DNA of 64,000 nucleotides, from contig NZ_PVTZ01000008.1 in assembly GCF_003003125.1 (NCBI RefSeq), forward strand, positions 1 to 64,000, read 5' to 3'. The first letter of the stretch is position 1. Each line of letters starts with the position of its first letter. The DNA comes from Laceyella sediminis (GTDB lineage Bacteria; Bacillota; Bacilli; Thermoactinomycetales; Thermoactinomycetaceae). Below the pieces are notes generated by a model. It saw nothing but the letters and a program-made list of their open reading frames with translations, did not search any database and had not been told where the DNA came from. Below, piece by piece: positions 1-64,000 of this stretch. The translations under genes were made by a program, and so were the position numbers.

Positions 1-73
<73 letters not shown>

Positions 74-229
74 TACTAGGTTTATTCGGCATATCGCTAT
101 GCCGCTCGGTATCTCCTCGGTGATTGCAACATCGACGATCAAAGAAGGATTTTCCTTCTTAACCTCGTTGCTTTATTCCATATCTAATTTTCAAGGTGCG
201 TTTCGTTGTGATCACCGCATCGCGGCGAC
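74..229 (-). other. Transcribed leader of the 23S rRNA gene
   Basis: This stretch lies between the predicted promoter and the 23S 5' end. It includes a GCACCTTGAAAA motif (reverse complement of about 187-198) like the box found just before rRNA genes in Bacillus. Two inverted repeats are visible on the minus strand: GAAGGAAAATCCTTC, and a longer imperfect one around GCGGCATAGCGATATGCCG. These probably serve antitermination and processing; that role is inferred. Confidence 0.6.
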
Positions 230-236
230 AAGAAAT

Positions 237-265
237 AATATATCACGCCTATAAAATCATTGCAA
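237..265 (-). promoter_or_regulatory. Promoter for the 23S rRNA gene
   Basis: On the minus strand TTGCAA (260-265) is followed by a 17-base spacer and TATATT (237-242), with a TG one base before the -10 (extended -10). It points straight at the 23S leader. This is what one expects of a sigma-A promoter that drives 23S without a 16S gene. Confidence 0.7.
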
Positions 266-1062
266 GTAGTTTTTTAGAAAAAATATAGCTTTCTTTTCAC
301 AGCGACCTCACATCTCCTCAGAAGCCAGTGTTATCAAGTACTTTGCTGTTGTCAAGCCTATCACGCACATAAATAAAATCTCTTACTAATATAAAAAACT
401 CATTAGACGAAGAAGCTAACGAATAACCAAAAGGCCGCTTTCACGGAACCAGATACAAGCTAATTAAATAGGCTACAACTTACGAGATCACAAGTATCCA
501 ACTTTTCGTATTGGCCTGCCACAATCCAATCTTCCCCAATAAATGCGTAGTGCTGATGCCCGCTCCTCAGGCTAAATCTTTGTGATAAATGAACATGTCA
601 CATTCATACAGAGGGGAACGATTTTGATAGGAATCCCTCGGTAGAAACTTGGAGCAATGAATGCACACTCCTATTTGCTCCGCATGATCCATCATTTCTT
701 GGCCAACACCATACGTCAGACATCAAAGCAGGTAATTACCTCATTGGACATCATCAACGCCTATGAAATGCGTGCAAAATTTTCGCAAAAAAACACAACA
801 TCCGCCCAAGCTATTGATATGGCACCCAAAGGAATGCAATGGAACGGAATAAAAAATGTATGTAATCATTTGAGTTAGTTATGAACAACACTTGGAAGTA
901 TTATTTGATGGACAAGTCTTACTTTGTAGCGATAATTGGTTTTAAAACGGCTCTTGATCTAAAGCATCAAGCAAAATAGTCAGCAACATGTCTTTGAACA
1001 TGGTTTTTCCGTTTATCTTTGAACCCTATTTAATGTTTAACACACGATCACACACACAACAA
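266..1062. other. Long non-coding gap between the 23S promoter and proS
   Basis: About 800 bases with no supported gene. A 73-codon open frame at 657-878 (+) has no ribosome binding site, no recognisable motif and an ordinary chance composition, so I do not call it. The stretch is where a 16S gene and spacer would sit in a standard rRNA operon, but no conserved 16S sequence is visible on either strand. Confidence 0.6.
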
Positions 1063-1099
1063 AACCCCCTTTCTCCAAATTGATTTGGGAAAGGGGGTT
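1063..1099 (-). terminator. Intrinsic terminator after proS
   Basis: A 17-base-pair, nearly perfect inverted repeat (AACCCCCTTTCTCCAAAT with ATTTGGGAAAGGGGGTT) lies 12 bases after the proS stop and is followed on the minus strand by TTTTGTTGTG. Confidence 0.85.
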
Positions 1100-1111
1100 C
1101 GTTCATATAAC

Positions 1112-2824
1112 TTATTGGTCAGCCCGCTTAATCCAAGCTGGCAATTCATTCAGCAGATCGGCAACCGCCACTTCCTTACTCTCGCCCGAGCGGCGCAGTT
1201 TGATCTCAGCGAGACCCTCACCCGCTTTGGCGCCCACAGTGATCCGGACGGGAATGCCGAGCAAGTCAGCATCTTTAAATTTCACGCCCGCCCGCTCCAA
1301 ACGGTCGTCAAACAGAACTTCGATGCCCGCTTGCTTCAATTCCGCATACAAGCTCTCGGCCACCTTGCTCTGCTCTTCATTCTTCATATTGACGGCAATC
1401 AGGTGTACAGTGAACGGCGCCACCGCAACCGGCCAGACAATGCCGTTTTCATCATGGTGCTGTTCAATGACTGACGCCACCACACGGGAAATACCAATTC
1501 CATAACAACCCATGATGAAAGGTTGTTCCTTTCCATTTGCATCCAAGAAACGGGCGTTCATCGCTTCACTGTAGCGCGTGCCTAGTTTAAAGACATGGCC
1601 CACTTCAATTCCGCGCTTAAAGTGGATCGCGCCGCCACAACGCGGGCAAACGTCTCCTTCTTGGATGTTGCGCAGATCGCCCACCAAATCGACGGTGAAG
1701 TCACGATCAACCTGAACGTGCATCAGATGAGCGTCTACTTCATTGGCACCCACAATCAGGCTGCCCAACTGCATGACGGCTTGGTCAGCCAGCACCTTCA
1801 CCTGTTCCTTCAAGCCGACCGGCCCCACAAACCCGCTCGGAACGCCAGCCACTCGGCGAACAGTTTCCTCGTCTGCCAATTCGCACACGGCGCCTTCCAA
1901 CAGGTTTTTCACTTTCACATCATTCACTTCATGGTCACCGCGAACCAGAACCAGCACAGGCTCACCATCAACAACGAACAACAGACTTTTCACCAACCGT
2001 TCCGGGCCCACTTGCAAGAATGACGCAACTTCTTCAATCGAGCGTTTTCCTGGGGTGGCTACCTTTTCAATGGCCGAGCCTGCCACTCGCTCCTCTGCTT
2101 GCGTTTCGCTGACGACGGTCGCCATCTCAATGTTAGCCGCATAGTCGCACGAAGCACACATCGCGATCGTATCTTCGCCAGCTTCAGACAAGACCATGAA
2201 TTCATGGGTGCCTTTCCCACCAATCGCCCCCGCATCCGCTTCTACCGCACGGAAGTCAAGGCCCAATCGGGTGAAGATGTTTTGGTAAGCTTGGTACATG
2301 TCTTCATACGTTTTGTCGAGCGACTCCCGATCGGCATGGAAAGAATAGGCGTCTTTCATCAAAAACTCGCGCCCGCGCAACAGGCCGGATCGAGGCCGTT
2401 TCTCATCACGGAATTTGGTTTGGATCTGGTACAGGGACATAGGCAGTTTTTTGTAGGAATTGATCTCTCCCCGCAACAGATTGGTAATAACCTCCTCATG
2501 GGTCGGCCCAGCCGCGAATTCCCGGTCATGGCGGTCTTTCACTTTGAACAGTTCCGGACCGTACGCGTCCCAACGACCCGTCTCTTGCCACAGTTCAGAT
2601 GGATGGAGTGCTGGGAGCAACAACTCTTGGGCTCCAATGCGATCCATCTCTTCCCGCACGATGTTCGACACTTTGTTTAAGACGCGATATCCCAATGGCA
2701 GATATGTATAAATTCCCGCCGCCAATTGGCGGATATATCCCGCCCGCAACATCAATTGATGGCTGATCATTTCCGCTTCACTTACCGTACGCAAAGTCGG
2801 CATAAGCGCATTTTTTTGCCGCAT
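1112..2824 (-). CDS. proS: Prolyl-tRNA synthetase
   Basis: Charges tRNA-Pro in the cytoplasm. The 570-residue protein is the bacterial ProRS type: class II catalytic core at the N terminus (motif 2 area with [17 protein letters not shown]), a YbaK-like editing insertion in the middle (about residues 230-380), then motif 3 with GCYGIGISR and the anticodon-binding domain. I choose the ATG at 2824 because GAGAGGGA sits 7-8 bases before it; an ATG eight codons upstream has no such site. In Bacillus proS is followed by polC; here a terminator and then a 23S gene follow. A terminator separates it from rseP, so it probably has its own promoter. No T-box leader motif was seen upstream. Confidence 0.97.
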
Positions 2825-3018
2825 ACAACAATCCCTCTCTTTTTCCATTACGCTACATCACTCATAATCATACAAAAAATCGCGAAGAGATAAAAGCCGA
2901 TGTTTCATTTCCCCTTCGCTTCACACATGACAAATGGCATCAGGTACATCGTTTCCCAACGCTTTATCAGCCAACTTAATTGGCTCGGCACGCATCGGAT
3001 GCAAACTCGCGACATGAG

Positions 3019-3053
3019 AAAAACCGAAGCCCATCTTAGATGAACTTCGGTTT
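3019..3053 (-). terminator. Intrinsic terminator after rseP
   Basis: On the minus strand AAACCGAAG and CTTCGGTTT pair around a 15-base loop and run into TTTTTC, ten bases after the rseP stop. Confidence 0.8.
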
Positions 3054-3062
3054 AATTGAAAC

Positions 3063-4322
3063 CTACGAAAAAAAGATCTTTCTGATGTCGTTGTATGTAA
3101 CGAAAATCATCAGCATCATCAACAGTGCAAAGCCGACAAAATGCACCATGCTTTCTTTCGTGGGGTCAATCGGCCGGCGACGGATCGCCTCCAAACCGAT
3201 AAAAACAAGTCGGCTACCATCTAGGGCCGGAATAGGAAGTAGGTTGAAGATTCCCAAGTTCAAGCTCAACAGTGCGGTAATCTGAATCAGCGGTTCAATC
3301 CCGCTCTCAGCAGCCTTCCCAGTGATGTTGCCCATCTGGACTGGACCACCGAGGCTTTCAACGGACATTTGGCCTGTCACTAATTTGCCAAGGCTGTCCA
3401 CGATCATGACCGTCCAGTCATACGTCTTGGTAAATCCAGCACCTATCGCTTCCCCGAACGAAGCTTCCCGTCTCATCTCATCGTGGATAAACTGCACGCC
3501 AATTTGATACAGCTCCCCATTTTTTTGAGGAGTGACCCCGAATTCCTTCACCTGCTCACCGCGCTTGACGGTCACCTTCACTTCCCGGCCTTTGGACTCG
3601 ATCAGCGCATACCGCAATTGATCCATATTCCGAACTTCTTTGCCATCAACCGCTGTGATCAAATCCCCCGCCTGGATACCGGCTTTGGCTGCAGGCGAAT
3701 TGGCCACCACTTCATCCACCGGCAACCGATCTTCGATTCCGGACATCAACGTAAGCACGGTAAAGAGGATCACCGTCAATACAATGTTGAACAAGGGGCC
3801 AGCAAAAATGGCCATCGCCTTTTGTCCAGTCGTTTTAGAACCGAACTGACGATCCAAGGGCGCGATCTGCACCACATTTTTCTGATCGTAATGAATCATC
3901 GCCTGGGGATGCAGTGTATAGTGGTGCTCGCGGCCGTCTTGATCTTCAAGCAAAATGTAAAGCTCCTTCTCCAAGTCAGCCTCCACCACGCGACCCATCA
4001 CGACCGCTTGATCTTGTTGCGGAGGCTCGTAAAGGTAGACATGATCCAGCTTGTCTGCCGTCTGCGTAGCATAAACAAGCGTGCCCGTTTTCAGCTCCAC
4101 CAACTCGGCATCTTCGCCAGCCATGCGCACAAAGCCGCCTAACGGCAAGGCCCGAATCGAGTACATCGTTTCCCCGTGGATCTTACCGAAAATCTTCGGT
4201 CCAAAACCGATCGCAAACTCCCTGACCAATATCCCTGCACGCTTGGCGAAGAGAAAATGGCCCAACTCATGGATAAACACCAAAAAACTCAGCACCAATA
4301 TAAACACAATTACTTGTTGCAT
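3063..4322 (-). CDS. rseP: Site-2 intramembrane zinc metalloprotease, RseP/RasP
   Basis: A 419-residue polytopic membrane protease that cuts anti-sigma factors and remnant signal peptides within the membrane. The first transmembrane helix carries the zinc motif HELGHF (about residue 19), a PDZ domain follows (about 200-270), and the last helices contain NLLPIPALDGSR, the second conserved metal-binding segment (Asp ligand). A beta-rich insert of about 100 residues (about 75-170) between the first and second helices is like that in Bacillus RasP. The start has GGTGGTG 6 bases before the ATG. It is the distal gene of the frr-uppS-cdsA-dxr-rseP run, before a terminator. Confidence 0.95.
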   Translation of the reverse strand: MQQVIVFILVLSFLVFIHELGHFLFAKRAGILVREFAIGFGPKIFGKIHGETMYSIRALPLGGFVRMAGEDAELVELKTGTLVYATQTADKLDHVYLYEPPQQDQAVVMGRVVEADLEKELYILLEDQDGREHHYTLHPQAMIHYDQKNVVQIAPLDRQFGSKTTGQKAMAIFAGPLFNIVLTVILFTVLTLMSGIEDRLPVDEVVANSPAAKAGIQAGDLITAVDGKEVRNMDQLRYALIESKGREVKVTVKRGEQVKEFGVTPQKNGELYQIGVQFIHDEMRREASFGEAIGAGFTKTYDWTVMIVDSLGKLVTGQMSVESLGGPVQMGNITGKAAESGIEPLIQITALLSLNLGIFNLLPIPALDGSRLVFIGLEAIRRRPIDPTKESMVHFVGFALLMMLMIFVTYNDIRKIFFS

Positions 4323-4363
4323 GGGTTTTCACCACCATCCGGTAATCAACAGCCTCAAACCAT

Positions 4364-5521
4364 CTACACTGAGTGCAGCATGATGTCGGAAGCGAATTGC
4401 CGTGCCCACATGTCGGCTTCATCAATTTCTTCCAGCGATGGACAGGAAACCGGATTGTGCGCATTTAGCGCCCTCTCCACCACTTCTTCGATCATCAAGA
4501 AGGAACAGTTTCCTTTGAGGAAGGCGGCGACAGCGACTTCATTGGCCGCATTCAAAACAGTCGTCATGGTCCCGCCAGCTTTACCCGCTTCATAAGCCAT
4601 CCGCAAACACGGATACCGGTTGAAATCGGCTGGGCGGAAATCGAGCCGAGCCAGCTTCAGCAAGTCCAACCGCTCTGTCATCAGCGGCAACCGGCGCGGA
4701 TAGGACAGCGCGTATTGGATAGGCACTTTCATATCCGGTGTGCCGAGCTGAGCCATGACCGCCCCATCGCGAAATTCGACCAAGGAATGAATAATGCTTT
4801 GAGGATGAAGAATTACATCTATTTTCTCATATGGCAGATCAAATAACCAGTGCGCTTCAATCACTTCGAAGCCTTTGTTCATCATCGTTGCCGAATCGAT
4901 GGTGACCTTGGCGCCCATGGCCCAGTTCGGATGTTTCAACGCCATTTCCACAGTAACGTCTTTCAACTCTTCCCTTGTGCGATCCCGGAAGGACCCACCG
5001 GAGGCGGTCACCAACAACCGCACAACATCTTCAAAATGTTCCCCGTTCAAACATTGAAAGATCGCGGAATGCTCGCTGTCGACGGGAAGAATGGGAACAC
5101 TGTTCCGTTTGGCTTCGGCTGTGACGATATGACCTGCCGTCACCAGTGTTTCTTTATTGGCCAAGGCCAGTTTCTTCTTCGCCCGGATGGCGGCCAAGGT
5201 AGGCCTTAACCCCGCACTGCCCACCAACGCCGACAAAACAACCGTCGCATCCTGATGTGCGGCCACTTCTATCAAGCCTTCCTCGCCCCACAACACGTTG
5301 ATGTGGGATGGGATTTCCCGCGCCACTCGCTCGGCCGCCTCTTTCGATTGCATGGCGACAAGCAATGGTTGAAATTGTTTTACTTGCTCAATCATTTTAT
5401 CGACATTGGTTCCGGCAGCTAGGGCAACCACTTGATATTCCTCCGGATGCTTTGCAACCACATCCAACGTACTCGTCCCAATTGAGCCCGTCGAGCCGAG
5501 AATCGCTATCTTCTCCGGCAT
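4364..5521 (-). CDS. dxr: 1-deoxy-D-xylulose 5-phosphate reductoisomerase
   Basis: The 385-residue enzyme converts DXP to MEP using NADPH, the committed step of the non-mevalonate isoprenoid pathway. The N terminus has the Rossmann motif [24 protein letters not shown] and the GGSFRDRT and [21 protein letters not shown] segments hold the metal- and substrate-binding residues. The ATG has GGGGAGGAA ahead of it. It lies between cdsA and rseP, so isoprenoid precursor, undecaprenyl chain and phospholipid precursor synthesis are co-transcribed. Confidence 0.97.
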
Positions 5522-5536
5522 CTTTATTCCTCCCCT

Positions 5537-6334
5537 TTACACCACCTGAAACAGATACAAGATGATAAACGTGAAAATGAGACTATCGAAACGATCCAAC
5601 ACACCGCCATGTCCAGGCAATATGGTACCGGAATCCTTCACACCTACACTTCGTTTCCAAGCGGACTCCACCAAATCGCCCACTTGCCCCACGATCGTGA
5701 TCAGCAAACCAATCCCAATTGCAAACACAAAGTTGCCCAACCCCGACACGATGCAAATGATTAGACTCATCACCAGTCCAAACAGCACTCCGCCAAGCGA
5801 CCCTTCAATCGTCTTATTGGGGCTAATGTCCGGCCACAATTTGCGTTGACCCCATCGTTTGCCGATGAAATATGCTCCCGAATCATTGGCCCACGTTACC
5901 AAGATCGCCAACAGCGACCATGTCAAACCGTCCGGTTTCCAAATCGTCTGCATCATGTAGGAAAACCCATACCCTATATATATGGCACCGACAAACAGAT
6001 AAGCCATCTGAAAGAGATCAAACCGATTTCGGCTCAGAACGATCAGAACCATGTAAAGGGCAAGGCCACACATCATGGGGGCGGGGTCCTGCAAGAAAGC
6101 CGCTGTGGGCACCATATGCTCTTTCATCAAGCCGCTTAAAAACAGCAGCGCAACAATCCCGACACCGATGAGCGTTTGCAAGCTGGTGAGGGGAGTCCGA
6201 TTCATTTTGGCATATTCCAAAAACGAGAGAACGGCCAACAAAAACATCATACCCGTATACAGCCAGCCGCCTGCATAGGCGATGAGCAAGAATCCCACAG
6301 CCCCTAATACACCTGTAATGATACGTTCCTTCAT
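5537..6334 (-). CDS. cdsA: Phosphatidate cytidylyltransferase (CDP-diglyceride synthase)
   Basis: Makes CDP-diacylglycerol from CTP and phosphatidic acid in the membrane. The 265-residue protein has about eight hydrophobic helices and the family signature near the C terminus, from VGDLVESAWKR through VKDSGTILPGHGGVLDR with the catalytic Asp residues. The ATG follows GGGGAATAGTAT. The gene sits 15 bases before dxr and 18 bases after uppS. Confidence 0.95.
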   Translation of the reverse strand: MKERIITGVLGAVGFLLIAYAGGWLYTGMMFLLAVLSFLEYAKMNRTPLTSLQTLIGVGIVALLFLSGLMKEHMVPTAAFLQDPAPMMCGLALYMVLIVLSRNRFDLFQMAYLFVGAIYIGYGFSYMMQTIWKPDGLTWSLLAILVTWANDSGAYFIGKRWGQRKLWPDISPNKTIEGSLGGVLFGLVMSLIICIVSGLGNFVFAIGIGLLITIVGQVGDLVESAWKRSVGVKDSGTILPGHGGVLDRFDSLIFTFIILYLFQVV

Positions 6335-6352
6335 ATACTATTCCCCTGTCTA

Positions 6353-7144
6353 TTACACCGCTCCAAACCGACGCGAACGACGTTGAAAGTCTTCGATCGC
6401 TTCATAGAATATTTCATCGGTAAAGTCAGGCCAAAGTACATCCGTAAACAACAGTTCGCTATATGCCAATTGCCACAACAAGAAATTGCTGACGCGGATT
6501 TCTCCGCTGGTGCGAATCACCAAGTCGGGATCAGGCAATCCCTTAGTCAACAAATATTGACTCATCAATTGTTCATTCACTTGTTCTTTATCAATATGAC
6601 CATTTTGCACGTCATCTATAATCCGGTGAACAGCTTGAAGGATTTCATCCCGAGAACCGTAATTGATCGCAAAATTTAGGATAAGACCCGTATTATCTTT
6701 GGTTTTCTCTTCAAACGCCAACAGGGCTTGCTGAGTGGCCGAGGGAGTTTTGCTTTTCTCGCCCAGCATCTGCACTTTCACGTTGCGCTCGATCAATTCA
6801 TTCAAGTCGGTCTTCAAAAATTCAATGGGCAATTTCATCAAGTATTCCACTTCGTCTTGCGGACGTTTCCAATTCTCTGTGGAAAAGGAATAGAACGTTA
6901 GCACTTTGATTCCCAGCGCGTCAGCGGCGCGGATGGTTTCGCGCACGCGCTTCATTCCTTGGGCATGGCCCGCTGTCCGCGGAAGGCCGCGCTTTTTGGC
7001 CCATCGGCCGTTTCCATCTGTGATGATGGCGACATGCTCCGGCAAGGGCGCAGACTTGATGGATTCCAGCAGTTCTTCTTTCGTTCTTTTCGCGCCTTTA
7101 TCTGGATTTTCTGCACTTACAAAGCGCTTCAGCGATTTGATCAT
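6353..7144 (-). CDS. uppS: Undecaprenyl diphosphate synthase (cis-prenyltransferase)
   Basis: Condenses isopentenyl diphosphate onto farnesyl diphosphate to make the C55 lipid carrier for wall synthesis. The 263-residue protein shows the signature ITDGNGRWAKKRG (catalytic Asp), FSTENWKRP, and RTSGEIRVSNFLLWQ near the end. The ATG at 7144 has GGGGGAAT ahead. It is separated from frr by a 168-base gap that holds a repeat element and the frr terminator, so transcription probably restarts here. Confidence 0.96.
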   Translation of the reverse strand: MIKSLKRFVSAENPDKGAKRTKEELLESIKSAPLPEHVAIITDGNGRWAKKRGLPRTAGHAQGMKRVRETIRAADALGIKVLTFYSFSTENWKRPQDEVEYLMKLPIEFLKTDLNELIERNVKVQMLGEKSKTPSATQQALLAFEEKTKDNTGLILNFAINYGSRDEILQAVHRIIDDVQNGHIDKEQVNEQLMSQYLLTKGLPDPDLVIRTSGEIRVSNFLLWQLAYSELLFTDVLWPDFTDEIFYEAIEDFQRRSRRFGAV

Positions 7145-7179
7145 AGAACATTCCCCCGAACCAAGAACTCATCTCGCCA

Positions 7180-7230
7180 GGGCGTGTCAAGAAAACGGCG
7201 CCCGGCCGTCTGACTTTATCAGACACGCCC
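7180..7230. repeat. Short copy of the GGGCGTGTC dispersed repeat
   Basis: A 51-base element bounded by perfect 9-base inverted ends (GGGCGTGTC and GACACGCCC), with CAGAC also repeated inside. The ends match those of the longer copies at 23,010, 47,930 and 52,292; the centre is unrelated and G+C rich. It sits between frr and uppS. Confidence 0.6.
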
Positions 7231-7258
7231 CAGACAAGCAAGGCTAAAGTAGATAGAA

Positions 7259-7282
7259 AACCCCCTCGAAAGCGAAGGGGTT
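7259..7282 (-). terminator. Intrinsic terminator after frr
   Basis: AACCCCTTCG and CGAGGGGGTT pair around a CTTT loop on the minus strand, followed by TTTTC; it lies about 30 bases after the frr stop. Confidence 0.85.
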
Positions 7283-7312
7283 CCCACCCAGACCATGCTC
7301 TATTGAACCACG

Positions 7313-7867
7313 TTAAATCTCCATGATTTCTTTCTCTTTGTCTCCCACCACTTGGTCCACTTCTTTGATGAAACGGTCTGTCAGTTTTTGAATTTCTTCT
7401 TGGCCGCGACGGGAAGTGTCTTCTGGAATGTCTCCGTTTTTCTCCATTTTTTTCAGCTCATCATTGGCATCCCGGCGAACGTTACGGATGGCGATTTTCG
7501 CTTCTTCACCCATTTTGCGCGCCACTTTTACCAACTCGGTTCGGCGTTCTTCCGTCAGTGCCGGAATGGTGATGCGAATGACACTCCCGTCATTGGTTGG
7601 GGTCAACCCCAACTCCGATTTCAAGATCGCACGCTCAATCTCGTTCAGAACGGATTTGTCCCAAGGCTGGATCAACAGCGTGCGCGGGTCCGGCGCCGAG
7701 ATGTTGGCGGTTTGGTTGATTGGCATCTCAGAACCATAATATTCAACCATCACCTTATCCAGAATCGCAGGATTAGCCCGTCCCGCGCGCAGTGTCAACA
7801 AATCTTTCTTCAACACTTGGATGGCCTTGTCCATTTTGTCTTGCGCCTGGTTTTTCACCTGGTTCAT
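7313..7867 (-). CDS. frr: Ribosome recycling factor
   Basis: A 184-residue, highly charged protein that, with EF-G, splits the post-termination ribosome. It has the standard length and the conserved LRAGRANPAILDKVMVEYYG segment near the N terminus and the DRFIKEVDQVVGDKEKEIMEI helix at the end. GGGGAGCG precedes the ATG. Two bases separate it from pyrH, so the two are co-transcribed. Confidence 0.98.
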   Translation of the reverse strand: MNQVKNQAQDKMDKAIQVLKKDLLTLRAGRANPAILDKVMVEYYGSEMPINQTANISAPDPRTLLIQPWDKSVLNEIERAILKSELGLTPTNDGSVIRITIPALTEERRTELVKVARKMGEEAKIAIRNVRRDANDELKKMEKNGDIPEDTSRRGQEEIQKLTDRFIKEVDQVVGDKEKEIMEI

Positions 7868-7869
7868 GC

Positions 7870-8676
<807 letters not shown>

Positions 8677-9330
8677 TTAGTCTTTCTTCACTTGAGCCAT
8701 TACTTCTTCTACGAAGTTGTCTTGGCGTTTTTCAAGACCTTCACCCATCTCGAAGCGGACGAAACGGCGAATGTTGATGTTTTCTCCAATTCTGGCGATC
8801 AATTCTTTGGTTACTTGGTCGATCGTTTTGTCGGAGTCTTTCACGAATGCTTGGTCAACCAAGCAGATTTCTTTGAAGTGTTTGGTCAGGCGGCCTTCCA
8901 CCATTTTGTCGACGATGTTAGCCGGTTTGCCTTCTTGCAGGGCTTGTTGTCTGAGGATTTCACGCTCTTTTTCGATCTCTTCTTGTGGGATTTCTTCACG
9001 ACGAACATATTTTGGGTTCATCGCGGCGATTTGCATCGCAACATCTTTAACAAATTGACGGAAATCTTCGTTTTTGGCAACGAAATCGGTCTCACAGTTT
9101 ACTTCAACGAGCACGCCGATCCGTCCGCCAGCATGTATGTAGGATTCAACAATCCCCTCAGCCGCAATGCGATCCGATTTTTTCTCGGCTTTGGCGATCC
9201 CTTTCTCACGCAGGTACTCGATCGCTTTGTTCATGTCCCCACCTGTTTCGGTGAGTGCTTTTTTACAATCCATCATGCCTGCGCCGGTTTTTTCGCGCAG
9301 TTCCTTTACCATAGCCGCAGTAATTGCCAT
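8677..9330 (-). CDS. tsf: Elongation factor Ts, short form
   Basis: Guanine nucleotide exchange factor for EF-Tu. The N-terminal UBA-like domain ([19 protein letters not shown]) and the TDFVAKN core motif are clear. At 217 residues it is much shorter than the roughly 290-residue Bacillus protein: only one core subdomain is present after the TDFVAKN motif, as in Thermus-type EF-Ts. The ATG follows CTTAAGGAGGACCTCAC, nearly the same leader as rpsB. A terminator lies between rpsB and tsf, so part of the transcription ends before tsf. Confidence 0.96.
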
Positions 9331-9356
9331 GTGAGGTCCTCCTTAAGTTTTTTGCG

Positions 9357-9401
9357 TATAAAAAGGGGTGGGCAAGAAACGCATTTGTTTCATGCCACCC
9401 T
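9357..9401 (-). terminator. Terminator between rpsB and tsf
   Basis: GAGGGTGGCA and TGCCCACCCC pair around an 18-base loop and run into TTTTTATA. It would reduce read-through from rpsB into tsf. Confidence 0.75.
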
Positions 9402-9411
9402 CTTTCACTCA

Positions 9412-10119
9412 TTAAGAAGCAGTTGTGCTTTGTTGCTCGCCTTGACGACCTTCCAAAATCGCATCAGCAATTTTGCCGGTGAACAGACGAACGGCACGGA
9501 TGGCATCATCGTTACCCGGGATGACATAATCGACTTCGTCCGGATCGCAGTTGGTGTCAACAATCGCCACGATTGGGATGTTGAGCTTGCGAGCTTCGGC
9601 CACCGCGATGCGCTCTTTGCGCGGGTCGATCACGAAGAGAGCGTCAGGCAGTTTTTTCATGTGCTTGATGCCGCCCAGGAATTTCTCCAGTTTGGCTTGC
9701 TCTTTCTTCAGAAGAATTACTTCTTTTTTCGGAAGCACATCAAACGTGCCGTCTTCTTCCATACGCTCCAAATCATGCAGGCGCTCAATGCGTTTGCGGA
9801 TGGTTTGGAAGTTGGTGAGCGTACCACCCAACCAACGGTGGTTCACATAGAACATATCGCAACGCGCAGCTTCTTCTTTCACTGCCTCTTGCGCTTGTTT
9901 TTTGGTACCAACGAACAGGACGTTTCCACCGTTCGCAGACAGTTCGCGTACGAAGTTGTACGCTTGTTCCATCATTTTGACGGTTTTTTGCAGGTCGATG
10001 ATGTAGATTCCGTTACGTTCGGTGAAGATGTACTTGCTCATTTTGGGGTTCCAACGACGGGTTTGGTGTCCGAAGTGTACCCCAGCTTCCAACAATTGTT
10101 TCATGGATACAACTGCCAT
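9412..10119 (-). CDS. rpsB: 30S ribosomal protein S2
   Basis: The 235-residue small-subunit protein has the S2 hallmarks: [22 protein letters not shown] at the N terminus, [31 protein letters not shown], and the [22 protein letters not shown] segment. A strong AAGGAGGAC site precedes the ATG. It is transcribed from its own promoter about 120 bases upstream. Confidence 0.98.
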
Positions 10120-10239
10120 ATGGGTAAGTCCTCCTTAAGTTTGGTTTTTATCCTCCGCCGAAGTCATCGAGGACAGTAACCGGGATCATACCGGCACCAC
10201 CTGCCCGCTACCTCGACGTGTGTGTTCGCACCATTCAAG

Positions 10240-10269
10240 AATATACCATATCCCTATTCGGCTACGCAA
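10240..10269 (-). promoter_or_regulatory. rpsB promoter and leader
   Basis: On the minus strand TTGCGT (10264-10269), an 18-base spacer and TATATT (10240-10245) form a sigma-A type promoter. The leader of roughly 110 bases that follows (about 10,120-10,230) contains CGTCGAGG, repeated as CCTCGATGACTTCGGCGG in inverted sense, so it can fold into a long stem enclosing GGTGCCGGTATGATCCCGG. A structured leader here would suit feedback by S2, but that role is inferred. Confidence 0.6.
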
Positions 10270-10286
10270 GTTGTAATCGCGATTTG

Positions 10287-11054
10287 TTAATAACTGCGTA
10301 GTTTTTCCAATGCCGGCGACAGATGGTCATTTAAAATCTTGATGTGCGTCCCTTTCATGCCTAGCGAACGGGATTCGATAACACCCGCGCTTTCCAGCTT
10401 GCGCAAAGCGTTAACGATAACCGAGCGGGTGATTCCAGCCCGATCCGCAATGCGGCTGGCAACCAGCAATCCTTCTTTGCCGTCCATCTCTTCAAAAATC
10501 TCCTCGACCGCCTCAAGTTCGCTGAAGGACAAGGAGTCGATTGCCAATTGCACCATAGCCCGACACCGGGCGTCTCCCGCCGCTTTCTCCGCTTTTTGGC
10601 GGAAAATCTCCATGCCGACGACGGTCGCCGCCACTTCCGCCAACACCAGATCATCATGGACAAACGGATTACCCAGGCGCGCAAGCAACAATGTACCCAG
10701 CCGCTCTCCCCCTCCCTGGATGGGAACGATGGTGAAATAAGGGGAAAGCGGCGCCGGGTTGGCAAAATGTAACTCGCCCAGCGACTCAATATTGGCGTTC
10801 GTTTCTGAAAATCCGAGCAAACGGGCGTTGATTTCGGCAGAAATCTTTTCACCCGCATTCATATTTTCAAGCTCCACTCCGGTTCCCGACACAGGACTTC
10901 CACATCCCAATATTTTCCCTTTGCGGCTGATCACATAGATGTTGCATGCGATCACCTCGCTCATGATGCGGGACATCTCCATAAAGCTGACCGCCCGTCC
11001 CTCTGCCTGTTGCAACAAGCGATTGATTCGCCTCGACTTAGACAGGAGATGCAT
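10287..11054 (-). CDS. codY: GTP- and branched-chain amino acid-sensing repressor CodY
   Basis: The 255-residue global regulator represses nutrient-limitation genes when GTP and branched-chain amino acids are high. It has the N-terminal GAF domain (NIYVISRKGKILGCG) and the C-terminal winged helix with the recognition helix segment ASRIADRAGITRSVIVNALRKLESAGVIESRSLG. I choose the ATG at 11054 (LLSKSRRINRLL follows) because GGAG is 10 bases ahead; an ATG three codons upstream lies too close to that site. It is directly downstream of hslU as in Bacillus, but then rpsB follows instead of the flagellar operon. Confidence 0.97.
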   Translation of the reverse strand: MHLLSKSRRINRLLQQAEGRAVSFMEMSRIMSEVIACNIYVISRKGKILGCGSPVSGTGVELENMNAGEKISAEINARLLGFSETNANIESLGELHFANPAPLSPYFTIVPIQGGGERLGTLLLARLGNPFVHDDLVLAEVAATVVGMEIFRQKAEKAAGDARCRAMVQLAIDSLSFSELEAVEEIFEEMDGKEGLLVASRIADRAGITRSVIVNALRKLESAGVIESRSLGMKGTHIKILNDHLSPALEKLRSY

Positions 11055-11071
11055 CGCCCTCATTCTCCTCT

Positions 11072-12478
11072 CTATAAAATGTATTGACTCAAATCGCGAT
11101 CCTCGGCAATATCTTGTAGGCGCTGTTTGACATATTGCGGCGTAATCGTAATTTCGCCCATTCTGATCTCAGGAGCCTCAAACGACAATTCTTCCAGGAG
11201 GCATTCCAGAATGGTGTGCAACCGCCGCGCTCCGATGTTTTCCGTGGAACGGTTCACTTCAGCGGCCAAGCGGGCCAATTCCTGAATGGCTTCAGGAGTG
11301 AATGTCACCTGAATCCCTTCGGTTTCTAACAAAGCCGTGTATTGCTTGATCAAAGCGCTTTTCGGCTCAGTCAGAATGCGAACAAAGTCGTCGGCGGTCA
11401 AGTCATCCAGTTCAACCCGAATAGGGAACCGTCCTTGCAATTCGGGAATGAGATCGGAAGGTTTGGACACGTGGAACGCCCCGGCAGCAATGAACAAGAT
11501 GTGGTCGGTTTTGACCGGTCCGTATTTGGTCATCACTGTAGATCCTTCTACGATAGGCAGAATGTCCCGCTGAACCCCTTCTCGGGAAACATCCGGACCG
11601 TGCCGGTCTTTGCCAGCGATTTTGTCAATCTCATCAAGGAAGATGATGCCGGATTGTTCTACGCGCTCGATCGCGTCTTGGGTCACCATGTCCATGTCGA
11701 TTAATTTCTGGCCTTCCTGTTGAATCAACACTTCGCGCGCATCTTTCACTTTCAAGCGGCGACGCTTCTTTTTCTTAGGCATAAATTGCCCCAACATCTC
11801 TTGCATGTTCATGCCCATCTGGTCGATGCCCATGCCTTGGAACATATCCATCATGGAGGCTTGCTCTTCGACCTCGATTTCGATAGTCTGCTCTTCCAGT
11901 TCACCCCTTGCCAGTTTCTCTCTCATCTGTTGCCGCTCACTGCGGATGCGCGCTTGCTCACTGGGATCTTGCGCCTGGCTAGACGATCCGCTATTTTGCT
12001 GAAAAAGCAGCTCCAATGGATTTTTAAAGGAAGACGCCGTTTTTTTCTCTGGTACTAATATTTCGACAATTCGTTCATCCGCCAATTGTCGCGCCTGCTC
12101 TTTGACGCTTTCCAATTTCTCCTGTTTTACCATGCGAATGCCGGTTTCAACCAGATCGCGCACCATAGATTCTACATCGCGCCCTACATAGCCCACTTCG
12201 GTGAACTTGGTCGCCTCCAATTTGACAAACGGCGCTCCAACAAGCTTGGCCAAGCGGCGGGCAATCTCCGTTTTCCCGACACCTGTTGGGCCGATCATCA
12301 AAATGTTTTTGGGCACCACTTCCTCTTTCAGGTCATCAGGCAAGAGCGAACGACGGTAACGGTTGCGAAGCGCGATGGCCACCGCTCGTTTCGCTTTATC
12401 CTGACCCACGATGTATTTATCCAATTCCGCCACAATTTGCCGTGGAGTCCATTTTTGTTGGGGATTCAATTGCGTCAT
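11072..12478 (-). CDS. hslU: ATPase subunit of the HslUV protease (ClpY/CodX)
   Basis: AAA+ unfoldase that feeds proteins to HslV. The 468-residue protein contains Walker [17 protein letters not shown], Walker [12 protein letters not shown], the intermediate I domain (about residues 110-240, Met- and Glu/Lys-rich with a KKKKRRR patch) and the C-terminal ISQYIL-like end (DLSQYIL), which docks into HslV. The ATG at 12478 has GGAGGAGAT 7 bases before and lies one base after the hslV stop, so the two are translationally coupled. Confidence 0.97.
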
Positions 12479-12479
12479 G

Positions 12480-13019
12480 TCAAATCTCCTCCACAATGAT
12501 TTGGTCATTGGTAAAGACACACACTTCACTAGCGATGCTGAGTGCGGCATATGCGATTTCCCGTGCTGTCAGATCAGGAGCGTACCGTTTTAACGCCCTC
12601 CCGGCGGACAAAGCATAGCTCCCGCCCGAACCGATGGCCAACACTTCGTCATCGGGTTCGATCACTTCCCCCGTCCCCGAGATGAGAAGCAAGTGCTCTC
12701 GGTTTAGCACGATCATCATCGCCTCCAATTGGCGCAACATTTTATCGGTCCGCCACTCTTTAGCTAGCTCGACAGCGGCCCGGGCCAAATTGCCGTGAAA
12801 CTCCTCCAGCTTGGCTTCAAATTTCTCAAACAAGGTGATGGCGTCGGCAACAGAACCAGCGAACCCGGCCAACACTTGCCCTTTATACAAACGGCGCACT
12901 TTTTTAGCACCGTGCTTCATAATCATTTGATTGCCGAAAGTCACTTGCCCATCTCCAGCGATGGCGGCTTCTCCTTTATGCCTCACCGCAAAAATCGTGG
13001 TGGCGTGGAATTGACCCAT
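12480..13019 (-). CDS. hslV: Peptidase subunit of the HslUV protease (ClpQ/CodW)
   Basis: N-terminal nucleophile hydrolase that forms the double-hexamer protease chamber. The 179-residue protein begins [16 protein letters not shown]. The site GAGGAGGAAATCACGAT places the start at 13019; 49 codons upstream in frame look non-coding. In the Bacillus subtilis orthologue residue 2 is Ser and is reported as the nucleophile; here residue 2 is Gly, so the usual Thr after a short MGQFHA propeptide is the likely nucleophile. The gene is followed by hslU and codY. Confidence 0.96.
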
Positions 13020-13364
13020 ATCGTGATTTCCTCCTCTTCGGTACGTCAGATTCAACATAATCCGTGCGCCAATCCAGCTTGAAGGAACAGCCTTTCGAAA
13101 GGGGGGGCTTAAGATGGCTGGCAAATATACCCGAAGCTGATGTCTGTGCCTTTCAGTCGATGACACGAAAGGCGGCGGGCCTCTCCCTGAGAGCTTAAGG
13201 TGTCACACCCCCTGCTAAGCTTCAGGTTGCCCGCTCTCCTCCTTTCGTTTGGCAATCAGCTAGCTTACAGGCTTCCAGCCACTTTATCTTTCACCCACAG
13301 GACATTGGCAACATCCAATCCTGTCGAATCTTGCGCTCCTCCCGCTACCCCCCAGTGGCCGTGA
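13020..13364. other. 345-base gap where xerC would normally lie
   Basis: In Bacillus and relatives the tyrosine recombinase gene xerC/codV lies between trmFO and clpQ. No frame here shows the recombinase motifs (HxLRHTFAT, GH near the C terminus) even as a decayed remnant. The stretch instead holds a folded element at 13,166-13,247, described separately. Confidence 0.7.
13166..13247 (-). ncRNA. Folded RNA element, unknown class, upstream of hslV
   Basis: Nested inverted repeats define a multi-branch structure: outer stem CGAAAGG (13,166-13,172) with CCTTTCG (13,241-13,247), then GGCGGGC (13,174-13,180) with GCCCGCT (13,229-13,235), closing CTCTC/GAGAG (13,181-13,193), GCTTA/TAAGC (13,193-13,220) and GGTG/CACC (13,199-13,209). 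I could not match it to TPP, SAM, glycine, cobalamin or T-box patterns. Strand is set by the neighbours; the inverted repeats would also fold in a plus-strand transcript. It could be a cis leader of hslVU or merely an intergenic palindrome. Confidence 0.4.
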
Positions 13365-14681
13365 TCAGCAATCGGCCACCTGGCGAGCAAACGCTGCAAT
13401 TTCTTCCAGCGCCCGCTCCGCATATTTTTCCGCACGTTCTTTTTTACCCCGAATCCGCACAGGTAACTCCTCAAATAATCCAAAATTGGCATTCATCGGT
13501 TGGAAATGTTTGGGATCGGCTGTGGTGATATAATGAGCCAAGCTACCGATAGCCGTCGTTTTAGGCGGCACAGCCAATTCCCGCCCTTGCACCAGCCGGG
13601 CGGCATTGATCCCCGCAATCAAACCAGCGGCGGCCGATTCCACATATCCTTCTACTCCCGTCATCTGTCCCGCAAAAAACAAGTCTTCACGGTCGCGGAA
13701 TTGGTACGTCGGCTTCAACAGTTTGGGGGAATTGATGAATGTATTGCGGTGCATGACGCCATACCGGACGATCTCGGCATTTTCCAACCCGGGGATCAAT
13801 TGAATCACTTCTTTCTGCGGTCCCCACTTCAAATGGGTTTGGAAACCGACGATGTTGAACAAGGTACCCGCACTGTTGTCCTGGCGCAATTGGACGACGG
13901 CGTAAGGCCGTTTCCCCGTTCGCGGATCGATCAATCCGACTGGTTTCATCGTGCCGAAAAGCAGCGTTTTCTTACCCCGCTTGGCCAACACCTCAATCGG
14001 CATGCACCCCTCGAAGTAAATCTCTTTTTCAAATTCCTTCAACGGGGCCGTCTCAGCCGAGATAAGCGCTTCATAAAAGCGGTCAAATTCCTCTTCGGTC
14101 ATCGGACAATTCAAATAGGCTGCTTCCCCTTTGTCATAGCGGGACGCCACAAACACCTTCTCCATATCGATGCTCTCTTTTTCTACAATCGGAGCAGCGG
14201 CATCATAAAAATACAGATACTCTTCCCCCGTCAGCTCCTTTAACCGCGCGGACAGCGACGCCGACGTCAGTGGCCCAGTCGCGATTACCACCGGCCCATC
14301 TGGAATGGTTTCCAGCTCTTCATTTACTACTTCCACAAGCGGATGATTGTGAAGAGTGTCGGTGATCTCTTGCGAAAAGCCTTCCCGGTCGACCGCCAGC
14401 GCCCCTCCTGCCGGAACGGCGTGTTTATCCGCAGCGCGCATGATCAAAGAATCCAAGCGGCGCATCTCTTCCTTCAGAATACCGACTGCGTTGGTCAAGG
14501 TAGCGGCGCGCAGAGAATTGCTGCACACCAACTCAGCAAACTGCCCTCCGCGGTGGGCCGGCGTCATCTTGACAGGCCGCATTTCGTACAGCTTGACGCG
14601 CACGCCCCGTTCTGCCAACTGCCATGCGGCTTCACTGCCGGCAAGGCCAGCACCAACGACGGTCACAACTGGTTGTGTCAT
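13365..14681 (-). CDS. trmFO: Folate-dependent tRNA m5U54 methyltransferase TrmFO (Gid)
   Basis: FAD- and methylenetetrahydrofolate-dependent enzyme that makes ribothymidine at position 54 of tRNA. The 438-residue protein starts with the FAD-binding [21 protein letters not shown], contains [10 protein letters not shown] with the catalytic Cys, a second conserved Cys in the [13 protein letters not shown] segment, and ends with [18 protein letters not shown]. The ATG has AAGGAGAGA ahead and lies 15 bases past the topA stop. Confidence 0.97.
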
Positions 14682-14696
14682 GGTTATCTTCTCTCC

Positions 14697-16772
14697 TTAG
14701 TCCTTCGTTTCTTCGTTGTAGTCACATGAGGTGCAACGAATCACCGTTCCCTTTTTCCCTTTTTTCTCTACCATCATCCCTTTGCACTTGGGGCAAGGGC
14801 GCGCGACTGGAGCATCCCATGAAACAAATTCACAGTCGGGGTATCGGTTGCAACCATAAAAGGTTCGTTGCTTTTTGCTTTTGCGTTCGACCACTTCACC
14901 TTGCTTGCATTCCGGGCACGTCACTCCGGTCGACTTGACGATGGCTTTGGTATTGCGGCATTCCGGAAACGCGGAGCAAGCCAGAAACTTGCCGAAGCGG
15001 CCAAATTTGTACACCATCGGACTGCCGCATTTCTCACAAACTTCATCGGAAACTTCATCTTCTAGTTCTACTTCCGCCATCTCTTTTTCAGCCGTCTGCA
15101 ACCGTTTTTGAAACGGCTGGTAAAAGTGGTCAAGGACTTGAATCCAGTCCGCTTTGCCTTCTTCCACTTGGTCCAAGTCATCTTCCATGTTCGCCGTAAA
15201 TTTCACATCCAAAATCTCTGGGAAGAATTCTCCTATCAATTGGATCACAATCTCCCCCAGCTCAGAGGGGACAAACCGTTTCTCTTTCAAAAACACATAT
15301 CCACGCTTCTGGATCGTGTCCAACGTGGGCGCATAGGTGCTAGGGCGCCCGATGCCCTTCTCTTCCAGCTCTTTCACCAAGCTCGCCTCGGAATAGCGCG
15401 GAGGCGGCTGGGTAAAGTGCTGTTTGGGGTCGATGCTTTTCCGTTTGAGGGTTTGCCCCTCAGTAAGCGGCGGCAACAACTTATCTTCTTCCTTTTTATT
15501 CTCGTCATTGCCCTCCACATAAACTTTCATAAATCCGGCAAACTTCAGCTTCGACCCCGTGGCCCGGAACAAAGCGTCCCCCGCACGGATATCGGCCGTA
15601 ACCGAATCGAAAACCGCCGTTGCCATCTGTGAAGCGACAAACCGCTCCCAGATCAGTTTGTACAGGCGAAACTGATCCCGCGACAAATACTCTTTGATAT
15701 CCGCTGGCTTTCGCAGGACGGATGTCGGGCGGATCGCTTCATGAGCGTCTTGCGCTCCTGCTTTTTTCTTGTGCGTGCGGGGGGACGCGGGTAAGTATTC
15801 TTTGCCGTAAGTCTGTTCGATGTAGGCTTTCGCTTCAGCTTGGGCCGTCTCTGAGATGCGGGTAGAGTCGGTACGCATATAAGTGATCAACCCGACCGTT
15901 CCCTCTTTGCCGAGATCGATCCCTTCATACAACTGCTGTGCGACGGCCATCGTTTTTTGGGCGCGGAAGTTCAATTTGCGCGCCGCTTCCTGTTGCAACG
16001 TGCTGGTGATAAACGAGGGAGCGGGATTGCGTTTGCGTTCGCTCGTCTTGATTTCCTCGACGATAAAGCGCTTCCCTTTGATGTCAGCAAGCAGTTTATC
16101 TACATCTTCCGCACTCTTCAATTCTGTTTTCTTATTGTGGTAACCGTGGAATTTCGCTTCCACCTCATCTTCGCCACTAGCCAAGACGGCGGTAACCGTC
16201 CAATATTCTTCAGGGACGAATTGCCGAATCTCCAACTCGCGGTCCATGATTAACTTGACCGCAACGGATTGCACGCGCCCCGCGCTCAACCCTTTTTTTA
16301 CCTTTTTCCACAAAATCGGGCTGATCCCGTAGCCAACGAGCCGATCCAAGATGCGACGCGCCTGTTGCGCATTCACTAAATCCATGTTGATCTTTCGCGG
16401 CTGTTTGAAAGCGTCCTTCACCGCTTGTTTAGTAATTTCGTTAAACACCACGCGGCATTCCTGATCGAGTGGCACGTCGAGAATATGCGCCAAATGCCAG
16501 GCAATCGCTTCCCCTTCGCGGTCGGGGTCGGCGGCCAGATACACGCGCTTCACTTTCTTTTTGGCCTGGCGCAACTCTTTCAAGACATCCCCTTTTCCCC
16601 GAACGGTAATGTACTTGGGTGTGAATTTATCTTCCACATTGACTCCCATTTGGCTCTTTGGCAAGTCGCGCACATGCCCCATCGAAGCCTTGACAATGTA
16701 TTTGCTCCCTAAGTATTTTTTAATGGTTTTGGCTTTCGCGGGCGATTCGACAATAACCAGCGAATCGGCCAT
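14697..16772 (-). CDS. topA: DNA topoisomerase I
   Basis: Type IA topoisomerase relaxing negative supercoils. The 691-residue protein has the Toprim domain at the N terminus ([30 protein letters not shown]), the catalytic Tyr in [11 protein letters not shown] (about residue 297), and three C-terminal four-Cys zinc ribbons (about 582-690), the last ending [19 protein letters not shown] precedes the ATG. It follows dprA and precedes trmFO as in Bacillus. Confidence 0.98.
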
Positions 16773-16897
16773 AAGATGGCCCTCCCCTCAACAGTATCGC
16801 CATGTATTCTACGGATGTTTTTTACACTCGTATTTGTAACAATACCAAATTTGATGTTCATTATTCAACTGAGAAAAGAATCACGCATCGGTCACAG

Positions 16898-17998
16898 CTA
16901 CTTGCGAATGTACTGTCCTCCCGGCATGGAGGCAATCATGCCCTTCAGTTCCAAACTGAGCAGGGACTGATGAATCTGACCAAATTCCCACTTCGTCCCC
17001 GACAAGCCCATGATCTGGTCAATCGACACGGGCCGATCAGGCGCCACTCGCTCCAGCAACCACTGTTCCGCTTCCGTCAAATCCGAAGCGGTGACCGTAT
17101 CTTGTTGAACGGCTTGATTATACGCCACAAACGGAATTTCTTCCAATATATCTTCAACCGAACGCACGCATTTGGCACCCTGTTGGATCAATTTTAGCGT
17201 CCCCTGGCTTTGCGTTGTTGTGATGGGGCCGGGCACGGCGAATACTTCCCGCCCTTGTTCCATGCTAAAATCGGCAGTGATCAACGATCCTGACCGCTCC
17301 GCAGCTTCCACTACCAGCGTGCCCAGGGACAATCCGCTAATGATGCGATTGCGCCGCGGAAATAAACCCGGGTGCGGCGGAGTGCCTGGAGGCATTTCGG
17401 AAACAACAAGCCCCCGGCTGGTCAATTCCTGATACAACGTCCGATGATTCTTGGGATAGATCACATCAATGCCCGCCCCCAGCACAGCAATCGTCCGCCC
17501 TGTTGATTTTAACACGGCGCGGTGTGCTTCCCCGTCGATGCCATTAGCCATCCCGCTGGTGACGACGAGTCCCTGTTCGGCCAGCGCTTGCGCCAACATG
17601 CGCGTAACCCGCAATCCGTAAGGCGTGGGCTTGCGAGTTCCCACCACGGCCACGCTCGGCTCCCCCAGCAAAGAACGGTCACCCTTACAGAATAATACCC
17701 ACGGCGGTTGCGCTATTTCCGTCAGGTACAAAGGATATGCCTCATCAAAGCGAGTGATGACTTCGATCCCATCCGCTGCCCACGCTTCTACCTGCTGGGA
17801 CAGCAAATAGGCACAGGCTTTGGCCCGGTCGACCACCCGCTCGGCGACGCCCAACACCCGCAATATATCTAACATCTCGCCGACGCTGACGTGCGTTGGT
17901 TTCCCTACAAGCCGCATAAACCGATCGACCGTCTGCCAACCGATCCCTTCCACTTGACTCAGTATGATACAACATTCACGTTTCTCCATACAAGTCAC
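16898..17998 (-). CDS. dprA: DNA-processing protein DprA (Smf)
   Basis: Protects incoming single-stranded DNA and loads RecA during natural transformation. The 366-residue protein has an N-terminal helical domain with helix-hairpin-helix (LSQVEGIGWQTVDRFM), the Rossmann fold with VAVVGTRKPTPYG, TSGMANGIDGEAHRAVL and FPRRNRIISGLS, and a C-terminal winged helix. The listed start is a GTG; an ATG three codons on (17989) is equally possible because GGAGGGGAA lies 4 bases before the GTG and 13 before the ATG. Confidence 0.95.
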   Translation of the reverse strand: MTCMEKRECCIILSQVEGIGWQTVDRFMRLVGKPTHVSVGEMLDILRVLGVAERVVDRAKACAYLLSQQVEAWAADGIEVITRFDEAYPLYLTEIAQPPWVLFCKGDRSLLGEPSVAVVGTRKPTPYGLRVTRMLAQALAEQGLVVTSGMANGIDGEAHRAVLKSTGRTIAVLGAGIDVIYPKNHRTLYQELTSRGLVVSEMPPGTPPHPGLFPRRNRIISGLSLGTLVVEAAERSGSLITADFSMEQGREVFAVPGPITTTQSQGTLKLIQQGAKCVRSVEDILEEIPFVAYNQAVQQDTVTASDLTEAEQWLLERVAPDRPVSIDQIMGLSGTKWEFGQIHQSLLSLELKGMIASMPGGQYIRK

Positions 17999-18009
17999 TT
18001 CCCCTCCAG

Positions 18010-18045
18010 GAAAAAAATAAGGGAACCCGGCGAGAGGTTCCCTTG
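18010..18045 (-). terminator. Intrinsic terminator after sucD
   Basis: AAGGGAACC and GGTTCCCTT pair around an 8-base loop on the minus strand and are followed by ATTTTTTT. It separates sucCD from dprA. Confidence 0.9.
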
Positions 18046-18054
18046 GATCGTTGT

Positions 18055-18960
18055 TTATTTACCTGTGGTGCAAGCGTCTAACAACCCTCGTTCTTTCAAT
18101 ACGTTCACCAATGTTTCACCAATAACGGACGGAGTCGGCGCTACTGTCACACCGCAACGTTTCAGGGTGGCAATTTTCTCGGCTGCGGTACCTTTGCCGC
18201 CAGAGATGATTGCGCCGGCATGGCCCATCCGTTTTCCTGGAGGTGCTGTTTGACCGCCGATGAAACCAACAACCGGTTTGGTCATGTTCGCTTTAATCCA
18301 TTCAGCTGCTTCCTCTTCAGCTGTGCCACCGATTTCCCCGATCATCACAACCGCTTTGGTCTCTGGATCAGCTTCAAATGCCCGCAAGCAATCGATGAAA
18401 TCGGTGCCGTTGACAGGGTCGCCCCCGATGCCCACAGCGGTGGACTGGCCGATACCGCGGGTGGATAATTGGTGAACCGCTTCGTAGGTCAGCGTTCCAC
18501 TGCGCGAAACGATGCCCACGTGACCTGGTTGGTGGATGTATCCTGGCATAATCCCGATTTTGCACTCGCCGGGAGTGATAACACCTGGACAGTTCGGCCC
18601 GATGAGGCGTGTCTTCTTGCCTTCCATATACCGTTTCACTTTCACCATGTCCAGTACCGGAATCCCTTCTGTGATGCACACAACCAGATCCAACTCAGCG
18701 TCAACGGCCTCCATGATCGAATCCGCAGCAAACGCTGGCGGAACGTAAATGACAGAAGCGTTTGCTCCGGTCGCCGCAACCGCTTCTCTCACCGTGTTGA
18801 ATACAGGTACACCTTCAACCTCGGTGCCACCTTTGCCCGGGGTGACCCCGCCCACCACTTTGGTGCCGTACTCTAGCGCCTGTTTGGTATGGAACAAGCC
18901 GGTTGCTCCTGTAATCCCTTGCGTAATCACTTTCGTATCTTTGTTCACAAAAATGCTCAC
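18055..18960 (-). CDS. sucD: Succinyl-CoA synthetase, alpha subunit
   Basis: With SucC it interconverts succinyl-CoA and succinate with substrate-level ATP/GTP formation in the TCA cycle. The 301-residue protein has the CoA-binding Rossmann fold ([12 protein letters not shown]), [26 protein letters not shown], and the active-site His loop [14 protein letters not shown]. It starts with GTG after AAAGGTGGG and lies 38 bases after sucC. Confidence 0.98.
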
Positions 18961-18998
18961 TTTATAAACCCACCTTTCTCGGGCGTCCCTATATTTCC

Positions 18999-20159
18999 TT
19001 ATTTCACCAGTTCCACAATTTTCTTCGCGCCGTCTTCCATGGAGTCAGCCGCCACAATGTCCAGTCCGGACTCATTCAAGATCTTCTTGCCCAATTCAAC
19101 GTTGGTTCCTTCCAAACGGACAACCAATGGACGATCCAAGCCGATTTGTTTCGCCGCGCCAACTACACCGTTAGCGATGACGTCGCACTTCATAATTCCA
19201 CCGAAAATATTGACGAAAATGCCTTTTACATTGGGGTCGGACAAAATGATCTTAAACGCTTCGCGCACTTTATCTTCCGTAGCGCCGCCGCCCACATCCA
19301 AGAAGTTGGCCGGTTCGCCGCCGACATGTTTGATGATATCCATGGTGGCCATGGCCAAGCCCGCACCATTGACCATGCAACCGATGTTGCCATCGAGCGC
19401 GATATAACTGAGATCGTATTTCGACGCTTCAATCTCTTTTGGATCTTCCTCATCCAAGTCGCGCATTTCCAAAATATCTTTGTGGCGGAAGAGCGCATTG
19501 GAGTCAAAATTCAATTTGGCGTCAAGTGCCATCACACGGCCGTCCGTGGTGGTGATGAGCGGGTTGATTTCCGCTAGGGAGCAATCGTTCTCCACGAATG
19601 CTTGGTACAGAGCGAGCATAAACTTAACGGCTTGCTTGATTTTGTCTTTGGGGATATTGATGCTATAAGCCAAGCGGGTTGCTTGGAACGGCATCATACC
19701 TACAGCCGGATCAATCACTTCTTTGAAGATTTTTTCCGGGTTTTTTTCAGCCACTTCCTCAATTTCGGTGCCGCCTTCTTCCGACGCCATCATCACGACG
19801 CGGTGGGTGGAGCGGTCAATCACCACGCCCACATAGTATTCCTTCTCAATTGGCAAACCTTCTTCAATCAACAGACGCTTAACTTCTTTCCCTTCTGGGC
19901 CGGTTTGGTGCGTCACCAGTTTCTTTCCGATCAATTCCGTGGCGTGCGCTTTCACTTCATCCAAGCTGCGCGCCAATTTGACACCGCCCGCTTTGCCGCG
20001 GCCACCTGCATGGATTTGAGCTTTAACCACCCACAGGTCTCCACCCAGGCGCTCAGCCGCTTCTACTGCCTCTTCCGGAGAGAAAGCAACATGGCCGTTC
20101 GGAACCACAACACCATATTTTTTCAGGATTTGCTTTCCTTGATACTCATGAACGTTCAT
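18999..20159 (-). CDS. sucC: Succinyl-CoA synthetase, beta subunit
   Basis: The 386-residue nucleotide-binding subunit begins [17 protein letters not shown], contains the ATP-grasp [19 protein letters not shown] segment, EINPLITT and the [15 protein letters not shown] active-site region. The ATG at 20159 is preceded by GGAGGATCCGGGA; the 52 in-frame codons upstream are leader, not protein. A good promoter lies at 20,304-20,332. Confidence 0.97.
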
Positions 20160-20303
20160 TCCCGGATCCTCCAATCCATGGTCAATCATGGGCAAACGCG
20201 TCTCCATTCTATGTATCAGCACCCCGATTTCCTTGAATCCCCTTACAAAAAGGTGATCCCCGAAATCGGGCTGAAAAAACTTCACCCGTTTAACCCATCT
20301 TGA

Positions 20304-20332
20304 AGTATAGCTCACACGTGTTTTTTTGCCAA
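20304..20332 (-). promoter_or_regulatory. sucCD promoter
   Basis: On the minus strand TTGGCA (20327-20332), a 17-base spacer and TATACT (20304-20309) match sigma-A closely. The roughly 140-base leader that follows contains a small CCCGATTTCGGG hairpin near 20,262-20,273. Confidence 0.75.
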
Positions 20333-20366
20333 CCGCCGCTCTTTTGCGACAGCTCCGACCCCATCA

Positions 20367-20404
20367 TAAAAAGAGAGGATTTCCAGCCAGAAACCCCCTC
20401 TTTC
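20367..20404 (-). terminator. Terminator after the 43-residue membrane peptide gene
   Basis: On the minus strand GAAAGAGGGGGTTTC pairs imperfectly with GAAATCCTCTCTTT and runs into TTTTTATG. It lies just past the stop of the small gene at 20,412-20,543. Confidence 0.6.
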
Positions 20405-20411
20405 AACAAAA

Positions 20412-20543
20412 TTACATCATCAATTGCACCGCGGTCGCTACAACAAAAATTCCCATAAACAGAGCCGTAACGACACCGGCGGAAACCATAAAATCAATAA
20501 ATTCATTGTCTTGATGGCTGGTATCTACGAACTTCTTTTCCAT
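20412..20543 (-). CDS. 43-residue single-span membrane peptide
   Basis: A short gene supported by a strong site (GAAGGAGGTTACGTC before the ATG), a terminator just after the stop, and a TATAAT box upstream (20644-20649, minus strand). The product has a polar N terminus (MEKKFVDTSHQDNEFIDF) and one hydrophobic span of about 24 residues ending AVQLMM. I do not recognise the family. Similar tiny membrane proteins in Firmicutes are often sporulation or cytochrome accessory peptides, but nothing here decides. Confidence 0.6.
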   Translation of the reverse strand: MEKKFVDTSHQDNEFIDFMVSAGVVTALFMGIFVVATAVQLMM

Positions 20544-20784
20544 GACGTAACCTCCTTCACCATTCCACTATGTAGAGAATGGGCGCATCTCGAACAATGG
20601 GAAGGAAGATTGAGCGTAGTCCCTCCCGCTTATCCCACCTGTCATTATAGCAAAAAACACAACATTTGCGAGTGGCAGAAACGTTCCTCTGTGTTATTTC
20701 CCCGAACAAAAAGGGATTACCATCCATCAGAAGAAATAATTAGAAAACCCTGGGCGCCGGCTCAGGGATAGTGAGGTGAAAATG

Positions 20785-21252
20785 ATGGGCACATCAACCC
20801 GTTGGCTCGTTCTTTCTATTACGGGCGGACTAATCCTCCTTGGCATCGCCTTGTTTCGCCCTGATTTTCTTTTTTATCAGGATACCCCGGCTTCGGGCAA
20901 ATCAACCGCCCGCGCCAATGCAAAGCAAGTTACGCGTGACATCCACTTGTTCACGGTGGAGCACGAAGCGAACCACGGTGGCAAAGAAGTGGAAGTGTAT
21001 CGGTTTGACCCCGGGTTCATCACAGTGGTCAAAGGGGAAAAAATCCGCTTACACATCCATGGCTTCCATGGGAAAAAGCATCATTTCTCTATCCCCTCCT
21101 TCCAGGTGAACAGCGAGGTGGCCAAAGGGGAAGTGACCACGGTTGAGTTCATCCCCGACAAGGTGGGCACGTTTGAAATCATTTGCCACGACCATTTGAG
21201 TCCGCAACATGAAGGGCCGATGATCGGCTACATCACTGTCGTGCCATCTTAA
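20785..21252 (+). CDS. Membrane-anchored cupredoxin
   Basis: A 155-residue protein with an N-terminal uncleaved-looking signal anchor (about residues 7-26) and an outward-facing cupredoxin fold. Candidate copper ligands are a His in the HGFHGKKHHF loop, and Cys, His and Met in the CHDHLSPQHEGPM loop near residue 134, which is the type 1 or CuA-like loop arrangement. The start at 20785 gives 5 bases between AGGTGA and the ATG; GTG 20776 and ATG 20782 are alternatives. It converges on a tyrosinase gene across a shared terminator, so both are copper proteins in the same locus. Electron transfer or copper handling is inferred. Confidence 0.75.
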   Translation: MGTSTRWLVLSITGGLILLGIALFRPDFLFYQDTPASGKSTARANAKQVTRDIHLFTVEHEANHGGKEVEVYRFDPGFITVVKGEKIRLHIHGFHGKKHHFSIPSFQVNSEVAKGEVTTVEFIPDKVGTFEIICHDHLSPQHEGPMIGYITVVPS

Positions 21253-21256
21253 CCAC

Positions 21257-21307
21257 AAAAAAGCCAAAATGTCCACGCTCAACCGGGCGCGGCATTTTGG
21301 CTTTTTC
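21257..21307. terminator. Bidirectional terminator between cupredoxin and tyrosinase genes
   Basis: AAAAAAGCCAAAATG and CATTTTGGCTTTTT form a long stem that supplies a T-run on either strand. Confidence 0.9.
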
Positions 21308-21309
21308 CT

Positions 21310-22254
21310 CTATTGATAGCGATACCCCAATTTCTCCATATCCAACACCATCGCTGGCGTCACTTTCCGCCCCATGGACTTCCAAGGCTCCATCGCATCA
21401 TGCAGGTTGTGCCCGCGCGGCCCGCGCTCCCCATCAGTCCCCGCCGGTTGATATCTTTCTTTAGGATGGCTAGCTTGCCATATAGCCCACAAACGGTCAA
21501 TCGTGGCGTGATGCAACCAAAAAATCGGATCATTGGGCGCACTCATCCATGCCATGGACCCTCGTGCAGCCCCGCCTATCCAACGGTGGACGATGTTGTG
21601 AATGTTCCCTTTCCCGTACCACCCCTCCAAGCGATTGCAAAAGCTGGGTCGGACGGCTGGACTATCAGGTCTTAGCAAATTCAGCTTCGCTCGCCACGGG
21701 GGAACGTAATATGGCGTTTCACGCAAGCAACGCTTCACCTCTGCGGCAGTGGGGAGGGAAATCGACCGCCCGCCCGAACCCACTCCCAATTGCCGACGCA
21801 AATAAGGCAACCGCGGTTCACCATGGTCAAACAAGATCAACTTCCACCGCGGATAGGCAAATGGCCCCGTGGTCACACGATAGTTCAACCGCGGGTCTCC
21901 AGTTCCTCCCATAAAATCGTCCGTCCACGGCCCCCGCGGATCATCTGGGCGTCGTTGTGCGGTCCAATCCCAATACGGAATGCTCACAGACGGGTCGATC
22001 TCTTGTAAATCCTTTTCTAACTGGTACAGCAAATAGCGGTGCCATGGGAGAAACGCCGGCCCGCTGTGTGCCCATCCTGGATAAACAGCCGTCATGTTTT
22101 CCATCGACTTTAAATGGATATACACATAATCATCATACCGACCCCATCTGGGGGAAATGCGACCCGGTTTTTGTTTTAAAATCAACAAAGCCCGGACAAA
22201 CCTGCGCTTTTCCTGTTTGCTCAAATCCGCTACATTTTTGCGAATGGTGGTCAT
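21310..22254 (-). CDS. Tyrosinase (type 3 copper monooxygenase)
   Basis: Oxidises monophenols and o-diphenols to quinones, leading to melanin. The 314-residue protein has both copper sites: His47, His63 and His72 (HSGPAFLPWHR) for CuA, and His219, His223 and His248/249 (NIHNIVHRWIGG, DPIFWLHHATIDRLWAIWQ) for CuB. There is no signal peptide and no adjacent caddie (MelC1-like) gene, which fits the Bacillus megaterium type rather than the Streptomyces type. GGATGGG precedes the ATG. Its neighbour is a cupredoxin. Confidence 0.93.
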   Translation of the reverse strand: MTTIRKNVADLSKQEKRRFVRALLILKQKPGRISPRWGRYDDYVYIHLKSMENMTAVYPGWAHSGPAFLPWHRYLLYQLEKDLQEIDPSVSIPYWDWTAQRRPDDPRGPWTDDFMGGTGDPRLNYRVTTGPFAYPRWKLILFDHGEPRLPYLRRQLGVGSGGRSISLPTAAEVKRCLRETPYYVPPWRAKLNLLRPDSPAVRPSFCNRLEGWYGKGNIHNIVHRWIGGAARGSMAWMSAPNDPIFWLHHATIDRLWAIWQASHPKERYQPAGTDGERGPRGHNLHDAMEPWKSMGRKVTPAMVLDMEKLGYRYQ

Positions 22255-22441
22255 CGCTCATCCCATCCTTCAGTTTCGTTATCACATGGTATGAGCAGTT
22301 GGGCAAAACAGTGCATTCCCACTACTGGGACAGTTTGTTTGTTTTACAAACTTGTCTATATAAATGAAAATCCAACTGCGACTCGCTCCCTTTTGCTATA
22401 ATGTCATTGATTGAAACCCATCGCGATGAAGGAGGAAGATC

Positions 22442-22564
22442 ATGTCTTGTCATTTCTGGACGGATCTCCACATAATGACTCAACCGGTACAGGTTCGGTT
22501 CCAAACCCTAACCCACCAAACCGAGCTTCCCAAAAAGAATTTCTCCATGGAGGAACGCGCATGA
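22442..22564 (+). CDS. 40-residue unknown ORF coupled to the next gene
   Basis: The ATG has an excellent site (AAGGAGGAAGATC) and a TATAAT box lies 40 bases upstream (22397-22402). The stop TGA overlaps the ATG of the next gene as ATGA (22561-22564), a usual sign of translational coupling. The product is polar with two His, one Cys and two Trp/Phe residues near its N terminus; I do not recognise it. It may be a leader peptide or a genuine small protein. Confidence 0.5.
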   Translation: MSCHFWTDLHIMTQPVQVRFQTLTHQTELPKKNFSMEERA

Positions 22565-22977
22565 ATATCCGCTTTCAAACACCGCACCAATATGTGTTCA
22601 TCCATCGCCATGTGAAGCACCTCTTACTTTTGTGGAAAAAGGAACACAAACGGGATTTGTACATTGTCGATGACGAAACCGAATCCTCTCTGGTTTTGCG
22701 ATATCCAGGCGACACCTATGCCGAAATGGTTCTACAAGAAGTGGAGCCGATTTTTTTTCAACGCTTGGAAACCGACGAGGAAGCCTTTCTCGCCATCCTT
22801 GCGGCGACCCTTGATTATGGCGGACGCTTGATGGCCATGTATGTCCACCCAGAACGACCACAAACCGATGTTTACTTTTTCGAGGTGCGGGATGAACAGA
22901 TCGAGGAAATCGCTGACGATGAATACCCCCGCATCATCCAAGCTTTCATGGAGGAATATCCCGACTCGTTCGCCTAA
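22561..22977 (+). CDS. 138-residue protein of unknown function
   Basis: Start chosen at 22561 because GGAGGAACGCGC lies just before; the longer frame upstream overlaps the coupled small ORF. The protein is soluble, mixed alpha/beta in character, acidic toward the C terminus (EVRDEQIEEIADDEYP), and has two His-Arg rich patches near its N terminus. No family recognised. A repeat element follows 33 bases after the stop; no other terminator is evident. Confidence 0.7.
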   Translation: MNIRFQTPHQYVFIHRHVKHLLLLWKKEHKRDLYIVDDETESSLVLRYPGDTYAEMVLQEVEPIFFQRLETDEEAFLAILAATLDYGGRLMAMYVHPERPQTDVYFFEVRDEQIEEIADDEYPRIIQAFMEEYPDSFA

Positions 22978-23009
22978 GCGTAACCTTTGCCAAGAAAAAG
23001 CGAGAGACC

Positions 23010-23121
23010 TAGGGCATGTCTGGTGAATGGGCCAGATCATTGGCTTCACGCGTGGCGAGGCTCAACCGGATTTTTTTCCGCCGCTCTCTCCACGAACTGA
23101 ACTTGATACATATACACCCTA
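23010..23121 (+). repeat. MITE-like dispersed repeat, diverged copy
   Basis: 112 bases starting TAGGGCATGTCTGGTGAATGGGCC and ending TACACCCTA, with the TTTTCCGCCGC core shared with the copies at 47,930 and 52,292. The central AAAACCATTTTCTC arm is missing. Confidence 0.65.
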
Positions 23122-23138
23122 GACAACGAATTTATCAA

Positions 23139-23178
23139 TAAAAATGGACCGCATGGCCGAGTGGGCCGTGCGATCCGC
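23139..23178 (-). terminator. Intrinsic terminator after the acyl-CoA synthetase gene
   Basis: GGATCGCACGGCCC and GGCCATGCGGTCC pair closely on the minus strand and run into ATTTTTATTG. Confidence 0.85.
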
Positions 23179-23186
23179 CGTCAGGT

Positions 23187-24734
23187 TCAGTCAGCCGGTT
23201 GGCTATATTGCTCCCGCAAAGTGCGTTTTAATATTTTCCCCGCTGCATTCTTGGGCAACTCTTCGACGAACTTCAAGCTTTTGGGCACTTTGAAACCAGC
23301 CAACCGCTCGCGGCAGAAATCCAACAATGTCTGCGTATCCACTTCCTGATCCGCGCGTTTAACCACCAACGCCTTCACCGCTTCCACCCAAACGGGGTCG
23401 GGTACCCCGATCACCGCCGCTTCCAACACGGCCGGATGCTGGTAAAGCACCTGCTCCACTTCAATTGAGTAAACATTCTCTCCACCGGTCACAATCATAT
23501 CCTTTTTACGGTCGACGACATAAAGGTAATGCTGTTCATCCCGATAAACCATATCCCCCGTATGATACCAACCACCCTTCAGCACAAGGTCCGTTTCTTC
23601 AGGGCTGTTCCAATACCCTTTCATCACATTGGGCCCGCGCACGATTAACTCCCCGACCTCTCTCACTCCTACCTCGCCGCCGTGGTCATCGATGATTTTC
23701 GCCTCTACCCCCGTTACAACTTGCCCACATGAAGCGAGGCGTTCCTCCACCTGATGATCTTCCGGCGGCAACACCGTCACCACTGGTGCGGCTTCCGACA
23801 TTCCGTACGCCTGCATGAAAGAAAGATGTGGCCACACTTCCCGCGCTTTCTTCAACACTTCCACCGGCATTGCCGAACCGCCATAGAGTAATTGTCGCAA
23901 CGAAGAGCAATTGCGCTTCTCCACATCTGGGTGATTGATCAGGCGGTTGACCATGGTAGGCACCAGTAACGTCGTAGTCGGCTGAGCCTGCTCCACCCAA
24001 TCTAAGAACATATCCGGCTGAAAAGTACGAAGGATTTGGTGTGTTCCTCCGACCAAAGTTAAAGCAAACGTGCAAGCTCCGTCAGCGAGATGGAACATAG
24101 GCGCCGCGTGGACATAACGGGTGTAACGGTCAAAGCAAAACGCGAGCGCCGCATGGTAAGCATTGCTCACCAAATTACGGTGCGTCAGCATCACCCCTTT
24201 GGATCGCCCGGTCGTGCCCCCTGTGTAAAATATCCCCGCCACATCATCTTCGATCACCTCACCATAAGCGAGCGGCTGAGGGGAATGCGGTCGTAGAAAC
24301 TCTTCATAATCGATCATGAACCCGGTCTCCTCTTCATTGCGCTCCCCTTCAACTCTCACAAACAAACGCACCGACAGGACACGCATCACCATCCCGGCGA
24401 CGATGGGGGCGAATTCCTGATGAAAAAAGAGAGCTTTCGGACTGGAATCTCGCAACTGCTCAACTATTTCCGCTGCCGTCAACCGATAATTGAGCGGAAC
24501 GGCTATCGCTCCGATCGCAGTGACCGCATAAAATAATTCTAGATAACGAAAATCATTGAACATGAGAATCGCCACCCGATCCCCTTTCTCAATCCCTTCC
24601 TGCTTCAATGCTTGCTGCAACTGGCTGACTCTATCGGAAAACGCACGATAGGTGTAGGCAACTTTTCCGTCCACAACCGCCAATCGATCAGAAAAGTTTT
24701 GTGCAGAACGAATCAATCCTTTGGTTAAAATCAT
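23187..24734 (-). CDS. AMP-forming acyl-CoA synthetase (fatty acid CoA ligase type)
   Basis: Activates a carboxylic acid to acyl-AMP and then acyl-CoA. The 515-residue protein has the ANL-family motifs in order: FYTGGTTGRSKGVMLTH (ATP loop), MQAYGMSEAAP, GWYHTGDM, and the catalytic C-terminal Lys in PKNAAGKILKRTL. It resembles long- or medium-chain ligases (FadD/LcfB); the exact substrate cannot be read from sequence. GGAGGT overlaps an upstream GTG, so the ATG at 24734 is the better start. The gene stands alone between a repeat and the surface-protein cluster. Confidence 0.85.
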   Translation of the reverse strand: MILTKGLIRSAQNFSDRLAVVDGKVAYTYRAFSDRVSQLQQALKQEGIEKGDRVAILMFNDFRYLELFYAVTAIGAIAVPLNYRLTAAEIVEQLRDSSPKALFFHQEFAPIVAGMVMRVLSVRLFVRVEGERNEEETGFMIDYEEFLRPHSPQPLAYGEVIEDDVAGIFYTGGTTGRSKGVMLTHRNLVSNAYHAALAFCFDRYTRYVHAAPMFHLADGACTFALTLVGGTHQILRTFQPDMFLDWVEQAQPTTTLLVPTMVNRLINHPDVEKRNCSSLRQLLYGGSAMPVEVLKKAREVWPHLSFMQAYGMSEAAPVVTVLPPEDHQVEERLASCGQVVTGVEAKIIDDHGGEVGVREVGELIVRGPNVMKGYWNSPEETDLVLKGGWYHTGDMVYRDEQHYLYVVDRKKDMIVTGGENVYSIEVEQVLYQHPAVLEAAVIGVPDPVWVEAVKALVVKRADQEVDTQTLLDFCRERLAGFKVPKSLKFVEELPKNAAGKILKRTLREQYSQPAD

Positions 24735-24956
24735 CTGCACACCTCCATCTCGCTTAAACGTATGTTCTGATTAAATTATATCACAATATTCTAATAATTT
24801 TACTTTTTACCTTCTGTCTCTAAGTTTATTTCGCGAAACATCACGCTATCAAGATAGCAAACTATTTTTCAAAACTCAATCACCATTACGTAAACAAAGA
24901 ATATATTGTATTAACACCAGAAATTAATAGCACAGCCATCAGGGAGGTGCCAGCAT

Positions 24957-25181
24957 TTGACATCAGATAAGAAAACCTTGGATCAAGTCACCGTCGGGCT
25001 GGAGAAAATGATCAAATTAAAAGTTTACGATCTGCTGATCAACAGCTTGGAAAATGACAAAGTTCCCGCTAAGTTACAACAATTGATGGCTTTGGCGGAA
25101 ATCATAAAACCCGGTACAAAAGATGCGGTGAAGCAAGCATTGCGTAAAGAGAAGTTGAAATCAACAAAGAGAAAGGAGTGA
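24957..25181 (+). CDS. Small helical protein, first gene of the repeat-protein cluster
   Basis: A 74-residue protein that starts with TTG, placed by GGGAGGTG 6 bases upstream. It is Lys- and Leu-rich and predicted mostly helical, with no Cys, no signal and no membrane span. The stop lies 7 bases before the next start, so it heads a plus-strand gene run to 26,454. No family recognised. Confidence 0.65.
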   Translation: MTSDKKTLDQVTVGLEKMIKLKVYDLLINSLENDKVPAKLQQLMALAEIIKPGTKDAVKQALRKEKLKSTKRKE

Positions 25182-25188
25182 AAGAGCG

Positions 25189-25497
25189 ATGGAAGTCTAC
25201 AAGCTGGTCTACATTTCAAGCAACCGCCGCAAAAAACGCAAAAGACCATTGCTTTGCAGGCGATGCCGATGGTTTCTCCTGCATTACGGCGCACTCCCCT
25301 TCGAAACCCGCCGGCGTCGCCGACGACGGCGTAGACTGTCCCGGCCAGCGGCTTCTACCTCCAGCAATGTGAACAACTCAGCCAACATCGGGGCGGTGAG
25401 CGGACTAATCAACATCATCGTTCAGGTGCCTGTCAACACCGGCGATGCAACCACCTTAAACAACAGCAATCAAAACTCAACCACCAATGCCCTCTAA
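25189..25497 (+). CDS. Arg-rich protein with QVPxNxGDA/Asn-rich tail, paralogue 1
   Basis: 102 residues; AAAGGAGTGAAAGAGCG precedes the ATG. The first half is extremely basic, with a run of nine Arg and a CRRC pair; the second half is Asn/Ser-rich and uncharged and contains IIVQVPVNTGDATTLNNS. The tail shares its pattern (VQVPxNxGDAxxxN....NSxxNxL) with the two 70-71 residue proteins downstream. The combination of a basic head and a beta-prone Asn-rich tail suggests a structural, self-assembling coat or surface protein; this is inference. Confidence 0.7.
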   Translation: MEVYKLVYISSNRRKKRKRPLLCRRCRWFLLHYGALPFETRRRRRRRRRLSRPAASTSSNVNNSANIGAVSGLINIIVQVPVNTGDATTLNNSNQNSTTNAL

Positions 25498-25540
25498 CTC
25501 ATCCCCAATCACGTTTCTCAGCCTTGAAAGGAGGTGAAAC

Positions 25541-25927
25541 ATGATGAGCAACCATTCCTACACCCCGGAACAATTGGAGGCGATCCGCTCCTTAATCGAA
25601 GAAGCAAACAACAAACTCCCAGCAGCGCAACAATTGAAAGCACAACAAGTTTCTGAGTTAATCACGTTCATTCTCGGGCTTCCCGTTCAAGCTATCACCG
25701 CGGTGGCAGGTGTCGTCACAGGCGCGACTGGCATCCTGACTGGCGTCGTCGGCAGCTTGCTGGGTATCCTCGAACAGCTGATTGGCTTGATCACCGGCGG
25801 AGGGGCAGCTAATGGTGCAGCCGCTTCCATTCTGCAACAAGTGGCCCCCAACCTGGTGAATATCATTGAAAAGCAAATTCCGACCCCGCCGCAAGGGCAA
25901 AATGATTCAAATCCTGAACAAAAATAA
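25541..25927 (+). CDS. Gly/Ala/Ile-rich hydrophobic protein
   Basis: 128 residues with a strong site (AAAGGAGGTGAAAC) before the tandem ATG codons at 25541 and 25544. The N-terminal 45 residues are helical and polar, residues 46-105 are a long Gly/Ala/Val/Ile/Leu-rich stretch (TGATGILTGVVGSLLGILEQ and ITGGGAANGAAA), and the C-terminal 20 residues are Pro/Gln/Asn-rich. There is no signal peptide. It may insert into a membrane or pack in a hydrophobic coat layer. No family recognised. Confidence 0.65.
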   Translation: MMSNHSYTPEQLEAIRSLIEEANNKLPAAQQLKAQQVSELITFILGLPVQAITAVAGVVTGATGILTGVVGSLLGILEQLIGLITGGGAANGAAASILQQVAPNLVNIIEKQIPTPPQGQNDSNPEQK

Positions 25928-25947
25928 TTAAAAAGGAGTGAAAGACA

Positions 25948-26163
25948 ATGGGTTGCTGCAGAAAAAAGAACTGTCTTATCGTCATTAAAAAACACAGACG
26001 TCGTCGCGCTGTGGGTGGCGCAAGAGCAAGGGTGAACAACGTGGCGCGCACAGGTGCACAAAGCGCCGGATTGATCAACCTGAACGTTCAAGTGCCGATC
26101 AACCTGGGAGATGCTCAAGCATTCAACAGAAGCTCCGGAAACTCCGTCTCCAACTTGCTGTAA
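25948..26163 (+). CDS. Arg-rich protein with QVPxNxGDA tail, paralogue 2
   Basis: 71 residues; AAAAAGGAGTGAAAGACA precedes the ATG. It begins MGCCRKKN, has an RRRR patch, and ends with NVQVPINLGDAQAFNRSSGN. It is nearly identical over its C-terminal 35 residues to the protein at 26,242, including silent positions in the last 48 bases, so duplication or gene conversion is recent. Confidence 0.7.
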   Translation: MGCCRKKNCLIVIKKHRRRRAVGGARARVNNVARTGAQSAGLINLNVQVPINLGDAQAFNRSSGNSVSNLL

Positions 26164-26177
26164 CGCCAACCAGCATA

Positions 26178-26196
26178 GGGGGGAGCTCCTCCCCCC
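26178..26196 (+). other. G/C hairpin between the paralogues
   Basis: GGGGGGAG and CTCCTCCCCCC can form a tight hairpin without a T-run. It may slow RNA decay or partly terminate between the two paralogues. Confidence 0.4.
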
Positions 26197-26241
26197 GTAC
26201 ATATCCAATTCCCCCATTCAACTGAAAGGAGGTGAATCCGA

Positions 26242-26454
26242 ATGGGTTGCCCTAAAAAACACTGTGTGGTGTTCATCCACCAGAAAAGACGCCGTCGCGC
26301 AGTCAGCAGCACCAGAGCACGGGTGAGCAACGTGGCACGTACAGGCGCGCAAAGCGCGGGCCTCGCCAACGTCAACATCCAAGTGCCGATCAACTTGGGT
26401 GATGCGCAAGCATTCAACAGAAGCTCCGGAAACTCCGTCTCCAACTTGCTGTAA
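26242..26454 (+). CDS. Arg-rich protein with QVPxNxGDA tail, paralogue 3
   Basis: 70 residues; AAAGGAGGTGAATCCGA precedes the ATG. It begins MGCPKKHCVVF, has an RRRR patch and ends like paralogue 2. Both keep two Cys near the N terminus, which could crosslink or bind metal. A strong terminator follows the stop directly. Confidence 0.7.
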   Translation: MGCPKKHCVVFIHQKRRRRAVSSTRARVSNVARTGAQSAGLANVNIQVPINLGDAQAFNRSSGNSVSNLL

Positions 26455-26455
26455 C

Positions 26456-26480
26456 AGGGGCAAACGCGCCCCTTTTTTTG
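26456..26480 (+). terminator. Intrinsic terminator after paralogue 3
   Basis: GGGGC and GCCCC pair around AAACGC and are followed by seven T residues. It ends the small-protein operon before the giant repeat gene. Confidence 0.9.
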
Positions 26481-26613
26481 TTTGACGCCAACTAGGCGGG
26501 ATAACTCCCCTTTTCTCACCTTTTCCAAAATACAGGATGACATGCTCCATTCGCAAGGTTAGTGAATATACCTATCAAAGAGTTGCAATGGCCTAGGGAA
26601 AGGGGTTAGAAAA

Positions 26614-29600
26614 TTGAAGAAGAAAAAGATTATTCCGTCATCTAAAAAGAAAACGAAAAAAGATCCGTTAGCGGATGAAAGGGTTCTGGATGAGCTGTGG
26701 CTACTTGACAATGAAACACCTAATTTCAAGAAAAAATGGACCTATACCGCTTCACATAACCAACCCGCGGCATCGGAGGCACCCCCGTCAAAAGAACCGG
26801 CGGTAAGCCACACCGAAACCGAAACGCCCCCTGCCAAAACGGTATCTGAAGTGAGAAAAGCCCGGAACCCCCACGGAATCAACGAAGCGTTCATCTATAC
26901 CGCCGACTTGACCGACGGGGCGGTCACCGCTGAGAAAATCGCCAATCAATCGCTGGACGGGAAAAAAATCAAAAACAGCGCCATCCGGGCAGAACATCTG
27001 GACCAAGAAGCGGTAACAGAGCCCAAACTGGCCGCCGAAGCGGTGACATCGGCCAAAATCGCCAAAAAAACGATTAAAGAATACCACCTGGATGATGACA
27101 TCATCGGCAGTGACAAAATCAAAAGGGAAACGATTCTTGCCAAACACATCAGGGAAAATGAGATTCCCGGAAGCAAATTGTCTGATCGCAGCATCGGTGA
27201 AACCAAATTGAAAGACCATTCCGTCCTTGGCAAACATTTGGCGATCGGCCACATCCAAAACGAGCACTTAGCTGATCAAGCGATTTGCGGCAATAAAATA
27301 AAAAACGGTTCGATCCACACCAACCATTTGGCAAATGGCATCATCAACAGTGCCAAGCTGGCTGATGACTCAGTCTCCGCCGACAAGATCCAAAAAGGGG
27401 CCATCACCAAGGACAAATTGGCCAATGAATCCATTACCAGCGAAAAAATCATCTCCTCCGCCATCCACGGTCGCCATCTGGTCGATCGGGCAATTGAGTC
27501 CCGGCATCTGCAAGACCACATGATCACGGAAGAAAAACTGGCCGCTGCATCTATTCACAGCCATCATTTGCAACATCATATCATCGAAGGCATTCATTTG
27601 TCCCCCCATGTGATCAAAGAAGAACACATTGCTGAGCACGCCGTCACCGGGAACAAAATCGCGCCCGGCAGCATCCGCTCCGCTTCTATTCAAGAGCAAA
27701 CCATCCAGTCCAAGCACTTGGCTCCAAACATCATCGGAGAAGGGCACATTCAAGAGCACTGCATCGGCAAAACGCACATCAAAGATGCGAGCATCAGCGA
27801 ACAACACATTGCCAACAATTCCATCTCTGGCTCCAAGTTGGTCGACCATTCTATTACGACGGCCAAATTGGCGCCCGAATCGATCTCCGCAGAAAAAATC
27901 ATCGATTATTGCATTTCATCAAACAAACTGGCTGACCATGCCATCACAGCTAACAAAATCGCCTCGCGCAACATTAACAGCTCACATCTGGATGATAAAG
28001 TGATTCTCAGCCAACACATCGATCATGATCAAATCAAAACCGAACACCTGATGAACGAATCCGTCACCGCCCGCAAATTGGCAGATGCAGCAGTGGAAAG
28101 CCAGCATATCGCACCACAAGCTGTCACTGGCGACCATCTTGCCCCTGATTCGGTGAGCAACGAACATCTATCCGAATTTTCCGTGACTGCAACCAACATT
28201 GCGCCGCAAGCGATTCGGTCAGAACATCTGTCAGAACAAATCGTGCGCAGCTCCCATATCCTAAACGGTCAGATCGGGGAACAACACATTAAGGCCAACG
28301 CCGTCACTGCGGAGAAAGTCGCACCGCAATCCATCTATGGGGAACATCTGACTCCTCAAGCAATCAACGGTTCCCATCTCCAAGCGGACCAGATCGAAAC
28401 CGGGCACTTGCGCGAGCAAGCTGTTACTGCAAATAAAATCGCACCGCAGTCCATCCATGAAGAACATTTGGCTCCTCGAGCGATCAGTGGCTCCCATCTC
28501 CAAGCGGACCAGATCGATACTGAGCATTTGCGCGAGCAAGCAGTTACTGCGAAAAAAATTGCGCCACAGTCCATCCACGGAGAACACCTGACCTCCCAAG
28601 CGATCAGCGGTACACATCTCCAAGCGAATCAGATCGAGACCGGACATTTGCGCGATGAAGCAGTCACTGCAAGAAAAATCGCGCCGCAATCCATCTACGG
28701 GGAACATGTTGCTCCTCGAGCGATCAGAGGTTCCCATCTCCAAACGAAGCAGATCGAAACCGAGCATTTGCACGATCAGGCCGTCACTGGAGAAAAAATC
28801 GCACCGCAATCCATCTACGAGGAACACTTGACTCCTGAAGCGATTAATGGGTCTCATCTGCAAAAGGAGCAAATCGAAACCGAGCATTTGCACGATCAAG
28901 CCGTCACTGCTGGGAAAATTGCACCGCACGCTGTGCAAAGCGAACACATCAAGCCGGCATCGGTGTTGTCTCCCCATATCGAAGAACAACAAATTCACGC
29001 CGCGCATCTCGCGCAAGCGGCCGTGTTGACGGATCACCTTGGCCAGGGCGCAGTAACCGGCGACAAAATCTCTCCCAACGCCATCAACGCCGATCACTTA
29101 TCAGAACAATGCATCCACTCCTCTCATCTGGCTGATGAGCAAATTCACGGCCATCATCTGCAGAAAGAATGTATCGCATCCGAACATCTGTCCCAGCAAG
29201 CAATTCAATCCGAGCATCTGGGTGAAGCGGTCGTGTTGGCCGACCATATTGCACCATCGCAAATCCAATCCGCCCATCTGGCTGAACAGGCTATCCAAAC
29301 GGAGCATCTGACAGCTGCGAGCGTTAGCGCGGAGCACATCCAAGAACAAAGCATCTGTCACACCCATCTGGTCCCCGGGCTGATCTTCGCCGAACATTTG
29401 GCAGAAAAGGCCGTGACCGAAGAAAAAATTGGGGACCAGGCCGTATCCAAAGACAAAATCAAAGATCAAACCATCACCAAGGACAAAATCAGAGACCAAG
29501 CCATAACCAAAGAAAAAATCAGAGATTTGGCAGTGACAGAAGACAAAATCAGAGACTTCGCGGTGACGGAAGACAAAATTCGCCATCAAGCGGTTGCTAC

Positions 29601-30579
29601 CGATAAAATCAAAGATGCAGCAGTCACGACGGAAAAGTTGCAGGATCAAGCGGTATCCGCTGAAAAAATCAAAGATGGCGCCATCACTACGATAAAGTTG
29701 CAAGATCAAGTCGTCACCACCGACAAAATCGTTGACCTAGCGGTCACGGAAGATAAAATCGGCTCGCAAGCGGTCACAACCGACAAGATCAAGGATTTTA
29801 CCATCACGGAAGACAAAATCAAGGACTTTGCCGTGACGGAAGACAAAATCAAGGACTTCTCCATCACCGAAGACAAAATTGTCGATCGCGCCATCACTGG
29901 GGAAAAACTGGCCGATGGTTCCATCGGATTGGAGAAGTTGAATTTCCAACCGCTCCTAGCTGAGCAACACCCTGTACAAACATCCGGACTTGCCGCCTTC
30001 CAGCTTCCAGCGCATGCTGATCATACGTTCGTCACCGTTTCAGTGGCTGAACCTATGGGCGCCTACATTGTGGTGGCGATGACGAATCATCCCGGCTGTT
30101 TCGCCTCTCTGCACCACTGTGATGAGCAGGAGTTTACCATCCGCATCCAACGGATGAGGGAAGAACCACAAGCGATCAGCGGAACGTTCTTCTGGATCGC
30201 TTCGCAATTGGATCAAGCCATATCACCATTGCAATTCCCAATCAAAAGCGCCGAGCAATTGAAACAAAAGGCCGATGTTAACATCGTGCTTCCCATAGAG
30301 AAAGAGACGGCAACAGATGCGGATATCGAGCAGGAAAGAGAGCACCCACCTGCACCGACACCCTTGGCCGAAGTGGAAAACTTGACCGTAGCAGAAACCT
30401 TATCCGAAGAGGAAAACTTAGTCAAAGAGGAAAGCTTGACCGACACGGATGCATCGGCAGAGCCGCTCGCCTGCTCAGCCGCCCATGCTAATTACGAATC
30501 CAACGACTATGTTGAAGTGAAAAGCTCGGAAGAGTTCGTTCATGGCGATGAAGCACAGGAGCCGGCAGATGTCGATTGA
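26614..30579 (+). CDS. 1,321-residue decapeptide-repeat protein (surface or coat fibre candidate)
   Basis: Starts with TTG after AAAGGGG. Residues 1-100 are Lys-rich then disordered and Pro/Thr-rich. Residues 101-1110 are about 101 decapeptides in perfect 10-residue register, consensus x-x-A/S-I/V-x-x-x-K/H-I/L-x, for example DGAVTAEKIA, DHSITTAKLA and PQSIYGEHLT. Position 8 is Lys or His, giving an unusually His-rich middle third; the last 20 or so repeats are all Lys. Residues about 1111-1200 form a non-repeat domain ending FFWIA, which recalls the WIAG-tail domain of Firmicutes repeat proteins (from memory). The last 120 residues are strongly acidic. There is no signal peptide or membrane span, which argues for a coat protein made in the mother cell rather than ordinary secretion. 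Confidence 0.85.
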   Translation: MKKKKIIPSSKKKTKKDPLADERVLDELWLLDNETPNFKKKWTYTASHNQPAASEAPPSKEPAVSHTETETPPAKTVSEVRKARNPHGINEAFIYTADLTDGAVTAEKIANQSLDGKKIKNSAIRAEHLDQEAVTEPKLAAEAVTSAKIAKKTIKEYHLDDDIIGSDKIKRETILAKHIRENEIPGSKLSDRSIGETKLKDHSVLGKHLAIGHIQNEHLADQAICGNKIKNGSIHTNHLANGIINSAKLADDSVSADKIQKGAITKDKLANESITSEKIISSAIHGRHLVDRAIESRHLQDHMITEEKLAAASIHSHHLQHHIIEGIHLSPHVIKEEHIAEHAVTGNKIAPGSIRSASIQEQTIQSKHLAPNIIGEGHIQEHCIGKTHIKDASISEQHIANNSISGSKLVDHSITTAKLAPESISAEKIIDYCISSNKLADHAITANKIASRNINSSHLDDKVILSQHIDHDQIKTEHLMNESVTARKLADAAVESQHIAPQAVTGDHLAPDSVSNEHLSEFSVTATNIAPQAIRSEHLSEQIVRSSHILNGQIGEQHIKANAVTAEKVAPQSIYGEHLTPQAINGSHLQADQIETGHLREQAVTANKIAPQSIHEEHLAPRAISGSHLQADQIDTEHLREQAVTAKKIAPQSIHGEHLTSQAISGTHLQANQIETGHLRDEAVTARKIAPQSIYGEHVAPRAIRGSHLQTKQIETEHLHDQAVTGEKIAPQSIYEEHLTPEAINGSHLQKEQIETEHLHDQAVTAGKIAPHAVQSEHIKPASVLSPHIEEQQIHAAHLAQAAVLTDHLGQGAVTGDKISPNAINADHLSEQCIHSSHLADEQIHGHHLQKECIASEHLSQQAIQSEHLGEAVVLADHIAPSQIQSAHLAEQAIQTEHLTAASVSAEHIQEQSICHTHLVPGLIFAEHLAEKAVTEEKIGDQAVSKDKIKDQTITKDKIRDQAITKEKIRDLAVTEDKIRDFAVTEDKIRHQAVATDKIKDAAVTTEKLQDQAVSAEKIKDGAITTIKLQDQVVTTDKIVDLAVTEDKIGSQAVTTDKIKDFTITEDKIKDFAVTEDKIKDFSITEDKIVDRAITGEKLADGSIGLEKLNFQPLLAEQHPVQTSGLAAFQLPAHADHTFVTVSVAEPMGAYIVVAMTNHPGCFASLHHCDEQEFTIRIQRMREEPQAISGTFFWIASQLDQAISPLQFPIKSAEQLKQKADVNIVLPIEKETATDADIEQEREHPPAPTPLAEVENLTVAETLSEEENLVKEESLTDTDASAEPLACSAAHANYESNDYVEVKSSEEFVHGDEAQEPADVD
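26914..29943 (+). repeat. 30-base coding tandem repeat, about 101 units
   Basis: The decapeptide array of the giant protein. The reading frame and the 10-codon register are kept throughout with no insertion or deletion. Within it, 28,321-28,920 is a higher-order repeat of five 120-base units (four decapeptides each, PQSI..EHL / ..AI.GSHL / ..QIETEHL / .QAVTA.KI), which points to recent unequal expansion. Confidence 0.9.
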
Positions 30580-30589
30580 GAGTGAATGC

Positions 30590-30628
30590 AAAACACCCCG
30601 TGCACAATACCGCACACGGGGTGTTTTG
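30590..30628. terminator. Bidirectional terminator between the repeat gene and hemZ
   Basis: AAAACACCCCGTG and CACGGGGTGTTTT form a 13-base-pair stem with T-rich flanks on either strand. Confidence 0.85.
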
Positions 30629-30633
30629 TCGTT

Positions 30634-32151
30634 TCATCCTTTATTCAGCGCAAACCCATACGTCTCATCCAACAGCTTCAATTTTTCTTCGATATGACGT
30701 TGATAAGTGTCAATATACGCTTTGGGTTCCTTGGGGTTGGGCAAACGCTTGATTTTACCATCACCTGGCGACACCAACTTGCTCACCGCCCCGCAACCAA
30801 GCCCGATAATGGTTTGGCGCTCTTCCATGATAATGATGTTGTACAAACTTTCCAAACCAGGGAAGGCGTAACCCACATTCTCCTGATTGCCGAGAATGTT
30901 TTTTTGCCGGTACAGATAATAAGGGACATAGCCCATTCCTGCGGCCCAATCTCGAGCCATCCGTACCATTTCCCCTGTTTCACCTCGGTCGGCGACACGG
31001 TATTTCTCTTTGTTTTGGGTCATGACCGAACCACGCTTGAACGAGAGGGTATGCACTGTCAACGATTCAGGGCGCAACTCGGCCATCATATCTAGCGTCT
31101 CCTGAAAGTTGTCCAGCCCCTCATTCGGCAAACCGATGATCAAATCCATGTTGATGTTGGTCAAGCCCATGTCACGCGCCAACTGGTACTTTTCCAGTGT
31201 TTCTTTCACTGTATGGTGGCGGCCGATCAGCTTCAAAGTTTCTTCTTTGAAACTTTGCGGATTAATGCTGATCCGATCCACATTCCACCGTTTCATCAAG
31301 TCCAACTTCTCCGGATCAAGTGTGTCAGGCCGCCCGGCTTCGACAGTTAGTTCCCGAACCTGGTCAAAGGAGGGAACCGACCGCTTTAGCGCCATGAACA
31401 ATTCATCCATCTGCTCCGCAGTGATCGAAGTCGGCGTTCCACCGCCGAAGTAAATGGTCGTCACTGGCAAGCCCCGTTTTTCCAGCCAGGCGCCTACTTG
31501 CGCAATTTCTTCATGCAAACCCTGCAAAAATCCTTCTACCGAACCGTTACGCCCTTGAATGGCGTAAGCTGGGAACGTACAATACGCACATTTGGTCGGG
31601 CAAAAAGGAATGCCGATATACAAACTCACTTCTTTGTCCAATTCATACAGGTCAGGCAACACGGTCAGCTGCCGGGCGACGATCTCCGTCAAGATGTCCG
31701 TTTTCTCCTGATGGATCAAATAATCGGTCTGCAACACTCTCACCGCTTGCTCCACGCTCATACCGTCAAGTAGCATCGAATGCAACAGTTTGGTGGGCCG
31801 AACGCCTGTTAGGATTCCCCACGGTTGCCGCACTCCTGTGGCCTCTTCCAACACTTGCAACAAGACATAGTTGACCGCTTGTTTCACCTTTTTGCAGTAC
31901 GCCTTCCCCTCCAAGGCCCCTTTCACATCGCGCCGGTGTTCTGCCTGCCATGTCTCTCCGCTCGCCACGTCCCGCATAAGGACACGGGCATGCACCGGAT
32001 TACTTTCATGCACGGTGAAATGCAGTTGCATTTGTGCGTCCGCTTCATTCTCTAGCAACGACACTTCTTCAAAAAATAACTGAGCAATCAACTCTATATC
32101 ACGATAAAAGGCTTTGTCGAGCCCTTGAATCCAAAACGTTTTCATCATCAT
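30634..32151 (-). CDS. hemZ: HemZ-type radical SAM coproporphyrinogen dehydrogenase-like protein
   Basis: A 505-residue radical SAM enzyme with the cluster motif CPTKCAYC (about residues 187-194), the YFGGGTPTS loop and a HemN-like C-terminal part. The extra N-terminal domain of about 175 residues is typical of Bacillus HemZ, which is linked to anaerobic haem synthesis. The radical SAM reaction on coproporphyrinogen III is inferred from the family. The start is uncertain: three ATG codons in a row, with AAAGGGGG too far (17 bases) upstream. It is separate from the hemEHY operon at 43-47 kb. Confidence 0.85.
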   Translation of the reverse strand: MMMKTFWIQGLDKAFYRDIELIAQLFFEEVSLLENEADAQMQLHFTVHESNPVHARVLMRDVASGETWQAEHRRDVKGALEGKAYCKKVKQAVNYVLLQVLEEATGVRQPWGILTGVRPTKLLHSMLLDGMSVEQAVRVLQTDYLIHQEKTDILTEIVARQLTVLPDLYELDKEVSLYIGIPFCPTKCAYCTFPAYAIQGRNGSVEGFLQGLHEEIAQVGAWLEKRGLPVTTIYFGGGTPTSITAEQMDELFMALKRSVPSFDQVRELTVEAGRPDTLDPEKLDLMKRWNVDRISINPQSFKEETLKLIGRHHTVKETLEKYQLARDMGLTNINMDLIIGLPNEGLDNFQETLDMMAELRPESLTVHTLSFKRGSVMTQNKEKYRVADRGETGEMVRMARDWAAGMGYVPYYLYRQKNILGNQENVGYAFPGLESLYNIIIMEERQTIIGLGCGAVSKLVSPGDGKIKRLPNPKEPKAYIDTYQRHIEEKLKLLDETYGFALNKG

Positions 32152-32404
32152 GCCGTGCGAAACACACGTTCCCCCTTTTATGTGTGCGATTCCTTTGTCC
32201 AGTCTAGCCGATTCGCTTTCTTAAATCAATCAATCGTTGGCTTGTCAAAGACAAAAAGATACCCGATTGTAAGGTTTAAAACGGTATGTGACATTGTAAG
32301 TCCCTCTATGAAAAATATATGGCTATTTCAAAAGAAAATAGTTGATTTCAGTCAAATCAGATATAATAAAATCTATAACCAACTCACTGAAAGGAGGAAT
32401 CCTA

Positions 32405-33343
32405 GTGAAAAAAACGCTCGGCTTGATTAGCGCGGCGCTTGTCACCGCGTCCTTGCTTGTTCCCGCCCATGCTGCCCAAAACACCAAATCCATCTATTTC
32501 AACGGCGGCCCGCTCAATAGCCAAACTATATACCGGTATGACCTTGATACACTGTCCATGCGGAAAGTGGCGTCGGGAACTAACGCCGACTTGTCCCCAG
32601 ACGGAACCAAATTGGCATTTGTCAAAAACGACAGCTTGCACATCGCTGATGCCGACGGCAAAAACCAAGTGCGCCTAACTAACAGCTATTTTCCCAATTA
32701 TGACACATCTCCGCGCTGGTCTCCGGACGGCAAGAAAATCGTGTTTGCCAAAAGCGACGGCAACCTTTATCTCGTTGACGTGGCTAGCAAAAAAGTCAAA
32801 GCCCTCACCCACGTCGCTGAAGGAGTGCGCCATGCTGAACCCGATTGGTCCCCGGACGGTGCCAAGATCGTCTTCCATTCTTCTGACCAGTCCGGTTTCA
32901 CCCATATCTATTCCATGCATGCCGATGGTAGCAATCTGAAGCAACTGACCGGATTGGGAGGCGGCGAAACTTCGGAATACAGTCCTCATTTCTCTCCAGA
33001 CGGTCGCAAAATTTTGTATGGTTCAACCAAAGCGGGGCAATCGGACGCATATGTGATGAATGCGGACGGCAGCCAGCCCAAAAACATTACCGCAGGCAAC
33101 AACAAGGCGGTTACCAGTGCGATTTGGTCTGAAGACGGCCGCAAAATCCTCTATACGGTCAATGAGAAAGAAAAGCGGCAAGACAGTTATTTTTACATGA
33201 CCACACTTAGCGGCGACAGCAACAAGGTAATGCGGATTTCCATCCCCTTTGCTACACCGTCCGCATGGCAAAGTGTGTCAGTATCAACCAAAACAGATGC
33301 CCCATCGACATTACAAAAAATCACCAATTTCTTTTTGAACTAA
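32405..33343 (+). CDS. Secreted TolB-like beta-propeller protein
   Basis: The start is GTG at 32405, set by AAAGGAGGAATCCTA; a 21-codon longer frame has no site. Residues 1-24 are a signal peptide with likely cleavage at AHA-AQ. The remaining 290 residues are PD40/WD40-like repeats with the motif WSPDGKKIVF, WSPDGAKIVFHS, FSPDGRKILY and WSEDGRKILY, each about 45 residues apart, so a six-bladed TolB-type propeller is likely. There is no lipobox, so it is probably released or wall-associated. Partner unknown. A TATAAT box at 32362-32367 lies near a TGATTT/AAATCA inverted repeat. Confidence 0.8.
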   Translation: MKKTLGLISAALVTASLLVPAHAAQNTKSIYFNGGPLNSQTIYRYDLDTLSMRKVASGTNADLSPDGTKLAFVKNDSLHIADADGKNQVRLTNSYFPNYDTSPRWSPDGKKIVFAKSDGNLYLVDVASKKVKALTHVAEGVRHAEPDWSPDGAKIVFHSSDQSGFTHIYSMHADGSNLKQLTGLGGGETSEYSPHFSPDGRKILYGSTKAGQSDAYVMNADGSQPKNITAGNNKAVTSAIWSEDGRKILYTVNEKEKRQDSYFYMTTLSGDSNKVMRISIPFATPSAWQSVSVSTKTDAPSTLQKITNFFLN

Positions 33344-33350
33344 TCCCTCT

Positions 33351-33376
33351 AAGCCCTTGTTCACAAGGGCTTTTTC
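33351..33376 (+). terminator. Terminator after the propeller gene
   Basis: AAGCCCTTGT and ACAAGGGCTT pair around TC and run into TTTTTC. Confidence 0.9.
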
Positions 33377-33401
33377 TTTGGTTTTTCTCTCAAATGAAAT
33401 A

Positions 33402-33421
33402 GCCTTGGGTTCCCCCAAGGC
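33402..33421 (-). terminator. Terminator for the Pro-rich membrane protein gene
   Basis: GCCTTGGG and CCCAAGGC pair around four bases; on the minus strand a TATTTCATTTG tail follows. It faces the gene at 33,477-34,496. Confidence 0.6.
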
Positions 33422-33476
33422 ATACCGAAAACACATATTATTCTGTTAATTTAACTTGGATCCGCCATTTTACACA

Positions 33477-34496
33477 TCAACTATCTGCTTTTACACCATC
33501 ACCAAAAACCGTACCTATATTGAACACGAGGTCAAACAACCCGTCAAATACATCAAACAGTCCTCCGTCATCCCGATCCACTTTGGGAGGCTTTTTTTGT
33601 TCCTTTTGCTTCGGCACTTTTGGTTCCGCTTCTTTGCCGCTCTGATTGTTCTGATTGTCCGGTTGTAGCACAGGCGGCAAATCGATTACCTTCTGATTAT
33701 CATCATGAGGTTGGGTACGGGGAGGCGCTTGCGGTTCCGTCCCTCGGGCAGGGGGCCGTTGTTGAGGACGCTGAATCCGACCTTCATCTTTCACCCTTCG
33801 ATCATGCGGATTAACAACAGGGCTGCCGGATTGCGCGCCGCGATTGGCCACGGCCAAACTGGACACTTGTTTATCCGCAGGTAGCGCAGGCAATTCATTT
33901 GCCGGATAAGCGTATGCGGGATCTTGTTTCCATTTCCAGCCGATCCATTTCCCTTTGGACAAGGAATCGTCTCCCGTAACAAAGAAATGCCGCGCGTCTT
34001 GCTCATCCTTTTGCTTCACTGGCGCGGAGTCAGCTCCGACCGTATGAACGGCGTACACGCCAACACCAATCAGCAACAAACATCCAGCAACGAGCCCGAC
34101 CACTTTCCATGGCAATAAAGGCCTTGCATTCCTTCGGGGAGAAACTCGCCGATACGTTTCAGGCGGGAGGGTTATCACAGAGCCTGTTACGCGGCTTTCT
34201 CTCTGCCCTTTTTTTGATACGGCAGAAATCTTTTCTTTTGCGGGGACCGGTTTCGACAAGCGTTGGCTCTCAGCCGTTTCCACAACCCCCGTTTTCCCCG
34301 ACGCCAATTTCACCGGCGTGTCATCATGATGTAGCGGCCCCGCTTGCGCTTCTTTGGCCATCGTTTTCGCGATACGCCTCACCACGGTGCGAATCTGAAT
34401 GGTGGAACCGCCTGGAGGGTTGTTCGAAGCTTTGACGTCAGTCGATGGTTGGTTGCCCTCCGACTCCATGGCTGATTTCTTGATCACTTTCACCAC
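33477..34496 (-). CDS. Single-span membrane protein with Pro-rich extracellular part
   Basis: 339 residues. An N-terminal cytoplasmic part of about 125 residues is basic and low in structure; one membrane span follows (about 128-152, LLPWKVVGLVAGCLLLIGVG); the rest is outside, Pro/Gln/Lys-rich, ending in a short hydrophobic segment rich in Asp and Phe (GGLFDVFDGLFDLVFNIGTV). Three GTG codons compete for AAGGAGA, so the start may be 34496, 34493 or 34487. I do not recognise the family; the layout recalls anti-sigma or wall-anchored proteins but no motif confirms it. Confidence 0.6.
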   Translation of the reverse strand: MVKVIKKSAMESEGNQPSTDVKASNNPPGGSTIQIRTVVRRIAKTMAKEAQAGPLHHDDTPVKLASGKTGVVETAESQRLSKPVPAKEKISAVSKKGQRESRVTGSVITLPPETYRRVSPRRNARPLLPWKVVGLVAGCLLLIGVGVYAVHTVGADSAPVKQKDEQDARHFFVTGDDSLSKGKWIGWKWKQDPAYAYPANELPALPADKQVSSLAVANRGAQSGSPVVNPHDRRVKDEGRIQRPQQRPPARGTEPQAPPRTQPHDDNQKVIDLPPVLQPDNQNNQSGKEAEPKVPKQKEQKKPPKVDRDDGGLFDVFDGLFDLVFNIGTVFGDGVKADS

Positions 34497-34802
34497 TCTC
34501 CTTATTAACTGGGTTCTTCGATTAAGAAGGAAAACTTCACATTATGTATAGCCAGGACTCTATCAACACGGAAGCATTCCTCATTTCACATTTGCTCCAC
34601 CTTCGTATCTCGTCGCCTCCAATTGACGATTTCCGCCACCTCCTTTCATCAACTTACAATTTTTTACATAAATTCTTCCAATCACATACTCAGAATAATT
34701 ACACATAACCATTTGAAATTCCTACCAAATCAACCGATCTTTTTCTTCGGCTTGGGCAAGACCTGTAAAAAGAGACGGGATAGCGGACAGAACCCCAATA
34801 AA
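34497..34802. other. 306-base gap upstream of the Pro-rich membrane protein gene
   Basis: No gene supported. On the minus strand there is an AAAGGAGGTGG run near 34,640 followed by a 17-codon frame ending TGA; spacing to its GTG is too short for a confident call. Otherwise A+T-rich leader sequence. Confidence 0.5.
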
Positions 34803-34848
34803 ACAAAAAATGAGTCAGTTGGCACATCCGACCAACTAACCCATTTTT
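34803..34848 (-). terminator. Terminator of the TRIC-family gene
   Basis: AGTTGG and CCAACT with flanking pairs form a hairpin on the minus strand followed by TCATTTTTTG; it overlaps the last codons of the gene. Confidence 0.7.
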
Positions 34849-35450
34849 CTTTGGACAATCCGTGGCAAGTGCCACCCGTAAATGGTTGAAACCATGCGCA
34901 AGGCAACTACTAACACGCACAGCGCCAACAATTGCCAACCATCTTCCAACCAATGAAGACCGATGACGACCCCGGTGATGACAGACCATAACGCGTATAT
35001 CTCTTTTTGCAAAACGAGCGGTTTTCTACCAGCCAGCAAATCGCGGATCATGCCTCCGCCAATCCCAGTCATCACCGCAGCGAAAATCACCGCGACCAAC
35101 GGCAATCCTTTACCCGAAGCATACAAAGCTCCCTGGACCGAAAAAGCGGCCAACCCGATCGCGTCAAAGAAATTAAGCCATTTTTTGCAGTATTGAAACC
35201 ACTTTGCGGGACAAAACAACACCAGCGTGATGGCAACCAACGCCACATAGATCATCAATTCTTGCTTCCACAGCACATCCGTCGGCAAACCAATCAACGC
35301 GTTGCGGATGACGCCACCCCCAAACGCAGTAACCAGACCTAAGACATAAGCACCAAATAGGTCATACTTTTCTTCCATTGCGATGATGGCACCACTGATC
35401 GCAAAAGCGGAAATACCCACCACGTTTAAAATCTCCCATGACACTGACAA
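34836..35450 (-). CDS. TRIC-type (UPF0126) cation channel family membrane protein
   Basis: A 204-residue membrane protein with two copies of the three-helix UPF0126/TRIC unit: ISAFAISGAIIA ... TAFGGGVIRNALIG and GLAAFSVQGALYA ... TGIGGGMIRDLLAG. The glycine-rich GGGxIRD kink in each half is the family hallmark. Prokaryotic TRIC proteins form trimeric monovalent cation channels. I set the start at a TTG (35450) because AAGGAGGAACCATA lies before it; an in-frame ATG at 35477 lacks a site. Confidence 0.85.
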   Translation of the reverse strand: MSVSWEILNVVGISAFAISGAIIAMEEKYDLFGAYVLGLVTAFGGGVIRNALIGLPTDVLWKQELMIYVALVAITLVLFCPAKWFQYCKKWLNFFDAIGLAAFSVQGALYASGKGLPLVAVIFAAVMTGIGGGMIRDLLAGRKPLVLQKEIYALWSVITGVVIGLHWLEDGWQLLALCVLVVALRMVSTIYGWHLPRIVQRKMG

Positions 35451-35768
35451 TATGGTTCCTCCTTCCCATTCCAACAAACCTCACTCATTATAGCTTGGCT
35501 GTGGAAAAGTGGGAATAGGAAATCATTATATTTCTGCAAAAAAACGCTCAATACTGATTAAGACTGGAAAAGGTTGTCCCGTTGAAAAATATTTGCACCC
35601 GCCGCGGGTTAAAATAGGTGAAGATTGTGTTTCAACCAATACATTATTTTAAAAGCTGCATGCCAACGGAAAAACGTTTTTACAATTAGAGCCTGTTTTA
35701 CGGGCCTTCGTTATTTCTCATCCAGAAGATGGTTAAAATCTTTCTCACTTTCGAAAACAGGTGATCCC

Positions 35769-36332
35769 ATGCTCCATCGACTCCTCCTTTCTTTATGGAT
35801 GATCTGGGACCGTGTGTATTATTTGGTTACCCGACTCCGTTATGTAGACAAAAGGAAACGTAATATCTTTCGTGTTGTTATCAAACGTTACCGGGGCGAG
35901 GAAATCACCACATCAGACGGATACACACTCAAAGCCGGAGATTGGTACGTCCAACTGCACTTCCACAATGCCTACCTCGCCCAACTGCTCAGGCAATCGC
36001 CACGCCACCCGATGAGCTGGGCCGCTATTCTGACCAAAAACGTCCGCTCATCCCTCCCTCAATTGACCCGATACATCAACCAGCACCCCAAAGCCGCCCA
36101 GATCCAGGTGGTGTTGGGAACCACCTTCCTCTATCGCGGAGCACATCGGTTGGGGTTTGAAGTGGCCGACATTCAGCATCTGATTCATCGCCTCTTCAAA
36201 GCGGTGAGCGCACGCGTTGTTTTTTTGATGAGCCACCCCTACGGTTGCTCGGAGCTGTTCAAAAGAAACGCCCAACTCGTCCCCAAACGCGTATACATCT
36301 CCAAAGAAAAACTTAATCGCTTTCACTTGTGA
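35769..36332 (+). CDS. YkoP-like protein
   Basis: 187 residues starting at the ATG preceded by AACAGGTGATCCC; the longer frame upstream is non-coding. It has a hydrophobic helix near the N terminus (LLSLWMIWDRVYYLVTRL), then a soluble part with GEEITTSDGYTLKAGDWYVQLHFHN. It resembles the YkoP-like domain of Bacillus, which is also found fused to polysaccharide deacetylases; function is not known. The family assignment is from memory of the motif. Confidence 0.6.
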   Translation: MLHRLLLSLWMIWDRVYYLVTRLRYVDKRKRNIFRVVIKRYRGEEITTSDGYTLKAGDWYVQLHFHNAYLAQLLRQSPRHPMSWAAILTKNVRSSLPQLTRYINQHPKAAQIQVVLGTTFLYRGAHRLGFEVADIQHLIHRLFKAVSARVVFLMSHPYGCSELFKRNAQLVPKRVYISKEKLNRFHL

Positions 36333-36333
36333 C

Positions 36334-36365
36334 AAGCCCCCTCGCCGCGCGGGGGGCTTTTTTCA
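36334..36365. terminator. Terminator shared by the YkoP-like gene and a minus-strand gene fragment
   Basis: AAGCCCCCTCG and CGCGGGGGGCTT form a strong stem with TTTTTTC on the plus strand. Confidence 0.9.
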
Positions 36366-36482
36366 CTGATCATCCCGTTGCTCCACGATGATTTTCTTAG
36401 CCTGTTTGCGAACAGCATTTGAAACGGCTTCTGTGATTTTGCTCTCATACGCTATAGGTGCGGTTGATTTCCCGGATTCATC
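36363..36482 (-). pseudogene. C-terminal remnant of an unknown gene
   Basis: A 39-codon open frame with no start codon, preceded in frame by TAA at the edge of the intron debris. The residues (ESKITEAVSNAVRKQAKKII) look like a genuine charged C-terminal helix, and the stop is placed immediately before a strong terminator, as at the end of a real gene. I read it as the stump of a gene broken by the intron-related insertion or deletion. The family is not recognisable. Confidence 0.35.
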
Positions 36483-36765
36483 TTAAAGTAAAAGTCGTCT
36501 TGATGAGCCAGTCGGCTTTCGTAAACTCTCTTTTTATTTGCAGCAGTGAGGTGTGGCAACTTCTGTGGGGACGGAATCCATGGGAAGAAAGCGAAAAATG
36601 CGGCTCATAGATCGCTTCCAACAGCATCCGAAACAATTCCAATACCAATGCATCCTCATTGACCGGGACTACTACGGGAACTCCGTCACCATAGCGGCAA
36701 ACGGGCATCCGACGCGCGAGCCGCCTTAAGCGTCGGGGGGATGATGACCCCGCTCGGGCTGTCAT
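36478..36765 (-). pseudogene. Group II intron reverse transcriptase/maturase fragment
   Basis: The frame contains LELFRMLLEAIYEPHFS, then SHGFRPHRSCHTSLLQI and FTKADWLI, which are the RT domain 0-1 blocks of LtrA-type group II intron proteins. It stops right after, before the catalytic YADD box, and the N-terminal part is frameshifted into an Arg-rich stretch. It is therefore a dead remnant. Confidence 0.8.
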
Positions 36766-36990
36766 TCAAGCAGTCTAGCCTTCATCCTCGTTCACAGCAT
36801 TTCGCCTCGCCATTCAGTTGTGGTTTGGCGGCAAACCAACTTATGGCTTCTACAGCATGCTATTGTCCCCTCCCGGTTTCCCGTTTAGGTGAGCTGTCGG
36901 CGATCGGTCTGTCGCGCCTTTGACCGACTGCGTGCCAAAGCAGATTCCTTAAAAGCCCTTACGAGCGCACATGCCCGTCATCCAGTGCGA
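36766..36990 (-). mobile_element. Probable 5' RNA part of the dead group II intron
   Basis: Reading the minus strand, a GTGCGCTCG near 36,967 resembles a group II 5' end (GUGYG), and GCTCACCTAAACGGGAAACC with GGGAGGGGACA just before the RT fragment resembles the intron segment that precedes the maturase frame. No domain V (GAGCCG...GUUC hairpin) was found nearby, so the 3' end is lost. Confidence 0.4.
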
Positions 36991-37193
36991 TCAACTTCCC
37001 CATCTCTTCCCTCCTGTTCGTGATTTCAAGATGAGGCCGGTCAGGCCTTTTCAAGCACTTCGTCTTATCTTATGCGACATCTGGCGGCCCAGTCTGCGCG
37101 AATGCCGATCATTCTTCGCGTAAATGCACGCTAATTCAATTCATAAAATTCAGACTAATATCACCGGATGTGCCAACGCCGCAAGAGCCCACC

Positions 37194-37430
37194 TCATTCG
37201 GTAGGCTCCTGCGGTTGTGGTCGATATAGCCCACAAGCATCCCAAGTCGGGTAATGACGTCCCGGCTGGAAGTTGCATCGGTAGCTTTTTTCAGTTGGCG
37301 CAAGGAACTTACATGTCTCACACTTATACAAAGTCCAAGTAATCCCATATTTTTTTACCATGGGGTTCTTACTTTTTTCTTCGATTCGATCTAAATCGAC
37401 TTGACCTTGTTGTTTCTTGATAGCGACCAC
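37194..37430 (-). CDS. Small four-Cys protein of unknown function
   Basis: 78 residues with YKCETCKFLAPTEKSYRCNF and a fourth Cys in WDACGLYRPQPQE, spaced like a small zinc-binding fold. The start is a GTG with only a weak AGAAAG site. A G/C hairpin overlaps the last codons. It stands alone beside the intron debris. Real but uncertain. Confidence 0.5.
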   Translation of the reverse strand: MVAIKKQQGQVDLDRIEEKSKNPMVKKYGITWTLYKCETCKFLAPTEKSYRCNFQPGRHYPTWDACGLYRPQPQEPTE

Positions 37431-37521
37431 ACTTTCTAATAAAAGAAAATAAGTAAACTACACTCCACTATACCACACTCTTGTTCCCCACATGCATAAA
37501 ATTTATGCAAATTCAATGCAC

Positions 37522-37560
37522 AAAAAAAGCTTCTCCCGACGCAATCCTAAGGAGAAGCTT
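37522..37560 (-). terminator. Terminator after the small zinc-ribbon gene
   Basis: AGCTTCTCC and GGAGAAGCT pair on the minus strand and are followed by TTTTTTTG. Confidence 0.9.
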
Positions 37561-37570
37561 GGTTCACTTA

Positions 37571-37696
37571 TCAATCCTCTACCCAGCGGTATCCGCAATC
37601 ATCGCACAAATATTCGTCATTTTCCGTTTGTGACACCATCTTTGAACCGCAACGCGGGCATTTCTCGTTGTCTCTGCCCCAAAAATTTCTCTCCAT
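37571..37696 (-). CDS. 41-residue zinc-ribbon protein
   Basis: The short product has CPRCGSKM followed 14 residues later by CDDCGYRW, two CxxC knuckles of a rubredoxin-like or transcription-factor-like zinc ribbon. GGGAGGCAGGG precedes the ATG and a strong terminator follows the stop, which supports a real gene. An in-frame ATG nine codons upstream lacks a site. Role unknown; such mini zinc ribbons often bind nucleic acid or accompany other proteins. Confidence 0.7.
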   Translation of the reverse strand: MERNFWGRDNEKCPRCGSKMVSQTENDEYLCDDCGYRWVED

Positions 37697-38087
37697 CCCC
37701 CTGCCTCCCTTCTTATCCGGCATGATGCAATGTCATTTTATAATATAGAATGAGTTCTTTTCCCTTTTTGCTTGTGATTTTAACCGCTGACTTTCTCAAA
37801 CAGGATCGACCAGCGGCAAACTAGCTCTGTTTGTAATTAATTTTATTTTATCAAAAGACTAAAAAATCTGTAAATAAGAAACGAAAATTCTCTCCTTGTT
37901 TCCTGCGCGTTGTAACAAAAACTCCCCCCTTGTCCGACCTTCTTTCCACCGGCGCCTCCACGTGATTGCCGGCCGTCCCTTCTCCCCCTGAATCGGTTAA
38001 AATAAAGAGGCGAACGACCAGCAGCCCTTTTTGCCCTTTTCGCCATTTATCCCGCTTGCCAAAATCAGACGAAGGAAGTGTTAAAGT
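37697..38087. other. 391-base gap upstream of the MarR gene
   Basis: A+T-rich on the left, G+C-richer on the right. I see no gene. On the minus strand TATATT/TATAAA boxes near 37,740 may be the promoter of the zinc-ribbon gene. No clear operator palindrome for the MarR regulator is visible. Confidence 0.5.
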
Positions 38088-38555
38088 TTGGATAAAGAAA
38101 AACTAGTCGCCATGACAGAATCGTTTCGCACAAATCTTTCCACCCTTATCCGCCTGAGCAAAGATCTTTTGGAACGGCAGTTGATGCGCCACGATGTTCC
38201 CATCACGGCACGCCAATTTGCCGTATTGGTGCAGCTCAGCAAGCAACCGCTCACCATCAAACGCTTAGGGGAAGTCTTTTCCATCGAGCCTCCCACTCTC
38301 ATCCCCATCATTGACACATTGGAACGCCACCAATTGGTAAGACGGCTGACTGACAAACAAGATCGGCGTAAAAAGCATGTCGAAACCACCGACAAAGGCC
38401 AGCGGTTGATTCAGCACATGCATCAGCATATCGAACAAAACCCCATCGCCATCGCCCTCTCCACCATGGGCGAGGAAAACAGCCAGCAACTCATCGACTT
38501 GTTAGCTGAACTGGTCGTTCATCTGCAAGCGGCGCACCGGAAAGAGACGGATTAA
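38088..38555 (+). CDS. MarR-family transcriptional regulator
   Basis: 155 residues. The winged helix is clear (ITARQFAVLVQLSKQPLTIKRLGEVFSIEPPTLIPIIDTLERHQLVRR, then the wing DKQDRRKKHVETTDKGQ). The start is a TTG after GAAGGAAGTG. It stands alone, so its targets and ligand cannot be deduced from neighbours. It has its own terminator before the trehalose operon. Confidence 0.88.
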   Translation: MDKEKLVAMTESFRTNLSTLIRLSKDLLERQLMRHDVPITARQFAVLVQLSKQPLTIKRLGEVFSIEPPTLIPIIDTLERHQLVRRLTDKQDRRKKHVETTDKGQRLIQHMHQHIEQNPIAIALSTMGEENSQQLIDLLAELVVHLQAAHRKETD

Positions 38556-38638
38556 CCCTGTGCCGGAGTTTGGTGCTGGTGCACCTCCTCCCTGCGACCA
38601 CTGGACAGGCGTCGCAGGGGGCTTTCACCAATGTATAG

Positions 38639-38686
38639 AAGGAACAGATCAGCACCGAGTCCGCCGCCTGTTCCTTTTACCTTTTT
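38639..38686 (+). terminator. Terminator after the MarR gene
   Basis: AAGGAACAG and CTGTTCCTT pair around a 21-base loop and are followed by TTTTACCTTTTT. A second, T-poor hairpin (CCTGCGAC with GTCGCAGG) lies nearer the stop, at about 38,590-38,619. Confidence 0.7.
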
Positions 38687-38755
38687 ATACCCGTTCACAG
38701 GAACCATCATGCCACTTAAACCGACCCATCGTGCTGTCATCCTTTTCATTTCATA

Positions 38756-38785
38756 TTGACATTCTTGTATATACAGGTCTAAAAT
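38756..38785 (+). promoter_or_regulatory. Promoter of the trehalose operon
   Basis: TTGACA (38756-38761), an 18-base spacer and TAAAAT (38780-38785). The spacer contains the first TreR-type operator, so repressor binding would block polymerase directly. Confidence 0.8.
38766..38775. promoter_or_regulatory. TreR operator 1
   Basis: TGTATATACA, the core of TreR operators in Bacillus, lies between the -35 and -10 of the trehalose promoter. Confidence 0.8.
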
Positions 38786-38791
38786 GAAATC

Positions 38792-38809
38792 AACCTGTAT
38801 ATACAGGTT
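38792..38809. promoter_or_regulatory. TreR operator 2
   Basis: A perfect 18-base palindrome AACCTGTATATACAGGTT, 30 bases centre to centre from operator 1 (about three helix turns), just downstream of the expected transcription start. The spacing suits two repressor dimers on one face of the DNA. A leader of about 260 bases with no gene follows before treP. Confidence 0.85.
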
Positions 38810-39073
38810 ACAGCTTGGAGGCAACCTCTGGAGGAGCCAAAGCTCCAGGACATGTTGTCACCTAACCAAGCCCATCTATACACCGCCGGCAAACGAGCGA
38901 TTGTCTAATTATTCAAAACCTTCTCCAGATTCTCGTTGCCGTACCATGGTGCAAAACCCTTTTTCATGTCCCATGCGCCTAAAAGGGCCATCTCCATTAC
39001 TCGCCTCCTTTGCCAATGCGAAAGGATGCGACAAGCACGTAAAAAATCTTAAACAACAGGAGGCGAATCCTGC

Positions 39074-40660
39074 ATGCAGCGCACACTTACTTTTGATTTC
39101 TTCCAACGGATCGGCCGCGCAATGATGGCTGTCGTGCTTATCCTCCCCCTTGTCTCGATCTTGATGGGACTGGGCGGCGTCATCCTCAATCCCAATGTGC
39201 AACAACTTCTCCCCTTCTTGGCAGGCGATGCTTGGCAAGTTGTCGGAGAACTGATGCAACGCGCCGGACAAGCGGTCTTTAACAATTTGCCCGTTCTGTT
39301 TGCCATCGCCATCGCTATCACTTGGACCAATCGCGGCATGGCTGGCTTTTCCGCACTTATCGCCTTTTTCATCATGCACACCACCATCGGGGCCTTGATC
39401 GATATCACAGGCGTCAAGCTGAATGAACGGATGCTGGGCACCGAATTGGGCATTCCCACCTTGCAAACCGGGGTGTTTGGTGGCATCTTGATCGGGTTTT
39501 TGACTGCTTATTTATACAACCGCTTTCATAAGGTGCAACTGCCTGACGCCATCTCTCTTTTCAGCGGTGAACGGCTGGTACCCATCGTCGCTTCTTTCGG
39601 CGGAATTGTAACCGCTGTCATTTTGTTCTTCGCTTGGCCGCAAATCAGTCTTGGGGTGTTGGCAACAGGTGACTTCATCGCCAACCACACCAATCCGTTA
39701 GTCGTCGGTCTGTACGGGGGGCTAGAAAAACTGTTGATTCCATTTGGGCTCCACCACATTTACAACACTCCCCTGCTGTTCACGGACATCGGCGGCGCTT
39801 ACACCACTTTGGACGGCGCCCGCGTCGTTGGGGACCAAAACGTGTATATCGCTCAAGTGATCGACAAATTGAAAGACGCCAGCATTTCCATCACTGGTGG
39901 TACTTATATTGCTGGTAAATTCATTCCCGTCATGTTTGGTTTGCCCGCAGCTGCCCTGGCCATGTACCAAGTTTCCAAGACAGAGAAAAAAGGCAAAGCC
40001 AAGTCACTTTTGGCTGCGGCAGCCATCACCGCTCTGTTGACCGGCATCACCGAACCGCTGGAATTTACATTCCTGTTTGTTGCACCCGTCCTGTATGCCG
40101 CGCACACCGTATTGACAGCGCTGGCATTCGGCCTCATGAATGCGCTTGGCATGCACGCTGGCTTTGCGGGCGGTTCTGGTTTGATCGACTTTATCCTGTT
40201 CAACAGCCTGCCAAATCACTCTAACGCTTGGCTGGTCACCATCGGGCTGGGGCTCGTGTTTGCAGTCATTTATTACTTTGTGTTCAAATGGCTCATTCTG
40301 AAGTGGGACTTGAAAACGCCCGGTCGGGAAGATGACGGGGAAGAAACCAAGCTGTACACTAAAGAGGACTATCGTGCCAAACAACAGACGACATCTTGTA
40401 TTGAACAACCCAACGCCGAGGCGGAAAGCTCACGCGCTTCCCAGATTCTCGCCGCATTGGGTGGACAAGAGAATATCCGTCAATTAGATGCTTGCATCAC
40501 CCGGTTGCGCGTCGGTGTCCACGATCTCTCCAAAGTCGACGAGGAAGCGTTGAAACGGTTGGGCGCATCGGGTGTGCTGAAGGTGAACGATGGCATTCAA
40601 GCCGTCTTCGGTACTAAATCTTCTATCATCAAAGCAGAAATCGAAGAAATCATGCAATGA
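39074..40660 (+). CDS. PTS EIICB sugar permease, probably for trehalose
   Basis: A 528-residue transporter that would phosphorylate its sugar during uptake. Residues about 1-425 are the EIIC membrane domain of the glucose/maltose family (GITEPLEFTFLFVAPVLYA), then a linker (TPGREDDGEETKLYTKEDY, as in Bacillus MalP), then an EIIB domain at the C terminus with the phospho-Cys in LDACITRLRV (about residue 474). No EIIA is present, so one must be borrowed. Its place before treA and treR, under TreR operators, points to trehalose, yet it is not a TreP-type EIIBC. AACAGGAGGCG precedes the ATG. Confidence 0.85.
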   Translation: MQRTLTFDFFQRIGRAMMAVVLILPLVSILMGLGGVILNPNVQQLLPFLAGDAWQVVGELMQRAGQAVFNNLPVLFAIAIAITWTNRGMAGFSALIAFFIMHTTIGALIDITGVKLNERMLGTELGIPTLQTGVFGGILIGFLTAYLYNRFHKVQLPDAISLFSGERLVPIVASFGGIVTAVILFFAWPQISLGVLATGDFIANHTNPLVVGLYGGLEKLLIPFGLHHIYNTPLLFTDIGGAYTTLDGARVVGDQNVYIAQVIDKLKDASISITGGTYIAGKFIPVMFGLPAAALAMYQVSKTEKKGKAKSLLAAAAITALLTGITEPLEFTFLFVAPVLYAAHTVLTALAFGLMNALGMHAGFAGGSGLIDFILFNSLPNHSNAWLVTIGLGLVFAVIYYFVFKWLILKWDLKTPGREDDGEETKLYTKEDYRAKQQTTSCIEQPNAEAESSRASQILAALGGQENIRQLDACITRLRVGVHDLSKVDEEALKRLGASGVLKVNDGIQAVFGTKSSIIKAEIEEIMQ

Positions 40661-40673
40661 AACAGGTGATATC

Positions 40674-42347
40674 ATGAACGAATGGTGGCGTAAAGCCGTT
40701 GTCTACCAAATTTACCCCCGCAGTTTCAAAGACTCCACTGGCGATGGTGTGGGCGACCTGCGTGGCGTCATGGAAAAGCTAGATTATCTGAAAAACCTTG
40801 GCGTCGATGTGATATGGTTGACTCCCATTTACCGCTCGCCTTTGCGGGACAACGGCTACGACATCAGCGATTATTATCAGATCCATGAGGATCTAGGAAC
40901 CATGGATGATTTTGAAGCGTTGTTGGCAGAGGCTCACGCCCGCGATATGAAAATCATCTTGGACATGGTGGTTAACCACACTTCCACTGCACACCCATGG
41001 TTCCAAGAGGCTCGCGCTTCATTGGACAACCCTTACCGGGACTTCTACATCTGGCGCGACCAACCCAACAATTGGCAATCCAAATTTGGCGGCTCTGCTT
41101 GGCAGCGTGACCATGCGACTGGGCAATATTATTTGCACCTGTTTGATGTGACACAGGCCGACCTCAATTGGGAAAACCCGGAGTTGCGCCGCCGCATCCA
41201 CAAAATGATGAAATGGTGGTTGGACAAAGGCGTAGACGGCTTTCGGCTTGACGTCATCAACCTGTTGTCCAAAGATCAGCGTTTCCCGGATGACGACGGC
41301 TCTGTCCCCCCGGGTGACGGGCGCCGTTTTTACACCGATGGGCCCCGGATTCACGAGTATCTCGCGGAGATGAACCGGGAAGTGTTTGTCCACTACGACA
41401 TGATGACTGTAGGGGAAATGTCTTCCACATCCATCCCCCATTGCATCCGTTATACCCATCCGGACAACGGCGAACTAAATATGACGTTCAACTTCCATCA
41501 TTTGAAAGTAGATTATCCGGGTGGTGAGAAATGGGCCGTTGGTGAGATGGACTTTCTGGCTTTGAAGCGGATTTTAGCGGATTGGCAAACGAGCATGGCC
41601 AAAGGCGGCGGCTGGAACGCCCTGTTCTGGTGCAACCATGATCAACCGCGCATCGTCTCTCGTTATGGCGATGATCAAACCCACCGTGTGGCCTCAGCCA
41701 AAATGCTGGCCACCGCACTCCATCTGATGCAAGGCACCCCCTTCATCTACCAGGGTGAAGAATTGGGCATGACGAATCCCGACTTCACTTCTTTCGCAGA
41801 TTATCGCGATGTGGAAACGCACAACATGGTGTCCATCCTGCGGGATCGGGGCTATTCCGAAGCGGAAGTGCTGAAAATCATTCGCCAGAAATCACGGGAC
41901 AATTCCCGCACGCCCATGCAATGGGACGCAACGGAACATGCCGGTTTCACGACAGGGACGCCATGGATCAAGGTCGCGCCCAACTACCAAGAAATCAATG
42001 CCGAACAGGCGCTTGCAGACCCCGACTCGATCTTTTATCATTACAAGAAATTGATTCGTTTGCGCAAAGAGCTGGACATTGTTACCACCGGCACATATGA
42101 ATGCGTCGACATCGACCATCCTGAAGTCTATGCGTACTTGCGCCATGGTGACAATGAAAAGCTATTCGTGGTCAATCTGTTCGGCGGGCGGGCGCTTTCT
42201 TACACCGTGCCGGAGGAGGTGCTCACTTCTGTCCAAGGATGGACGAGGGAAATTCTGCTCTCCAACTATCCAGATTCCGCCGCCTTTGGGGAACAGTTGC
42301 CTTTGCGGCCATATGAATCAATCGTCTATCGACTCACTGCCAATTGA
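40674..42347 (+). CDS. treA: Trehalose-6-phosphate hydrolase
   Basis: GH13 enzyme splitting trehalose 6-phosphate to glucose and glucose 6-phosphate in the cytoplasm. The 557-residue protein follows Bacillus TreA closely along its length: WWRKAVVYQIYPRSFKDSTG, GFRLDVINL with the nucleophile Asp, MTVGEMSS with the acid/base Glu, NALFWCNHDQPR, and RPYESIVYRL at the end. The ATG at 40674 is set by AACAGGTGATATC, 13 bases after the permease stop. Confidence 0.95.
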   Translation: MNEWWRKAVVYQIYPRSFKDSTGDGVGDLRGVMEKLDYLKNLGVDVIWLTPIYRSPLRDNGYDISDYYQIHEDLGTMDDFEALLAEAHARDMKIILDMVVNHTSTAHPWFQEARASLDNPYRDFYIWRDQPNNWQSKFGGSAWQRDHATGQYYLHLFDVTQADLNWENPELRRRIHKMMKWWLDKGVDGFRLDVINLLSKDQRFPDDDGSVPPGDGRRFYTDGPRIHEYLAEMNREVFVHYDMMTVGEMSSTSIPHCIRYTHPDNGELNMTFNFHHLKVDYPGGEKWAVGEMDFLALKRILADWQTSMAKGGGWNALFWCNHDQPRIVSRYGDDQTHRVASAKMLATALHLMQGTPFIYQGEELGMTNPDFTSFADYRDVETHNMVSILRDRGYSEAEVLKIIRQKSRDNSRTPMQWDATEHAGFTTGTPWIKVAPNYQEINAEQALADPDSIFYHYKKLIRLRKELDIVTTGTYECVDIDHPEVYAYLRHGDNEKLFVVNLFGGRALSYTVPEEVLTSVQGWTREILLSNYPDSAAFGEQLPLRPYESIVYRLTAN

Positions 42348-42359
42348 GAGGAAGAGCCT

Positions 42360-43070
42360 GTGTTGGATAATATTTATCTTTCAATCTATCATGATTTGGT
42401 CAATCAAATCGAACAGGGTACCTTGCCGCCCGACAGCAAACTCCCGTCAGAAAACGAGTTGGCCGTGCAGTACGGCACCTCGCGGGAAACGGTGCGCAAG
42501 GCCCTACACCTCCTCTCGCAGCATGGATATATCCATAAAATCAAAGGCAAAGGCTCTTTTGTCCTACATGTCAACAAATTCAATTTCCCCGTCTCGGGAT
42601 TGGTCAGCTTCAAAGAACTGACCAAACGGATGCGGAAAAAAGCAACAACGAAAGTGATTTCGCTCAGACGGGGCAGGCCGTCCCCTTATATCGCCACGCA
42701 ATTAAACATTTCTCGCACCGAAGAGGTCTGGGAAGTAATTCGGGTGCGCGAGATCGATGGGGAGAAAATCATCCTCGACAAAGACTATTTTCGAAGCTTT
42801 ATCCCACCGCTTACCGTGGAGATTTGCGAAGACTCCATCTATGAATACTTGGATCAAACGCTGACGGTGGGCATCAGCTTCGCCAAAAAATTTATCACCA
42901 TTGAGAGCATCACCGAAGAAGACCAAACCTGGCTTGATCACAAGCAATACCCCATGATCGCCGTCGTGCGTAACTATGTGCACTTGGAGGATAACACCTT
43001 GTTCCAGTATTCCGAATCCCGCCACCGCCCCGACAAATTTCGCTTTGTCGACTTCGCGCGGCGGGCATAA
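42360..43070 (+). CDS. treR: Trehalose operon repressor, GntR family
   Basis: 236 residues: an N-terminal GntR winged helix (LPSENELAVQYGTSRETVRKAL) and a C-terminal UTRA effector domain. It lies 12 bases after treA, and two TreR-type operators sit at the operon promoter, so autoregulation is likely with trehalose 6-phosphate as inducer (known for Bacillus TreR). The start is GTG (42360) or the adjacent TTG (42363), after GAGGAAGAG. Confidence 0.93.
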   Translation: MLDNIYLSIYHDLVNQIEQGTLPPDSKLPSENELAVQYGTSRETVRKALHLLSQHGYIHKIKGKGSFVLHVNKFNFPVSGLVSFKELTKRMRKKATTKVISLRRGRPSPYIATQLNISRTEEVWEVIRVREIDGEKIILDKDYFRSFIPPLTVEICEDSIYEYLDQTLTVGISFAKKFITIESITEEDQTWLDHKQYPMIAVVRNYVHLEDNTLFQYSESRHRPDKFRFVDFARRA

Positions 43071-43115
43071 AAAACCCCCGTGTCCCAAAACCATTGGGAT
43101 GCGGGGGTTTCTTTT
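43070..43115 (+). terminator. Terminator of the trehalose operon
   Basis: AAACCCCCGTGTCCCAA and TTGGGATGCGGGGGTTT form a stem of about 16 pairs followed by CTTTT. Confidence 0.9.
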
Positions 43116-43177
43116 ATCCGCTTAAATCGGATGACATCATCTTCCCACTTAAAACAACCCAAGCTAAAAATTGGACA

Positions 43178-43226
43178 AGAAAAACACCCCCTCCTGCCAA
43201 ACGACTTGGCACAGAAGGGGGCGTTC
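43178..43226 (-). terminator. Terminator of the hemEHY operon
   Basis: AACGCCCCCTTCTGTGCCAA and TTGGCAGGAGGGGGTGTT pair on the minus strand and run into TTTTC. Confidence 0.85.
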
Positions 43227-43257
43227 TTTCGGCAAGGCCAGTACTTTCCCTGTCGAT

Positions 43258-44703
43258 CTAATATAGCGAAATAAATGTTTGACAGTCAGTCGCTTCCGAT
43301 GTGACGATGCCATCGACGAGCTCAGCGACAACCTCTTTGCCTTGCTGAATGCAATCCGGCAAGCCGACGCCTCTGTAGAAGGAACCGGACAGCAAGACAT
43401 TGGGCAACGCCTCTCGCACTTGGCCCATGGTGCGCTCCACCCAATAAGGGTGTCCCACTTCGTATGGTGGCCGGGATGCTGTAAAGCGGTGGACAAAAGT
43501 GAACTCCGGTTCACCGCTGATATCCATCGCCCGAATCCGGCGCAAATCAGCAAGCACCGTTTGGATGATTTCCTCATCGGAGCGGTGGACGATTTCGTCG
43601 GTTTGGGGCCGGCCGACAAAACAGCGGAGCAAGGCTTTCCCTTCCGGCGTGGTATGGGGCCATTTTTGGTGAAGCCAAGTGCAGGCCGTAATAGACAAGT
43701 CCGCCTGACGGGGCACGATAAAGCCAGTGCCTTGAACAGAGACGCGCACTTGTTCTTTGGGAAACGCGAGCGCAACTGTGGCCACCGAGGTGGGTTCAGA
43801 CATGTCAATCGGTGGCAAGTCAAGATAAGGGCGCAACAGGCGCCGCGTCACCGGATGTGGTGTGGTGAACACCACGTGGCTGGCCTCGATGGTACCCCCA
43901 TCGCTCAATGCCAACCGATATCCCTCATCCAGCTTAGTAAAGTGGATGATTTCCGTGTTCTTTCGCACACAAGCAGCCGGCAGGGAGGCCTCGATTCGTT
44001 CGACTAGCGTACCAAGCCCGCTCCGGAGCGTTTGAAACATGCCCTTTTTTCTTTTGGAGGTGCGGGGCGTGCGGGTGTTGCGCATCGCTTTGATCAGGCT
44101 CCCGTGCTCCATCAAGAGCCGGTGATACTGCGGAAAAGTGGCCAACAAACTGAGATGGTCGATCGGATTTCCGTACACGCCGGAGATCAGAGGTTCAATT
44201 ACCCGGTCCACCATCTCATCACCAAAACGCCGGCGGAAAAAGTCGCCGACAGACAGGTCGCCGGGCATCTCTTCCGGGGGCAGAAGCAAATCTTCCAAGG
44301 CCCGCGCCTTGCCTGACACGGACAATAAGCCCGATTGCAGAAATGGCTCGATCTTCGTTGGCATCCCCATGACAGACCCTTCAGGAATGGGGTGCAAATC
44401 GCGTTCATGATAGATAAAAGCCTGTCCCGTTTCATTGTTGACCAATTCGCCTTCCAATCCTAGATCCATGGCCAGCTGGGTGGCGTGGCGTTTCCGCTCC
44501 AAAAAGGAGTCCGGCCCTTTTTCGATGACATAGCCGTCACGCCTTATGGTGTCAATTTTCCCACCTAATCGGGAACTAGACTCAATCAGCGTAAATTTCA
44601 TTGGCAGCCGCTTCGCTTCTATTTCCCGATGCAAGTAATAAGCAACGGTTAAGCCGGTGATGCCGCCCCCCACGATGGCGACATGATGCTTTGGTCGACT
44701 CAT
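43258..44703 (-). CDS. hemY: Coproporphyrinogen III oxidase, HemY/CgoX type
   Basis: FAD enzyme that oxidises coproporphyrinogen III to coproporphyrin III in the Firmicutes haem pathway. The 481-residue protein starts with the dinucleotide-binding HHVAIVGGGITGLTVAYYL and has ESSSRLGGKIDTI and GVGLPDCIQQGKEVV near the end. It is the last gene of hemE-hemH-hemY, 6 bases after hemH. Confidence 0.95.
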   Translation of the reverse strand: MSRPKHHVAIVGGGITGLTVAYYLHREIEAKRLPMKFTLIESSSRLGGKIDTIRRDGYVIEKGPDSFLERKRHATQLAMDLGLEGELVNNETGQAFIYHERDLHPIPEGSVMGMPTKIEPFLQSGLLSVSGKARALEDLLLPPEEMPGDLSVGDFFRRRFGDEMVDRVIEPLISGVYGNPIDHLSLLATFPQYHRLLMEHGSLIKAMRNTRTPRTSKRKKGMFQTLRSGLGTLVERIEASLPAACVRKNTEIIHFTKLDEGYRLALSDGGTIEASHVVFTTPHPVTRRLLRPYLDLPPIDMSEPTSVATVALAFPKEQVRVSVQGTGFIVPRQADLSITACTWLHQKWPHTTPEGKALLRCFVGRPQTDEIVHRSDEEIIQTVLADLRRIRAMDISGEPEFTFVHRFTASRPPYEVGHPYWVERTMGQVREALPNVLLSGSFYRGVGLPDCIQQGKEVVAELVDGIVTSEATDCQTFISLY

Positions 44704-44709
44704 GGCTTC

Positions 44710-45651
44710 TCAGATGGCTCCTTTGCGAATGAGTTCCTTGCTCAAAATTCCGCTCAAACAAGCGATGAATTCCGGTCGGGCGTTCGGCATCGGCGGCCGG
44801 TAATAGTTCGCTCCCAACTCGTCAGTCACCGCTTTGCACTCAATGTCATTGTCATACAATACTTCGAGGTGCTCGGCCACAAATCCGATAGGACAATAGA
44901 TAAAGGAAGTAAAGCCTTCCTTGTCGTGCAACTCGCGTGTCAAATCCTGCACATCGGGGCCAAGCCAAGGCTCTGGTGTACGTCCCGCGCTTTGCCACCC
45001 CATCCGGTAGTGAGGGATGTCCACCCGCTCAGCGATCAATTTCGCCGTTTCCTGCAATTGGCGGGGATATGGATCACCCAGGGCCAAGATTTTCTCCGGC
45101 AAACTATGTGCCGAAAAAATCACCACAGAACGTTCTTTTTCTTCTGCCGGCATCGAAGCGAACAGCTCCCGCAACTGATCTGACCAGTACTCCACGTATG
45201 CGGGTTCATCATGCCAACTGTCGATGCTATGAAGCTTGATTCCAAGCGCTTCCGCCTTGTCTGCGGCCCGACTGTTGTAGCTTTTCACACTGTAGGTGGA
45301 ATAATGCGGCGCCAACACCAGGCTGATGGCTTCTTCAATCCCGTCGTGGGCCATCTGCTCCACCGCCTCTTCAATAAACGGAGAAATGTGTTTCAGGCCC
45401 AGATAGCCGTGAAACTCCACTTCCGGAAAATGCTGGTTCAGATCAGCGACAACTTTCTCCACTTGCGCTTCAGTGATTTTGGCGAATTGATTGATCTCGC
45501 CAACCGCTTCATACCGCTCAGTCAGTTCATCCAACAAGGCTTGAGGCGGCTTTTTTCCCCTGCGGATATGCGTATAGTACGGTTCAATCTCCGACTTGCT
45601 CCGCGGTGTGCCATAAGCCATCAGGAGCACTCCGATTTTTTTCCGTTTCAC
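44710..45651 (-). CDS. hemH: Coproporphyrin ferrochelatase
   Basis: Inserts ferrous iron into coproporphyrin III (HemH/CpfC). The 313-residue protein has the metal-site His in SAHSLPEKI and the conserved Glu in the [16 protein letters not shown] segment. Its start overlaps the hemE stop by four bases. Confidence 0.96.
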
Positions 45652-46700
45652 ACGATCATCTCCCCGTTTTTGCGTGAATAGCTATGCACCAATGCCGTCA
45701 ATTTCTGCATCGTTTCCACACTGCATTGCGGGAAGATGCCATGCCCCAGGTTAAAGATGTAACCCGGCTGTTCCGTTCCTTCATCCAACACTTGTTTGGC
45801 CTTTTTCTCCAATGTCTCCCATGGAGCCAAAAGCAAGGCAGGCTCCAGATTCCCTTGCAGCGCCTTGTCCACTCCGTATTCGGTTCGCGCCTGAGTGATG
45901 GTGACGCGCCAATCCAAGCCAAGCACATCTACTGGCAACTCATTGAACGCTCGCAACAAATGACCCGTGCCCACGCCAAAGTAGATAAGCGGTACGCCAG
46001 TATCTTTGAGGCTGGAGAAAATCCGGTGCATCGTCGGGAAAATGAATTCACGGTAGTCGGCTTCGCTCACAGCCCCGACCCAGGAGTCAAATACCTGAAC
46101 CGCTTTGGCTCCAGCTGCGATCTGCGCGCGCAGGTATGTGATGGTCATATCCGCCAACTTCTCCATCAGCAACGCCCAGGTCTCTGGCGCGGTGAACATC
46201 ATCGCTTTCGTTTTGTAATAATTCTTTGATGGGCCGCCTTCAATCATGTAACTGGCCAGGGTAAACGGCGCTCCCGCAAATCCAATCAGGGGGACGCGAA
46301 GCTCATTGGCCAAGATTTTCACAGCATCCGTAATAAAAGGAATGTCTGAAACCGGATCCAATTCTCCCAAGCGGCGAACGTCGGCTGTGGTGCGAATCGG
46401 ATTGGCAATGACCGGACCGATACCGGAACGGATCTCAACATCAACACCAATCGGCTTCAACGGGGTAACAATGTCAGCAAACAAAATGGCTGCATCTACA
46501 CCCAATTGATCAACGGGCAACTTCGTTACTTCCGCACACACTTCCGGTATGTAATTCATTTCAAAAAAGCTGTATTTCTCCCTGATTTTCCGATACTCTG
46601 GCTGATAGCGCCCCGCCTGCCTCATATACCAGACCGGAACATACGGGGTCGGTTCCTTGCGGCAAGCCCGCAAAAACGTATCATTGAATGAAGATTTCAT
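45648..46700 (-). CDS. hemE: Uroporphyrinogen decarboxylase
   Basis: Decarboxylates uroporphyrinogen III to coproporphyrinogen III. The 350-residue protein has the N-terminal signature [16 protein letters not shown] and the [28 protein letters not shown] and NLGHGIFP motifs. The ATG at 46700 follows AGAGGTTTATCCA; 28 upstream codons in frame are leader. It heads the operon and is preceded by a promoter overlapped by a CRP/FNR-type site. Confidence 0.97.
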
Positions 46701-46795
46701 TGGATAAACCTCTTTTCTCTTCTCATCCTTCGTTGGTAAACAGTTTGCCACAGCAGTTCCAATGGTAAAACCAGATCTTGTCATAAAAGGGGTTC

Positions 46796-46824
46796 ATTTT
46801 ACAGTTGTACCCCATCGCATGTGA
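46796..46824 (-). promoter_or_regulatory. hemEHY promoter
   Basis: On the minus strand TAAAAT (46796-46801) is preceded after 17 bases by TCACAT (46819-46824), a poor -35. A weak -35 overlapped by an activator-type site is usual for activator-dependent promoters. Confidence 0.5.
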
Positions 46825-46835
46825 GAAATTTCACA
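46820..46835. promoter_or_regulatory. CRP/FNR-type binding site at the hemEHY promoter
   Basis: TGTGAGAAATTTCACA matches TGTGA-N6-TCACA exactly, with one more matching pair outside (ATGTGA...TCACAT). Its centre is roughly 40 bases upstream of the predicted start, the position for class II activation. In Bacillus this consensus is that of Fnr. Confidence 0.6.
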
Positions 46836-47173
46836 TACACATACTCCAAACGCTCTGTTTGTGCAAACGAGACCCGAATGCACAACAAGTGCTCTGCACA
46901 GACAAGAGCCCGGCCAGCCCTCCTGTGAAGCTGAGGAATGTGATTGGAATGCCGTTTCAATTGCGGCTTATGACACCCTATTTCTAAACATGCGTTTAAA
47001 TCAAATGTATAGTTCCTGATAGGAGATGTCAATATCTCAATTCCGTGACAAATTCTCTTCCATTACGGCAACAGGCAACGATGGCAGGCGAAATGAAAAG
47101 GCTTACCCACCGCCACCTAGTTTCCCGAGTGTGATACAATGCAAGTACAAATCTTGAGAGCGCAGGTGATCAT
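46836..47173. other. Gap between hemE promoter and the creatininase-family gene
   Basis: About 340 bases without a gene. A TACAAT box (GTGTGATACAATG, near 47,130-47,142) is a possible -10 for the plus-strand gene, with no good -35. Nothing else recognised. Confidence 0.5.
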
Positions 47174-47878
47174 ATGAATCCGTTCCCTTCCTGGGATGAA
47201 TGTGCCAATATGAAGTTGGCTTTTTTTCCTATCGGTTCCACTGAACAGCACGGTACCCATCTGCCGATTCACACCGATACGATTATCGCTGCCATCGTTG
47301 CACAACGGTTGGCGGAACGGTTCGCCCCCGCTTATGTGGTGCCAGCCCTCCCTTATTCAGCCTCATTTGAACACAGCGGATTTCCCGGCTCGGTTTCCCT
47401 ACGGGTGACCACCATCACCGCTGTCATGCAGGATGTCATTCACTCACTGGAACAGTCGGGCATCTCGCGCTGCGTGATAGTCAATGGACACGGCGGCAAT
47501 GCCCTCCTCCACAATATTGCGCAGGAATTAAACGCACACGGACATCGGGTCATGCTGGCCCCCAAGCGCTTGCATTGGGAGCGCGCTTACCAGCAGGCAG
47601 GCATCTCTGTCAGCCTGAGCCAAGACATGCACGCCGGCGAGGCAGAAACATCTATACTTATGCACTTGTTTGCCGATGGTGTAGTCAAAACGGACAAGTT
47701 GATCGACGTGGATACGCCGCGGCGACCTCTGTTAGAAGTAGTAGGAATGAAGGCGTTTACCCCAACCGGAACGATCGGATTCCCTTCCCGGGCCACCTCG
47801 GCAAAGGGCAAAGCACTTCTGGACGCCTTGGTGCGCGAAATCTCCCATTCCGTGGAAGAATTCATGTCCTTGGGCTGA
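47174..47878 (+). CDS. Creatininase-family metal-dependent amidohydrolase
   Basis: 234 residues with the family metal ligands: Glu and His in IGSTEQHGTHLPIHTDT, His and the Gly-rich loop in VNGHGGNALL, and Glu in DMHAGEAETS. Members hydrolyse cyclic or formyl amides (creatinine, formylated riboflavin precursors) or trim the mycofactocin peptide; no partner genes are here, so the substrate is open. AGGTGATCAT precedes the ATG. It stands alone and is followed by a repeat element. Confidence 0.85.
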   Translation: MNPFPSWDECANMKLAFFPIGSTEQHGTHLPIHTDTIIAAIVAQRLAERFAPAYVVPALPYSASFEHSGFPGSVSLRVTTITAVMQDVIHSLEQSGISRCVIVNGHGGNALLHNIAQELNAHGHRVMLAPKRLHWERAYQQAGISVSLSQDMHAGEAETSILMHLFADGVVKTDKLIDVDTPRRPLLEVVGMKAFTPTGTIGFPSRATSAKGKALLDALVREISHSVEEFMSLG

Positions 47879-47929
47879 CGACGGCTAGCATCTACATAAG
47901 CGGTAGAGCGAAGGTGTAACAGGCACCCA

Positions 47930-48063
47930 AGGGCGTGTCTGATGAATAGGCCAGCGGCTCCAAAACCATTTTCTCATTCGCTTCACTTGTGCATCGGCGC
48001 TCCTCGAGAAAAGGTTTTTCCGCCGCTTCTTCCCCACCAACTTGATTTGCCAGACACACCCTA
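47930..48063 (+). repeat. MITE-like dispersed repeat, full copy
   Basis: 134 bases, ends AGGGCGTGTCTG and CAGACACACCCTA, internal inverted arms AAAACCATTTTCTC and GAGAAAAGGTTTT. It is about 90% identical by eye to the copy at 52,292 in opposite orientation, and carries no coding capacity. Confidence 0.8.
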
Positions 48064-48079
48064 GTCAGCCAAGACATAC

Positions 48080-48111
48080 AAACAAGCGCCTCTTTTAAGA
48101 AGGCGCTTGTT
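48080..48111 (-). terminator. Terminator overlapping the end of the permease gene
   Basis: ACAAGCGCCT and AGGCGCTTGT pair on the minus strand; the stop codon of the permease lies in the loop, and TTGTATG follows. Confidence 0.75.
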
Positions 48112-49453
48112 CTTGTTTCCTTTTTCTGATGTTCATCCATCCGTAGGCTACACTCAACAAAGTCACCCACACCAAACCGGTGATAATCGCGTACATCCAC
48201 TTCTCATCTAACAACATGGTCAGCAAGATGGACACCAGCGCGCCCGCCCCAAACAAAGCGATCAACGACAGCTTGTCTTCCGCCTGCCGCCGGTAGCAAA
48301 AATAAGTTATAAATATGATGAGCCAGGTGAAAATGCCGCCAAAAATCGAAATACCAAACATCGTGCTGTACGCAGTTGGCGTCAGCATGTTGAGCAACAC
48401 CGCAATTCCCAAACCAAACGAAGAGACGAGCAACGCTTGCAGGGGAACCCCTCGCTTAGTAACCTTCCCCCATGCGCGTGGCGCAAAGCCGCTTTGCGCT
48501 AAGGAAAACATCATACGCGTGCAAGCGTAAAGATTGGCGTTCATGGTGGACAGCGCCGCCGTCAGGATGATGAAGTTCATTATCCCCGCCGCATACGGAA
48601 TCTCCAAAAGGGAGAGCACCTTGACAAACGGACTCTGATGGACCGCATCCCCTCCCACTTGATTCCATGGCACCACTGCCAACATCACCGCCATTGCCAA
48701 AACATAGAAGAGAATGAGGCGAATGACCATCCATTTCATCGATTGCTTCAACACTTGTTTGGGGTGTTTAGCCTCACCCGCGGTTACCGCCACAATCTCC
48801 GTTCCCATGAAACTGAATGTAGCCATCACGATCCCCATCCAGACTCCGGACCATCCATGAGGCATAAAGCCTCCCTGTGCCCGCAAATGGCTCAAGCTCT
48901 GTGCCGGGTCTCCCAAAATGAGACTGCCCCCGAGAATGATAAAGCCAATGATCGCCAACACCTTGACAGTGGAAAACCAATATTCGAACAAGCCGAAGCT
49001 TTTCACCGACATGGCGTTGACCATGAATATGATAAGTGCAAAGACTACAACCCAAATCCATGTCGGCACGCCAGGAAACCACATCTTCATATAAAGGCCT
49101 ACGGCAGTAGCTTCCCCGCCGATGGTAATGGCGTTGGCTGCCCAATACGTATATCGAACAAGATAGCCAAACCATGGCCCCAACACCAGCTCAGCATGAA
49201 CTCCGAATGAGCCTGCGGTAGGGTGAACCATGGACATGTTCGCCAGACAATAAACCATCATCACCACGATCAACGCGGTGCCCAGATAGCTGAGAATCAC
49301 TGCCGGCCCCGCATAATGAATCGACAAACTCGATCCCATGAACAAACCGGTGCCGATAGCGCTTCCCAGCCCGATCATCATCAATTGCCGGCCTGTCAAT
49401 TCCCGTCTGAGAATATCCTCGTTCCGGCCAGCCTGAACTCTGCTCCCACTCAA
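48095..49453 (-). CDS. Amino acid permease, AAT family (APC superfamily)
   Basis: A 452-residue, 12-helix secondary transporter. The first helix has the family signature MIGLGSAIGTGLFMGS, and GTEIVAVTAGEAKHPKQ sits in the sixth-helix loop region. It resembles Bacillus AAT-family permeases for proline, GABA, histidine or arginine; substrate not resolved. The start is a TTG after GGGTGG, with no better alternative. Confidence 0.85.
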   Translation of the reverse strand: MSGSRVQAGRNEDILRRELTGRQLMMIGLGSAIGTGLFMGSSLSIHYAGPAVILSYLGTALIVVMMVYCLANMSMVHPTAGSFGVHAELVLGPWFGYLVRYTYWAANAITIGGEATAVGLYMKMWFPGVPTWIWVVVFALIIFMVNAMSVKSFGLFEYWFSTVKVLAIIGFIILGGSLILGDPAQSLSHLRAQGGFMPHGWSGVWMGIVMATFSFMGTEIVAVTAGEAKHPKQVLKQSMKWMVIRLILFYVLAMAVMLAVVPWNQVGGDAVHQSPFVKVLSLLEIPYAAGIMNFIILTAALSTMNANLYACTRMMFSLAQSGFAPRAWGKVTKRGVPLQALLVSSFGLGIAVLLNMLTPTAYSTMFGISIFGGIFTWLIIFITYFCYRRQAEDKLSLIALFGAGALVSILLTMLLDEKWMYAIITGLVWVTLLSVAYGWMNIRKRKQEQAPS

Positions 49454-49539
49454 CTAAACCACCCTATTCTCTCTTTTTCGGCACCTTGGACAACGTACCG
49501 TTGAACATACATTTTAACTTACAATAATTCCTCACTCAA

Positions 49540-49564
49540 TAAAAAATGCCCCCTTGTGGGAGCA
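49540..49564 (-). terminator. Terminator after the kinase-like gene
   Basis: GCTCCC and GGGGGC pair around ACAA on the minus strand and run into ATTTTTTATT, directly after the stop. Confidence 0.75.
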
Positions 49565-49569
49565 CAAAC

Positions 49570-50286
49570 TTAGGACGAATACCGTTTGCGACGGCGAATA
49601 TGCCAATCGGAGGAAGAGTAATGGCGACGGTGTGAGGAAGAGTAGCTGTGATGATGTCGGTGACGGCGATAGTCGGAAGAAGAGTAGTATCGGCGCTTCC
49701 GTTTCCAATTTGATGAGGAGAAAAAGCCAAACAATCCACAGTGATATTTTAGGGCTTCCAAGTCTTCAGCCAATTCCCCTTTGTGAGCGGCGGGGTGATC
49801 GGTGTGGAAGAAACGGCCCACATCCACGATTTTGACCTGCCCATCCTGATCGATCATGATGTTATTCAAGTGCAAGTCATCTGGTATGATCCCTTGGCCG
49901 TAACACCGTTCAATCGCTTCTTCAATCTGGCTAAACTGCCGTTCGGTCAATTTTTCGCCCGCTTTCAGGGCTTGTCCCAATGTATATCCACTCACCTTGT
50001 CCACAATCATAAACTTGTCCTCTTTATAGTGGAGCGTGGGAAAAGCGGGATGCTCTTGCAGCTCGGCCAATAACACCGCATCCCCCTTCTCGCTGGGATC
50101 GGCCTTGAACACTTTGACCGCATACTGTTCAAATTCATACACCTTGCCGCTCAATCCTTCTCCCAACAAGCGGTGGTGCTGGTCCATGTTCCCTACCACA
50201 ATCATTGCGCCGAGATGTTCAACAACGGCCGGATCAATCGATAACGCGTGTCGGTCCATCATGGGTCCCCTTTCAAGCTTGCGCAT
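49570..50286 (-). CDS. Small protein kinase with Ser/Tyr/His/Arg-rich tail
   Basis: 238 residues. Residues about 35-60 form a glycine loop (LGEGLSGKVYEF) and the Lys strand (YAVKVFKAD); IIPDDLHLNNIMIDQDG is the catalytic loop (Asp and Asn kept, the HRD His replaced) and KIVDVGRFF replaces DFG. It is like the short YrzF/bud32-type kinases of Bacillus. Residues about 188-238 are a low-complexity tail of SSS, YYS, HRRHY and RRRKR blocks, similar in style to spore coat proteins phosphorylated by coat kinases. ATG 50286 has GGAGAT ahead; ATG 50262 is an alternative. Confidence 0.75.
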   Translation of the reverse strand: MRKLERGPMMDRHALSIDPAVVEHLGAMIVVGNMDQHHRLLGEGLSGKVYEFEQYAVKVFKADPSEKGDAVLLAELQEHPAFPTLHYKEDKFMIVDKVSGYTLGQALKAGEKLTERQFSQIEEAIERCYGQGIIPDDLHLNNIMIDQDGQVKIVDVGRFFHTDHPAAHKGELAEDLEALKYHCGLFGFFSSSNWKRKRRYYSSSDYRRHRHHHSYSSSHRRHYSSSDWHIRRRKRYSS

Positions 50287-50421
50287 TTTATCTCCATGGT
50301 ACGCTTTCCCTACCTACTTACGAGAGAAACGCATTGCGATGAGATGTAACAAATCGTTCACGTAATTGCACCAGAAATCAAGGCGCTTCCTCTGCCACTT
50401 GGCATCCGTTAGACCCTTTCT

Positions 50422-51288
50422 TCACACTGGATCGTCCACTAGGCGCGGTTGCAATATCTGCTTGATCTGGCCCATTTGCCGCAAAGCATGCTCATATCCC
50501 AATTGCAGGCAGTGAAACGCCTTGTCAAAATCAAACATGCCCACAGCGTTAGCTTCCGGTTGCAACACCAGATCCGCTTGCCCGGTCACATGCTTGATTT
50601 GATGGGCCAACCCGATGCTCACCGCCCGTTTCAACACCGATATGCAGGACGGGAAAGGGGTATCAACCGCTGCGGCCGACACCATATTAATCGCGATGAC
50701 CCGCTCTGCTCCCATCGCATGCAAGGCAGAGACCGGACAGTTGTCAATCACGCCTCCATCGATAAACACTCGGTTGCCGTATTCGACCGGCTTAAACAGC
50801 AAAGGGATGGAGCAACTGGCTTGGACAGCTACAGCAATGGGAATGTCCGTCACCACTTCTGAATCGGGGCAAGGTGGCCGCATGGTGTGAGAAGTGAAGA
50901 TCACCTTTTTGCCTGATTTTAAATCGGCCGCCACCAGGGCGACTGGCAATCGCATCTCCCGCATATGCGCGTGATTCGTTTTGTGGGCGATCAATTGGTG
51001 AAGCCGTTCGCCTTTAAACAGACCCGGGAGGGAAAAGTCGCCACGCAACAGTTTGAATATCAGCGCTTTGTAATCTACGTCGAGCACATCGCGCGTAAAG
51101 GCGGGCACGAAGGCTGTCAGTTCATCCACCGACAATCCGTAACCATACAAAGCTGCAACCATCGCCCCCGAACTCGTCCCGGCCAAGGCATGAATTTGGA
51201 TGCCGTGCTCCTCCAACGCTTTCAACACCCCGACATGGGCACAACTGGTGATGCCTCCGCCACTCAACGCTACTCCGACTTTTTCCAT
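50422..51288 (-). CDS. Patatin-like phospholipase
   Basis: 288-residue serine hydrolase with a Ser-Asp dyad: the nucleophile elbow GTSSG (about residue 39-43), the oxyanion-like GGGITSCAHVG, and DGGVIDNCPV with the Asp. It resembles the bacterial RssA/YlbK group. There is no signal peptide, so it acts on the inner face or on intracellular lipids. GAGGTCGGGTGAA precedes the ATG at 51288. Confidence 0.88.
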   Translation of the reverse strand: MEKVGVALSGGGITSCAHVGVLKALEEHGIQIHALAGTSSGAMVAALYGYGLSVDELTAFVPAFTRDVLDVDYKALIFKLLRGDFSLPGLFKGERLHQLIAHKTNHAHMREMRLPVALVAADLKSGKKVIFTSHTMRPPCPDSEVVTDIPIAVAVQASCSIPLLFKPVEYGNRVFIDGGVIDNCPVSALHAMGAERVIAINMVSAAAVDTPFPSCISVLKRAVSIGLAHQIKHVTGQADLVLQPEANAVGMFDFDKAFHCLQLGYEHALRQMGQIKQILQPRLVDDPV

Positions 51289-51391
51289 TTCACCCGACCT
51301 CTCGCATTGCAAATGATAATTTCAGTATCCGCATGCCGCATGAGTGATATTCCTCCGTTTTTCGCCGCTTATCAGTGAAAACCTTTCCATC

Positions 51392-51412
51392 AAAAAAGCC
51401 CCTTTGGGGGCC
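51392..51412 (-). terminator. Terminator after the 51-residue gene
   Basis: GCCCCC and GGGGC pair around AAA and are followed by TTTTTTG on the minus strand. Confidence 0.85.
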
Positions 51413-51424
51413 GATGGTACGCGT

Positions 51425-51580
51425 TTATTCACCTTGTCGCTTCACTTTCGATTCGCCGATTTGACTGTGCGCTTCATAAATGGCGGCAGAGACGTTTTGT
51501 TGTTTGTCGTCAAATCCAACCTCTTCTGCAAACTCCGTGTCTTCTTGTGCCAGGTCATTCTGTTTCTTCTTATTCTCCAC
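51425..51580 (-). CDS. 51-residue hydrophilic protein
   Basis: The GTG start has a strong site (AGGAGGAAATCACC) and a terminator lies just after the stop. The product is Glu/Gln/Lys-rich, without Cys or hydrophobic spans (ENKKKQNDLAQEDTEFAEEV at the N terminus). It looks like the small hydrophilic proteins found in spores or induced at sporulation, but I do not recognise the family. Confidence 0.65.
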   Translation of the reverse strand: MENKKKQNDLAQEDTEFAEEVGFDDKQQNVSAAIYEAHSQIGESKVKRQGE

Positions 51581-51750
51581 GGTGATTTCCTCCTATCATA
51601 ATGGCTGATGGGGTTAGCTTACCCAGTCCTAGGCGGATGTTATCCATCTATTGGATAAGGCAAAGTCGTATGATCCATCTGTGCATAAATGAACCTTGGC
51701 CGCACCACTGATACTTAGCTTGGATCGGCATGAATTGGCTTGATGACGTT

Positions 51751-52179
51751 CTATCTCTCTGCGCCCTTGCGCACAAGCAACCAACCCCAGCCAATCATCA
51801 CCAACGCCCCTGCGTCAAACAACAAATCGTAGCCAAGCGGGTTGGGCACATACTCATGAACGTGGTGTACACCCAATAAATGATGGTTGATGACCCCTTC
51901 TAGCAAATTGAACAACCCCCCGCCCAGCAAAAAATATCCCCAAAAGCGTCGCCGTTCTCTTAGCGTTATGAGCGGATCGCTCCGTGAAATCAATACCGTG
52001 GCCGCAAACCACACAAATGTGATGGCCAAATGGAACCAGCCGTCACTCACCACTTGGTCGGGTTTGGCATGGTACATGACCATACTGTGCCACTGCAACA
52101 ATTGATGAAAAATGATGCCGTCCAACATCCCCGTCACACCGACGCCAAAAAGAAATGCGCCCCAATACTGCTTGCGCAT
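51751..52179 (-). CDS. DUF2243-family membrane protein
   Basis: 142 residues, four hydrophobic helices. The conserved, His-rich loops GMLDGIIFHQLLQWH and GVINHHLLGVHHVHEYVPN identify the DUF2243 family; the His clusters suggest metal or haem binding, function unknown. AAGGAGGTGATGGC precedes the ATG. Confidence 0.85.
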   Translation of the reverse strand: MRKQYWGAFLFGVGVTGMLDGIIFHQLLQWHSMVMYHAKPDQVVSDGWFHLAITFVWFAATVLISRSDPLITLRERRRFWGYFLLGGGLFNLLEGVINHHLLGVHHVHEYVPNPLGYDLLFDAGALVMIGWGWLLVRKGAER

Positions 52180-52291
52180 GCCATCACCTCCTTACCCCAC
52201 ATTGTGGTCAATCCGCGTCTCCATTAATCGGACCCCGCAATAAAACAAGCCCCTTCCGGCACGATGGGCCTGAAGCGGGCTCTCCTTGCAC

Positions 52292-52426
52292 TAGGGTGTG
52301 TCTGGCAAATCAAGTTGGTGGGTAAGAAGCGGCGGAAAAACCTTTTCTCGAGAAGCGCCTCGCCACGCGTGAAGCGAATGAGAAAATGGTTTTGGAGCCG
52401 TTGGCCTATTCATCAGACACGCCCTA
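52292..52426 (-). repeat. MITE-like dispersed repeat, full copy abutting psuG
   Basis: 135 bases, TAGGGTGTGTCTGGCAAATC at the left and CATCAGACACGCCCTA at the right; opposite orientation to the copy at 47,930. Its right end lies one base from the psuG stop codon, so it may serve as the psuG transcript end. Confidence 0.8.
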
Positions 52427-52427
52427 A

Positions 52428-53348
52428 TTAACTGATCAACGCATGATAAGCCACCGCGATCTGTGCAGCGACTCGGGCATTGTGTTTCACCAGCGCGACA
52501 TTGGCCGCCAAGCTTTCGCCTCCCGACAACGCTTTGATCCGATCCAACAAAAAAGGGGTGATTCGCTTTCCAGTGATCCCCTCCTGCTTCGCTTCCTTGA
52601 GTGCACTGCAAATGATCGCTTCCATCTTATCAAAATCTAAAGCAGCTTCCGACGGTACCGGATTGGCGACCACTAATCCCCCATCCAACCCCATATCCCA
52701 TTTGGCGCGCATGATCTGGGCGACATCCTCGGGCGCGTCGACGCGGCAATCCACGCCGTATCCGCTATCGCGAGCATAAAAGGAAGGAAAGGCGTCTGTT
52801 TGATAACCGATGACCGGAACACCGTTTGTTTCCAATACCTCCAACGTCCGCCCAATATCCAAAATCGACTTGACGCCGGCGCTGACCACAGCTACCCGAG
52901 TGCGCGCCAGTTCGGTCAAATCAGCGGAAATGTCCATCGTCTGTTCCCCTTCCCGATGCACTCCGCCGATCCCGCCGGTGGCAAAGACGCGAATGCCGAC
53001 CGCCGCCGCGCAGATCATGGTCGCCGCTACCGTGGTCGCGCCAACCTTTCCCATCGCCAGCACATAGGGAAGATCACGGCGGCTCACTTTTTCCACCTGT
53101 TTGTGCGTGGCCAAAAACGCCAGTTCTTCGGCGTCCAATCCTATTCTCACCTTATGGTTAAAAATTGCGATCGTCGCCGGAACAGCACCTTGCTCGCGTA
53201 TGATCTGTTCCACTTCCTGGGCCGTGGACAAGTTGTGCGGATAAGGCATGCCATGGGAAATGATGGTACTTTCCAAAGCGACGACGGGCTTGCCTCCATC
53301 CAATGCCCGTTTTACTTTCGCAGACAGGTGCCACATCTCTTCTCTCAT
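52428..53348 (-). CDS. psuG: Pseudouridine-5'-phosphate glycosidase
   Basis: Splits pseudouridine 5'-phosphate to uracil and ribose 5-phosphate. The 306-residue protein has [14 protein letters not shown] near the N terminus, [22 protein letters not shown] and the [15 protein letters not shown] segment with the catalytic Lys. GGGGAGAGCGC precedes the ATG, and the start overlaps the psuK stop by four bases. Confidence 0.95.
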
Positions 53349-54295
53349 GCGCTCTCCCCTCTTAACTGCTGCTGAATCCGTTCAAAACTCAAATCGCAAG
53401 CCACATTATCGACGGTTTGCACCGTGAGTTGCGCCATAGCCAATCCAAATCGAACCGCTTCTGCACCTACTGTCCCCCGCATCCATTGAACCAGTACGCC
53501 AGCCACAAAGGCATCCCCGGCCCCAGTCGCATCCACCACAGCGGCAGCCGTCGCAGGCCACCGCAACCATTCCGTCGCCGACGCGCAGATGACCCCCTGT
53601 CCGCCCAATGTGAGAAATACCTGCTTTACGCCTTTTTCCAGCAAAGAGTTGGCCACCGTTTCCGCTTCTGCTGGAGAGCCGATGGGCTTGCCAGTCAATG
53701 CTTCCGCTTCTTCAATGTTGCAAAAGAGCATCTCTAACCCTTCCAAATGCGCTTTGACTTTGGGAGCTTTGACGGCGGAAACCAAATTGACGCACACCGG
53801 AATCTGTTCTCGCCGACAACGCCCGATCACATACTGAAGCGTCTGTTCAGGAAGATTCGTGTCGAGAAACACCAAAGCGGCCGAAGCGATCAACGGCCAA
53901 CGCGGCTCAATCCAAGCAACGGTCATTTCTTCATATATCATCGTGTCGGCGAACGAGACAACCAGTTCCCCATTGGCATCGATCAGCGCCGTATAAGTAC
54001 CCGTCCGGGCAGTAGGACTAATGTCCACATACTGGACATCTACCCCCGCCCGTTTTGTACCCATGATCACCCTTTCGCCGATGCGATCTCGGCCCACACG
54101 GGAAACCAAAGAAACGCGCTCCCCCAACCTCGCCACCGCTTCTGCCACATTGCGGGCCACGCCGCCACATGTTTCAATCGTTACCGCCGGATTGGAAGAG
54201 CCCAATCTGACGGTGGTTTGACTCATCGCCTTGCGGTCCAAGTGGGCTCCGCCGATACACAAAAGCCCGGACCAGACGCTCTTCTGATTCACCAA
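53345..54295 (-). CDS. psuK: PfkB-family carbohydrate kinase, probable pseudouridine kinase
   Basis: 316 residues with the PfkB motifs: the N-terminal [15 protein letters not shown] and the C-terminal [14 protein letters not shown] with the catalytic Asp. Overlap with psuG makes pseudouridine the likely substrate (phosphorylation before cleavage). The start is a TTG after GAGGGAGAG (GTG one codon on is possible). Confidence 0.88.
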
Positions 54296-54491
54296 ACCAT
54301 CTCTCCCTCATCTATTTAGTCAGGAGCTTGAAGCGGGAAACCCAAACACGAACGGAATTATTCTTTATTTTCAGAACCATCCAATTACAGTTTAACAAAA
54401 CCATGTGCACTGAACCAGCTTTTTAATCCCTCTCGCATGAGGAAGAAATTATCCATCCATATTAAAAAAAATGACCAAAGTAAGACCGACG

Positions 54492-54629
54492 ATGATCATT
54501 CAGCAAGTGGATCTTTTTCCTCTGTTCCATCCTCTGTCTGAACCATACGGTGACGCCAATGGCTATAAACGTTATCGTACCTGTTTGGAGCGAATCAACT
54601 CCTTACAGCGGGATGGAACTCCTTACTGA
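54492..54629 (+). pseudogene. N-terminal scrap of an enolase-superfamily gene
   Basis: A 45-codon frame whose first 31 residues ([20 protein letters not shown] within them) look like the start of a mandelate racemase/muconate lactonising enzyme-type protein. It has no ribosome binding site and loses the pattern after about residue 31, then stops. I take it as a decayed gene fragment; recognition is from pattern memory only. Confidence 0.35.
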
Positions 54630-54666
54630 TAACCGTCGGCATCCATCGAGAAAGAAGGTGAGAATC

Positions 54667-54819
54667 ATGAACCGAGAACCGCGACCAGCATGGGACGCCT
54701 CAGATGAAGAGATCCTGTCGATGGGCCACGAAAAGAAACAGGAATCGGCCAACTCGCTTATCTACAATCAATCTTCTTCCGATGACGAACCAAATTGGGA
54801 TCTTCTTGTTGAAAGATAA
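54667..54819 (+). CDS. 50-residue acidic protein of unknown function
   Basis: AAGAAGGTGAGAATC precedes the ATG, and a strong terminator follows the stop. The product is hydrophilic and acidic, with a Ser/Asp-rich C-terminal part ending EPNWDLLVER. No family recognised; 39 further upstream codons in frame lack a site and overlap the enolase scrap. Confidence 0.6.
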   Translation: MNREPRPAWDASDEEILSMGHEKKQESANSLIYNQSSSDDEPNWDLLVER

Positions 54820-54835
54820 TGTCACCCAAATCCCT

Positions 54836-54878
54836 TTGGCCGGGAGGACAAATCACCTGTCCCCTCCCGGCCAATTTT
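54836..54878 (+). terminator. Terminator after the 50-residue gene
   Basis: TTGGCCGGGAGG and CCTCCCGGCCAA form a 12-base-pair stem followed by TTTTT. Confidence 0.92.
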
Positions 54879-55057
54879 TATGTATCCCGCACGACCAGAC
54901 ACAAAACATAATATTATTTACTATCAGAATATTATTATTTATAATAACATTAGTTATCCTGTCATATTTACAAAAATGATCTCTTCTTTTTCATGCAACC
55001 GTTCGTACTAAACTCCTACACACCCAATCTATCTATTTGTAAAGGAGGCGTCTTCAT

Positions 55058-56563
55058 TTGAGAAAGCGTTTGCTCTCTTGGTTAGCCATTTGCTGTCTGC
55101 TCACTCTGCCTTTCTCAGCTCCACCGCCCGTTGCAGCCGAGGAACAGCCGTCTTTGTCCCACGTCTTCGAGATGGCCGCCGCAGAGTTTGAGGTGCCCGT
55201 TGAAGTGTTGTTGGCGATTGGCTATGCCGAGACAAGATGGATGGATCATCAGGGCCAACCCAGCCAGCTCAACGGATACGGCATTATGCATTTGGCCGAA
55301 AACCCCACCAATGACTCATTGGTACAAGCCAGCCGATTGCTAGGCATAGATAAACAAGTGCTGACCCGGGACATCCAGGCTAACATCCGTGGCGCGGCAG
55401 CCGTGTTGCGGCAAATCGCCAAAGAACAAAACCAGGGACACGTACCGAAGAAGCTGGCCGATTGGTACACAGTCGTAGCGGAATACAGCGGACTATCCAG
55501 CCACCAAACCAAAGCATGGTATGCCGATGATGTATATGCTCTGATCAACCGCGGCGTCTCCCGCGTTATCAACGGCCAAGAGGTGCGATTAAAACCCACG
55601 CCGGTCACACCCAACCGCGGGGAATACGGTGAACCTCGCGATCCGTCCGGCCAAGCCACACCCGATTATCCCGAAGCGCGCTGGGTAGCGGCATCCAGTG
55701 CCAACTATACTGCCGCCAACAGGGAATCCGACGGCAATGCCATCAACTACGTGATCATCCACACCACGCAAGGCTCTTATAATGGTACGATCAGTTGGTT
55801 TCAAAATCCCTCTGCCCAAGTAAGCGCGCATTATGTCATCCGCTCCAGTGATGGACAAGTGACCCAAATGGTGCAGAACAAAGACATCGCTTGGCATGCT
55901 GGCAACTGGGATTACAATGTCCACTCCGTAGGGATAGAGCATGAAGGGTATGTAAATGATCCAGCCTGGTACACTGATGCCATGTACCGCGCCTCTGCCA
56001 AGCTGACCCGCTGGTTGTGCGACAGGTACGGGATTCCCAAAGACCGCAGTCACATTATTGGCCATAACCAAGTTCCAGGCGCCACCCACACCGACCCCGG
56101 CCCCAATTGGGATTGGAACTATTACATGAGCTTAGTCAATCAGTCGGGCGGCGGTGCCGATTTGGTCACTGATAACGCCACTTCGAACCGCTTCACTGCC
56201 AGCGCCAATTGGGCGATAGGCACGACCAATGCCCAAAAATACGGAGCCGATTATCGCTATGCCAAGCCTGAAACGATCAGTGACGCAGCATGGTACAAAG
56301 TAAACCTCCCCACCTCTGGAAGTTATGATGTATATGCTTGGTGGCCGTCAGGCTCCATCTACAATGACCGGACACCTTATGTGATCAACACCACCAACGG
56401 TAGCCAGACCGTCCACGTTTCCCAACGCTCCAGCGGAGGTGTCTGGAACCATCTAGGAACCTTCAACTTTGCAGCGGGTGACGCCAACCGTATTGCCGTG
56501 TCGCGCTGGACGACAGGCACCGGTTATGTCATCGCTGATGCCGTCAAATTCGTGAAAAGGTAA
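55058..56563 (+). CDS. Secreted N-acetylmuramoyl-L-alanine amidase with golvesin-like C-terminal domain
   Basis: 501 residues, starting with TTG after AAAGGAGGCG. Residues 1-27 are a signal peptide (cleavage near VAA-EE). Residues about 30-150 resemble a lysozyme-like/transglycosylase fold (LLAIGYAETRW, GYGIMHL). Residues about 225-365 are an Amidase_2 (T7 lysozyme-like) zinc domain with YVIIHTTQGS, HYVIRSSDGQVTQMV, HSVGIEHEG and GHNQVPGATHTDPG. Residues about 375-500 match the golvesin/Xly carbohydrate-binding-like domain (ADYRYAKP, YDVYAWWP, VIADAVKFVKR). The combination is commoner in actinobacterial amidases. It acts on peptidoglycan. Confidence 0.9.
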   Translation: MRKRLLSWLAICCLLTLPFSAPPPVAAEEQPSLSHVFEMAAAEFEVPVEVLLAIGYAETRWMDHQGQPSQLNGYGIMHLAENPTNDSLVQASRLLGIDKQVLTRDIQANIRGAAAVLRQIAKEQNQGHVPKKLADWYTVVAEYSGLSSHQTKAWYADDVYALINRGVSRVINGQEVRLKPTPVTPNRGEYGEPRDPSGQATPDYPEARWVAASSANYTAANRESDGNAINYVIIHTTQGSYNGTISWFQNPSAQVSAHYVIRSSDGQVTQMVQNKDIAWHAGNWDYNVHSVGIEHEGYVNDPAWYTDAMYRASAKLTRWLCDRYGIPKDRSHIIGHNQVPGATHTDPGPNWDWNYYMSLVNQSGGGADLVTDNATSNRFTASANWAIGTTNAQKYGADYRYAKPETISDAAWYKVNLPTSGSYDVYAWWPSGSIYNDRTPYVINTTNGSQTVHVSQRSSGGVWNHLGTFNFAAGDANRIAVSRWTTGTGYVIADAVKFVKR

Positions 56564-56592
56564 AGGAACCACCGCTTGCCAACAACTAAGCG

Positions 56593-56629
56593 TAAAGCGG
56601 CCCGCCATACAGGCGGGCCGCTTGTTTTC
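56593..56629. terminator. Terminator between the amidase and the small membrane protein gene
   Basis: AAGCGGCCCGCC and GGCGGGCCGCTT form a 12-base-pair stem with TTGTTTT on the plus strand. Confidence 0.88.
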
Positions 56630-56631
56630 AC

Positions 56632-56835
56632 CTATGATTGTTGCTCTGATGTTGCCACCGGCGCACTTGGCTCTTCAACCGCTTTGGTCTCTTTTTTGAA
56701 CAAAGGGGCAACATACTTTTTCATAAAAAAGCCCGCCAACAGCAAAACAACCACCCCTTTGAGGATGAACAGCAACAAGTCCGCTCCCAAGGGGATCAAC
56801 AGTTGGTTAACATAATCAGGTTGGCCTATCGGCAT
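56632..56835 (-). CDS. 67-residue single-span membrane protein
   Basis: Start at 56835 is set by AGGAGTG nine bases before the ATG; the longer frame lacks a site. A hydrophobic segment of about 25 residues (LLLFILKGVVVLLLAGFFM within it) is followed by a Lys-rich turn and a Pro/Glu/Ser-rich tail. Family not recognised. Confidence 0.6.
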   Translation of the reverse strand: MPIGQPDYVNQLLIPLGADLLLFILKGVVVLLLAGFFMKKYVAPLFKKETKAVEEPSAPVATSEQQS

Positions 56836-56979
56836 AATAAAACACACTCCTATTGGTATGTATTCAAAGAACTGCCCCCATTCTACCACACTTTATGGGT
56901 CGTGTTGTCCATTCCCCGGGAAATGTTTCCCCACTGGTTTATCATAGAAGAAACGCAGTTCTTGGAGGGACCATTCAAA

Positions 56980-57426
56980 ATGGTGGAACAGAACATTACG
57001 GCATGGATCTTTCAATACAACCCCAAGCTTGGCTTTGATTTGATGCAACATCTCAAGCAGCGGGACTCCCGCCCCGGCGAACCCGACACTTGGAGCGTCA
57101 ATCAGCATCGTCAACGAATCAAGCAAGGAGATGAAATCTATTTCTGGAAAACGCAACCCAACGCGGGATGCTACGTGATTGGAAGGGTGATGAGCGATCC
57201 CTTCACCATTCATGAGTATGATCGATTCGGCGGAGTGAAGTGTCATGTCCGGTTTGACTATGTGCTGAACCAACCCGTTTTGCGCAAGCATTTGTCGCAA
57301 GATCCTGAATTCGCCAATCTGTCCATCCTGCGCAACCCCAAAGGAACCAACTTTCCAGTCAGCGCCGCGGAACGGAAAGCGTTTTGGGAATGGTTTCAAT
57401 TCGTGGGCCTTACTCCTTGCCGATAA
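56980..57426 (+). CDS. EVE-domain (PUA-like) protein
   Basis: 148 residues starting at the ATG that follows GGAGGG; the frame extends 59 codons upstream over the divergent gene and is not coding there. The motif set AWIFQYNPKLGFDL, GDEIYFWKTQPNAGCYVIGRV and the C-terminal FPVSAAERKAFWEW is that of EVE domains, which bind modified bases in DNA or RNA and are often linked to restriction or RNA modification. It is a stand-alone copy; no nuclease or helicase gene is adjacent. Confidence 0.8.
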   Translation: MVEQNITAWIFQYNPKLGFDLMQHLKQRDSRPGEPDTWSVNQHRQRIKQGDEIYFWKTQPNAGCYVIGRVMSDPFTIHEYDRFGGVKCHVRFDYVLNQPVLRKHLSQDPEFANLSILRNPKGTNFPVSAAERKAFWEWFQFVGLTPCR

Positions 57427-57761
57427 AAAGAATGTTATCAACCCTGCCATGACCATGATGGCAAAGCGGGGGATACGATTCTCTGTGTTTCGCGACGTTT
57501 CGCAACTTAAAAAGCCGTATACCAATAGGAATACGGCTACGTACTACTTATTTTTAAGAGTAAATGATATCCGATCCTTCAAGACTAGCATTCAGGAGAT
57601 GGGGCTGTTATCACAATATAATCATACCCTACGCCTGTTTTATTAACATATGTAGTTACGCTATACATATACGTAAAGCTAGAATGAGCTTATCTCTCTC
57701 TAAAACTTACAGATTTATCATCACCGCTCAATTATAAACCGCACCAAGCATGACCGCCGGT
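57427..57761. other. 335-base gap between the EVE gene and the FAH-family gene
   Basis: A hairpin at 57,510-57,535 (AGCCGTAT with ATACGGCT) may end the EVE transcript, although the T-rich tail is some bases away. The rest is A+T-rich; a 65-codon frame at 57,449 has no site or motif and is not called. Confidence 0.5.
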
Positions 57762-58394
57762 TTACTGATCAGTGCCAGCAATCACACACTCCCCGAGCAC
57801 GTCCTCTCCCCACAACAACTGCAACCGGTCACCCGCATTCACTTCACCGACGCCAGCCGGCGTGCCAGTATAAATGATATCCCCTGCTCCCAGTCCCAAA
57901 TGATTTCCGCAAAAATCGACGATCGTCTGCAAATCGAACACCATATCCTGAATGTTGCCACGTTGCACCTCAACCCCATTTTTGGCAAGGGCGAAATCCG
58001 TGTCAGCACAGGTCTCTACACCCGGGAAGGGGTAAAACTTGGTGACCAGGGCTGAGTTGGGAAATCCTTTGGCCTGAAGCCACGGATGACCTTTCCGTTT
58101 TAAATCTTCTTGCAAATCACGCAACGTAAAATCGATACCAAGCGCAAAAGCGTCAATCAATTCATCAACTGATAGCCCTTTTTGATACGGTTTGCCGATT
58201 CGGATGACCAACTCCGCTTCATAGTGCACCTGCCCTTGACCCACAGGCAGTCTGATGGCCCGTCCATCGGCAAGCGCTAGCGCATGGGTCGGCTTGGAGA
58301 AGACCATCAGCGACGAGGGCACCGCATTGCCAAGCTCGGCCGCATGCAGACGGTAATTGCGACCCACGCAATAAATGTTGCGAGTCGTGTCCAT
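57762..58394 (-). CDS. Fumarylacetoacetate hydrolase-family protein
   Basis: 210 residues, single FAH domain (YisK/FAHD1-like) with YCVGRNYRLHAAELG at the N terminus, the metal-binding Glu pair in VHYEAELVIRIG, a conserved Asp in GIDFTLRDLQ, and IIYTGTPAGVGEV near the end. Members are oxaloacetate decarboxylases or acylpyruvate hydrolases; the substrate is not clear here. GAGGGGGTATAGGAA precedes the ATG. Confidence 0.88.
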   Translation of the reverse strand: MDTTRNIYCVGRNYRLHAAELGNAVPSSLMVFSKPTHALALADGRAIRLPVGQGQVHYEAELVIRIGKPYQKGLSVDELIDAFALGIDFTLRDLQEDLKRKGHPWLQAKGFPNSALVTKFYPFPGVETCADTDFALAKNGVEVQRGNIQDMVFDLQTIVDFCGNHLGLGAGDIIYTGTPAGVGEVNAGDRLQLLWGEDVLGECVIAGTDQ

Positions 58395-58481
58395 TTCCTA
58401 TACCCCCTCATTTGTTTCCGCGTTCTCTTTTAAAGATACCTGAAGCAGGAATCGGTGTGAACTGCTCCAACTCATCGAAAC

Positions 58482-58512
58482 ATAAAAAGGAGCCTTTTTT
58501 CATCAAAAGGCA
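58482..58512 (-). terminator. Terminator after the ABC-F gene
   Basis: GCCTTTT and AAAAGGC pair on the minus strand and are followed by TCCTTTTTATG. Confidence 0.65.
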
Positions 58513-58528
58513 CTTTGTGCCGAAGAAG

Positions 58529-60175
58529 TCACGCCTGCGATGGGCCGCCCTCTAAGCGTTTGTTTTTGGCCCAATCATAATCACCATCGTAGCGGTGAAG
58601 TTGCTGATTCTCCAGCCAATAAATGGTGCCGAACAAACGGTTTAAGAAATAGCGGTCATGGGAAACGGCGAGGATGGTGCCGGGAAATTCCGCCAATGCT
58701 TCTTCAAGCACTTCCCGCGAGTCGATGTCCAAGTGATTCGTCGGCTCATCCATAACCAACAAATTGATGTCCTGATGCATCAACTGCGCCAACCGCAACC
58801 GCATCCGCTCCCCACCGCTCAAGTCGCCCACTTTGCGGAAGACAGAGTGGCCGTAAAAAAGGAACCGGGCCAACAAATGGCGGGCCTCCCCTTCTGTCAC
58901 CGCGACTTCCTCTCTGAAGGCGTTGATTACCGTTTGCTCCGGATCGCCTTCATAGCCCGCCTGGGAAAGATAGCCCACTTTCACGCTGTCACCCAACCGC
59001 ACCCAGCCATCGTCCGCCTGCTCCCGGCCCAGGATGATGCGCAGCAACGTGGATTTGCCTGTTCCGTTCGCTCCGACAATGGCACATCTCTCCCCGAAAC
59101 GTACCAACATCCCGCACCCTGCGAACAGCAAGCGGTCACCATACAACTTGCCAATATTTTCGGCGACGATCACATCTTTGCCGCTCCGCTTGGCAAAATC
59201 AAATTGCAAACGCATTTTCCTCCGCTCCAAGACAGGCTTTTTCACCTTCTCCATCCGCTCCAGCGCTTTTTCCATGCTTTTGGCGCGCCGATGCATGCCT
59301 GCATTGGGAGGATTGGCGCGGTTGGCCCATTCTTTCAGCCGTTTAATGGTTTCTTTCATTTTTTTGATTTTCTTCTCCTGCTCTTGATACTGTTTGAATT
59401 CAGCCAGCAGGCGTTCTTCCTTCAGTTTGGTGAAACGGGAGTAATTACCGGGATATATATGAATCTCTCCATCTTCCAAATCCCATGTCTCATTAGTCAC
59501 CCGATCAAGAAAGTAACGGTCATGAGAGACGAGCAACACGGCGCCTTGATATTTTTCAAGATAGTTTTCCAACCATTCCACCGACGGCAAATCCAAATGA
59601 TTGGTCGGTTCATCAAGCAGCAAGCAGTCCGGCCGGGACAGTAGCAATGTAGCCAAACCAACTTTCGTCTTTTCTCCACCGCTCAACTTGTGAAATGGCA
59701 GATTCCACATCTCTTTGGGCACACCCAATCCAGTAGCTACCTGGGTAATGAGCGAGTCGATCTGGTACCCGCCTTCTTGTTCAAAGCGTTCGCGCAACAC
59801 ATCCCATTGGCTGAGCAAGCGTTCTAATTTTTGGGGAGAGTCCGTTTCACCCATTTGCAACGATAATTCATTCATTTTACGCTCCATGGCAGTCAGTTTG
59901 GCAAACGGTTGCCGCAACACGTCCTCCACCGTGGTCTTCTCATCCGTCTCTGGCAATTGTGCCAGATAGCCCACTTTCGCTTGCTTGCGAATGAAGACTT
60001 CTCCTTCATCTGGCCGCTCAATCCCTGCCAAACATTTCAATAGGGTGGTCTTCCCGCTCCCGTTGGCACCAACCAAGCCAATGCGAGCGCGTTCATGTAT
60101 TTCACCATCTATTTGTTTTAGTACCCATGTGGCACCCAACATTTTTTTCAATTGATGACATGCGCATACGATCAT
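58529..60175 (-). CDS. ABC-F ATPase, possible ribosome-protecting antibiotic resistance factor
   Basis: 548 residues with two ABC cassettes and no membrane part: Walker A GLVGANGSGKTTLLK and IVGANGTGKSTLLRI, signatures LSGGEKTK and LSGGERMR, and two DEPTNHLD Walker B boxes. The basic coiled linker between cassettes (about 250-330) is the arm that enters the ribosome in ABC-F proteins. The ATG at 60175 follows AAGGAG by nine bases. An intrinsic terminator and a 41-codon leader ORF lie just upstream, the arrangement known for drug-inducible ABC-F genes such as vmlR or vga types. Target drug unknown. Confidence 0.85.
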   Translation of the reverse strand: MIVCACHQLKKMLGATWVLKQIDGEIHERARIGLVGANGSGKTTLLKCLAGIERPDEGEVFIRKQAKVGYLAQLPETDEKTTVEDVLRQPFAKLTAMERKMNELSLQMGETDSPQKLERLLSQWDVLRERFEQEGGYQIDSLITQVATGLGVPKEMWNLPFHKLSGGEKTKVGLATLLLSRPDCLLLDEPTNHLDLPSVEWLENYLEKYQGAVLLVSHDRYFLDRVTNETWDLEDGEIHIYPGNYSRFTKLKEERLLAEFKQYQEQEKKIKKMKETIKRLKEWANRANPPNAGMHRRAKSMEKALERMEKVKKPVLERRKMRLQFDFAKRSGKDVIVAENIGKLYGDRLLFAGCGMLVRFGERCAIVGANGTGKSTLLRIILGREQADDGWVRLGDSVKVGYLSQAGYEGDPEQTVINAFREEVAVTEGEARHLLARFLFYGHSVFRKVGDLSGGERMRLRLAQLMHQDINLLVMDEPTNHLDIDSREVLEEALAEFPGTILAVSHDRYFLNRLFGTIYWLENQQLHRYDGDYDWAKNKRLEGGPSQA

Positions 60176-60197
60176 CGACAAACACTCCTTTTTGGAC

Positions 60198-60236
60198 GCA
60201 AAAAAGCCATCAGCATACACACCCGCTGATGGCTTT
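60198..60236 (-). terminator. Attenuator terminator ahead of the ABC-F gene
   Basis: AAAGCCATCAGC and GCTGATGGCTTT (12 perfect pairs) around a 10-base loop, followed by TTTTTTGCG on the minus strand. It lies between the leader ORF and the ABC-F start, with the ABC-F ribosome binding site only about 8 bases past the T-run, so it would stop transcription before the gene unless prevented. Confidence 0.85.
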
Positions 60237-60271
60237 CTCACATCTATGTTGAGAATAGTGGGGTTCTGATG

Positions 60272-60397
60272 CTACGCTTGAATTGCTGGTATTTGGCTAA
60301 AAAAGGGCACACGTATCCCATTTTCAGCCAAACCATGGGTAATGGCAGTAATTTCCACCACCAACCAACCCAGCCAATTCTGCCATGCGTAGCTCAT
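60272..60397 (-). CDS. 41-residue leader peptide ORF upstream of ABC-F
   Basis: The ATG at 60397 has a near-perfect site (AAGGAGGTGAGGGTTC). The product is Trp-rich at the start (MSYAWQNWLGWLVVEI). Within its coding sequence TTTGGCT and AGCCAAA, with AAAATGGG and CCCTTTT inside, form a second hairpin that a stalled ribosome would disturb. I interpret it as a drug-sensing leader rather than a functional protein. Confidence 0.7.
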   Translation of the reverse strand: MSYAWQNWLGWLVVEITAITHGLAENGIRVPFFSQIPAIQA

Positions 60398-60441
60398 GAA
60401 CCCTCACCTCCTTGTCGTTGATCAGTATTGTCGCACTATCC

Positions 60442-60470
60442 ATTTTAATTGAAATTTCTTTCATAAGCAA
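60442..60470 (-). promoter_or_regulatory. Promoter for the leader ORF and ABC-F gene
   Basis: On the minus strand TTGCTT (60465-60470), a 17-base spacer and TAAAAT (60442-60447), about 30-40 bases upstream of the leader ribosome binding site. Confidence 0.65.
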
Positions 60471-60509
60471 GCGGCAAATCGCCCGTGTCCGCTGGAAGTT
60501 GCACGCACC

Positions 60510-61766
60510 CTAAGACGCAACCGCATTCTGCTCCGCTTCTAGCTGTTTGGCCGCATCAAATTCCTGTTCGCTTTTGGCCACAACGATGGTGGCGATCCCG
60601 TTTCCGATCATATTGACAAGCGCACGGGCTTCAGACATGAAGCGGTCCACACCCAACAACAACGTCAGCCCCTCCATCGGTATGACCTGCATCGCCCCCA
60701 ATGTGGACGCCAACACAATGAAGCCTCCACCGGTCACTGTGGCTGCCCCCTTGGACGTCAACATGAGAATGGCGATGACTGTCAATTCTTGCGTCAGACT
60801 CAAGTCCACCCCGCTCACCTGCGCCAAAAAGACAACGGCCATGGTCAAATAAATCGAAGTGCCGTCCAGGTTAAACGAATATCCGGTGGGAAGTACTAAC
60901 CCAACCACTGATCGGGAGCACCCATACGCCTCCATTTTATGCATCATCCGCGGCAAAACGGATTCCGATGAAGATGTGCCCAAAACGATCAATATTTCCT
61001 CTTTGATGAATTTCAAATACTTCCACAAACTGAATCCATATATCTTACAAATCAGATTAAGTATGACAAACACAAAGAAAATCATGGTCAGATAGACGGC
61101 CAACATCAATTTCCCCAACGGGATGAGCGAAGATAAGCCGTAATGACCAATCGTGTATGAGATCGCTCCAAGCGCCCCAAGCGGCGCCACCCGCATCACC
61201 ATGTTGACGAGTTTGAAAAAAGCTTGACTGATCCGCTCGAACACGTCAATCACCAGCTGGTTTGCCTGCCCGAGGGAAGCCAAAGCGAAGCCGAACAGGA
61301 CAGCGAAAAAGACGACCTGAAGAATGTCCCCTTTTGCGAACGAATCTACCACATTGGAGGGAACGATATGGATCAAGAAGTCCACCATATCCATTTTCTC
61401 GCCTTCATGAACGTATCCGTCCACTTCTTTTTTGTATTGTGAGCTGTTAAGGGGCACTCCCTCACCCGGCTCGACCACATTGGCGACCACCAGGCCGATA
61501 ATCAACGCAAACGTGGTCACGATTTCAAAGTAGATTAGCGCTTTTCCTCCGACCCTTCCCACTTTCTTCATGTCGCCCATTTTGGCAATGCCGAGCACAA
61601 TCGTAAAAAAGATAATCGGCGCGATCACCATCTTAACCATGTTGATAAAGATATCGCTGAGCGGCTTCAGGTAATTGGCCGTGTTTGGTGCGACGGCGCC
61701 AAGGATGATCCCGATGGTGATTGCACTTAGCACTTGAAAAGTTAAATTTGTGAATAATTTCTTCAC
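60510..61766 (-). CDS. Dicarboxylate/amino acid:cation symporter (DAACS family)
   Basis: A 418-residue secondary transporter of the GltP/GltT/DctA type that takes up glutamate, aspartate or C4-dicarboxylates with H+ or Na+. It has the hairpin-loop serine motif GTSSSESVLPRMM, PTGYSFNLDGTSIYLTMA, and the VDRFMSEARALVNMIGN substrate helix. The start is GTG at 61766, set by AGGAGGCGGAAGTA; the annotatable frame extends 26 codons further without a site. Confidence 0.9.
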   Translation of the reverse strand: MKKLFTNLTFQVLSAITIGIILGAVAPNTANYLKPLSDIFINMVKMVIAPIIFFTIVLGIAKMGDMKKVGRVGGKALIYFEIVTTFALIIGLVVANVVEPGEGVPLNSSQYKKEVDGYVHEGEKMDMVDFLIHIVPSNVVDSFAKGDILQVVFFAVLFGFALASLGQANQLVIDVFERISQAFFKLVNMVMRVAPLGALGAISYTIGHYGLSSLIPLGKLMLAVYLTMIFFVFVILNLICKIYGFSLWKYLKFIKEEILIVLGTSSSESVLPRMMHKMEAYGCSRSVVGLVLPTGYSFNLDGTSIYLTMAVVFLAQVSGVDLSLTQELTVIAILMLTSKGAATVTGGGFIVLASTLGAMQVIPMEGLTLLLGVDRFMSEARALVNMIGNGIATIVVAKSEQEFDAAKQLEAEQNAVAS

Positions 61767-61850
61767 TACTTCCGCCTCCTGTCCGATCGTGATGCTGGTG
61801 TGGGCAATGCTTCTGACTCTGCATGGAACATTCCCTCTTTTCAAAAATAT

Positions 61851-61910
61851 TAGGGTATGTCACGCAAATCAAGTGGGTGGATAGAAACAGCGGAAAAATC
61901 TTTTCTATTT
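61851..61910 (-). repeat. MITE-like dispersed repeat, truncated copy
   Basis: About 60 bases beginning TAGGGTATGTCACGCAAATCAAG and continuing through a GCGGAAAAATCTTTTCT core, matching one half of the copy at 52,292. The other end is lost. Confidence 0.6.
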
Positions 61911-61961
61911 ATCTCTTTATCAAACACGCACGAATCACTCTCGTCACCGATCACATCCTTC

Positions 61962-62000
61962 ATAAAAAAGGTGCGGCTTCTCCTCTGAGTAGCCGCACCC
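61962..62000 (-). terminator. Terminator after the oligopeptide-binding protein gene
   Basis: GGTGCGGCT and AGCCGCACC pair around a 12-base loop on the minus strand and are followed by TTTTTTATG. Confidence 0.9.
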
Positions 62001-62009
62001 CTGCCCGCT

Positions 62010-63647
62010 TCACTGTTTCCCGTCGACCGAAGCCCATTTGAGGTCATATTCGGCTCCATACGGATGGCGATGCAACCCCTTCACATATGGCTTTTGCAAA
62101 AACGAATTCGTCTCATAATACAAGGGCACAAGCGCCGCCTGTTGGCCCTCACCTGTTCCGACCAATAGTTTCTCCGCCTGAATCATCAAGGAGGTTTTCT
62201 TATTGTGCGATGCTGCCGCTTTGGCTTGTTTGATCAACCGATCATAGGCCGCATTGTTAAATTTCATGTAATTCAATCCGGAATTTGCGGTCCATATTTC
62301 CAAGAAACCGATGGGATCACTGTAGTCGGCAAACCAGCTGGACATGGTCATGTCAAATTCACCTTTCAATTCGTGATCCACTTTGGTTTTACGCGGGAGA
62401 GTGTTCAATTTGATCTCCAGCCCCAATTTAGCCTTGAGTTGCTCTTTGATTGATAACGCCACATAACTTCGTTGGTCGTTGAAGCTGAGCATCACAATCG
62501 ACTCCGGGGGCCGGGTTAACCCCAGTTCCCGTAACCCCTTGTTGAAGTACGTCTGCGCCAAGCTCGGGTTGTGGCCAACGACTTCGCCACCAGCCCGTTG
62601 GCGGAATGATTGCCCCTCTACTGACAGCGCTGGCGGAATTAGCGCTCCCGCTGGTTTTGATCCGTCTTTCAACACCCTGTCTACAAGCTCATTACGATCG
62701 ATGGCCAAGCTGATCGCACGCCGAATATTGGGATTTTTAAAAAACGGTTTGCTTTGGTTCATCAACAGATATTGTGAGGAGGCCAATTCCAAACTGGTGT
62801 AATCTGTCGTTTGCTTGAATGCGTAGACAAATTCGGAATCAATTTTGGTGATGTCCGCTTTTCCAGAATTATAAAAATTGATGCGCTTTGATGTATCCGC
62901 TTGCACCTGCACATCGACTTGTCCAAGCTGAACCGTGTCTTTGTCCCAATACCTCTCGTTTTTCAACAACCGTACTTGGGTAGGTGTAACCGAATCAATG
63001 ATGAACGGCCCGTTATAAACCATCTTGTCGGGAGATTTGGCATATTCCTCTCCATATTTTTCAACAATGTCTTTTCGTTGCGGGAAATAGGTGGATTGCG
63101 TGGTCAAGCTCAGAAATTCATGCTCTGGTTGCTTCAAGCGCACTTCCAACGTATGGTCATCAATCGCTTTCACTTTGACTTGATTCGCGGAACCTCTTCC
63201 CTTGTTATATTCTTCTGCGCCCATAATCGGATATAAGATATATGCGTATTCCGATTTAATCCGGGGATCAAGCGCCCGTTTCCATGCATATTCGAAATCA
63301 TGGGCAGTGACTGGCTCTTCATCACTCCACTCCGCGTCATCGCGCAGTTTGAAGGTGTAGGTTTTTTTGTCAGGACTCACTTCCACTGATTCTGCCATAC
63401 CATTGACGAGCCGGTTGTTCGGCCCTAACCGCGTCAATCCTTCATTCACGTTATACAAAATGTTCCATGAAACGATGTCCACATACTTGGCACTGTCCAA
63501 GTTGGAGATTTGATTGCTCTCCATGATGCGCAAAATCTTGTTTTCCGGAATGGCTTCGTTTGATTCCAACCACGGAATACTACACGCGGTCAATAACAAC
63601 AGAGACAACGAAACAACTGACGCGATGAACAAACTCTTTTTCCTCAT
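62010..63647 (-). CDS. Oligopeptide ABC transporter substrate-binding lipoprotein, OppA-like
   Basis: 545 residues of the SBP_bac_5 family. The N terminus is a lipoprotein signal with the lipobox LLTAC (Cys lipidation), then a typical OppA body (YTFKLRDDAEWSDEEPVTAHDFEYAWKRALDP within residues about 95-130, RRAISLAIDR). The ATG at 63647 has GGGGGA before it; an ATG four codons upstream is inside that site. No permease or ATPase genes adjoin, so it is an orphan binding protein that may serve a distant Opp system. Confidence 0.9.
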   Translation of the reverse strand: MRKKSLFIASVVSLSLLLLTACSIPWLESNEAIPENKILRIMESNQISNLDSAKYVDIVSWNILYNVNEGLTRLGPNNRLVNGMAESVEVSPDKKTYTFKLRDDAEWSDEEPVTAHDFEYAWKRALDPRIKSEYAYILYPIMGAEEYNKGRGSANQVKVKAIDDHTLEVRLKQPEHEFLSLTTQSTYFPQRKDIVEKYGEEYAKSPDKMVYNGPFIIDSVTPTQVRLLKNERYWDKDTVQLGQVDVQVQADTSKRINFYNSGKADITKIDSEFVYAFKQTTDYTSLELASSQYLLMNQSKPFFKNPNIRRAISLAIDRNELVDRVLKDGSKPAGALIPPALSVEGQSFRQRAGGEVVGHNPSLAQTYFNKGLRELGLTRPPESIVMLSFNDQRSYVALSIKEQLKAKLGLEIKLNTLPRKTKVDHELKGEFDMTMSSWFADYSDPIGFLEIWTANSGLNYMKFNNAAYDRLIKQAKAAASHNKKTSLMIQAEKLLVGTGEGQQAALVPLYYETNSFLQKPYVKGLHRHPYGAEYDLKWASVDGKQ

Positions 63648-63841
63648 GATTTCCCCCATTTTTATTAAGAGTATAATTATGCCGACGATTGAATATATTC
63701 GATTTTATTCATTTACACTAATAAAGTAAAGAGTTTGTTGCAAAAAACTGATAAATTTACAACCAAACTTTGGTCTTTTGTTAATAATAAAGGAATTGAC
63801 AAATTAATTAAACAACAATAGAGGCGCTGACTTCAACATAC

Positions 63842-63876
63842 AAAAAAAGGGATTGTCCAACGAACGGACAATCCCA
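63842..63876 (-). terminator. Terminator of the gene at the right window edge
   Basis: GGGATTGTCC and GGACAATCCC pair on the minus strand and are followed by TTTTTTTG. Confidence 0.9.
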
Positions 63877-63893
63877 TCCCTTTATCTGCTTAC

Positions 63894-64000
63894 TCAAGCA
63901 ACCTGCCCACTCTTCACCGTCCGATAACGGCGAATGAGCCAATAGATCGGCAATCCAACTAGGGTAATCCCTACAACAGACAAACTGCCCACCACGTCAT
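63894..64000 (-). CDS. C-terminal end of a probable membrane permease (partial)
   Basis: The last 34 codons of a minus-strand gene whose start is beyond the window. They encode a hydrophobic helix (VVGSLSVVGITLVGLPIYWL) and a basic tail ending SGQVA, resembling the last helix of amino acid permeases (GIPVYW-like). A terminator follows. Family assignment is tentative. Confidence 0.5.
   Translation of the reverse strand, partial: DVVGSLSVVGITLVGLPIYWLIRRYRTVKSGQVA

What the first reader, a model, noticed from the sequence alone, without database searches (positions are those of the whole stretch)
24957..30579. Candidate undescribed surface or coat assembly: giant decapeptide-repeat protein plus related Arg-rich/QVPxNxGDA proteins
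Six consecutive plus-strand genes, all with strong ribosome binding sites, encode proteins that look structural rather than enzymatic: a 1,321-residue protein with about 101 decapeptides, three paralogues with basic heads and an Asn-rich VQVPxNxGDA tail, a hydrophobic Gly/Ala-rich protein and a small helical protein. None has a signal peptide, so a mother-cell-made spore coat or exosporium layer is more likely than secretion. The VQVPxN...GNSV pattern loosely recalls chaplin/rodlin-type aerial surface proteins of Streptomyces, and thermoactinomycetes also form aerial hyphae. The parts and synteny are seen; the role is inferred.
Basis: partly seen in the sequence, partly recalled or inferred. 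Interest (0 to 1): 0.85.

Follow-up and report, generated by a model that had tools for sequence, protein, structure and literature searches.

The report
Spore-envelope fibre protein and coat-like cassette
A giant repeat protein and a set of tiny arginine-rich proteins sit side by side in a heat-loving bacterium; comparison with relatives suggests they are two separate kinds of spore-envelope building block, one of them built from the same type of repeat as phage tail fibres.

Summary
Five small genes (A 24957, B 25189, C 25541, D1 25948, D2 26242), a terminator-like hairpin at 26456, then a 1,321-aa gene with a gap-free run of 103 decapeptides (longest run in 1,000 shuffles: 4). The single 'assembly' does not hold: in the loci compared, the two modules meet only in the window's genus, Laceyella.

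The giant is a WIAG-tail protein (NF012201), in 15 of 23 family, 31 of 42 order and 79 of 299 class genomes, one copy each except one genome with two; all 79 have Spo0A. In 12 of 15 family loci it lies between four YheC/D-type genes and SpoVR. Both Laceyella genomes keep that locus without the giant. Its repeats match phage tail-fibre families, but flanking genes are not virion genes.

The small cassette has no match over cut-off in Pfam or NCBIfam. In the class sample it occurs only in the order (13 of 27 genomes; 0 of 272 others). In one relative it follows CotS spore-coat kinase.

Best reading: mother-cell-made spore-envelope parts, the giant a stalked fibre, the cassette a small-protein layer. 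Chaplin membership fails. Promoter and fold evidence is inconclusive. Localisation is untested.

The parts
24957..25181 (+). Gene A: 74-aa small protein (helical by eye), first gene of the small cassette
   Evidence: ORF and Shine-Dalgarno; homologues by tblastn in 4 of 7 strong relatives' cassettes outside the genus, similar-looking small proteins at the same place in others; weak family matches below cut-off only, none in PHROGs at E<=0.01
25189..25497 (+). Gene B: 102-aa Arg-rich protein with VQVPVNTGDAT tail
25541..25927 (+). Gene C: 128-aa Gly/Ala-rich hydrophobic protein
   Evidence: match at E<=0.1 in 9 of 23 family genomes
25948..26163 (+). Gene D1: 71-aa Arg-rich protein with VQVPINLGDAQAFNRSSGNSVSNLL tail
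26242..26454 (+). Gene D2: 70-aa paralogue of D1 (79% identical)
26456..26480 (+). Terminator-like hairpin and T run after D2, before the giant gene
   Evidence: pattern scan (14 sites found, 9.1 expected); sequence
24881..24910 (+). Promoter-like element upstream of gene A: CACC-N17-TATATTGTA (sigma-K-like by eye)
   Evidence: pattern chosen after viewing; 6 of 9 cassettes against 0.18 expected; not confirmed by the independent matrix
26563..26569 (+). TGAATAT, conserved -10-like element upstream of the giant
   Evidence: TG[AC]ATAT in 14 of 14 family and 10 of 14 other WIAG-gene upstreams (post hoc pattern); matrix test negative for this gene
26614..30579 (+). Giant gene: 1,321-aa WIAG-tail decapeptide-repeat protein
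26614..26877 (+). Low-complexity N-terminal head with a basic start (residues 1-88)
   Evidence: same architecture in the 14 family giants read from their start
26878..29967 (+). Gap-free array of 103 decapeptides (residues 89-1118), consensus [IV][TS]xx[HK][LI]x[DP]x[AS]
   Evidence: 120-nt (four-unit) higher-order repeat at 28303-28928
29977..30201 (+). WIAG-tail domain (residues 1122-1196)
   Evidence: NF012201, 49.1 bits, cut-off 33
30202..30576 (+). Glu-rich, acidic C-terminal tail
   Evidence: sequence

Best explanation
Two mother-cell-made spore-envelope modules that have become neighbours in Laceyella. Module 1, the giant, is a fibre protein: a basic-starting N-terminal head, a stalk of 103 tail-fibre-type decapeptides, and a WIAG-tail cap followed by an acidic tail. 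It is probably an oligomeric (by analogy trimeric) stalk, docked on the coat by its head, with the cap outward. Module 2, the A-B-C-D cassette, encodes small proteins whose Arg-rich heads hold them to an acidic layer of the spore and whose Asn/QVPxNxGD tails co-assemble into a shell, with C as a hydrophobic partner. SHOWN: sequences, domain, synteny, distribution, and the giant's absence from the yhe-spoVR locus in Laceyella. INFERRED: that it moved, spore location, mother-cell expression, oligomerisation, head docking, tail assembly.
For: Giant: lies between four YheC/D-type genes and SpoVR in 12 of 15 family loci; in one more, cut by a contig end, SpoVR is still present (representatives named). 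YheC/D-like genes lie within the stretches fetched in 4 of 6 further order loci and 4 of 14 other class loci; SpoVR in 3 of 6 and 0 of 14. In B. subtilis yheC and yheD are sigma-E/SpoIIID-controlled (PMC517825, passages) and YheD is said to form a shell around the spore (PMC7911427, passages). All 79 WIAG genomes of 299 have Spo0A (247 of 299 do; lists compared), hypergeometric p = 2e-8, not corrected for kinship. Class loci L135 and L143 carry glycosyltransferase or sugar-nucleotide genes near it. Cassette: present in 20 of 42 order genomes at E<=0.1, 15 of 27 genera; in G020 it starts about 0.8 kb after a CotS-family gene scoring over its cut-off, 183.5 against 172.7 bits. No N-terminal export-like segment, as expected of proteins made in the mother cell. 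Conserved promoter-like boxes upstream of both modules (post hoc).
Against: No expression, localisation or proteomic data were found. The independent promoter test failed for the cassettes (0 of 9 at p<=0.05 with a dpaA-derived matrix, 1 of 9 with a spoIVA-derived one) and for the window's giant (p = 0.72 and 0.74). Strict sigma-K consensus (letters recalled): 0 of 37 upstreams. Fold models are poor: mean pLDDT 49.7 and 54.9. Giant and cassette do not co-occur beyond chance. Seven of 22 near-complete family genomes, all with SpoIVA, lack the giant, so it is dispensable for sporulation. Ten of 14 class loci outside the order show no YheC/D-like gene in the stretch fetched, and none shows SpoVR. 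hemZ, the neighbour of the cassette in 6 of 19 loci, is a haem gene and not evidence for the spore.
Confidence: 0.68

Rival explanations
1. The giant is a phage tail fibre or prophage remnant that drifted next to the small genes.
For: Its decapeptides match PHROG tail-fibre families (phrog_892, E = 6e-146) and a 197-aa piece matches 120 of 50,697 phage records. The closest solved sequence of the repeat profile is the cyanophage P-SCSP1u fibre gp28 (E = 2e-6; the whole protein as single query gave DotG/IcmE first, E = 2e-5). One algal virus protein is annotated as WIAG-tail in print (PMC12085832, passage).
Against: Conserved chromosomal synteny in 12 of 15 family loci, at most one WIAG gene per family genome. 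Of 10 flanking window ORFs scanned against PHROGs only the acyl-CoA ligase matched, to families of unknown function. Phage H1, whose match spans the WIAG segment, shows by eye only the repeats; H2, H12 and H15, which also reach into it, were not read. Two scans of viral contigs for the WIAG domain gave no confirmed relative (narrow patterns).
Confidence: 0.06
2. Surface proteins of aerial hyphae, functionally like chaplins or rodlins.
For: The family is described as having aerial hyphae (PMC11810901, passage); VQVPxN...GNSV loosely resembles chaplin segments (recalled, no call).
Confidence: 0.08
3. Only the giant is a spore protein; the cassette is an unrelated intracellular polyelectrolyte or inclusion system that merely neighbours it in Laceyella.
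For: No co-occurrence (Fisher p = 0.66); the two lie apart in all 8 other family genomes that have both; hemZ near the cassette in 6 of 19 loci.
Against: CotS and a Ser/His/Cys repeat protein precede the cassette in G020. In G040 an amidase whose best match is CwlD (below cut-off, 87 against 222 bits) and, by eye, sugar-metabolism genes lie near a divergent cassette. Repeated small Arg-rich proteins look structural.
Confidence: 0.15

Closest known systems
WIAG-tail domain proteins (NCBIfam NF012201)
   Same: C-terminal WIAG domain over cut-off, long decapeptide stalk; the window's giant is a member.
   Different: The library gives a name but no function; here synteny and distribution suggest one. 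In Laceyella it is not at the yhe-spoVR locus.
Phage tail fibres with decapeptide repeats (PHROG phrog_892; cyanophage P-SCSP1u gp28)
   Same: Same type of decapeptide stalk (E = 6e-146).
   Different: WIAG cap not confirmed in viral contigs, chromosomal sporulation-type context; heads were not compared.
YheC/YheD spore-associated proteins
   Same: Gene neighbours of the giant across the family, with published spore location of YheD in B. subtilis.
   Different: ATP-grasp enzymes (PF14398); not shown to be related to either module.
Chaplins (Streptomyces)
   Same: Small proteins with a VPVN-like segment (recalled).
   Different: No Pfam match, no secretion signal seen, Arg-rich head; different gene context.
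BclA-type exosporium filament proteins
   Same: Would work alike: repeat stalk plus C-terminal beta cap on the spore (recalled analogy).
   Different: No collagen-like GXY repeat (by eye); different stalk and cap.

Membership tests
WIAG-tail domain (NF012201) | Score over the curated cut-off (33 bits) | tested here: met
   49.1 bits, residues 1122-1196
Phage tail-fibre protein | Repeats matching tail-fibre profiles | tested here: met
   phrog_892 E = 6e-146
Phage tail-fibre protein | Located among virion genes | tested here: not met
   10 flanking window ORFs scanned against PHROGs: none matches a virion family; family loci show YheC/D and SpoVR
Chaplin (Pfam chaplin model) | Profile match | tested here: not met
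   21 tails scanned at E<=5; six families listed in all, none a chaplin
Chaplin (Pfam chaplin model) | Sec signal peptide | tested here: not met
   Hydropathy only: best 15-residue mean in the first 40 aa at most 0.37 for B, D1 and D2
Pentapeptide repeat proteins | Match to a pentapeptide-repeat Pfam model | tested here: not met
   None among Pfam matches at E<=1; NCBIfam HetL matched far below its cut-off, 41 against 260 bits
Type IVB secretion protein DotG/IcmE | Score over cut-off | tested here: not met
   41 against 750 bits; repeats only
Spore coat or exosporium protein | Presence in purified spore layers | not testable with these tools
   Needs mass spectrometry or microscopy
Spore coat or exosporium protein | Mother-cell sigma factor control | tested here: inconclusive
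   Conserved boxes (post hoc) but matrix test negative for the cassettes and the window's giant
Spore coat or exosporium protein | Confined to genomes with the sporulation regulator Spo0A | tested here: met
   Class sample only: 79 of 79 WIAG genomes have Spo0A. Cassette: 13 genomes of 299, all in the order and all among the Spo0A genomes

The most novel reading that the evidence does not exclude
Many spore-forming relatives of Bacillus carry on their spores a long fibre made of the stalk unit that phages use in tail fibres, capped by the WIAG domain; thermoactinomycetes add an unrelated, order-specific self-assembling layer of Arg-rich QVPxNxGD small proteins. In Laceyella the two are encoded together after the fibre gene left the yhe-spoVR locus.
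Probability: 0.4. Interest if true: 0.8.

Novelty: new variant of a known kind. Interest (0 to 1): 0.52.

Why it matters
If right, it gives a function to a named domain without a stated one that is found in 58 of 272 sampled class genomes even outside this order, links phage-fibre-type stalks with spore surfaces, and adds a new family of coat-like small proteins of the thermoactinomycetes. Spore surfaces decide adhesion, dispersal and allergen exposure (general knowledge), and the listings of the paper searches showed little about proteins of thermoactinomycete spores. The claims are directly testable in culturable species such as Laceyella sacchari or Thermoactinomyces vulgaris.

Tried and rejected
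Chaplin/rodlin membership: no profile match. Pentapeptide-repeat and DotG/IcmE assignments: far below cut-off, repeat cross-matches. Prophage: rejected on context. A search for WIAG-tail in print found one paper, an algal virus genome table. Strict sigma-K consensus (recalled letters): 0 of 37. Matrix test from dpaA and spoIVA upstreams of the same family: dpaA matrix 0 of 9 cassettes, 3 of 28 WIAG genes, 5 of 9 yhe1; spoIVA matrix 1 of 9, 6 of 28, 2 of 9. Each matrix comes from one gene and is overfitted. Structure predictions gave mean pLDDT 49.7 (repeats plus WIAG) and 54.9 (D1); short helices in most decapeptides and six strands in the WIAG domain are drawn but not trusted. Foldseek against PDB gave nothing at E<=0.001. 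Profiles of the WIAG domain and of the QVP proteins found no solved relative (best E 0.96; none). A Laceyella transcriptome paper has no spore, sporulation, WIAG or coat mention in its main text. Brevibacillus spore-surface proteins (PMC5335551, passages): nothing like the giant in the passages seen.

Rows dropped: the giant of L029 (cut by a contig end) from repeat counts and promoter sets; L140 and L145 from the WIAG set (giant not recognised or cut); L151-L153 and L154 not in the promoter set, L151-L153 not in the WIAG set; six of 30 WIAG domains (L017, L018, L019, L022, L029, L139) left out of alignment A3; the three L019 rows left out of A2 (21 of 24 used). L083 (G008, a weak hit with a stop) was fetched but not used. 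The promoter set of nine cassettes includes one (L075) whose gene A was not located. Neighbour reading covered 17 of 20 loci; one search covered all 20, against proteins of five reference loci only. In one search only the best 20 candidates per genome were scored. Printed output was cut in the middle; counts come from the stored results. The reference set includes L016 and L028 themselves.
Full report
What is there. The window holds five short + strand genes, here called A (24957-25181), B (25189-25497), C (25541-25927), D1 (25948-26163) and D2 (26242-26454), followed by a terminator-like hairpin at 26456-26473 and then a gene of 1,321 codons at 26614-30579. B, D1 and D2 share an Arg-rich head and the Q.P.N.GDA tail. 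The giant's residues 89-1118 are 103 decapeptides without an insertion, [IV][TS]xx[HK][LI]x[DP]x[AS]. The longest such run in 1,000 shuffles of the same protein was 4. A 120-nt unit of four decapeptides is repeated 5.2 times at 28303-28928, a sign of expansion in whole units. The hairpin makes one transcript for all six genes doubtful, but the scan found 14 such sites where shuffles give 9.1, so it is weak evidence.

Where it is. D1 is identical to a protein of Laceyella sacchari DSM 43356, whose contig length, 646,126, equals that of contig C3 of G006, a genome of the window's own genus. The window is therefore taken to be from Laceyella.

The giant. It carries the WIAG-tail domain over its cut-off (49.1 against 33 bits). 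The domain has one match per positive genome in 15 of 23 family genomes, 31 of 42 order genomes (30 over the cut-off) and 79 of 299 class genomes (78 over the cut-off; one genome has two). It was found in none of 14 control genomes. All 79 WIAG genomes also match Spo0A_C, which 247 of the same 299 do; the hypergeometric value is 2e-8 without correction for kinship. Spo0A is only a proxy for spore formation, and genomes outside the class were not searched apart from the controls. Architecture is constant in the 14 family giants read from their start: basic start, a cap reading like IYTxDLTDxxVTxEKIA, 70 to 197 gap-free decapeptides, an end reading like SIGLEKL in most, WIAG domain, variable tail.

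Its usual place. In 12 of 15 family loci the giant lies between four YheC/D-type genes and SpoVR on the opposite strand; a thirteenth locus is cut by a contig end but still shows SpoVR. Representatives match ATPgrasp_YheCD (PF14398) and SpoVR (PF04293). The remaining two are the two Laceyella genomes. There the YheC/D, acetyltransferase-like, hydrolase and SpoVR genes are all present in order but without the giant, and the giant sits beside the small cassette and hemZ (named). The simplest reading is that the gene moved within this genus. Farther away, YheC/D-like genes are within the fetched stretch in 4 of 6 other order loci and 4 of 14 other class loci, SpoVR in 3 of 6 and 0 of 14 (reference proteins from five loci only, so distant ones may be missed). 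In class locus L143 a group-1 glycosyltransferase and a glucose-1-phosphate thymidylyltransferase lie on either side of it, and in L135 a family-2 glycosyltransferase follows it.

Why this suggests the spore. In B. [quoted passage not shown] Synteny with them and with SpoVR, and confinement to Spo0A genomes in the class sample, point to a mother-cell product. No direct evidence of location exists here. Seven of 22 near-complete family genomes, all with SpoIVA, lack the giant, so it cannot be essential for spore formation.

Phage resemblance. The decapeptides match phage tail-fibre families (phrog_892, E = 6e-146), 120 of 50,697 phage records and, among solved structures by profile, best the cyanophage P-SCSP1u fibre gp28 (E = 2e-6); the single sequence gave DotG/IcmE first. 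The passages seen of the P-SCSP1u paper say that the N-termini of the fibre were resolved (PMC10575957). The WIAG domain was not confirmed in viral contigs with two narrow pattern scans, and a phage whose match seemed to span it shows by eye only the repeats. One algal virus protein is annotated as WIAG-tail in print (PMC12085832, passage). Ten ORFs flanking the six genes were scanned against PHROGs; only the acyl-CoA ligase matched, to families of unknown function. The stalk type is therefore shared with phages; the gene is not a prophage gene by context. Whether the stalk was borrowed or arose alike is not settled.

The cassette. D1 as a single query finds 15 of 23 family genomes at E<=1, some of them weak. 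A profile of 21 tails finds 20 of 42 order genomes at E<=0.1 in 15 of 27 genera, and 13 of 299 class genomes at E<=0.001, all of them among the 27 order genomes sampled (only the best 20 candidates per genome were scored). A pattern scan of the named-genome collection (one genome for each of 84,980 species) gave seven confirmed loci of 21 pattern matches, six in named species that are known thermoactinomycetes and one in a metagenome-assembled Thermoactinomycetaceae genome (one 9-residue pattern). D1 had no match at E<=1 in the phage and plasmid collections. A, B, C and D-type genes recur in the same order in most of the strong loci, with five tails per genome in two f2 genomes. hemZ lies in 6 of 19 cassette loci examined, including L. 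sacchari. In G020 the cassette follows a CotS-family gene (TIGR02906, 183.5 bits, cut-off 172.7) and a protein of SSSSSDCHKHKKHH repeats. In G040 a 190-aa neighbour holds four copies of an IVIQxP(I/V)-like motif, by eye. No cassette protein of the window matches Pfam or NCBIfam over cut-off, or PHROGs at E<=0.01.

Two modules, not one. Across 23 family genomes 10 have both, 5 the giant only, 4 the cassette only and 4 neither (from; Fisher p = 0.66). They are adjacent only in the two Laceyella genomes; in the other eight with both they lie on different contigs, or about 78 kb apart in G016.

Promoters. Looking at upstreams first, I saw CACC-N15..18-HATANNNTA before 6 of 9 cassettes (0.18 expected in shuffles) and TG[AC]ATAT before 14 of 14 family and 10 of 14 other WIAG genes (0.75 and 0.59 expected); both patterns were chosen after viewing. 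A strict sigma-K pattern, with letters from memory, matched 0 of 37. An independent test with matrices from dpaA and spoIVA upstreams of the same family was negative for the cassettes (0 and 1 of 9) and for the window's giant; the dpaA matrix was positive for 5 of 9 yhe1 upstreams and three class WIAG genes, the spoIVA matrix for 6 of 28 WIAG genes and 2 of 9 yhe1. This evidence is inconclusive.

Structure. AlphaFold2 on about 13 decapeptides plus the WIAG domain (8-row alignment) gave mean pLDDT 49.7, and on D1 (20 rows) 54.9. The first draws short helices in most decapeptides and six strands in the WIAG domain, which recalls the helix-turn-helix stalk reported for phi29 head fibres (PMC6542822, passages), but confidence is too low to use. 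Foldseek gave no match at E<=0.001.

Mechanism, marked. Shown: sequence, domain, distribution, synteny, absence from the usual locus in Laceyella. Inferred: relocation; expression in the mother cell; docking of the giant by its head; an oligomeric stalk; an outward WIAG cap; association of the Arg-rich heads of B and D with acidic spore material; assembly of their tails with C. The overall spore-envelope reading I put at about two in three; the detailed fibre-plus-layer picture at about 0.4.

Literature. Searches for WIAG-tail, Thermoactinomyces with spore coat or exosporium, Laceyella/Thermoactinomyces with spore proteome or surface, decapeptide repeats with spore or tail fiber and thermoactinomycete endospore terms listed no paper that, from title and abstract start, describes these proteins. 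Only listings (12, 15, 8 and 10 rows of longer lists in the last four) and the passages named were seen; subscription papers are mostly absent from the library.

Noticed in passing
window 21310-22254 (-) and 20776-21252 (+): A tyrosinase (PF00264 over cut-off; best NCBIfam relative MelC2, below cut-off) and a cupredoxin-like protein lie about 3 kb from the cassette. Among 19 cassette loci the tyrosinase is found only in L. sacchari, the cupredoxin in three (limited to the stretches fetched). A role in spore pigment or cross-linking is possible but untested.
   Followed up: partly
G000:C15 and G006:C1 (L237, L238): Laceyella keeps the yhe-hydrolase-spoVR locus without the WIAG giant, an apparent empty donor site of a gene relocation.
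   Followed up: yes
L236, 4734-5306 on the reversed strand: A 190-aa protein next to a divergent cassette carries four IVIQxP(I/V)-like motifs by eye, suggesting the QVP segment can be a repeating unit; no NCBIfam or Pfam match.
   Followed up: partly
L078, 3156-3818 on the reversed strand: A 220-aa protein made almost wholly of SSSSSDCHKHKK-type repeats beside CotS and the cassette; no NCBIfam match.
   Followed up: no
window 26614-30579: Decapeptide repeats cross-match DotG/IcmE, HetL and tail-fibre models, a trap for automatic annotation.
   Followed up: partly
window 22411-22977 (+): A conserved protein (MNIRFQTPHQYVFIHxxVKHLLLLWKKE) accompanies the cassette in 7 of 19 loci and has no NCBIfam match at E<=0.01.
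   Followed up: no
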